From positions 1 through 28,901 of the IMG/VR virus record IMGVR_UViG_3300049491_000217: 28,901 nt of DNA; one strand, given 5' to 3'. Origin of the DNA: a virus. The position numbers and the translations under genes are program-made. The first letter of the stretch is position 1. Each line of letters begins with the position of its first letter. A model generated the notes under the pieces. That model saw only the letters and a program-made list of their open reading frames with translations. It made no database searches and had not been told where the DNA came from. This document shows, one piece after another, positions 1-28,901 of the stretch.

Positions 1-564
1 ACCTTCAGCATAATCATTTAATTGATTAGTAAAAGAATCTCCAGCAAATAGTACTATCAATGGCGGTGCAGAACTTACTCTACCAGCTTTATTATAAGTC
101 GGATACAATAAAGACCTGTAAAAATTTAGGTAATTAGATATTCCTAATTCTGGACTATTAGAAGATCCTCCAATTAAATCAGAAATTGGCGGCACATTAA
201 CTCCAAAGAAATTTGAAGCTATAGAGCCTACAGCATTTAAAGCTGCATTTTTTAAGTCGCCTTTTAAATCTTTTTTGGCGGGTTGAGCAATATCTCTTGT
301 AACTAGAGCGTCGAAATTAATCATTCGTGCTCCGCCGCCAGTCCACTGCAATATTGGATCACTTTGTCCATTAACTTGTTGAGGAACCCAATTGCTAGCT
401 TTAGTTTCTTCATAAGATTCAGGGTTCAATAAAAAGTACCCTTCAATAGGAATTCTTATGATACCTTTAGAATCTACTACTCCCAAAGCAGCTTTAAGTA
501 GCTTAGGGCCTACGCCTTCTGTAGGTCCTGCTAATCCTTCTTTTGGAGGTACTATTCTAGCCAT
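1..564 (-). CDS. Contractile tail hub / CIS tube-domain protein, partial
   Basis: The gene starts with ATG at 564 and runs off the left edge, so only the first 188 residues are present. Its start shares one base with the tape-measure stop (TAATG) and has GAGG upstream. Around residues 38-90 it shows the pattern of the contractile-injection-system tube/LysM hub family: an IEGYFLLNPESYEE segment, then NWVPQQ, then DPILQWTGGGARMINFDALVTRD (written here only as landmarks). Members of that family (Afp7/Pvc7-like, T4 gp53-like) link tube or hub to baseplate and often carry a C-terminal LysM domain, which would lie outside this window. The position right after the tape measure fits a hub or baseplate role. 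The family call rests on motif recognition, not a search. Confidence 0.75.
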   Translation of the reverse strand, partial: MARIVPPKEGLAGPTEGVGPKLLKAALGVVDSKGIIRIPIEGYFLLNPESYEETKASNWVPQQVNGQSDPILQWTGGGARMINFDALVTRDIAQPAKKDLKGDLKNAALNAVGSIASNFFGVNVPPISDLIGGSSNSPELGISNYLNFYRSLLYPTYNKAGRVSSAPPLIVLFAGDSFTNQLNDYAEG

Positions 565-2906
565 TAACAACCTCGTCTAGTGGATATTGTATTCTTATCT
601 GTTTTCTTATTTGCGTCTGCTGTATTTTTAGCAGTCTTAGCCATTTCTTCAGCTAAAGAGGAATTATTAATAGCTGCCATAAATATGGATCGCCATTCTT
701 CTGGAGTGATTGCCTCTCCTCCAGCGCTAGTTCCTTTATGAGCTTCTCTCATAGCTTGTTCTAGTTCAAATCTGTCTTGCTCATTTACTTGGCCCATAGT
801 AGCGCTTAATAGGGCGTTTTGAGCTATTGCGTCTTGAGGATTTTCTGGAACATGCGTTACATTTTGACCTGTAGCAATGTCCGTACCTAATGCAAAACGT
901 TTATCGGCAATTTCACCTAATGCTTCTTTTGCGAAGTTTTCAGCTCTATTACCCTCTCCAACTTGTAAATAATTTTCAGATTCGCCTAATAATTTATTAA
1001 CGTCTATTGATGGGATTTTAATTCCCATAGCTGCTGCTTGCTTATCTAATTGATTAGCTACGCTTAATTCATCGGCTCCATAAGTAGGCATACTAAAAGG
1101 TCCGAATCCACTTCTTTCATTAGCTGCTTGGCCTAATGCAGAATCAGGGTTCATACCCATTAATTTTTGAAACTTTTTACCTAGCCAATCTCCGATATAA
1201 TATACGCCAGAAATTACTGCGGCTAATAAACCTAACTTACCTATAAACATAGCTATAGGCGTTAAAGTTTGTAATATTTTATCTTTAAAAGCTCCTAAAG
1301 CGCCTTGCGCTCCAGTAGATATTACAGTTTCTGTGCCAGCTCCTACTCCGCCTGTAGTAGGAATCATTGATTTTAGCCAACCGCTTAAGTTGTCTAACAT
1401 CTTTACGTAGATTGGATCAGAAGCTGAACCGCTAGGGCCTTGGCTTCCTCCTCCAAAAAATCTACCAACTACTGGAATTTTAGATAGTAATCCTTTACCA
1501 ATTCCTAGTACTTTGCTAACTCCGACTATGCCTATTAAAACTGCGGCTATACCAGCTAAACTTTTATACACTTTGCTTGTATTGTCGATCCATGATCTAG
1601 CCCAAGGTTTATTGGTAGCGCCGAAGAAAGAAAATATCTTATTAGTTATTCCGCCGACTGCGGTATCTAAAGTTTTAGCTGCTCTAGTTATATAGTCTAC
1701 TACTGTTGTTGCAAATGTTTTTACAACTATAGTAGCTCTTGAAATATTCTCTACTAAAGCTAATATGCCATTTTTTTCTAGCATGTCAGCAGTAGCTTCG
1801 CTAATTTTAGACATTCCTGATTCAGGATCAAAATTAGCTACTAATTCGTATATACCTTTTAGAAAGGCTCCAAATACTCTAAACTTTTCTATTAATGTGT
1901 CAGCTTTATTAGTAACGCCTTGAAAGGTCATCCCCAATCCAACTAAAATAGCTATTAATTTAGGTACTCCAAATCCTAGAGAACCTAACATACTTATAGC
2001 ATTTTTAGCTACAAATATTGCAGAATAAAATCCTACAACTGCTGTAGTAGCTGTTATAAAAGCTTTAGCTACGAATACTAATTCTTTACTCTTTTTAAAT
2101 TGAGAAAATAAATCAGATAAATTATTAAATAATTTTGTAGTAGCTTCTAAAGTAGGTTTTAGTGCCTCTCCTAAATATTGTCCAATCTCACTTCTTAAGA
2201 ATGTAAAAGATTGTTTTAAGTTAAATAGAACATCCGCTAAATCGGCATGTTCATCTTTAGCACTCTTAGCGACTTGTGTTATAATTCGCATTATGAGTGC
2301 ATTTTTTTGTTGTGCGGTTACAGCTCCAGCCATTACTCCACTATACTTATTTAGTACGGCTAGATAAGCTTTTAGGCCTACATCATTAGTTCTAATTAGA
2401 TTTAAAAACTCTAAATTACTTAGGTTTCCATCTTTAAGAGCTTGAGTAACTCGTCTGATACCTTCGCCAGATTCAATTCCTGCTCGTTTAGCAGCAACTC
2501 CAGCTCCAGTAATAATGGTAGCAGCATCTTGTACACTATTGGCTATACCAAGAGTTTTTAATGCTATGCCAGATTTCATAGCTTCTACTCGATCAATAGA
2601 AGCTTTAGTCATACCGTCTATAGCGTCAAAAAGCGCTCCTTTAGGTCCCAATACAGCTTCAAATTGATCCTGTATTCGGCCTAATTCAGCGCCTTTATCT
2701 AATGTGGAATTGAGTACACTTAATTGCTTCTGCAAAATTCCAACAAATGCAGTAGTGCTGAACATGATCCTATTAAATTGGACCATATCCATTCCAGTTT
2801 TCTTAGCAGCGTCACCAGTTCCTCTTAGCTGTTTATTAACATCACTAAGTTTCTTACTGGCGGCATCTACTACATTAACTATAATATCTAATGTACTCTT
2901 TGCCAT
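564..2906 (-). CDS. Tail tape measure protein
   Basis: This 780-residue protein should set tail length, fill the tube lumen and be ejected into the host with the DNA. The N-terminal ~280 residues are long amphipathic helices in the usual tape-measure style. Hydrophobic, potentially membrane-spanning segments follow near residues 275-330, 445-465 and 555-580. The last ~150 residues are polar and end in a Lys/Thr/Asn-rich tail. The order tube, chaperone, tape measure, hub is the standard one for long-tailed phages. The start ATG overlaps the TAA of the chaperone's -1 frame (TAATG), with AAGGAAG as ribosome site, so its translation is probably coupled to the frameshift product. It is short for a large myophage, which suggests a moderate tail length. 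Confidence 0.9.
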   Translation of the reverse strand: MAKSTLDIIVNVVDAASKKLSDVNKQLRGTGDAAKKTGMDMVQFNRIMFSTTAFVGILQKQLSVLNSTLDKGAELGRIQDQFEAVLGPKGALFDAIDGMTKASIDRVEAMKSGIALKTLGIANSVQDAATIITGAGVAAKRAGIESGEGIRRVTQALKDGNLSNLEFLNLIRTNDVGLKAYLAVLNKYSGVMAGAVTAQQKNALIMRIITQVAKSAKDEHADLADVLFNLKQSFTFLRSEIGQYLGEALKPTLEATTKLFNNLSDLFSQFKKSKELVFVAKAFITATTAVVGFYSAIFVAKNAISMLGSLGFGVPKLIAILVGLGMTFQGVTNKADTLIEKFRVFGAFLKGIYELVANFDPESGMSKISEATADMLEKNGILALVENISRATIVVKTFATTVVDYITRAAKTLDTAVGGITNKIFSFFGATNKPWARSWIDNTSKVYKSLAGIAAVLIGIVGVSKVLGIGKGLLSKIPVVGRFFGGGSQGPSGSASDPIYVKMLDNLSGWLKSMIPTTGGVGAGTETVISTGAQGALGAFKDKILQTLTPIAMFIGKLGLLAAVISGVYYIGDWLGKKFQKLMGMNPDSALGQAANERSGFGPFSMPTYGADELSVANQLDKQAAAMGIKIPSIDVNKLLGESENYLQVGEGNRAENFAKEALGEIADKRFALGTDIATGQNVTHVPENPQDAIAQNALLSATMGQVNEQDRFELEQAMREAHKGTSAGGEAITPEEWRSIFMAAINNSSLAEEMAKTAKNTADANKKTDKNTISTRRGC

Positions 2907-3094
2907 TATTTGCTGCTTCCTTTTTGAGCTGTATAGTCTTTATAAGCTTGTTTTATTTTCTTCCTATAAGACCAACGAAGATTATCTATCTCGCTTGGTT
3001 GCCACCTATACACCTGTCCAAAGAAGACATAATCTCCCAAGAGGTCCGTTTCGTGGCTTACGTATTCGTATTCATAGATCCCTTGGTAGGGTCG
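2906..3094 (-). CDS. C-terminal extension of the tail assembly chaperone, reached by -1 frameshift
   Basis: This open frame encodes 62 residues (starting RPYQGIYEYEY, with WQPSEIDNLRW in the middle, ending in TAQKGSSK). It stops at the TAA whose last base is the A of the tape-measure ATG. It contains no ATG, and upstream it is closed by TGA at 3107-3109, only a few bases before the slippery site, so it can hardly be translated alone. It fills exactly the gap between the chaperone stop (3058) and the tape measure. Its composition is protein-like (many Tyr, Trp, Lys and Glu). Reading 243 codons from 3822, slipping at T-TTT-TTC (3094-3100) and continuing here gives a 305-residue fusion. This matches the G/GT arrangement known in most long-tailed phages. 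Confidence 0.85.
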   Translation of the reverse strand, partial: RPYQGIYEYEYVSHETDLLGDYVFFGQVYRWQPSEIDNLRWSYRKKIKQAYKDYTAQKGSSK

Positions 3095-3822
3095 AAAAAA
3101 GATGGTTCAAACAAATTAAGCTTTGCGGTAAAGTCTTTACCACATTCGCTACAATTAGCCTCGATATTAGTGTCGATAGAACCGTCAAGTTTGACATCTT
3201 TAATTTTATCTTGTAAAAACATTATATCTTTTACTGAAATATTATCTACATCAGCGAATGATACTGGACTTTTAGGTCCAATTCGTTTTAAAGAAGTAGC
3301 AATCATAGTAGTAATAAGACTTTCTGGTTTTTTAGATGAAGTCATTTTAATGACATCAAACAAGTCTTTAAGATATAGAGGTTTTAATTCTACTTCTACG
3401 TCAGCTTTTGGAAGCTTAACTACTTTAGCTTTTGTCATGTCTTCTACAGACATATATTCTACTTCTAAAGTATCTAAATCTAATCTTAGATTTTTATTTA
3501 GATGGTTACAGTGAGAACAATAAGCTTCATGATAAAATCGTGGGCCGTAAGTATTCTCTCGTATTTTAATCAAAATAGTTTCAATATCAGATGCTGGCAA
3601 TTTCCATACAAGTTCTGATATTTTACCTTGCCATTTAAGTCCTTGTTCAGTCTGTAATGATAAAATCATATCCTCAAGAATTTTTGGAATATGACCAATA
3701 TTGTTGACCACAAGTTCTACGTTAACAAGATAATTTTGTTGCTTACCTCTTAATTCGTCTACTTCGACGTAATTAAATAAGTCCGCTCCATCTAGCAAGC
3801 CGTTAGGCAATTTCAGTAACAT
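3058..3822 (-). CDS. Tail assembly chaperone, T4 gp26-like, zero-frame product
   Basis: The 254-residue protein opens with MLLKLPNGLLDGADL and carries two CxxC pairs, C102/C105 (CSHC) and C224/C227 (CSEC). These could together form one zinc site. The overall look resembles the T4 gp26-type baseplate/tail assembly family that lies between tube and tape-measure genes in many myophages. I infer a role as tape-measure chaperone from position and from the slippery heptamer T-TTT-TTC near the 3' end (codons 241-243). The zero-frame product ends 11 residues after the slip, and the -1 product gains 62 residues. The start follows CCGAGGAAATAAATT, a reasonable ribosome site. The frameshift role is well supported; the gp26 kinship is less sure. 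Confidence 0.75.
   Translation of the reverse strand: MLLKLPNGLLDGADLFNYVEVDELRGKQQNYLVNVELVVNNIGHIPKILEDMILSLQTEQGLKWQGKISELVWKLPASDIETILIKIRENTYGPRFYHEAYCSHCNHLNKNLRLDLDTLEVEYMSVEDMTKAKVVKLPKADVEVELKPLYLKDLFDVIKMTSSKKPESLITTMIATSLKRIGPKSPVSFADVDNISVKDIMFLQDKIKDVKLDGSIDTNIEANCSECGKDFTAKLNLFEPSFFDPTKGSMNTNT
3094..3100 (-). promoter_or_regulatory. Programmed -1 frameshift site (T TTT TTC)
   Basis: On the minus strand the heptamer T TTT TTC sits in frame as X XXY YYZ, the second and third codons reading Phe-Phe. A -1 slip joins the chaperone to an open 62-codon frame with no start of its own. A small hairpin (CCCT-ACCA-AGGG) begins about 3-4 bases downstream. It is weak and close, so whether it stimulates slipping is uncertain. 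Confidence 0.82.
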
Positions 3823-3853
3823 AATTTATTTCCTCGGTAAATTTTGTTATTAT

Positions 3854-4459
3854 TTATAAAAACTTTTTAGCTACTATATTTCCAACAAAGCCAGAAATAC
3901 CCGTAAATTTAGTTTCACACCCTTCGTAACCAAGGGTAATACTCTCTATACTAACTCCATCGTCCGCCATAGCGTCAAAATCAGAAGCAGGTTTATAATC
4001 AATTGGAAAAGCGTTGTATAAAAAATATACTGCTTCTACTTGTCCAGCTCTATTACAATGTTCTATCTTTACAGTTTTTCTATATTTGGATGTTTCGTTA
4101 TTTAAATTTCCTATAGCAGAAGCTCCATTATCTGTAACTGCTCCTATAAGTTTTGAAGTTGGATCTGATTCTGTAGTGTTGCTGATTCCTGAATTACTTT
4201 GAATTACGTCAAAAATTCCATTAATCCACTTTACAAAACTAGTATCGTTCGTTAAACCTCTAGTTAAAGTAACAGGAGCATAACTTGCGCCTTCTACTAT
4301 TTTTCTAGGATTTAAATGATTACCGCCTTCTGGATAATCTTTTGTGTTTATTGTAACCTGTGGAGTAGAGCAAGTCATAAAGCCAAGCTTAGAAAAACCT
4401 TCTATACTCACAGTCCATCTGAATTTATCTAAAGGATCTCTTACGCCACTTCTAGCCAT
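3854..4459 (-). CDS. Tail tube protein paralogue 3
   Basis: A 201-residue protein beginning MARSGVRDPLDKFRWTV. It shares with its two right-hand neighbours an N-terminal block (MAR, a few residues, DPL-D/E-KFR-F/W) and a C-terminal block (IESITLGYEG, compare LTLTYEA and LTIAYED). A central TLTRGLTNDTSF motif, followed by W, matches the 'RRGTTDSKDF..W' and 'SRGLLAKES..W' segments of the others. All three belong to the phage tube fold related to T4 gp19. This copy lies farthest from the sheath and next to the chaperone, so it may be a specialised ring at the baseplate or terminator end rather than the main tube. That role is inference. Confidence 0.82.
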   Translation of the reverse strand: MARSGVRDPLDKFRWTVSIEGFSKLGFMTCSTPQVTINTKDYPEGGNHLNPRKIVEGASYAPVTLTRGLTNDTSFVKWINGIFDVIQSNSGISNTTESDPTSKLIGAVTDNGASAIGNLNNETSKYRKTVKIEHCNRAGQVEAVYFLYNAFPIDYKPASDFDAMADDGVSIESITLGYEGCETKFTGISGFVGNIVAKKFL

Positions 4460-4462
4460 ATG

Positions 4463-5134
4463 TTATGCCTTAAATAGACCTGAAAAAGCTCCAATAGCTC
4501 CTGCTGCTAGTGCTTTTTGAGATGCTATCTCTCCTTGTTGTGCTACATTTGAGATTGCTTCATTAATGCTGTCGCCTAAAACTTCTACGAAAGCTTCGTA
4601 AGTTAAAGTCAATTCTTCAATTAACTTTTCTTCAGATTTAGAATCTAAGTCGTTGCCGCCTTTGAATCCTATAGGAAACGCATTGAATACTACCCAGTGT
4701 TTAATAAATTTACCTTCTCTGTCTAATGCAGAAATAACTAAATCTCGTCTAAAATCTGGATCTTGTACTGGGACTAAACTAGCGCCTGCTAAAGCTTCGG
4801 TGAAAGTATTTATAGTACTTGCATCATTATTAACAGCTCTATACCAATTAAAAAAGTCTTTAGAATCTGTAGTTCCTCTCCTTAGAACTATAGGTTCATA
4901 TCTTACTAGACCTGGTTTTTTAATAAAATTTTGTCCGCTTGTATTTTCTCTATAAAGAATTTCAGAGACTGTGGCTTTAGGAACACTTACCTCACTAAAG
5001 CCTGCTCTGGTAAATAGCTCTGTATCAGCCGCATTAGAAAGTAAAGATGAGCTTATTTGCATCTCAATAGTTTCTAAAATAGTCACTTTAAATCTGAATT
5101 TATCTAAAGGGTCTGCAGATGCTACTCTAGCCAT
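4463..5134 (-). CDS. Tail tube protein paralogue 2
   Basis: A 223-residue protein beginning MARVASADPLDKFRFKV, the longest of three consecutive tube paralogues. Compared with paralogue 1 it has an extra stretch after the first strand (residues ~18-45) and a C-terminal extension rich in Ala and Gly after YEAFVEVLGDS. The conserved tube landmarks are present: RYEPIVLRRGTTDSKDFFNW in the middle and EELTLTYEAF near the end. It sits 12 bases downstream of paralogue 1 and 3 bases upstream of paralogue 3, with AAAGGA ahead of its ATG. The extensions suggest a specialised tube ring (initiator or adaptor), as T4 gp48/gp54 or Afp5 are for their tubes. The choice among these is not visible in the sequence. 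Confidence 0.83.
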   Translation of the reverse strand: MARVASADPLDKFRFKVTILETIEMQISSSLLSNAADTELFTRAGFSEVSVPKATVSEILYRENTSGQNFIKKPGLVRYEPIVLRRGTTDSKDFFNWYRAVNNDASTINTFTEALAGASLVPVQDPDFRRDLVISALDREGKFIKHWVVFNAFPIGFKGGNDLDSKSEEKLIEELTLTYEAFVEVLGDSINEAISNVAQQGEIASQKALAAGAIGAFSGLFKA

Positions 5135-5145
5135 TTATGTATCCT

Positions 5146-5703
5146 TTATATTTGTACTTCTTTAAAATCTTCGTAAGCGATTGTTAAAGATTGAATAGAT
5201 TTTTCACCATCTTCACTGGCATTTAAATCTGCTCCAGGAACAAAGTTAGTAGGAACACAATTATATAATTCCCATTTACGTGCAGCGGCTCCAGATCGAT
5301 CAAGCATAGTAATACTAATTGTTGCTCGATAGTCGTTGCTTCCTGTTGGTCCAGGGGAAGCTGCTGTTTGATTTCCTAAGCTATTAACTCCAGCGGTAGG
5401 AGAGTGTACTTTGCTCATCCAAAGATAAAAATCATCTTTAGAAGTGTCAGCAGTCGCACCAGCGATGCTTTCTTTTGCTAATAGTCCACGGCTCATTACA
5501 ATGTCTTCCATTGAATTGAGTCCTGCTGAAATCATATTAATGTCAGGATGGTCGCCTTCACGATACATAATCTTAGTAGTGGATCGTTTAGGCATTTGAA
5601 CGTCATGAAATCCTGCCCTTCGTTGAGTCAAGCCGCCTGGTAGTGTTAATACTACTTGGAAGCGAAACTTTTCTAAAGGATCATTATCTGCTGCTCTAGC
5701 CAT
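5146..5703 (-). CDS. Tail tube protein paralogue 1 (probable major tube)
   Basis: At 185 residues this is the shortest and most typical tube protein of the three, starting MARAADNDPLEKFRFQV and ending IQSLTIAYEDFKEVQI. T4 gp19 is of similar size (163). It directly follows the sheath gene, the usual place of the main tube subunit, and is separated from it by a hairpin terminator at 5741-5760. The ribosome site CGGAG lies 10 bases before the ATG. I call it the major tube by position and size; its paralogues lie immediately downstream. Confidence 0.85.
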   Translation of the reverse strand: MARAADNDPLEKFRFQVVLTLPGGLTQRRAGFHDVQMPKRSTTKIMYREGDHPDINMISAGLNSMEDIVMSRGLLAKESIAGATADTSKDDFYLWMSKVHSPTAGVNSLGNQTAASPGPTGSNDYRATISITMLDRSGAAARKWELYNCVPTNFVPGADLNASEDGEKSIQSLTIAYEDFKEVQI

Positions 5704-5740
5704 TTATAATATCTCCGATTAATTCTTTATAGTTAAAATA

Positions 5741-5760
5741 GGCGGCATATTTCAGCCGCC
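5741..5760 (-). terminator. Hairpin terminator between sheath and tube genes
   Basis: GGCGGC and GCCGCC form a perfect 6-bp GC stem with an 8-base loop, eight bases past the sheath stop. On the minus strand the stem is followed by TATTTTAAC, a short U-rich tract. It probably gives partial termination or protects the sheath mRNA 3' end. Confidence 0.6.
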
Positions 5761-5768
5761 ATTAATTA

Positions 5769-7580
5769 TTAGGCTACTGGTAGAGGAAATTCAAGAGCGA
5801 TTTCAATAAAGCGTACAGCTTTGTTTGGTCGTACTTGTATTCTTACTCGTAGTAAACCTTGGTCGAGTTCGTCTTGTGTAGGAGTTACGCTAATAACTTT
5901 AAATTGTTGATTCTCTGGTAATCCAGATGGAAACAAATAAATGTTGTTTCGTAAGAAACTTGTAATAGCGTTTGCAATTTTCTCTTGCGTAGCAGGAGAA
6001 AAGTTTTCCCACAAGAATCCACGTAATCCACGCTCAAGAGAACCTTTAATAAATTGTAAAGCTCTCATAACTTGAATTAATTGTTCGTCAGCAGTAACTG
6101 AAGAACCGCCAGCAGTATATCCACCAAATATAATATTACCTAATCCAGGGAATGAAGTAATACGGTTGATAAATGCTAATCGTAGAGGTGCAGCGTCTAG
6201 TCTTTCAGAAAGAATCAAAGATAAACCTTGAATTCCAGTGATTGATGCAAAACTTGTACCTGCTGGAGCATGTGATACTCCACCAATTGCTGTGTTAGCG
6301 TCAATGCGAGCCATAACACCTGCAACGTGTCCAGTAGGATCTATAGTAACTAATGATCCATCTGCCGCATTTGATTGTTGATTATTTACAATCAAATTGT
6401 TAAAATACCATCCTGCAACTCGTGAAGGATTGTTGATAACATAATCTTTGTAAGTAATCGCCGAAGGAATGTTAATTGTGATATTATCAGAAACAGCTAA
6501 AGCTGCTGCTGTATCAACAGTAATCGTAGAACCTGAAACTGCTGTAATTTTAGCTACTACAACTCCAGCTTTTTTAACGACCATACCAGGAGTAACTGCA
6601 GATAAATCTGCTGTACCTAAAGTAATTACTAAAGAAGATACTACTGTAATTGCTGTTGAAGCTAGTACTTCTACGTCTTTATTAGCTTTAGTAATCTCTT
6701 TTGGAGGAGCTAATAGAGAAAATGAGGTAGAAAGTGTTGCGCCAAATTCAGCTCGTACTGTTTCAGTATAATCAATTAAAGATGGATGAACTAAATAAGC
6801 GGTACTTAAAGGTAATCCAGGAATAGCTACTAAACCTAGTGTATCTTGAGTATCTAATGCTCGTAGTCCAGATCCTGCAGATGCGTCACCAATATAACTA
6901 TTAGCTGATGGGCGAGCACCTTGTGTCATTGTAGCAATCGTAAAGGTAGTAGCTCCACCACCACTGCCATCGGCAGCGTCTGTAGCTGGCCCACCCATAC
7001 TATTAGTTACTGTAACTACTGCTAGCGCTGCTGAAGCTGCAAAGTCTGCTAAACCGTCTAGGGCTGTTGCTGTTGCTGTTGCTACTTGAGCTGCTGTTGC
7101 GTTAGTTGCTATGTCAACTCTAACTCCAATTCGACCTGGGTTAGAAGCTGATGGATCAGTACCTAATGTATTGGTTCTATACCAAACATAGTATTGTTTT
7201 CTGTCATAAGCAGAATTTATTCGGAAATATTTTCCTCTTAAGCTATCACTTACATCTGCTACAGTAGTGATAGTACTGACTTCTGCAGTTCCTTGTCCAA
7301 CGTTAACAATTATAGCAGTGTTTCCATTGCCTGCATTGTTAAAGTAACCTTCTACAGCATAGTAGCCATCGTCAGCAATGCTATCTGCATTGCCAAATAA
7401 AGCTTCAAAATCTGCCATATTGGTAACTGAATTAGGAACGTTAACAGGAGCGCCAGCTAGTCCTGAACTGATCAAGAAAGCTGTAACGGACGTAGGAACG
7501 CCAGCTACTTGTACTGTGCCGATTGGTTGATCGAACACTTGTACTCTTTCTGGACCTATATTCGTATTTAATAGTGCCAT
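5769..7580 (-). CDS. Tail sheath protein
   Basis: A 603-residue contractile sheath subunit. The C-terminal part is diagnostic: INRITSFPGLGNIIFGGYT (471-489), the helix LIQVMRALQFIKGSLERGLR, then FLWENFSPATQEKIANAITSFL and a final strand LLRVRIQVRPNKAVRFIEI. The central core has VAIPG (251-255), GWYFNN (390-395), DPTGHVAGVMARID (414-427) and SHAPAGT (436-442), the phage version of the 'vAGvyArtD...kAPAG' sheath motif. Two segments look inserted into this core: residues ~101-225 (with ATAAQVATATATAL and a Gly/Thr-rich end) and ~303-374 (with PGMVVKKAGVVVAKITAVSG). GGGAG precedes the ATG. Subunits should wrap the tube made by the genes just downstream. Confidence 0.95.
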   Translation of the reverse strand: MALLNTNIGPERVQVFDQPIGTVQVAGVPTSVTAFLISSGLAGAPVNVPNSVTNMADFEALFGNADSIADDGYYAVEGYFNNAGNGNTAIIVNVGQGTAEVSTITTVADVSDSLRGKYFRINSAYDRKQYYVWYRTNTLGTDPSASNPGRIGVRVDIATNATAAQVATATATALDGLADFAASAALAVVTVTNSMGGPATDAADGSGGGATTFTIATMTQGARPSANSYIGDASAGSGLRALDTQDTLGLVAIPGLPLSTAYLVHPSLIDYTETVRAEFGATLSTSFSLLAPPKEITKANKDVEVLASTAITVVSSLVITLGTADLSAVTPGMVVKKAGVVVAKITAVSGSTITVDTAAALAVSDNITINIPSAITYKDYVINNPSRVAGWYFNNLIVNNQQSNAADGSLVTIDPTGHVAGVMARIDANTAIGGVSHAPAGTSFASITGIQGLSLILSERLDAAPLRLAFINRITSFPGLGNIIFGGYTAGGSSVTADEQLIQVMRALQFIKGSLERGLRGFLWENFSPATQEKIANAITSFLRNNIYLFPSGLPENQQFKVISVTPTQDELDQGLLRVRIQVRPNKAVRFIEIALEFPLPVA

Positions 7581-7595
7581 TTATTTTTGTCTCCC

Positions 7596-9059
7596 TTACG
7601 TATCTTGTAAAATAACGTTATTTTGCAAATCTTCAATAGGAGTAGCGATGTCCCGTATAACACCGTTATAACTCTTAGAGTTACCTAATCTATCTATCCA
7701 GAATTGTACTAAGAAAGTTAATTCATGAACCCAGTATTGAGAACCGTCTATGTCTTTTGTAACATGATCAACAAAGTTGAACATATGTATCGAAAAGTCA
7801 GCGTTACTTACAATTCTAGCGCCATTACTAACCTTAAATGTATCTGGAACAATATTAGATAATACTAATTGAGTAGTACCTATCTTATCAAGCACCTTTA
7901 ATGATAAAGGCTGCTCAAAACCTTCCGTTGACAAATCCTTACTTGGAGTAAGTTCGTCAAATATAAACACGGGATCGTTTAGAAAGAAACCACTATTATC
8001 GCCTACGTTTATTGTCGAGCTGCCACCCGATGCAACATCTGCAGTTAATAATTGTTCAAAACTTGTTGCGTTTCTAACTATTGTTGGTAAACCAGTTCTA
8101 GGAGGATTAAACTCTTCCCAAATTCGGTTTATTATATCTATGTGAGATTGTCGTTCTTTAGAGTCTATTCTTATTAAATAATAGGCATCTATAGGGACTG
8201 CGGGACTAACACCAGTTCCGCCCTCTGTAGCGTCTAATGGGCTACATCCATTTCCTACTACAGCAAATACTGGCTTAGTAGGGTCTAGAACCATATACCT
8301 AACTAGGGATAAATCCGCAGTTTGGAATACATTACCTGGTCTATTTACTTTACTATTTGCTAATAAACTAGGAGTACCCATACCACCTATAACTATTTTG
8401 CTATTAGGTATATCTATAGAAGTAATTGGATAACTTACAGATAAACTATCTACAAAGTCATCGCCTACTTTAATAGTATTTAAATCTACTGCACTAGTAA
8501 ATGTTATAGTTCTACTATTAGTATCAAATACTACAGCAGGTAACAAATCTAGTAAATCAGGACTTACAGTAATCACATGAGGACTACTATTATTAACAAC
8601 TATAGAAGCTATTTTATAAGTTCCTATATTGTTACCTGATATAACTCTTATTAATTGTCCTACTTGAGCTTTTCTAATAGTAAATATAGAAGTAGTTATA
8701 TCATTTCCAGCAGGATTGATTTGCCCGTCAGAGCCTGAAATGACTACTTCATAAGCTCTTGGAGCAGTAGCTACTGGAGTGGTTATGTATCTTCCGTATT
8801 CAGGAACTACCCTACCAGAGGTTAAATCTTCTTTAGATTTAAGTAATTTAATAGTTACATTAGGGTACTGAATATTATTAGCATCCGCTGCGCTATCATA
8901 AAAATCAGCTTGTACTGGAGTTTGTATTACTTCTCCAGTGATAGGATCAAAAGTATCTTGTAAAACAGTTTTACTTCTAGTTCTATCGTCGTGGAATGTT
9001 ATTCTTCTAACTTCCCTTGCCAAAGCTTCTTCTATGTCTAAAAATATTCTTCTGGACAT
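7596..9059 (-). CDS. Virion structural protein, unrecognised (neck/tail region)
   Basis: I do not recognise a family for this 487-residue protein. It starts MSRRIFLDIEEALAREVRRI, is then mostly beta-rich and Ser/Thr/Val/Ile-heavy, and ends with a segment (HMFNFVDHVTKDI, then QYWVHELTFLVQFWIDRLG) that reads like a tail-terminator or joining fold. The stretch around 345-425 (GDNSGFFLNDPVFIFDE to NGARIVSN) resembles small beta-barrel modules also seen as an insert in the sheath. It lies directly upstream of the sheath gene and downstream of connector-like genes, where neck, tail-completion or tail-terminator proteins are encoded. AAGGAA precedes the ATG. A structural role is likely; the specific one is open. 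Confidence 0.6.
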   Translation of the reverse strand: MSRRIFLDIEEALAREVRRITFHDDRTRSKTVLQDTFDPITGEVIQTPVQADFYDSAADANNIQYPNVTIKLLKSKEDLTSGRVVPEYGRYITTPVATAPRAYEVVISGSDGQINPAGNDITTSIFTIRKAQVGQLIRVISGNNIGTYKIASIVVNNSSPHVITVSPDLLDLLPAVVFDTNSRTITFTSAVDLNTIKVGDDFVDSLSVSYPITSIDIPNSKIVIGGMGTPSLLANSKVNRPGNVFQTADLSLVRYMVLDPTKPVFAVVGNGCSPLDATEGGTGVSPAVPIDAYYLIRIDSKERQSHIDIINRIWEEFNPPRTGLPTIVRNATSFEQLLTADVASGGSSTINVGDNSGFFLNDPVFIFDELTPSKDLSTEGFEQPLSLKVLDKIGTTQLVLSNIVPDTFKVSNGARIVSNADFSIHMFNFVDHVTKDIDGSQYWVHELTFLVQFWIDRLGNSKSYNGVIRDIATPIEDLQNNVILQDT

Positions 9060-9067
9060 ATTATTCC

Positions 9068-10162
9068 TTATACTTTAGTAGGGTTTGCTGCATTTTGATA
9101 TCTAGTTATCAATTTATTAATTATATCTTCTAAAGTTTTTATCCAATCTGGGGAACTATATCCTATCCATAAACTTACATCTTTTAATACATAAGTATAT
9201 AAATCATCAAAAGTTCTACTTACTTCACCGTCAGGTTGATCTACTACTAATGAGTAAATCACTTTCTCTGGAGTTATCTTTTTATCTAGCTCCATGCTTC
9301 CGACTAGTTTAACTATCTTGGCATAAGCTTCCATATCTGGATTTAAATTAACTTCTTTTTTAATGTCGTCGAGTTTTTGTGTTAACTCTTCTCCCTTATT
9401 GCCAAGTTTTTTATCTCTTAACAATAATTCGGCATCTTGTAGATTGCCTTCTTTAATTTTATTAATTACTTCAGTTAAATCAATAAAACCGCTATTAGAC
9501 TGTAATATTCTTTGAACGCCTTCTTGCTTTAAGGACCATTCAGCGTATCTTCCAATTTCGCTACTAGCCTGTCTAGGTCTATTATTAGAATCTTTATAAG
9601 ATTCAAATACTTGTCTAGAACGTCCAGTATCTCCAACGTCAGTAGAACAAACTACTTTTACGTATTGGCTAATATCAATACCTGGATTGTATAAATACTT
9701 AGTACGTCCTGCACCTGTACCGAAAACAAAAATAGATTTATTAAAAAATTGTTTAGCTTTTTCATAATTCTCTTCAAATGTCTCAAATGGACTTAACGGT
9801 AATCTAAGTTTTAATCTAAAATCATTAGATACTACAACATTAGATTCTACAGAAGATGTATAATCTTTTGTTCCTCTAATTTTACTGATATCTATACCAG
9901 TCAACTTCTTAAGTATATCTTCATCTGATTTTGGAAGTATTACTGTAGGTTCTAAGCCTTCTTCGGTTAATATCTGCTTATCTTGTTCTCTGACATTTGG
10001 ATTTCTACTATTTATAGCCCAAAGTAATTCTTTTTTATATTTCTCTAAATCTTTTTCTAATGCAGCATCAATGCCATTTTCAATAACGTCATGTCTAATA
10101 TCACGTTTAAAATTATTAATTAGATTTTTGTCTAAGTAGGCATCGAATTGAACTTTATACAT
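9068..10162 (-). CDS. Hypothetical structural protein (head-tail region)
   Basis: A 364-residue protein with no motif I can name. It is highly charged (Lys/Glu/Asp) and mainly helical at the N terminus (residues ~1-75) and again around 220-290. A mixed segment at ~105-185 contains KLRLPLSPFETFEENYEKA and FVFGTGAGRTKYL. The C terminus (SLWIGYSSPDWIKTLEDIINKLITRYQ) looks like a helix pair. Its ATG overlaps the stop of the connector-like gene upstream by one base, so the two are translationally coupled and probably work at the same step, completion of the neck or tail. There is no transmembrane segment or signal peptide. Confidence 0.5.
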   Translation of the reverse strand: MYKVQFDAYLDKNLINNFKRDIRHDVIENGIDAALEKDLEKYKKELLWAINSRNPNVREQDKQILTEEGLEPTVILPKSDEDILKKLTGIDISKIRGTKDYTSSVESNVVVSNDFRLKLRLPLSPFETFEENYEKAKQFFNKSIFVFGTGAGRTKYLYNPGIDISQYVKVVCSTDVGDTGRSRQVFESYKDSNNRPRQASSEIGRYAEWSLKQEGVQRILQSNSGFIDLTEVINKIKEGNLQDAELLLRDKKLGNKGEELTQKLDDIKKEVNLNPDMEAYAKIVKLVGSMELDKKITPEKVIYSLVVDQPDGEVSRTFDDLYTYVLKDVSLWIGYSSPDWIKTLEDIINKLITRYQNAANPTKV

Positions 10163-10920
10163 TAGCCTCTCCCAAAAGGTATTCCTTGTAGGACGGTTTT
10201 TCTCTTAGATTGAGATAAGATTCGTTCCCATTCTGTACGCCAAAATAATATGTTATTATCTGAAACAGAGGAACCATCTTCGCCTCTACTAGCTAAAAGT
10301 ATAGACCAAATAGTATAGTATACGCAGAATAGTCTATAATTCTCAGTATTACCTCTTTGGCCAGTTAAATTTAGTTCTTCTCTTAATCTAGTAGCAGCAT
10401 CATTTAGATGACTTTGAATTAAAGAATTCCTAGCATTTAAATCTTTTGCCATAGTTTTAGGAAGATAGTCGTCTATATTAAACTTTTTTTGTCTAATATC
10501 ATTTATTGTAGCATAACTAGGCTTTCTCATACCTATCATGCCTGGTGTGTAACTTATTGTAAAGTATTCATCACCGAAATCTTGTATTATAGAGGATAAA
10601 GATCCTTTATAACTTATAATATATTCATCAGATGGTATTACCGTATTTGGTATGTCCCAAACGAATTGGTACTCAAATTGTTGTCCAGGTACTAATGTTC
10701 CTGTTAGTGTTGCTATTATCTCTGGTATAGAACTACCTGTTTGAGACATAAACAACGGTTTAAATATAAGAGCAGTAGGACTAGTTAATGTATCTACTGT
10801 TGTAGGTATTCCATCAGACGTAAAAATTGTTTTAAAAGTGGCAGTAGTTCCTTTTACGAATTGATAACTATCTGTGGGTTCTATTCTTGTTCCAGTAACT
10901 GGACTAATTACTCCACTCAT
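10162..10920 (-). CDS. Probable head-tail connector / adaptor protein
   Basis: A 252-residue two-part protein. Residues ~1-125 are beta-rich and look like an immunoglobulin-type domain (alternating polar/hydrophobic strands, GTTATFKTIF, FEYQFVWDIP). Residues ~130-252 are helical: PSYATINDIRQKKFNIDDYLP, then a long amphipathic helix with SHLNDAATRLREELNL, then YRLFCVYYTIWSILLASRG. The helical half resembles gp6/Ad1-type connector rings that bind below the portal. The gene lies before the sheath, and its stop overlaps the next start, which fits neck assembly. The fusion of an Ig-like half to a connector half would be unusual for the classic family. The assignment is from pattern only. Confidence 0.5.
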   Translation of the reverse strand: MSGVISPVTGTRIEPTDSYQFVKGTTATFKTIFTSDGIPTTVDTLTSPTALIFKPLFMSQTGSSIPEIIATLTGTLVPGQQFEYQFVWDIPNTVIPSDEYIISYKGSLSSIIQDFGDEYFTISYTPGMIGMRKPSYATINDIRQKKFNIDDYLPKTMAKDLNARNSLIQSHLNDAATRLREELNLTGQRGNTENYRLFCVYYTIWSILLASRGEDGSSVSDNNILFWRTEWERILSQSKRKTVLQGIPFGRG

Positions 10921-10923
10921 TAA

Positions 10924-11178
10924 TTACCCCGCAAGTTTTGTTAAGTAGTTTGCTATGAATCCACTTAAAATGCCTAGAATACCAGCTATAGTGCCGACTT
11001 TAATCATTGAAGAAAGTTGGTTTGTTTCTAGCTTGTCTACTCTATTTTTTAAATCTGTGTACTCTTCTCTAGAAGGTTGATCTTTAACATCATCTCTAAT
11101 TTCCTTGAGAAGCTCTTTTAGAATCTCCAGTTTTGCTTCTAGGGATGCTAATCTCTCGTTTGTTGTCATTTCCGACAT
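10924..11178 (-). CDS. XhlA-like coiled-coil membrane protein
   Basis: An 84-residue protein with a charged coiled coil (residues ~8-55, ERLASLEAKLEILKELLKEI, then a second heptad block LKNRVDKLETNQ) followed by one transmembrane segment at ~58-78 (SMIKVGTIAGILGILSGFIA) and a short Lys-containing tail. This is the architecture of the XhlA/hemolysin family, small membrane-associated proteins found beside phage lysis genes in Gram-positive prophages, and of similar holin-like proteins in other phages. AAAAGGG precedes the ATG. A permuted papain-like hydrolase is encoded just upstream, so the pair may serve lysis or host-membrane entry. No classic endolysin is visible in this window. Confidence 0.6.
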   Translation of the reverse strand: MSEMTTNERLASLEAKLEILKELLKEIRDDVKDQPSREEYTDLKNRVDKLETNQLSSMIKVGTIAGILGILSGFIANYLTKLAG

Positions 11179-11314
11179 TTTGATTACCCTTTTTAGTCTT
11201 TATGCCAAGAACTGCATCAGCATCTTCACATACTTCTTCAAATATTTCATTTACTTGATCTAGTTTTGATTGAATTTTACTTTTGGTCGGCTTTGATTTT
11301 GCTGACATAATCAT
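11096..11314 (-). CDS. Small charged protein overlapping both neighbours
   Basis: A 72-residue frame starting MIMSAKSKPTKSKIQSK. Its first 38 bases overlap the end of the hydrolase gene and its last 83 bases overlap the XhlA-like gene. AAAGGA seven bases before the ATG is a good ribosome site, and the segment LDQVNEIFEEVCEDADAVLG looks like a real amphipathic helix. Without it about 100 bases between the neighbours would be untranslated, unusual for this compact region. The C-terminal third is Ser/Lys/Arg-rich and lies within the overlap, so its sequence is constrained by the other frame. I do not recognise a family. Confidence 0.55.
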   Translation of the reverse strand: MIMSAKSKPTKSKIQSKLDQVNEIFEEVCEDADAVLGIKTKKGNQNVGNDNKREISIPRSKTGDSKRASQGN

Positions 11315-11789
11315 ATATTCCTTTTGGTCCTACAGTGTCTAAGTCTATGTCTAGTTTATTGCCTAAGCAATCTTCTAAGATATGTCCTACTAATTCGGCA
11401 CATACTTCAGTCTTATAACCATCTGAAAAAGGATTTTTGATTTCTTTATTAAACAATCTGAAAAATCTAACTATCCCTATTCCTAATACTTGCTTCATTC
11501 CATAAGCAATTCCAGCATTGTCAATACAAAAGCGCATTGTTTTAGTTTTTACTTCGTCAGATATATCTATAGAAAATTCTTCTATAACTACACTATCTCT
11601 ATTAAATATCTCTGTGCCTACAAAGTTTACTTTAGTTCCGCTAGCTTGGTATATTACATCTCTATCTAATTTACTAGAATAGAATTTTAAATATACATGA
11701 GAGTAAGGTGTTTTCTCAACCTTTTTTATAAGCCAAGGAAATATTCCAAATTTCTTATGAGTAGAAAAGCCAACAATTATCGTTTCCAT
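11277..11789 (-). CDS. Permuted papain-like (YiiX/NlpC-P60 type) hydrolase candidate
   Basis: A 170-residue protein with the residue order of permuted NlpC/P60 (C92/YiiX, LRAT-like) enzymes: His first, Cys later. H31 lies in TPYSHVYLKF and C130 in KTEVCAELVGHIL, the typical 'yCselv' helix start. Between them, DVIYQASG and the FVGTEIFNRDSVVIEEF segment match the usual strands. Known members cleave amide or ester bonds in peptidoglycan, lipids or small amides; the substrate here cannot be read from sequence. The gene is coupled to its upstream neighbour (TAATG) and followed by an XhlA-like membrane protein, which points to cell-envelope action in entry or lysis. No signal peptide is visible. 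Confidence 0.65.
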   Translation of the reverse strand: METIIVGFSTHKKFGIFPWLIKKVEKTPYSHVYLKFYSSKLDRDVIYQASGTKVNFVGTEIFNRDSVVIEEFSIDISDEVKTKTMRFCIDNAGIAYGMKQVLGIGIVRFFRLFNKEIKNPFSDGYKTEVCAELVGHILEDCLGNKLDIDLDTVGPKGIYDYVSKIKADQK

Positions 11790-12100
11790 TACAAGCTCGA
11801 TATGATTTCTATAAGTTTATTCTTAAATTGCTGTTTTTTTTCTTCTGTTAAAAATGGAGCCATTTCTGGAGTTATTTGTATAGACTCTACAGCTCTATAA
11901 CATTCCCATAATGATCCGCTATTGCCATAATATGCAGCGTCTTTTACTGCATCAGCTATTAACTTTGTTTTTCCAGCAGCAGTAATTTGTTGTATTACAT
12001 TAGTTCCTGCTATTTGCTGGCTAAGTTTTGCAAAAGCTTCTTGTGCTGCTTTTACTTTACTAGCTCCATAATCTACTAAATATTGTGGAATTTGACTCAT
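11789..12100 (-). CDS. Hypothetical protein, 103 aa
   Basis: A helical, Ala/Gln/Lys-rich protein (MSQIPQYLVDYGASKVKAAQ, then TAAGKTKLIADAVKDAAYYG, then LTEEKKQQFKNKLIEIISSL) with one Trp-Cys pair (WECY) in the middle. I recognise no family, signal peptide or transmembrane segment. It follows a small Cys-pair protein by four bases and overlaps the hydrolase start by one base, so it is probably made together with that enzyme. Confidence 0.65.
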   Translation of the reverse strand: MSQIPQYLVDYGASKVKAAQEAFAKLSQQIAGTNVIQQITAAGKTKLIADAVKDAAYYGNSGSLWECYRAVESIQITPEMAPFLTEEKKQQFKNKLIEIISSL

Positions 12101-12104
12101 ATAG

Positions 12105-12308
12105 TTATTCCAATACTTTTATTGCTGTAACTGTACTTATTTTATTTACAGTTTCATTTCCTTCTTCATCTACAATAGTTTCAAAAGTATCATCATCAGG
12201 ACAGCTAGACATTTGTCTATACATATCTAAATCTTCTTGTGATACTTGTTCTTTTTCTACTACTGATAATGTTTTACCGCATGTTTGGCAAACTACGTGT
12301 ATTTTCAT
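12105..12308 (-). CDS. Small CxxC protein, half zinc ribbon
   Basis: A 67-residue protein starting MKIHVVCQTCGKTLSVVEKE. C7 and C10 form a zinc-ribbon knuckle (CQTCGK), and the only other cysteine is C36 (SSCPDDD). A complete four-ligand site is therefore not obvious, and metal binding may need a dimer or a partner. The rest is acidic. GAGGA precedes the ATG. It sits between the second adhesin gene and the hydrolase cluster. The function is unknown. Confidence 0.65.
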   Translation of the reverse strand: MKIHVVCQTCGKTLSVVEKEQVSQEDLDMYRQMSSCPDDDTFETIVDEEGNETVNKISTVTAIKVLE

Positions 12309-12317
12309 AAATCCTCT

Positions 12318-13541
12318 TTATAAATCAAACTTAGTCATACCACCAGTACCGCCAGTACCGCCTGTATCTATAGTGTTAAAAGCTACGCTACCTACTAAAT
12401 TCGCTTGAGCACCAGAATTTGGTATAGCCTCAGAAGAAGTTCTTAATGGAACATTTATAACAGTTATTCTGCCGCCAGATCCACCGTTGCCGCCAGTAGC
12501 GCCCGCAGGATTAGTTCCTCCAGATCCACTACCGCCTCTGCCGCCATCTCCACCTTGAGACTTTATTAAAGAATCTATTTTAGGTCCGTAAACTCTATTA
12601 TAAGCTAAATAAATCCAACCTCCAGCTCCGCCTCCGCCACCACCGCCACCACCAGCTCCTGAACCGCTTCCATTTCCGCCTGCTCCGCCTGTTCCACCAT
12701 TTGCTTGGATTACTCCTGCTGGAGTACTATTAGATTTTACTAAAGTATTTACATAAAGAGCTATTATTCCGCCACCATTGCCGCCTGCTCCTGAGCCGCC
12801 GCCTGTATTAGTAGATCCATCTCCAGAACCTGCGCTGCCGCTTCCACCGCCGCCGCCTCCACCTAATGGAGTTACTTGAATTCCAAGTAAATTTGTTTCG
12901 TATATAGCAAATGATGCTGGATTACCTGGGGTTCTTCCGCCTGCGGCTCCTGCACTAGTTCCTGCGTTTCCGAAACCGCCTCTACCGCCATCTCCTCCAA
13001 CCCCGCCACTACCATTTAAAGTAGCTCCAGTTGTACCTGTTGTACCAGTTGCAGTAGTTCCTGTAGTACCGACTCCGCCGCCGCTAATGCCGATTAAAGA
13101 GCCTCCAGGTTGAGCTGAAGGAGCACTACCTCCAGTACTACCAGAAGCATCTCCGCCGTTATTGCCATTCCATTGAATAGCTCCAGCTTGAGCTGAACTT
13201 AAATCTAAAATTCCTTTTACAAATACTTTCCAACCATTAGTAGAAAGTATTCCTGTGCTATTTATAGTTAAATTATTATAATACATGTCTCTAGTGAGAC
13301 TAGTAGTTCCAGAACTTATTGTAACATTACCATCAGAACCGTCACCCATAGATTTATATGGAGCTACTTGAGTAATACCAGTACTACCTTGATAAGATAA
13401 TCCTGTCCAAGCAGTAGTACCGTCCCCTATCTTAAACTTCCCTGTATTATATTCTGTTCCTATTTCGCCTTGAGCTAAAATAGGATTAGTAGAAGTCCAA
13501 GTAGTGCTAGTACCAGTACGAGTTTTGATTTGTAATGACAT
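12318..13541 (-). CDS. Glycine-rich receptor-binding adhesin, copy 2
   Basis: A 407-residue protein with three parts. Residues 1-52 match the N-terminal module of phage fibres and the major tropism determinant (NPILAQGEIGTEYNTGKFKIGDG, then W and LSY). Residues ~65-125 are beta-rich, with DMYYNNLTIN and AGAIQWNGNNGG. Residues ~125-375 are dominated by Gly-Gly-x runs interrupted by short strands such as GGIIALYVN and GGWIYLAYNRVYG. Such runs can form polyglycine-II helices, as in the gp38 adhesin of Salmonella phage S16. The gene directly follows a paralogue (TAAATG junction). It probably sits at a fibre tip and binds the host surface; the receptor is unknown. Confidence 0.75.
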   Translation of the reverse strand: MSLQIKTRTGTSTTWTSTNPILAQGEIGTEYNTGKFKIGDGTTAWTGLSYQGSTGITQVAPYKSMGDGSDGNVTISSGTTSLTRDMYYNNLTINSTGILSTNGWKVFVKGILDLSSAQAGAIQWNGNNGGDASGSTGGSAPSAQPGGSLIGISGGGVGTTGTTATGTTGTTGATLNGSGGVGGDGGRGGFGNAGTSAGAAGGRTPGNPASFAIYETNLLGIQVTPLGGGGGGGSGSAGSGDGSTNTGGGSGAGGNGGGIIALYVNTLVKSNSTPAGVIQANGGTGGAGGNGSGSGAGGGGGGGGGAGGWIYLAYNRVYGPKIDSLIKSQGGDGGRGGSGSGGTNPAGATGGNGGSGGRITVINVPLRTSSEAIPNSGAQANLVGSVAFNTIDTGGTGGTGGMTKFDL

Positions 13542-14747
13542 TTATAAAGTTACCTGTAATGTGTTACCAGCTCCGCCTGCGCCACCAGTAGCGCCTGAGT
13601 TGGCACTTCCTGCTGTTCCAGTTGAACCTAAAGATTCTGAGCCAGTAGACGAATTTACTTTTAATAATGTTATTCTGCCGCCTGAACCTCCAGTACCGCC
13701 AGTACCGCCAGTTCCAGTTCCGTTACCATTACCGCCATTGCCGCCTGTACCGCCGTTAGCTGATATAGCATTAGTAGCTGAAGATCCAGTTAAAGTATTA
13801 TATTGAATAAATACCCAACCGCCGCCTGCTCCACCTGCACCGCCTCCGCCGCCTAAATTTGTACCAGTAGAAGGAGATCCGCCGTTTCCGCCGTTTCCGC
13901 CGTTAGCTTGTATACAATTTGCTGGTGTCGAACCGCCACGACTTATAGTAGCAGCATGAATAATTACTACTCCGCCACCACTACTTCCTCCGCCTCCGCC
14001 GCCGCCACTATTAGTTCCGTTGCCGCCTCCTGCTGGCCCACCACCGCCGCCAGTTCCTCCAGTAATAACTGAAGCTCCTGATAGCATATTAGTTTCCCAC
14101 CTACGAATAGGTAAAGATGCTGTTATAGTTCCGCCAGCAGCAGAAGTTCCGCCTGCGCCGCCAGAGCCAGTTCCGCCAGCTCCAGATGCTCCTCCAGAAG
14201 ATCCATTAGCCAAAGCCGAAGTAGTTGCAACGTTTCCGTTTGCTCCTGCTCCAGTAGCTCCAGCTCTACCAGCTACTCCTGCTGGAGATCCGCCATAAGA
14301 ACGAGTTGTTAAAGTAGCTGCTGCTGTTCCTGCTGCCGTAGTAGCAGAGTTGCCGCCGTTATTACCATTCCATTGAATAGCTCCAGCGGCTGCTGCTGTA
14401 ATATCTAAAGTTCCTTTTACAAATACTCTAAAACCGTTAGTAGTTAAAGTACCTGTCCCACTTAAAGTGAGATTATTGTAATACATATCACGAGTAATAG
14501 TTGTATTTCCAGCAGAGATAGTAACATCTCCATCTGAACCACTACCAAAAGATTCTAATACTTCAGTAGCTGAAGGTCCTATTAGACCTCCGTATGATAA
14601 AGATGACCACGTAGAAGTGCCATCTCCAATTTTAAATAATGTAGAGTCAGTTTCATATCCAATTTCACCTTGAGCTAATACTGGATTTGCTGAAGACCAA
14701 TTTGCTGCTGTACTACGTCTAAGTTGTATTACTGTTGCTGCTGGCAT
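13542..14747 (-). CDS. Glycine-rich receptor-binding adhesin, copy 1
   Basis: A 401-residue paralogue of the next gene, with the same order. A fibre N-terminal module at residues 1-53 (VIQLRRSTAANW, NPVLAQGEIGYETDSTLFKIGDG) comes first. A beta-rich linker follows, with DMYYNNLTLSGTGTLTTNG and FVKGTLDI, then AIQWNGNNGG. A long Gly-Gly-x domain (~125-385) ends in SGGRITLLKV and a Gly/Ser tail. The start overlaps the fibre gene stop by one base. The linker is nearly identical to copy 2, while the Gly-rich loops differ, as expected if the loops touch the receptor. The antisense strand shows long Pro-rich open frames that merely mirror the Gly codons. Confidence 0.77.
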   Translation of the reverse strand: MPAATVIQLRRSTAANWSSANPVLAQGEIGYETDSTLFKIGDGTSTWSSLSYGGLIGPSATEVLESFGSGSDGDVTISAGNTTITRDMYYNNLTLSGTGTLTTNGFRVFVKGTLDITAAAAGAIQWNGNNGGNSATTAAGTAAATLTTRSYGGSPAGVAGRAGATGAGANGNVATTSALANGSSGGASGAGGTGSGGAGGTSAAGGTITASLPIRRWETNMLSGASVITGGTGGGGGPAGGGNGTNSGGGGGGGSSGGGVVIIHAATISRGGSTPANCIQANGGNGGNGGSPSTGTNLGGGGGAGGAGGGWVFIQYNTLTGSSATNAISANGGTGGNGGNGNGTGTGGTGGTGGSGGRITLLKVNSSTGSESLGSTGTAGSANSGATGGAGGAGNTLQVTL

Positions 14748-17203
14748 TATGGTGTTCCTCCATCAATTACTTGTGCTGCAGTATACACTGAATTAGCTGT
14801 ACCGCCATCTATATTTACTTGAGGATTTACCCAAGTTAGATTGCCTAAGCCATCATTAAATGGTACTGATCCTGAAGGTCCTTGAGCAGCAGGCCATTTT
14901 ACTTGATAAGAAGTAGTAACATCTGCAGCTTTATGTGTCATAGTTCCAGAGGTAGCTCCATCTAATTCTAACCCTTTTAAATGAGTTAAACCAGAGGAAT
15001 CTCTTTTTACTATAGTAGAAGCTGTGCTTAAATTTGTAGCTGCATTTGCTGCTAACTCTGCAGTGTGTATATTAGCTGCTGTAGAAGTTCCAACAGTATT
15101 AACTACTGTTGCACCTTGAGTTCCTGATACGTCTCCACTTAAAGAGCCTGAAAAATTTGTAGCAGTAGTAGCACTGGTTGCTGTTGTAGCATTTCCATTT
15201 AATGCCGCAGATATAGTTCCTGCAGAAAAATTTCCACTAGAATCTCTTTGTACTAAAGTACTAGGAGTGTTTGAACTAGTAGAAGCGTCTAATTTAGTTT
15301 TATCTGCAGCAGACATGAAGCCATTTACAGATCCTGTAGCTGCTGCGTGTAAAGTTCCAGAAGTCTGATTTCCATGTGCGTGTACGTGATCAGATAAAGC
15401 TACAGTTGTTGCAGCTCCTTGAAAATTAGAAGTCCCAATTTGTACTGGGGTCGCACTTGGAATATTATGTATATGATCAGATTTTGCAAAAGTAGCTGCT
15501 ACGCCGTCAGCATTAGATTGATCTGCTAATTGAGTAACAGCAGCTGCCGTAGGTATATTATGTACGTGATCTGCTCTAGCCAAATTAGCACTAGTACCAG
15601 TGGCATTAGATTGATTTGGTGTTTGAGTAGATGCAGTACCAGTTGTTATAGCATGTGAGTGATCAGATTTTGAAAAACTAGCTGCAACGCCATCGTCGTT
15701 AGTAGTAGTAGCACTTAAATTAGTAGTAGGTGCTGCTGTTGGAACGTTATGAGTATGATCAGCACGAGCTAGATTTGCGCTAACACCTTCTGCATTACTT
15801 TGGTTAGGAGTTTGTGTTGAAACTACTCCAGTAGCTAAATCATGAGTATGATCTGACCTACCAAAAGTCGCTGCTACTCCTTGAGTATTAGTACTATTTG
15901 CGTCTAATCCTACTGCTGTTGCAGTTGGTATATTATGTACGTGATCTGCTTTAGAAAAATTAGCAGAAACTCCAGCAGAGTTTGATTGATCAGGAGTTTG
16001 TGTTGATGCCGCAGAAGAAGTAATAGCATGAACGTGATCTGCTCTAGCATACTTTTCTAAAGTACCAGCACTTGCTGAACTTGTAGTAGTTTCTGGTTGA
16101 ATATCTGAAGTTAATCCCCAAACCAAATTTTGATTTAAGAATACTCTAGCATCATCTAGAACTGTTACTGAAGTTAAACTAGTAGTAAATATAGCTAAAG
16201 ATATTACATTAGGAGGTAAAGTAACTCCAGATTTTACTACTGCGTCAATATCAATATAAACATAACCATTCGTAGTCATAGAAGGTAATAATACACTTCC
16301 TGCTACAATGACTGTATGAGTTCCATTAAATTCTATTTTACCGCCAGTATAATTTACAGTTAATCCTGATCCAGGATAAGTAACTACAAATTCACTTGCG
16401 CCGCCAGTTACATTAACAGAAAAATTGCCAGAACCATCATCATTAACAGTAGTTCCAGCGCCATCTTTTAAAGATACGTCAGCAAATCTTTGAGTTCCAC
16501 TGTTAGCTTTTATGCTACGCAGACCTTTGTGAACGTGATCAGCTTTTGAAAAATTAACAGAAGTACCTTGACTATTGGAAGAACCAATATCAACTGGAAC
16601 GTCTGTAGGAATATTATGTATATGGTCAGCTCTAGCTAAATTAGCAGAGGAACCTGTTGCGTTAGATTGGTCAGCCGTTTGTGTACTTGGAGTGCCAGTA
16701 CTAATTGCATGTGAATGGTCACTTCTAGCTAAAGAATTAGCTGTACCAGTTGCATTAGTTGTTGTGGCGCTTAAGTTAGCTGCTGGAGCTGCAGTTGTTA
16801 ATGGATCTGCTCCAGAAGGTAGATGTCTAGAAGCATGAGCCTCTACTACTACTCCATTAATTTGAGTTACGAATATATTACCAGAACCGTCTCGTTTTAC
16901 GATAAAGTTCGCAGTATTTGCACTTGTGGCATTTTGAGTATCTGTGACAGACTGAGCTACTTCTGCAGAGGTTTTGCCTCCAACATACATAACTACAGCC
17001 GCTGCAGCACCAGGTCCAGTAGCTACTACATCGCCTGTTAAAGCTGTAATAAAACTAGCAGAACCGATAGGAGTTTCAACTCCAGCAGAGTCCAATATAT
17101 ACAAGACATTATCTGTCTTCATATATATTAGGGCATATCCAGCAGGTGGGACTGAAGGAGTAGTCGCCAACTCTGGAAATCTAAATGTACCTGGAAATGC
17201 CAT
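14747..17203 (-). CDS. Tail fibre with Asp-His-x-His repeats
   Basis: An 818-residue fibre protein. The N terminus (PPAGYALIYMKTDNVLYILD, residues 19-38) is the common phage-fibre start. Eleven Asp-His-x-His repeats follow, at Asp162, 193, 222, then 389, 420, 451, 482, 514, 545, 576 and 605, spaced 29-32 residues. The unit reads about TQTPNQSNAxGxSANLARADHVHNIPTA. A non-repeat beta domain (~230-370) splits the array. The C-terminal part has GFMSAADKTKLDA (628-640), common in fibres, then two IVKRDSSG-type segments. In T4 gp37, H-x-H motifs of the three chains hold iron ions along the needle, so metal-bound trimer needles are plausible here. Copy 1 of the adhesin genes follows immediately. Confidence 0.82.
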   Translation of the reverse strand: MAFPGTFRFPELATTPSVPPAGYALIYMKTDNVLYILDSAGVETPIGSASFITALTGDVVATGPGAAAAVVMYVGGKTSAEVAQSVTDTQNATSANTANFIVKRDGSGNIFVTQINGVVVEAHASRHLPSGADPLTTAAPAANLSATTTNATGTANSLARSDHSHAISTGTPSTQTADQSNATGSSANLARADHIHNIPTDVPVDIGSSNSQGTSVNFSKADHVHKGLRSIKANSGTQRFADVSLKDGAGTTVNDDGSGNFSVNVTGGASEFVVTYPGSGLTVNYTGGKIEFNGTHTVIVAGSVLLPSMTTNGYVYIDIDAVVKSGVTLPPNVISLAIFTTSLTSVTVLDDARVFLNQNLVWGLTSDIQPETTTSSASAGTLEKYARADHVHAITSSAASTQTPDQSNSAGVSANFSKADHVHNIPTATAVGLDANSTNTQGVAATFGRSDHTHDLATGVVSTQTPNQSNAEGVSANLARADHTHNVPTAAPTTNLSATTTNDDGVAASFSKSDHSHAITTGTASTQTPNQSNATGTSANLARADHVHNIPTAAAVTQLADQSNADGVAATFAKSDHIHNIPSATPVQIGTSNFQGAATTVALSDHVHAHGNQTSGTLHAAATGSVNGFMSAADKTKLDASTSSNTPSTLVQRDSSGNFSAGTISAALNGNATTATSATTATNFSGSLSGDVSGTQGATVVNTVGTSTAANIHTAELAANAATNLSTASTIVKRDSSGLTHLKGLELDGATSGTMTHKAADVTTSYQVKWPAAQGPSGSVPFNDGLGNLTWVNPQVNIDGGTANSVYTAAQVIDGGTP

Positions 17204-17215
17204 TTTATATCCTCG

Positions 17216-17536
17216 TTAAACTATTATAACTTCGCCGTCTAGCTCTAGTTCAATAGCGCCTGTTAGTTCTAATTGAATACTAGGAGTAATCCAAGAATTT
17301 CCTGGGTCTACTCTTACAGTATCTGTTATATTTCTTCTTGTTATAAATCCTTGTGCTTCAATAGCTCCACCATCTTGTACTTTGGTTTTACTATCTTGAA
17401 TTGTATCAGCACTAGTACCTAACCATCTAGTAATAGCTTTATCGGTAGTTGGTCCTACACGAGTAACTCCAGAACCGCTGGAAGAAGATCCAACCAAATC
17501 TAAATTTCCTGTTAAAGGATTGAATTTAAATGGCAT
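17216..17536 (-). CDS. Small fibre-associated structural protein
   Basis: A 106-residue protein starting MPFKFNPLTGNLDLV, a start typical of short phage structural proteins. A Ser/Gly linker follows, then DKAITRWLGTSADTIQDSKTKV, which matches the repeat 'tdnaivrfdGttGktiqds' found in phage fibres. The end is beta-rich (IQLELTGAIELELDGEVIIV). Its start overlaps the stop of the gene upstream (TAATG), and it precedes the long fibre by 12 bases. I infer a fibre attachment or chaperone-like structural role; the exact one is not visible. Confidence 0.6.
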   Translation of the reverse strand: MPFKFNPLTGNLDLVGSSSSGSGVTRVGPTTDKAITRWLGTSADTIQDSKTKVQDGGAIEAQGFITRRNITDTVRVDPGNSWITPSIQLELTGAIELELDGEVIIV

Positions 17537-18150
17537 TAGGACCTCGCTACATCTTGAATGAGGTTTTTAGTAGAATCAGTATAATTTACTGTTACTGTTT
17601 CTTGTATGGTTCCACTTATTCCTCCTACTCTAGAAGAATATACTTCTTGAGTAACTGATGGATAAGTAGCTGTTATTGAATCGAAAGGTTTAGTAAAAAT
17701 TTGTATAGTTTTTACTGGTGTCGTATTTAAATTAATTAATTTACTATCAATATTAGAAAGACTTGCATTAGCTGCATCATCTTTTACTCGTAAATTACCA
17801 TCAGAAGCAATTTTGGCGACATGTTTTATGCCAGTAGTAGTACCATCTTCAGTACCGACTGCCATTACGTTGTCGCCATCTACAGCATCAACTTTCACAT
17901 TAGCATTTATAGATCCATCTGTCTCCACTTTAACGTGAGCGCCAGTATTAGGATCTTCTATTCTAATAGAAGAAGTAGCTGCATCTATTTCTATGTCACC
18001 AATTGTAGCAGTGACGCTAGCATTAACATCTAATTTACCGCTAACAGTATTTATTGGTAGTCCAGTTTTTGGATCTACTAATACTACCCCTTGGTTAATG
18101 CCTCTAGGGGTAAACTGACTTCCAGAGGATCTATCAGATTTAGTACCCAT
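17536..18150 (-). CDS. Putative virion structural protein, 204 aa
   Basis: A beta-rich, Thr/Val/Asp-rich 204-residue protein with no helix-rich region. It begins MGTKSDRSSGSQFTPRGI, continues with VVLVDPKTGLPINTVSGKLD, then has repetitive strand-turn units (VTATIGDIEIDA, IRIEDPNTGAHVKVETDGS, NLRVKDDAANAS). This texture is common in virion decoration or fibre-base proteins. The ATG follows TGGAG. It opens the fibre block after the head genes and is coupled to the small fibre protein downstream. I do not know the family. Confidence 0.6.
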   Translation of the reverse strand: MGTKSDRSSGSQFTPRGINQGVVLVDPKTGLPINTVSGKLDVNASVTATIGDIEIDAATSSIRIEDPNTGAHVKVETDGSINANVKVDAVDGDNVMAVGTEDGTTTGIKHVAKIASDGNLRVKDDAANASLSNIDSKLINLNTTPVKTIQIFTKPFDSITATYPSVTQEVYSSRVGGISGTIQETVTVNYTDSTKNLIQDVARS

Positions 18151-18161
18151 AAATTCTCCAG

Positions 18162-18305
18162 TTAAATTACGTTGTAGGCCTTAAGTAAGGCCACGCTAGC
18201 TATAATTAAGGATAACCAAGGCACAGCTTTCATAATTCTAGTTCTTTGTTTATAGTTATTAAAATTATAAACATTACTAGGTTTATTTGTGTTATGTCTG
18301 GCCAT
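18162..18305 (-). CDS. Small single-span membrane protein, 47 aa
   Basis: A short frame of 47 codons with ATG at 18305 and TAA at 18162-18164. The N-terminal half is polar and basic (MARHNTNKPSNVYNFNNYKQ, then RTR), followed by a hydrophobic stretch at residues ~28-42 (VPWLSLIIASVALLK) that could span or dip into a membrane. TAAGG lies 9 bases before the ATG. It fills the gap between two accepted genes with 5 and 11 bases to spare, which supports a real gene. The function is unknown. Confidence 0.65.
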   Translation of the reverse strand: MARHNTNKPSNVYNFNNYKQRTRIMKAVPWLSLIIASVALLKAYNVI

Positions 18306-18310
18306 TTATT

Positions 18311-18862
18311 TTACCTTAATTTTTCACTAATTTTATCTCTTAATTCTGATCGTTCTTTTTTGGTCATAAATTTTGGAATATCGTAACCTATTTCCATTAA
18401 TTTTGGGTCTAAAAGTATATGTCGTTTGCAGTATTTACTAGGACTTCCACTTAAAGCTTGCATGTCACATAGAGTACCATCTTGAGTTCTAAAACAACAA
18501 TTAGGACTTTCTTCTACGTGTACTTTTTCTTCTACTATTACTTGTATAGCTTTTTCTTTATCTAGTTCTTTTTTAAGAACTTCTAGATATTTCCTATACA
18601 CATCTTGGCCATATATCAGTTTAACATCGCTAGTGCGAGTGATAAATTTTAACTTGCGGAGATGAATTAAAGGATATTCTACACAATTTTTGAGAATAGG
18701 AATCTTTTTTAGTTCATTGTAAGTTTTACTTCCAGCTTCAACTACTGCGTAGCTGTCACGGAATTTAATACCTTGAACATTATAGTTAATACCCCTAAGA
18801 GTATGTTTAATAACTATATAATTTCGTTCTCTATCTAATGCTTTAGTTGTCCAAACAGACAT
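18311..18862 (-). CDS. Zinc-finger-like protein after the capsid gene
   Basis: A 183-residue basic protein. Residues 1-60 are strand-rich (YIVIKHTLRGINYNVQGIKF), residues ~85-115 are a charged helix, and residues 121-148 hold a Cys/His cluster: C122, C123, C132, C145, H148 (CDMQALSG, then YCKRH). The spacing C-x8-C-x12-C-x2-H could bind one zinc. The C terminus is basic (FMTKKERSELRDKISEKLR). I recognise no named family. It is the first gene after the capsid terminator, and its leader carries two shared-loop hairpins, the second touching its AAGGAG ribosome site. This suggests separate or controlled expression. A capsid-associated or nucleic-acid-binding role is a guess. Confidence 0.7.
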   Translation of the reverse strand: MSVWTTKALDRERNYIVIKHTLRGINYNVQGIKFRDSYAVVEAGSKTYNELKKIPILKNCVEYPLIHLRKLKFITRTSDVKLIYGQDVYRKYLEVLKKELDKEKAIQVIVEEKVHVEESPNCCFRTQDGTLCDMQALSGSPSKYCKRHILLDPKLMEIGYDIPKFMTKKERSELRDKISEKLR

Positions 18863-18871
18863 GATTACTCC

Positions 18872-18888
18872 TTTAGGCTCTACCTAAA
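18872..18888 (-). promoter_or_regulatory. UAGAG-loop hairpin touching the ribosome site
   Basis: On the mRNA, UUUAGG and CCUAAA form a 6-bp stem around the loop UAGAG. The 3' arm runs straight into AAGGAG, the ribosome site, which ends five bases before the ATG at 18862. The geometry is the same as at the scaffold gene (21282-21296). It is a likely translational control element. Confidence 0.5.
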
Positions 18889-18899
18889 TTAGTGGGTTT

Positions 18900-18920
18900 T
18901 ATTAGAACTCTATTCTAATA
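18900..18920 (-). promoter_or_regulatory. UAGAG-loop hairpin, upstream copy
   Basis: A perfect 8-bp stem, UAUUAGAA with UUCUAAUA, closes the loop UAGAG, 11 bases upstream of the hairpin at 18872-18888. It is AT-rich and no U-tract follows, so it is not an obvious terminator. It shares its loop with two other hairpins in head-gene leaders. Confidence 0.5.
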
Positions 18921-18935
18921 TTTTTTGGGAAAGCA

Positions 18936-18961
18936 AGAGGAGGCCATTTCTGACCTCCTCT
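18936..18961 (-). terminator. Intrinsic terminator after the major capsid gene
   Basis: On the minus strand AGAGGAGGTCA pairs with TGGCCTCCTCT (11 bp with one G-U) around a GAAA tetraloop, 34 bases past the capsid stop. The tract after it, TGCTTTCCC, is only partly U-rich, so termination may be incomplete or the hairpin may mainly protect the capsid mRNA. A strong hairpin here is usual for phage capsid genes. Confidence 0.7.
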
Positions 18962-18995
18962 GCATCTAACTTCCTAAGAAATTAGAGTAGTCTAA

Positions 18996-20315
18996 TTAAG
19001 CGCCAAGACCAAGGACGTTTTTCATTCTAGCAAGAGCTAGGCGATTGTAAAGATCGAAACCGCAGTACCATTTCATACGATATTGGTAAGCGTTTTCGTT
19101 TTCACGAGGTCCAACATACTCTAGTTTTAATCCAGCGTTGTTAGCAGAAGTGAAACCTACTACACCTTTGAATTCTCCCCAACATCCGCAATAGATAGAA
19201 GAACCATCAATGCGCTCTGCAGCAACAGCTACAGAAAGTGCAGGAAATAGTCCAACTGTATCTAGAGGTTGACGAGCCACTAGTTTGTTTTGTTCTGGGT
19301 CAAAGAATGAACCAGTGATTGTTACGTTAGCAGTGGTTGTACCAGCGCCAGAGGTAATTGGATAGCGATAAAGAACGCCATCTGATCCACGAAGTAACAA
19401 TTGAGTAGCTGTAGAAGCAGAAGCAGCAGTAAGAACTGCAGTGTCTGAATCTGTAATAGAAGCTACAGTAGTTGTAACTACGTTAACTGCGTCAGCTTTG
19501 CTAACGAAGTCGTTACGGAAAACAGGGATATCTTGGTAATAAAGCATAGGCTTCATATTTCCAAGGCCTTGTTGTTGGATCATGTAAGCATCTGTTCCAC
19601 CGCCAGTGTTTCTTAGAAGAACACGTAGAGTACGAATCTCACGAGAGTTCATCATAAGGAAATCTGGTTTACCAGCAGTAACTCGGTCGATTAAATCGTC
19701 GAGATCTTCTAGTGTGAATACACGGCCAGCAAGACCTGCACGAGCAGAACTTGGATCATCTTCAGTCAAACTTAGAGTTTGTGTAGATGCGCCAGCATTG
19801 TAAAATGGGTGGTTAACGTCAGCAGCATTACCTGTTTCTGCGTCAAGAATTGATGCCATACCGTTAAATTTGTCAGCAATACCGATTGGACCGTTATTAG
19901 CTTGAACAAGAGCGGATTGGCGACGAGCGTTGACGATTGCATTCATGTAAATACGAGCAATTTGTTTAGATTTAGAAGAAATCTGAACTTGTAATTGATC
20001 GTTAGATTCACTGAATTGATCTTCAATTTGGCCGTCGATGATAATATCAGCGATAATAGCTGATAGATTTACGTTAACTGAACTAAATGTTGCGCCAGCT
20101 TGAAACTTAGATTGATTTAAGTTTGTGCCTGGTGAAGCAAAGTCAGCAGAAGCTAGTGAAGCTTCTCGTGTGAAGGTATAAGCTAGACCTTCAAAAACTA
20201 CGAACGGAAGGTATCGAAACCATTCGTCCACAGAAATAATGTCAGCAATAATACCTTCAACAAGTAAATTGTTGGATAGTGCTGCTGCATCGCTTAGTGA
20301 AATAACTTGAGCCAT
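18996..20315 (-). CDS. Major capsid protein (HK97-like fold)
   Basis: A 439-residue protein that forms the shell lattice. It has the look of HK97-fold phage capsid proteins: an N-terminal helix (LSDAAALSNNLLVEGIIADI), then SVDEWFRYLPFVVFEGLAYTFTRE, the long-helix region IEDQFSESNDQLQVQISSKS and IARIYMNAIVNARR, and a later DFLMMNSREIRTLRVLLRN segment followed by KPMLYYQDIPVFRND, a classic capsid P-domain sequence. The ending WYCGFDLYNRLALARMKNV is also typical. No separate propeptide or cleavage site is evident. Scaffold lies upstream, a strong terminator downstream. The ribosome site sits in the loop of a small hairpin at 20314-20336. Confidence 0.93.
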   Translation of the reverse strand: MAQVISLSDAAALSNNLLVEGIIADIISVDEWFRYLPFVVFEGLAYTFTREASLASADFASPGTNLNQSKFQAGATFSSVNVNLSAIIADIIIDGQIEDQFSESNDQLQVQISSKSKQIARIYMNAIVNARRQSALVQANNGPIGIADKFNGMASILDAETGNAADVNHPFYNAGASTQTLSLTEDDPSSARAGLAGRVFTLEDLDDLIDRVTAGKPDFLMMNSREIRTLRVLLRNTGGGTDAYMIQQQGLGNMKPMLYYQDIPVFRNDFVSKADAVNVVTTTVASITDSDTAVLTAASASTATQLLLRGSDGVLYRYPITSGAGTTTANVTITGSFFDPEQNKLVARQPLDTVGLFPALSVAVAAERIDGSSIYCGCWGEFKGVVGFTSANNAGLKLEYVGPRENENAYQYRMKWYCGFDLYNRLALARMKNVLGLGA

Positions 20316-20336
20316 TTAAATTATACTCCTTTAAAT
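20314..20336 (-). promoter_or_regulatory. Hairpin presenting the capsid ribosome site
   Basis: AUUUAAA and UUUAAAU form a 7-bp AU stem around the loop GGAGUAUAA, which holds the GGAG ribosome site. The 3' arm reaches into the capsid ATG and the 5' arm covers the scaffold stop. The stem is weak, so it may serve as a tunable initiation site, opened when ribosomes finish the scaffold gene. Confidence 0.4.
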
Positions 20337-21272
20337 TTTGTTTCTAAATGCTGAGTTTGGAGCGGCTTTCATATCTTTTAGTGCTTGGCCGATTTTTTGA
20401 AGACTAGTCATTTTATCTCTAGCTTCTTTACCAGCAGCATCTAACCTATCTTTAGTAGAACGAGCGCCATCTGCAGCGCCTGGGACAGAATGATTAACTA
20501 TAATCGTTTTGTCTTCAAACACGCCTTTGATTTTTGCTTCATTCAATGCTACTAAAGCATCGGCAGGATCGCCTGCTCCCTTAACAATTAAACTTGCTAC
20601 ATCTTTATACTTTTCTGGAATAACTGCAAGTTCATCTTCCAGACGTTTTTGGTATACAGCTTTTTGAGCTGCGTTTTGCGCTTCAAAAGAAGACAGCTTT
20701 ACTTCTAGATCTTTAAGCTTATCTTGATAAGATTTGTCAGTAAATTCTAGTTTTGCACGAGCTTCAGCTAACGCTGCTTCACGGTGTGCTAGTTTTTCTG
20801 CTAAATCTCGTTTCTTATCGGCTTCTTTTTCTTTAAGTTCTTCTAGTTCTTTTTTAGCTTGAGCGTACTGCTCGACTTCTTTCTCTCTAGCGGAGATACG
20901 GTTGTCCATATCTTTCTTAAGAGATTCTACGTTTTCTTGGTATTTGATACGTACTGTTTTATTCTCTTCTCGGAGTTTTTTAATCTCTTTAAAAAGACTA
21001 TCAGTAGTCCATTCACCGCTACTTGCGTCCGCTCCAGTAGGCTCTCCCTTACCAGAACTATCTGGGCTATTAGAGTTTTTAACTCCAGCACTTCCACTCT
21101 GATCTGTGGCAGCAGATTCAGACTTATTACTGCCAACCGTATTCAATAAATCTTTACTTCCTGGAAGGTCCTTAGAAGTATCTTTTACCGAAGTAGTTGA
21201 CGGTGGTGTAGATTTATCTACCCCTTCTGCTGCAGTTGACTCTTTTTTACCCAATGTACTCAATAGATCCAT
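20331..21272 (-). CDS. Capsid scaffolding protein
   Basis: A 313-residue protein with a low-complexity Ser/Thr/Gly/Lys N terminus (1-90), a long coiled coil (~93-215, rich in Glu/Lys/Leu heptads such as KKELEELKEKEADKK) and a more ordered C terminus (ASLIVKGAGDPADALVALNE, 227-246). This is the standard make-up of tailed-phage scaffolds, which co-assemble with the capsid protein and leave or are degraded before packaging. Two short copies, DLLSTLGKKES (2-12) and DLLNTVGSNKS (41-51), repeat in the N-terminal part. It sits between portal and capsid genes, 15 bases before the capsid start. AAGGAG precedes the ATG and abuts an AAGAG-loop hairpin. Confidence 0.85.
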   Translation of the reverse strand: MDLLSTLGKKESTAAEGVDKSTPPSTTSVKDTSKDLPGSKDLLNTVGSNKSESAATDQSGSAGVKNSNSPDSSGKGEPTGADASSGEWTTDSLFKEIKKLREENKTVRIKYQENVESLKKDMDNRISAREKEVEQYAQAKKELEELKEKEADKKRDLAEKLAHREAALAEARAKLEFTDKSYQDKLKDLEVKLSSFEAQNAAQKAVYQKRLEDELAVIPEKYKDVASLIVKGAGDPADALVALNEAKIKGVFEDKTIIVNHSVPGAADGARSTKDRLDAAGKEARDKMTSLQKIGQALKDMKAAPNSAFRNKI

Positions 21273-21281
21273 GTTTTCTCC

Positions 21282-21296
21282 TTCGGCTCTTCCGAA
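21282..21296 (-). promoter_or_regulatory. AAGAG-loop hairpin touching the scaffold ribosome site
   Basis: UUCGG and CCGAA form a 5-bp stem around AAGAG. The 3' arm runs into AAGGAG, which ends five bases before the scaffold ATG at 21272, the same geometry as at 18872-18888. The hairpin occupies most of the short gap after the 114-residue gene. I infer translational control. Confidence 0.5.
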
Positions 21297-21305
21297 ATAG
21301 AATGT

Positions 21306-21650
21306 TTAATATGTATACCCGTTATCGAGCATACTGTTTCCTCTAACAGAGTTAAAGGTGTTAGCAAAACCATCTTGTTGCATTTTTTGAACATAAGGAT
21401 TATTTTGATTCATAGACGCTTTAATTAAAGGTCGTATAGTTACTTCGGAAATCAATCCAGGATCAAAAGCTGTTACAATCGGCTTCGTTAATTCAAAAGG
21501 TTTTTGTTCTTTTATACTTGTAGTCCAAAGTTCTTTAGTCTCTTTCCAGAGAGCAAAAACTTCGTCGTAATTTTCAGTTTCAAGAACTATTATATGATCT
21601 CCATCTCTACGAAGAACATACAAACCATATTTTTGTTTTTCAGTAGTCAT
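21306..21650 (-). CDS. Hypothetical protein between portal and scaffold
   Basis: A 114-residue protein. The first half is an alpha/beta segment (KYGLYVLRRDGDHIIVLETE, then YDEVFALWKETKELW). The second half is extended (PIVTAFDPGLISEVTIRPLIK, then NNPYVQKMQQDGF). I recognise no family. It lies one base after the portal stop, with GAGGT before the ATG, so it is probably co-translated with the portal. The slot between portal and scaffold often holds a head maturation protease, but there is no catalytic triad pattern here and the protein is too small. Confidence 0.65.
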   Translation of the reverse strand: MTTEKQKYGLYVLRRDGDHIIVLETENYDEVFALWKETKELWTTSIKEQKPFELTKPIVTAFDPGLISEVTIRPLIKASMNQNNPYVQKMQQDGFANTFNSVRGNSMLDNGYTY

Positions 21651-21651
21651 T

Positions 21652-23499
21652 TTATACCTCGGACTCCTTTATTTCTTTATCTGGTCGTTTAGCAGCGTTT
21701 TTCTTTGGTTGCTTAGAACTTTTTTCTGCATGCTTAGCTTTGTTATCTATCTTTGGTTTACCTACGCCGTCATCTTCTGACTTAGGTTTACCTCCAGTTA
21801 GTACACTAGGGTCTAATCCTGCTGATTCTAAAGCGTTAGCTTGTGAGACCATGACTTCAGTCTCTGCGCTTGCTTGCTCTAATTTATCTTTTCTACGCTC
21901 TTTTATTAATTTATTAATATCAGCATCGCTAAGATAAGGATAAAGCTTACGATAAGATTGTCTATCTCCTGTATCAAGAATTTTATTCTCAATAATTATA
22001 GTTTCCATTTGAGTTTTAGGATCAACTGGAAATTCTGGAGATTTATAAGTAATCTCTAATTGAGCATTTTCCGAGAATTTTGGCTCACCAGATTTTGAGT
22101 TATGCACATTCCATAACTTCTTGATTACTTGAAATAATTGTTGTTCACGTTCTTTAAATAATTTACCTCGTCTAATGTTATCTTCTATTACTCCAATTTT
22201 TTCCATTAGAAGTGCGAAGCCAGAAGAAGGTAAAGTATCTTTATACTTAGGTCGTAATCCGTGATTTATACGAACCATATCAGTCATACTTTGTATAACT
22301 TTTATAAGACCAGTAATATCTGCATTTGGATGTTCAAATTTAAAATTACCTTTTTCGCCTACTGCAACTGCAGTATCAGGTCCTAAACTTATTCCTAATG
22401 CGTTAGCATCAGCATTTCCATCTCTAAAAATACCAATACCAGTATCGAAAGTTCTAAATTGTCCGCCTGCTCCAAATCCACTAGCTCCACCAACGCCGCC
22501 AAATCTACTCTGAGCGCTTCCGCCTTTCAGTACATTGAAGTCGTCTACTGGTCTACCTTGTCTAATTGAAGTAGGTCTTTCTATTCCACTAACTACTGGT
22601 ACGCCAAATGATTGAAATTTAGCGATATGGTTTAAATCAGTTAAACGCATATTTGTAGCGTGGTTTGCGTATATTAGTGGCTCATTAATTGGTAAGAAAA
22701 AATAATGAGCTGGATCTTGATTAAAAAATGGAACTGCAGGAATACATCCGTATGGATTTTTTACCTGATACTGTCCATCTGATCCATGAACTACGTGCGC
22801 TTTAGGATTCCAATAAATTTGATTAAGTGATCCTAATCGACCAGGACTAGAAACATTTTGCTTAACTTCTATTGAAGATTGTCCTAAATCTGTAGTTTTA
22901 GGAATAGTACTAGCTAATCCTCCGCCTACGTATGAAGTGCCTTTAAAGCCGTCAAATGTAGTTCCAAAGCCAATTAAAAGCTCTGTAATATAGTATGGAG
23001 AAGCGCCGTGTTTTAAATCGTACACGCCTCCATGTAGCATATCTAATTGTACCATTCCAGGAGAAGTTTCTTTTACAGTAAATCCAGTATTAGGATCTAT
23101 AAAAGATACTTTAACTAAAACAGTACCTAATAATTTTGTCCAACGATCAAGTTTATCCATGAACATAGTGTAACGAGAATCTCTCATTACTCGTTCCCAG
23201 AGTTTTTGATCTTTATCTAGTGCTTTGCCGTTTTCATCAACTACTTGATAAATTGGCATTTCCCTATAAAGAATAGAAGTTTCTTCGATAATCTCTCGTG
23301 TGAGATTAATTGGTAAGATCTGTTGCTTTTCGGGATTTCGGAATTGTTTAACTAAATCTAGCCAAACAAATTCATCTTGTCTACCTTCGTAGAAAGCCAG
23401 AGCGATCTCTGATATCCATTGGCGGTAATAAATATCCTCGTACAAATAAATACCAACGGAACTAAGTCCGCCTAATCTATTTATAGGGTTATTTGACAC
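21652..23499 (-). CDS. Portal protein
   Basis: A 615-residue protein forming the dodecameric DNA gate at one capsid vertex. Portal-like features include LPINLTREIIEETSILYREMP (near 65-90), the clip/wing segment around DKLDRWTKLLGTVLVKVSFID, HVVHGSDGQYQVKNPYGCIPAVPF, the long stem helix region after LIKVIQSMTDMVRINHGL, and the PSSGFALLMEKI segment typical of portals, followed by a helix to ERKDKLEQASAETEVMVSQA-type sequence. The last ~50 residues are a Lys-rich tail. Translation appears to start at GTG (23497-23499): no in-frame ATG lies between it and the upstream stop, and only a weak AGG is nearby. The leader upstream is a long structured stretch. Confidence 0.88.
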   Translation of the reverse strand: MSNNPINRLGGLSSVGIYLYEDIYYRQWISEIALAFYEGRQDEFVWLDLVKQFRNPEKQQILPINLTREIIEETSILYREMPIYQVVDENGKALDKDQKLWERVMRDSRYTMFMDKLDRWTKLLGTVLVKVSFIDPNTGFTVKETSPGMVQLDMLHGGVYDLKHGASPYYITELLIGFGTTFDGFKGTSYVGGGLASTIPKTTDLGQSSIEVKQNVSSPGRLGSLNQIYWNPKAHVVHGSDGQYQVKNPYGCIPAVPFFNQDPAHYFFLPINEPLIYANHATNMRLTDLNHIAKFQSFGVPVVSGIERPTSIRQGRPVDDFNVLKGGSAQSRFGGVGGASGFGAGGQFRTFDTGIGIFRDGNADANALGISLGPDTAVAVGEKGNFKFEHPNADITGLIKVIQSMTDMVRINHGLRPKYKDTLPSSGFALLMEKIGVIEDNIRRGKLFKEREQQLFQVIKKLWNVHNSKSGEPKFSENAQLEITYKSPEFPVDPKTQMETIIIENKILDTGDRQSYRKLYPYLSDADINKLIKERRKDKLEQASAETEVMVSQANALESAGLDPSVLTGGKPKSEDDGVGKPKIDNKAKHAEKSSKQPKKNAAKRPDKEIKESEV

Positions 23500-23534
23500 G
23501 CCTAAATTAAAAGAAATATGAGTACCCTGCCTTT

Positions 23535-23553
23535 CTTTTGTCTCTTACAAAAG
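23535..23553 (-). promoter_or_regulatory. AAGAG-loop hairpin in the portal leader
   Basis: CUUUUGU and ACAAAAG form a perfect 7-bp stem around the loop AAGAG, ending 35 bases before the portal GTG. It is one base from the next hairpin upstream, giving a tandem pair. Confidence 0.5.
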
Positions 23554-23554
23554 T

Positions 23555-23575
23555 AGAATTAGCTCTACTAATTCT
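23555..23575 (-). promoter_or_regulatory. UAGAG-loop hairpin in the portal leader
   Basis: AGAAUUAG and CUAAUUCU form a perfect 8-bp stem around UAGAG. The loop is identical to those at 18872-18888 and 18900-18920. No U-tract long enough for termination follows (ACUUUUG). Confidence 0.5.
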
Positions 23576-23588
23576 TATGATTTAGTGG

Positions 23589-23623
23589 AACCTTGGTCCA
23601 GTTTTTTAGGCTAGACCAAGGTT
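23589..23623 (-). repeat. 10-bp inverted repeat in the portal leader
   Basis: AACCTTGGTC and GACCAAGGTT are perfect arms around a 15-base loop containing six A residues on the mRNA. A smaller hairpin, GGAACA-GCAA-UGUUCC, lies just upstream at 23630-23645. Together with the tandem hairpins downstream, most of the 199-base gap before the portal gene is predicted to be base-paired. Confidence 0.55.
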
Positions 23624-23643
23624 TATATCGGAACATTGCTGTT

Positions 23644-23676
23644 CCAAAAACCCGCTCACTAGTAGAGTTAGGGTTT
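23644..23676 (-). terminator. Probable intrinsic terminator before the portal leader
   Basis: AAACCC and GGGTTT form a 6-bp outer stem with a short inner CTC/GAG pairing, followed by T residues on the minus strand (GGGTTTTTGG). It lies about 22 bases after the stop of the 64-residue gene and would end or attenuate terminase-operon transcripts before the head genes. Confidence 0.5.
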
Positions 23677-23698
23677 AGTCAAGTATTACCTTAACTAA

Positions 23699-23893
23699 TT
23701 ATTCTGTAGGATCTTTTTTCTTAGAAGCTGGAGGTGTTCCTGCTTTTCCAGGTTTGTCATTATTTTTTGACATATCTGGTTTAGATTGATCCATGCTCAT
23801 ATCCGAAGGCATAGGGTTTTTAAGACCTTTTGACTTTAGACTTGGAACAGAATCAGGAACTGATCCTGCATTTGTTTTTCCTAGTTTCGCCAT
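23699..23893 (-). CDS. Small disordered Lys/Pro/Ser-rich protein
   Basis: I place the start at the ATG at 23893 (64 residues, MAKLGKTNAGSVPDSVPSLK) because AAGGAG lies seven bases before it. A longer frame from 23917 would start inside a palindrome without a ribosome site. The protein is rich in Lys, Pro, Ser, Asp and Met (NPMPSDMSMDQSKPDMSKN) and has no hydrophobic core, so it is probably disordered. It is the last of six small genes between terminase and portal. The function is unknown. Confidence 0.65.
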   Translation of the reverse strand: MAKLGKTNAGSVPDSVPSLKSKGLKNPMPSDMSMDQSKPDMSKNNDKPGKAGTPPASKKKDPTE

Positions 23894-23906
23894 TGTTGTT
23901 CTCCTT

Positions 23907-23918
23907 AGTGTTAACACT
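23907..23918. repeat. 12-bp palindrome upstream of the 64-aa gene
   Basis: AGTGTTAACACT is a perfect 12-bp palindrome immediately upstream of the AAGGAG ribosome site. It could be a DNA-binding dimer site or a small RNA hairpin (AGUG/CACU) affecting initiation. A single copy gives no way to choose. Confidence 0.4.
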
Positions 23919-23924
23919 TAAAAA

Positions 23925-24209
23925 TTATTTACTTTTACCTGGTAAATTTGGCCCTTTTGGACCTAGTTGTGGATGATGAAGATGTAACGCCTTGTGATTG
24001 GTTAGTTCCTTAGCTTTAGAATTTTTAATTTGAGGGTGTTTTAGGTGTGAACCTTCTTGACCTTCTTGTTCTTTTTTCTCGTGCTTAGGATCTTCTTTAC
24101 GCTCTTTAGCTTCCATTTCAGTACTTTCCTTAGACTCATGATCCAAATATTCTTTAGATCCTGGTTTAGGTTCTTTATGGTTCATACATTTAATCTCGCA
24201 ATTACACAT
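23925..24209 (-). CDS. Lys/Glu/His-rich small protein with HPQ motifs
   Basis: A 94-residue, strongly polar protein. The N terminus has three cysteines and a His (MCNCEIKCMNHKEP). The middle is Lys/Glu-rich (KERKEDPKHEKKEQEGQEG). The C-terminal part carries SHLKHPQIK (54-62), ELTNH (68-72) and HHPQLG (78-83). The block 'SH..HPQIK...LTNH' recurs in the N terminus of the gene at 24480-24758. Cys and His content could bind metal. The start ATG follows the upstream stop by one base. It is probably largely disordered. No family is known to me. Confidence 0.7.
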   Translation of the reverse strand: MCNCEIKCMNHKEPKPGSKEYLDHESKESTEMEAKERKEDPKHEKKEQEGQEGSHLKHPQIKNSKAKELTNHKALHLHHPQLGPKGPNLPGKSK

Positions 24210-24210
24210 A

Positions 24211-24480
24211 TTAGCTTAACTTATTTTTAGCATCAAAGCCTTTAGGAAGAATTGAACTATGTGTATTCTCTTGAGAATCCACGGTTACTTTTTCTCGTCC
24301 TAAAAATCCATTTTTGCTACCAGCAACACTCGCTGCTGCGTCCATAATTTTACTAACTGCCATAGCAAAACTACTTCCGATTCCTCTATCTTCTAAGACT
24401 GCTTCAGGCATTTTATTTGTAGAAGCTTTGTAAGCTCCTTTTGCCTTATCGCCTTGAATTTTATTTGATTTTTTACTCAT
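24211..24480 (-). CDS. Hypothetical small protein, 89 aa
   Basis: A Lys/Ser/Ala-rich protein (MSKKSNKIQGDKAKGAYKAS) with a possible short helix in the middle (SSFAMAVSKIMDAAASVAGS) and a polar tail. Its start overlaps the upstream stop by one base and its stop lies one base before the next start. It has no Cys and no recognisable motif. It is a member of the cluster of small, compositionally biased proteins between terminase and portal. Confidence 0.65.
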   Translation of the reverse strand: MSKKSNKIQGDKAKGAYKASTNKMPEAVLEDRGIGSSFAMAVSKIMDAAASVAGSKNGFLGREKVTVDSQENTHSSILPKGFDAKNKLS

Positions 24481-24758
24481 TATTTTTTGCCTCCGAAAAC
24501 GCCTCGCATTGCTGCTGCTCCTCGACCTGCTGCTGATTGATCTTTTGAAGCGTTTGCTGCAGAAGATGCAGAAGCTGCAAGTGGGCCGCCTCCAAATGTA
24601 CCTTTAGAAGTACTATTATTAGAAGTAGCTGCTGCGGTGGCGGTTGGAGAAGGGGATGGTGCTGTATCGTGATTAGTTAATTTAGCTGATTCAGCGTTAG
24701 CGTGGTCAGCTTTAATTTGTGGGTGTAAAACGTGACTATTTAGTTTACATTTTTCCAT
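24480..24758 (-). CDS. Ala/Ser-rich small protein with N-terminal HPQ motif
   Basis: A 92-residue protein. Residues 1-30 (MEKCKLNSHVLHPQIKADHA, then AESAKLTNH) contain the His-Pro-Gln block shared with the 94-residue neighbour. The remainder is low complexity, rich in Ala, Ser, Thr and Gly (PSPSPTATAAATSNNSTS, GRGAAAMRGVFGGKK), and probably disordered. Both ends are coupled by one-base overlaps with adjacent genes. No family is recognised. Confidence 0.65.
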   Translation of the reverse strand: MEKCKLNSHVLHPQIKADHANAESAKLTNHDTAPSPSPTATAAATSNNSTSKGTFGGGPLAASASSAANASKDQSAAGRGAAAMRGVFGGKK

Positions 24759-24982
24759 TATCGTAAGCCTCTTTCTTTTAACCAGTTCTCTGCGAACTCG
24801 TTTAATTTATTAATTCTGTCTACTAATGTGAGATCTTTATATTTCATATTCTCACTAGCTCCAAAGAACTCAGTATAAACGGCTGCGTATAATGCATTTT
24901 TAATTTGAGTGTTTTTAGCTTTTTGAGAGAGTTTAGAGTCGTCAATTTTAAATTGATTATTTTGTCTATAAAAAATTGCCAT
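24758..24982 (-). CDS. Hypothetical small helical protein, 74 aa
   Basis: A compact, helical-looking protein (SQKAKNTQIKNALYAAVYTE, then LVDRINKLNEFAENWLKERG) with no low-complexity region, unlike its left-hand neighbours. AAGG lies before the ATG. It has no motif that I can name. Position suggests a role in head or packaging, without further evidence. Confidence 0.7.
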   Translation of the reverse strand: MAIFYRQNNQFKIDDSKLSQKAKNTQIKNALYAAVYTEFFGASENMKYKDLTLVDRINKLNEFAENWLKERGLR

Positions 24983-24991
24983 CTGTAAACC

Positions 24992-25303
24992 TTATGTAGC
25001 TAGTACTGTAACTCGACCTGTTCCTGCTGTTCTAGTAACTTTAATAGACCCTATATTGTGAGTACTATAAGAAACTGGAACTCCTGCTGCAGCGGCCTGA
25101 GAACCGAAAAAAGTAATACCATTTAAGGAGTACTCAGCAGTAATAGCTAAAGTATCACTTGTTTGTACAGTAACTTTACTAGCAGGTCCTGTTAGCTCTA
25201 AAATTTCTACTGTGTTAGTACCGTCTAGTACTCCACTTAATTTTTCATCGCCGCAAAGTACAGCGTGTTTAACGCTTCTTGCTCGTTCTTTTGAAATTGC
25301 CAT
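24992..25303 (-). CDS. Hypothetical beta-rich small protein, possible capsid accessory
   Basis: A 103-residue protein with alternating strand pattern (TVEILELTGPASKVTVQTSD, TLAITAEYSLNGITFFGS, IGSIKVTRTAGTGRVTVLAT) after a short basic start (MAISKERARSVKHAVL). Small beta proteins of this look sometimes decorate capsids or tails. It starts one base after the large terminase stop, so co-translation is likely. No family is recognised; the structural idea is inference. Confidence 0.65.
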   Translation of the reverse strand: MAISKERARSVKHAVLCGDEKLSGVLDGTNTVEILELTGPASKVTVQTSDTLAITAEYSLNGITFFGSQAAAAGVPVSYSTHNIGSIKVTRTAGTGRVTVLAT

Positions 25304-25304
25304 A

Positions 25305-26900
25305 TTAAATTGCGCCTTTTATAAGTGTGAAGTGAGTCCCAGTATCATGTAATAAGAATACCATTAAATACCTTAAAGCATCTAAAAGTCCTTCGTACCC
25401 TTCTGGAGTTTCTTCATAATCTTCTTTTAAAGATCCGCCTTTTGCTTTTTTGAATACGGCAGAACTTAAAGCATATCTTAAATTTACACAATTAGGAGTA
25501 ATAAATAATTTAGGTCTAGTGACTGCGTTATTATTATCGTCTAATAGTGGTTGACCTTGTGGTCCAAATAATGGATATTTCATCCATAATCTAATTAAGT
25601 TGCAACCAGTTTCTCTATCTTGTTTAAACCCTGATGGCCTACGTCCTAAAACTTCTTCAAAATCGTCCCAGGCAGTTCTACCATTAAGTTGAACTTGATC
25701 TCCACTTATATCAGCAACTATATTTTTAAATCTTATGTGAACTCGATTTTTAGCGAGTTGCATTTCTTTTTCCCAAATTTTAAAAGCATTTCTATTAAGT
25801 TCTGCTTCTTTTTCTAAAATTTGTTGAGCTTGCATGTAAGTAGTGGTATGGCGAGTAAACTTTTCGTCAAATATAATTATATCGCCATATTGATTCATCT
25901 GGGCAAAAATAGTAGATGCTGGTTTTGCAAAGTTGTGATCGCATGCAGCAAATACTGGACCTTCGTCAGGATGATATATATAGTCAACTACGTTTGGATA
26001 TGGGTTCTCTTCTGTAGCTTCTTCTACAAATCCTGGAAAACATATATCAGAAACTGACTCAAAATCAGATAACCATTCTTGTTTAAAAGATTGTAATTTA
26101 CCTGATAATACAGCTCGTCTATGAGCTGAATCAATTTCCTCTTTTGGAATATAAGGATTATCGTAACTAGTTTTCTTAAAAGAACTCCAGTCAGTCATAT
26201 CATTACTTTGACCATTTTCTTCGTCAAAAGTAATTTGTACTTTTCCAGCTCGTTGTTTCATTCCTAATTGTCCAAAGGTATATAGTTTATAAAAACTATT
26301 TTTACCACGAGGAGTAGAAATAAATACTGCACTGCCTTTTTTATCTGCAAGAGTAGGAGAAATCATCTGTGTCCAAATGTCTTCTAATCTTGGATCTAAT
26401 GCAGCTTCGTCTATAATAACTAAATCATTAGCTTCTCCAGCTAACGAATCAGGGTTTTCCATAGATTTTGCTTCTAATACGGAACCCCAGGGAGTTTCTA
26501 AGTAATACTCCCCTTTTTGATTTCTTGCTTTACCTTCTTTACCAGGAACTATAATTCTTAGTTGATTTACTAATATATTATATAATTCTCTAAATACTTT
26601 TTCAGTTAATGAATAATCTTTACTTACTATCCATACCCGTCTGTTTACTTGCATCATAACCGATAAGGCCATAAGTGCGGTAAGTAAGGTTTTACCAAAT
26701 CGTCTACCTGCTGCGAGTACTTTATATCTAGCAGGATCATTTATAACTTCTATATGACCAGCATGTAAAGGCTGTATAATCTTGCCCTGAGTAGTTCTTA
26801 TTCTTTTCTCATTGAGCCATAATGCCAATTTCTCAATATCCAGCTCATGGATTCGTAAAGGATGTCCTTCTACGTTATATTGAACTGGTGGTTTTGACAT
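25305..26900 (-). CDS. terL: Terminase large subunit
   Basis: The 531-residue DNA-packaging motor. ATPase: Walker A AAGRRFGKT (63-71), Walker B LVIIDEAAL (160-168, D164/E165), coupling motif ISTPRG (194-199). RNase H-like nuclease with three acidic residues in expected context: D321 (AACDHNF), D397 (VADISGD) and D507 (GLLDALRYLM). It pumps DNA through the portal using ATP and cuts concatemers. It is full length with no missing catalytic residue. It lies six bases after the small terminase, with a weak ribosome site (GGAAAG about 11 bases upstream), so translation may depend on coupling. Confidence 0.96.
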   Translation of the reverse strand: MSKPPVQYNVEGHPLRIHELDIEKLALWLNEKRIRTTQGKIIQPLHAGHIEVINDPARYKVLAAGRRFGKTLLTALMALSVMMQVNRRVWIVSKDYSLTEKVFRELYNILVNQLRIIVPGKEGKARNQKGEYYLETPWGSVLEAKSMENPDSLAGEANDLVIIDEAALDPRLEDIWTQMISPTLADKKGSAVFISTPRGKNSFYKLYTFGQLGMKQRAGKVQITFDEENGQSNDMTDWSSFKKTSYDNPYIPKEEIDSAHRRAVLSGKLQSFKQEWLSDFESVSDICFPGFVEEATEENPYPNVVDYIYHPDEGPVFAACDHNFAKPASTIFAQMNQYGDIIIFDEKFTRHTTTYMQAQQILEKEAELNRNAFKIWEKEMQLAKNRVHIRFKNIVADISGDQVQLNGRTAWDDFEEVLGRRPSGFKQDRETGCNLIRLWMKYPLFGPQGQPLLDDNNNAVTRPKLFITPNCVNLRYALSSAVFKKAKGGSLKEDYEETPEGYEGLLDALRYLMVFLLHDTGTHFTLIKGAI

Positions 26901-26906
26901 ATGTGA

Positions 26907-27497
26907 TTAACTTTCCGATGTTCGTTTTTTATGCAGTATAGAATTAATTTCTCTAAATTTATCCATAGTGCTATCTTTACTTGTTACTTCGGATTTCTCT
27001 ACAAAATCTCCGCTCATTTGTAAATATATCTTCGCAGCTACTGTATCTCGTTCCATACCTCTATGATATAAGGCATTGATCATTGCAGCTCTACGTTCTT
27101 TACTAAATAGGCCTGAATCTCTAATTTTAGACCAAACCGCTTCTTCCCAACCCTCTTTTTTCATCCAAACCCTTACAGGTTCTAATTGAGCTGGTATACT
27201 ATCTAATAAGAGAGTTTTCATCTCTTCGTCTTCTTTATATCGTTCCTCTACAGCTAATTTAAGATCTGCTACTAATGTAGGAGTTTTAGGTATTGCTGAT
27301 CCAGGATTTTCTATAATATGTTTAGCTACGACTTCTTGAAGTAGTTGTTGAGTTAGCGTCCATTTATCATTGCCGCTTATTTCTTTAAGCTTTTTGACGA
27401 TACTAAGCTTTTGTTGAGCCTTTTCTCCACGCTCTTTCTTAAGCTGTTCTTCTGGACTTAATATAACGTCCTCGTTATTCTTGATCTCGTCGCTCAT
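26907..27497 (-). CDS. terS: Probable terminase small subunit
   Basis: A 196-residue, strongly charged helical protein directly upstream of terL. The N terminus is disordered and acidic, then come helices with KWTLTQQLLQEVVAKHII and SKIRDSGLFSKERRAAMINA. The C-terminal segment MERDTVAAKIYLQMSGDFVE is a pattern seen in phage small terminases ('...a.klylel.Gd..e'), where it helps oligomerise or contact TerL. It recognises viral DNA and recruits TerL; a packaging site is often inside or near this gene. The start lies within the end of the upstream zinc-ribbon gene (23-base overlap). The call combines position and the C-terminal motif. Confidence 0.75.
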   Translation of the reverse strand: MSDEIKNNEDVILSPEEQLKKERGEKAQQKLSIVKKLKEISGNDKWTLTQQLLQEVVAKHIIENPGSAIPKTPTLVADLKLAVEERYKEDEEMKTLLLDSIPAQLEPVRVWMKKEGWEEAVWSKIRDSGLFSKERRAAMINALYHRGMERDTVAAKIYLQMSGDFVEKSEVTSKDSTMDKFREINSILHKKRTSES

Positions 27498-27714
27498 TTT
27501 TATTTTTCCAATTTCTTGGTTTTTCTTCTTTAGGCGCTTCTGGTTGTACTACTTCTGGTTTTTTAGGAACTAGTACTTGTAAAGCGTCAGGTTCTTTATA
27601 AAATGAAGTTAGGCAGTTCTTATTTCCGCACATTCGAGGGCGTAAATCACCCCATTCTTGTGGAAGAGATTTTTCCCAAGAACATTTACTACATTTATAT
27701 GTTAATCTCGTCAT
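27475..27714 (-). CDS. Zinc-ribbon protein upstream of the terminase
   Basis: A 79-residue protein with a four-cysteine site at the N terminus: C8 and C11 (CSKC), C29 and C34 (CGNKNC). The C-terminal half is disordered, rich in Pro, Glu and Lys (PEVVQPEAPKEEKPRNWKNK). TGAGGA precedes the ATG, which lies 17 bases after a terminator tract. It opens the packaging operon and overlaps the small terminase start by 23 bases. A nucleic-acid or protein-binding role in packaging or late transcription is possible. No specific family is recognised. Confidence 0.75.
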   Translation of the reverse strand: MTRLTYKCSKCSWEKSLPQEWGDLRPRMCGNKNCLTSFYKEPDALQVLVPKKPEVVQPEAPKEEKPRNWKNKNERRDQE

Positions 27715-27730
27715 AAATCCTCATTATTTA

Positions 27731-27786
27731 AAGACAAAAGAAGGAGGGCTAGGGTATTTGACTTTTGGTCTATTCCTAGCTCCTCC
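27731..27786 (-). terminator. Intrinsic terminator upstream of the packaging operon
   Basis: On the minus strand GGAGG-A-GCTAGG pairs with CCTAGC-CCTCC (11 bp, one bulged A) and is followed by TTCTTTTGTCTTT. This is the clearest intrinsic terminator in the window. It separates the upstream small genes and the RNA candidate from the terminase operon, which begins 17 bases later. Confidence 0.75.
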
Positions 27787-27886
27787 ATCGGGCTAAAGCC
27801 CTGAACAGGACATTGAAAACCTTCTAGCTTGATCGAGTGTCCTGATCTCGCACTGATCGCTGAAGTCGCCAGAAGGGTTACTATTA
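27731..27886 (-). ncRNA. Candidate structured RNA with pseudoknot
   Basis: This gene-free stretch folds compactly on the minus strand. Helix P1 pairs CCUUCUGGC (27868-27876) with GCUAGAAGG (27820-27828), 9 bp with one G-U. Helix P2 pairs CAGGACA (27836-27842) with UGUCCUG (27806-27812), 7 bp. The arms interleave (P1, P2, P1', P2'), which is a pseudoknot. A GGGC-UUUA-GCCC hairpin (27790-27801) and the terminator follow. A weak promoter lies just upstream. I see no coding frame of note. It may be a free ~155-nt RNA or a structured 3' end of the 103-residue gene's mRNA. It matches no class I know. Confidence 0.45.
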
Positions 27887-27892
27887 CCTGAT

Positions 27893-27921
27893 ACTATACT
27901 AAACCATCAATTGTCTGTAAT
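27893..27921 (-). promoter_or_regulatory. Weak sigma70-like promoter candidate
   Basis: ATTACA, 17 bases, TATAGT on the minus strand. The -10 matches 5 of 6 and the -35 matches 4 of 6 consensus bases. It would start an RNA near 27886, just before the pseudoknot. In AT-rich DNA such matches arise by chance, so this is tentative. Confidence 0.35.
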
Positions 27922-27951
27922 TATTAAAGGTTGGAAGGTTGTTATGATCGG

Positions 27952-28263
27952 TTAACAGTAGAACCCAAGGTCGCTACCTTCGGGGACTATACCAGTCTTA
28001 CCTGTAGCCTCGTCAAAAACGACTGCTATTGGGCCTAAACTTACTCTATAAAGGATTTTAGACTTGTATCTGCGAGCATTGGCTATAATTAGCGATTTTT
28101 CCTCGTCTGTGAGTCTTTTACCATCTAAAGTAGGTACTGGTATTATTTCAAAGTTATCACTTTGGGCTATTGCCTCAAAAAAGGCCAGCTCAAATGCTAT
28201 TTCTTGTTCTAAGTCTTTGATATTATTGACTTTGGTAACTCTTTTAAAGCTATTATCGTCCAT
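27952..28263 (-). CDS. Hypothetical protein, 103 aa
   Basis: An acidic protein with a helical first half (NNIKDLEQEIAFELAFFEAI) and a mixed second half (LTDEEKSLIIANARRYKSKI, then SLGPIAVVFDEATGKTGIVP) ending in Cys. I recognise no family and no membrane segment. AAGGAAG precedes the ATG, and a good sigma70-like promoter lies 33 bases upstream, so it probably begins its own transcript. It is followed by the structured RNA candidate. Confidence 0.7.
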   Translation of the reverse strand: MDDNSFKRVTKVNNIKDLEQEIAFELAFFEAIAQSDNFEIIPVPTLDGKRLTDEEKSLIIANARRYKSKILYRVSLGPIAVVFDEATGKTGIVPEGSDLGFYC

Positions 28264-28295
28264 AAATCAGCTTCCTTATAAAAAGAGTCCCTCTA

Positions 28296-28324
28296 TATAT
28301 ACTTATATGTATACTATAAGTCAA
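28296..28324 (-). promoter_or_regulatory. Sigma70-like promoter
   Basis: TTGACT, 17 bases, TATATA on the minus strand, in a non-coding gap. The -35 matches 5 of 6 and the -10 matches 4 of 6 consensus bases with optimal spacing. It would transcribe the 103-residue gene and possibly everything to its left up to the terminator at 27731-27786. Confidence 0.6.
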
Positions 28325-28326
28325 CC

Positions 28327-28578
28327 TTATATGTACAATATTTTTAACATTTTTATGTTATTTATACTAAATATCTTATAATCTTTAACTATTCTCATAT
28401 TATCTAGTACGTCTACCAAAGGTATACTCTTAGTTACCTTATTAGTACCTAACTCTCTAGCATCTATATATTCTTCATCTAATATCACATACTTATCTAT
28501 TATTAAAAATAAGTTAGCTGTATCTTCTTCGTCTATTTGATAAGGTAAGTATATGATATCATTAATATTAAGTGTCAT
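28327..28578 (-). CDS. Hypothetical protein, 83 aa
   Basis: An acidic, Ile/Leu/Asp-rich small protein (MTLNINDIIYLPYQIDEED, then LFLIIDKYVILDEEYIDARE) with a strand-rich pattern and a Lys/Ile-rich tail. The start lies inside the end of the upstream gene (11-base overlap) and has no clear ribosome site, so it is probably translated by coupling. No family is recognised. Confidence 0.6.
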   Translation of the reverse strand: MTLNINDIIYLPYQIDEEDTANLFLIIDKYVILDEEYIDARELGTNKVTKSIPLVDVLDNMRIVKDYKIFSINNIKMLKILYI

Positions 28579-28801
28579 ATAAGGTACTAACTATGCCCGT
28601 TTTTTTAAGGATTATTAGGTTAGACTTGCTTAAACTGTAAGAACCTACCTTATATTCTGCAGGAAGGTTAGGGTATATTAGTTTTAAGCTAATTCTGTCA
28701 TCTAAATAATTTATAAAGATTACTTGGTATATAGAAGTAGAGTCAGACTTAAATTGAACGTAGTCCATTAATTTTAGTCTATCCTCGTTTTTTACAGCCA
28801 T
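28568..28801 (-). CDS. Hypothetical protein, 77 aa
   Basis: A small strand-rich protein (LMDYVQFKSDSTSIYQVIFI, then ISLKLIYPNLPAEYKVGSYS) resembling a compact beta-barrel. The motif is too general for a family call. It overlaps the upstream partial gene by 23 bases and the downstream gene by 11 bases, as is usual in this block of small genes. The ribosome site is weak (AGAAG). Confidence 0.6.
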   Translation of the reverse strand: MAVKNEDRLKLMDYVQFKSDSTSIYQVIFINYLDDRISLKLIYPNLPAEYKVGSYSLSKSNLIILKKTGIVSTLYDT

Positions 28802-28901
28802 ATAGTACTTCTAATATTAATTGTTTATCTTCTGGGATTATAGCTAATTCTTTAGGACTTACCCATAAATTAATACTATCATTGTATACATGAGTAATAA
28901 G
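28779..28901 (-). CDS. C-terminal end of a gene cut by the window edge
   Basis: An open frame enters from the right edge and ends at TAG (28779-28781). It encodes the last 40 residues of a protein (LITHVYNDSINLWVSPKELA, later ending YGCKKRG). The 3' end overlaps the next start by 23 bases, in keeping with neighbouring overlaps. No family can be assigned from this fragment. Confidence 0.55.
   Translation of the reverse strand, partial: LITHVYNDSINLWVSPKELAIIPEDKQLILEVLYGCKKRG

Follow-up and report, generated by a model that had tools for sequence, protein, structure and literature searches.

Sequence Comparison Supports a Programmed −1 Frameshift in a Putative gp26-Family Tail Assembly Chaperone Gene of an Uncultivated Virus Lineage

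Introduction

A close counterpart of the locus reported here is the G/GT pair of phage lambda, in which the short form coats the tape-measure protein and the extra domain of the long form recruits tail-tube subunits. Conserved frameshifts in tail chaperone genes were reportedly described by Xu, Hendrix and Duda in 2004, a study that PMC10885494 and PMC9024508 cite, and the tail chaperones of T4-like phages are said to have been treated by Vladimirov, Gautam and Davidson in 2022. Two other papers refer to the latter work: PMC10885494 states, after Vladimirov et al., that some T4-like phages have separate short and long chaperone genes, and PMC12846349 cites the same authors for poly-T signals in the chaperone genes of T4-like phages. 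In the Vandenendeviridae and Andersonviridae (Pseudomonas phage Adele), the chaperone gene has a conserved −1 poly-T slip, GTTTTT, the chaperone extension is routinely mis-annotated, and the tail tube gene is triplicated (PMC12846349).

In T4 itself, gp26 ends in KEFFELL directly before its stop codon and has no extension, and gp51 is a second protein of the same Pfam family, PF12322, with about 50 additional C-terminal residues. In P2, the −1 frameshift of E/E+E' is annotated (NC_001895). Frameshifted tail chaperones are thus already known; what appears to be new here, and is well supported by comparison of sequences, is this particular case, the uncultivated lineage in which it is found, and the unusually complete comparative support for it.

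Gene Order and Relation to Known Systems

The stretch of DNA analyzed, referred to below as the window, is an IMG/VR virus record of 28.9 kb (28,901 nucleotides). Its minus strand, on which all features described here are located, carries a contractile-tail module marked by the tail sheath gene at 5769-7580 (phrog_23, E=6.1e-15). Three tail tube genes of the gp19 family stand in tandem upstream of the putative chaperone gene, the third copy at 5146-5703 (PF06841, E=5.8e-20), the second at 4463-5134 (PF06841, E=2.9e-27) and the copy closest to the chaperone at 3854-4459 (PF06841, E=5.9e-23). The chaperone gene at 3058-3822 encodes 254 aa in the 0 frame, the short form (TAC-N, "G-like"). Its end is overlapped by a −1-frame extension of 62 codons and a TAA at 2906-3094, which is open and conserved in the clade and would supply the C-terminus of the long form (TAC-NC, with a "T-like" domain). 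The product of the next gene (564-2906, 780 aa) has no match in Pfam or PHROGs and is taken to be the tape-measure protein, its gene standing in the place and gene order in which LIS04 and immuto have theirs annotated. The chaperone gene sits between tail tube genes recognized through Pfam and a putative tape-measure gene recognized through position and synteny only.

An earlier note on this DNA had proposed that the gene belongs to the gp26 family and undergoes a programmed −1 frameshift. As in lambda G/GT, the gene is directly upstream of the (here putative) tape-measure gene, a slippery heptamer is found near its 3' end, the extension has no ATG of its own, and a short form with a rarer frameshifted long form is predicted. 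Unlike lambda, the first domain in the window is of the PF12322/gp26 family, carries two CxxC pairs and matches no solved chaperone in sequence, the slippery site is T TTT TTC, and a conserved stem is found downstream. With T4 the window shares the Pfam family and the Phe-Phe near the end of gp26; T4, described in the earlier note as lacking the frameshift, indeed obtains its two lengths from two genes, gp26 and the longer gp51, whereas a single gene with a predicted frameshift is found in the window. The −1 poly-T slip and the triplicated tail tube gene recall the Vandenendeviridae and Andersonviridae in arrangement, although the slip sequence there is GTTTTT rather than T TTT TTC. In P2, too, the frameshifted C-terminal part comes right before the tape measure, and a W-x-P-S-E motif is common to both. 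However, E of P2 provides a short first domain in which no resemblance to gp26 was seen, and the window's extension gave no match of its own to PF06528.

The Slip Site and the Hidden Frame

The heptamer T TTT TTC at 3094-3100 is in phase near the end of the 254-codon gene, its first T being the third base of codon 241 and TTT TTC being codons 242-243 (Phe242-Phe243). Past the heptamer, the −1 frame reads RPYQGIYEYEY...AQKGSSK over 62 codons and ends at a TAA (2908-2906) whose last A is shared with the ATG of the 564-2906 gene (TAATG); a frameshift fusion would have 243+62 = 305 residues. In its coordinates and in the 305-residue fusion the earlier note was accurate. It had, however, placed the TGA that closes the −1 frame upstream 12 bases before the slip, and the actual gap between this TGA (3109-3107) and the heptamer is 6 nt. 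The same note had described the extension as being without a start codon, which holds for ATG and not for other starts: TTG and GTG codons are present, the earliest possible start being the TTG at codon 19. In the 0 frame, the stop codon TAA (3058-3060) ends 36 nt past the heptamer.

The heptamer by itself is not rare, as 10 copies of T TTT TTC were seen in the window compared with 13.9 expected. What goes beyond chance is the in-phase conservation of the heptamer together with a conserved −1 protein, not the occurrence of the heptamer.

Conservation Across the Clade

Relatives were fetched through their terminases at about 70% identity, and the chaperone was located in 6 of the 10 records searched; a later profile scan gave 22 loci. 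The clade records are all partial or of unknown completeness, and three near-identical contigs stop inside the extension. In every one of the 13 distinct loci that reach the site, the heptamer is in phase (TTTTTTC in 12 and TTTTTTA in one) and the −1 frame is open to about the start of the next gene. Homologues with the same −1 frame, which the earlier note had suggested looking for, are found at these clade loci as well as, in the same arrangement, in jumbo and marine myophages, and no clade locus reaching the site keeps the gene while losing either the heptamer or the −1 frame. The 0-frame stop comes 18-36 nt past the heptamer across the clade; in a set of six members the distance is either 36 or 27 nt. 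Moreover, the base before TTTTTC is T in all 12 aligned members, though the codon that it ends varies (Ser, Asp, Gly, Thr).

Beyond the 0-frame stop, sequence comparison indicates that the −1 frame is under purifying selection. Pairwise pN/pS in this region is 0.19-0.41, and the differences at −1-frame codon positions 1, 2 and 3 number 214, 183 and 390, respectively. In the 0-frame gene, both CxxC pairs (C102/C105 and C224/C227) are invariant in the clade. Other searches did not enlarge this set: a scan of genome contigs for clade relatives found none, scans of viral contigs with a single protein (that of the window or of SP-15) as query gave nothing new, and the extension by itself had no tblastn match among phages. 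One alignment (A1) was set aside as too diverse. The window has one PF12322 match, as does each of five related records (possibly fragments), so no separate long copy of the chaperone is seen; a second chaperone gene may be encoded elsewhere in clade genomes, given the state of the records noted above.

A Candidate Stimulatory Stem

The earlier note had found no strong hairpin evident downstream of the slip, yet a conserved 10-bp stem is present there. After a spacer of 7 nt (3087-3093), the 5' arm CCAAGGGATC (3086-3077) pairs with the 3' arm GACCTCTTGG (3046-3037), which lies beyond the 0-frame stop, and the 30-nt loop between them contains that stop. The window itself forms 9 of the 10 pairs. 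In the 12 aligned distinct clade members the stem starts 7 nt past the slip, and 92.5% of cells are paired, a proportion that falls to 32-62% if the partner arm is moved 1-3 columns out of register. RNAalifold recovers the stem unaided, and a scan of all stems found it to be the sole one of at least 7 bp kept in 90% of cells. One pair changes from A-U to G-C in three sequences, CAA/TTG becoming CAG/CTG without altering the residues read in the −1 frame, and the three members with this double change do not form one clade in a protein tree of low support. Covariation on both sides is limited to one base pair of the stem. The A29-U64 pair is broken in half of the sequences, and one member (L071) breaks two pairs.

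The codons of the stem are strongly biased toward rare ones. In the 3' arm, the Leu codon CTC is found in 10 of the 12 members, compared with a usage of 2.6% among the genes of the window and 3.2% among the chaperone genes of the clade, and TTG or CTG, also Leu codons, in 11 of the 12 (usage 8.5-16%); in the 5' arm, 11 of the 12 have GGG (usage 2.4-9.4%). The corresponding binomial values are tiny and assume independence. Judged against shuffles, the window's own 64-nt fold is mildly more stable (z −0.93), and a longer stretch folds differently. With a spacing of about 5 nt, a more distant member, L076, has GTCGGT...ACCGAC instead. The scan of conserved stems gave no downstream partner with which the loop could form a pseudoknot, and no Shine-Dalgarno-like stimulator was seen upstream by eye. 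The conserved stem is a candidate stimulator of frameshifting, and its conservation makes the stimulator directly testable.

Protein Family and Fold

The assignment to the gp26 family made in the earlier note is borne out by profile searches, in which the 254-aa protein matches PF12322 (T4_baseplate/gp26) with E=6.9e-9 and 36.1 bits, the cut-off being 24.5, as do five relatives above the cut-off; the two CxxC pairs that it had described are those given above. The protein was also assigned to phrog_150. Up to the terminal Phe-Phe that they have in common, a profile of the clade and the gp26-family proteins from jumbo phages and SP-15 align with a probability of 99.5%. The AlphaFold model of the short form (pLDDT 86) has its best BFVD matches in the baseplate hub subunit of SP-15 (E 5e-15, TM 0.74-0.77) and in other T4-like gp26 proteins. 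Among solved folds, the top match, with Z 5.1, is the HK97 tail assembly chaperone 2ob9; it aligns over 89 residues at rmsd 4.7, with a Foldseek E of 1.9, and in these model comparisons appears to stand modestly above unrelated chains. A sequence search of the PDB with the short form or the extension as query gave nothing credible.

The extension is modeled as a three-helix domain (pLDDT 83), for which a structure search returned nothing. Its W-x-P-S-E motif is the one common to the frameshifted E' part of P2 (hhalign probability 88% over 23 columns). This motif, the fold match and the position before the tape measure support a tail chaperone of the G/GT type. A tail assembly chaperone with a short form and a frameshifted long form is the best reading of the product, and this role is suggested by its family and position.

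Frameshifting and Its Alternatives

The slip site with its −1 coding frame, the stem and the order of the genes are established by comparing sequences, and we infer from this that a frameshift takes place. Most ribosomes would continue as far as the TAA at 3058 and yield the 254-aa short form. A minority, held up by the stem 7 nt downstream, would move back by one base at T TTT TTC and translate 62 further codons; the resulting long form, of 305 aa, would carry an additional small helical domain. If the two forms act as in lambda G/GT, the short one would coat the tape-measure protein, and the domain added in the long one would recruit tail-tube subunits. The comparative evidence for a programmed −1 frameshift, which the earlier note had put forward for this gene, is very strong, drawing on the phase of the heptamer and the openness of the −1 frame in the clade, purifying selection, distant jumbo and marine phages, and a modest fold match. 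That a PF12322 tail assembly chaperone is made in two lengths in this way is, in our view, highly probable.

Could the 62-codon stretch instead be a small gene of its own, translated without any frameshift from a non-ATG start or through coupling to the upstream stop? The GTG and TTG codons within it would allow this, small separate ORFs are annotated in the extension region in several records, and in Pseudomonas phage Cygsa01 the homologous part starts with an ATG overlapping the upstream stop, the slippery heptamer being absent there. The window's extension, in contrast, has no ATG, and wherever a clade locus extends to the site, the heptamer is in phase. Furthermore, the conserved residues H14, D17 and L18 of the extension are located past the 0-frame stop, and thus outside the 0-frame ORF, yet before the first usable start in the window, the TTG at codon 19. 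Because these residues precede any possible start, a separate small gene fails to account for their conservation, and we consider it very improbable.

An equally slight chance is given to slippage of RNA polymerase on the run of T, by which mixed transcripts would give rise to the −1 product. The run comprises six T (seven in some clade members) in an AT-rich gene, but T runs this short seldom give strong slippage. The run is also always placed as X XXY YYZ, an arrangement suited to tandem tRNA slippage, and a conserved RNA stem at a spacing of 7 nt suits ribosomes better than polymerase. As homopolymers are error-prone, a single missing or extra T in sequencing or assembly might likewise have split a continuous gene. 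The same split is, however, shared by 13 distinct clade loci, which come from several metagenomes, and by many isolate genomes, and the 0 frame always ends 18-36 nt from the heptamer in the clade. The comparison of clade and isolates refutes a sequencing error, whose probability is next to nil, and the programmed −1 frameshift is the reading retained below.

The Wider PF12322 Family

Public phages were examined by reading past the ends of their PF12322 genes. T TTT TTC in phase, followed by an open −1 extension, was found in Atu_ph07, Phosso, Vibrio 2.275, PA5oct, Munch, GAP32, 121Q, RaK2, SCTP-2, XaC1, LR756511 and Bakedbeans, and a T TTT TTT version with an open −1 extension in RAS14 and HTVC008M. 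These jumbo and marine myophages resemble the window in having the heptamer in phase at a conserved Phe-Phe end. They differ from it in that most of the jumbo phages have no tape-measure gene seen directly downstream, and their extension sequences are very weakly alike to that of the window (hhalign probability 7.5%), too weakly for homology of the extensions to be claimed by profile. A profile link between the jumbo extension and the C-terminus of T4 gp51 was likewise too weak to claim. Since strong downstream folding is not uniform among the jumbo phages, no shared stimulator is claimed for them.

A different shift of frame is suggested in other members of the family. SP-15, LIS04, GXN1, LR756508, Mel-JY01, immuto, RM378 and S-SCSM1 have an open +1 (equivalently −2) extension directly after the same Phe-Phe or Phe-rich end; these extensions are in part clearly conserved. 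The odds seem to lie slightly in favor of a broader scenario, in which the gp26 (PF12322) family ancestrally made its long form by Phe-Phe/poly-T frameshifting, the T4 gp26/gp51 pair is derived, these eight phages have switched to +1/−2, and the stem of the window's lineage is a previously undescribed stimulator. The family would in any case offer a natural comparison between two chaperone lengths obtained by apparent slippage (−1, or apparently +1/−2) and the two genes of T4.

The arrangement provides a clear annotation rule for a large myophage gene family, namely that the end of the chaperone lies concealed in a different frame. In the records viewed, this part is either omitted or named as a separate hypothetical protein; the fusion is annotated in none of the public records viewed for PF12322 genes, while P2 E+E' is annotated as a fusion.

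Extension Frame and Gene Organization at Related Loci

Not every extension of a gp26-family tail chaperone gene lies in the -1 frame. At eight of the compared loci (L002, L004, L005, L007, L008, L044, L045 and L055, the set comprising SP-15, LIS04, GXN1, LR756508, Mel-JY01, immuto, RM378 and S-SCSM1), it is found in the +1/-2 frame instead, and among these the SP-15 group has in common a CCCGATT directly after the Phe-Phe end. The S-SCSM1 record treats the extension as a protein in its own right and labels it a baseplate hub assembly catalyst. An in-phase T TTT TTC is also present in this phage at about 2170-2187, although its extension is in the +1/-2 frame.

A different arrangement is seen in Pseudomonas phage Cygsa01, where an ATG that overlaps the stop codon of gp26 (TAATG) opens the homologous extension (1790-1982), and the slippery heptamer is absent. 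This organization suggests that frameshifting may have been lost in Cygsa01, with a separate gene in its place.

Most jumbo phage loci (L009, L035-L046) carry a GCTCTT/GCTTCT-like stretch downstream of the slip site, which may be driven by either the protein or the RNA.

Capsid and Tail Genes of the Window

From sequence comparison, the virion is predicted to be a mosaic. The major capsid protein (18996-20315) has its nearest phage relatives, at 25-31% identity, in Pseudomonas, Stenotrophomonas and Xanthomonas phages with genomes of 56-64 kb (Ab18, A1432 and similar), while the tail module (3058-7580) is T4-like. Three gp19-type tail tube genes stand in tandem at 3854-5703, each encoding 185-223 aa; the tail tube is likewise reported to be triplicated in Vandenendeviridae (PMC12846349). 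Elsewhere, an 818-aa protein (14747-17203), whose sole match is phrog_5231 (unknown function), adjoins two proteins with N-termini matching tail fibre/spike PHROGs.
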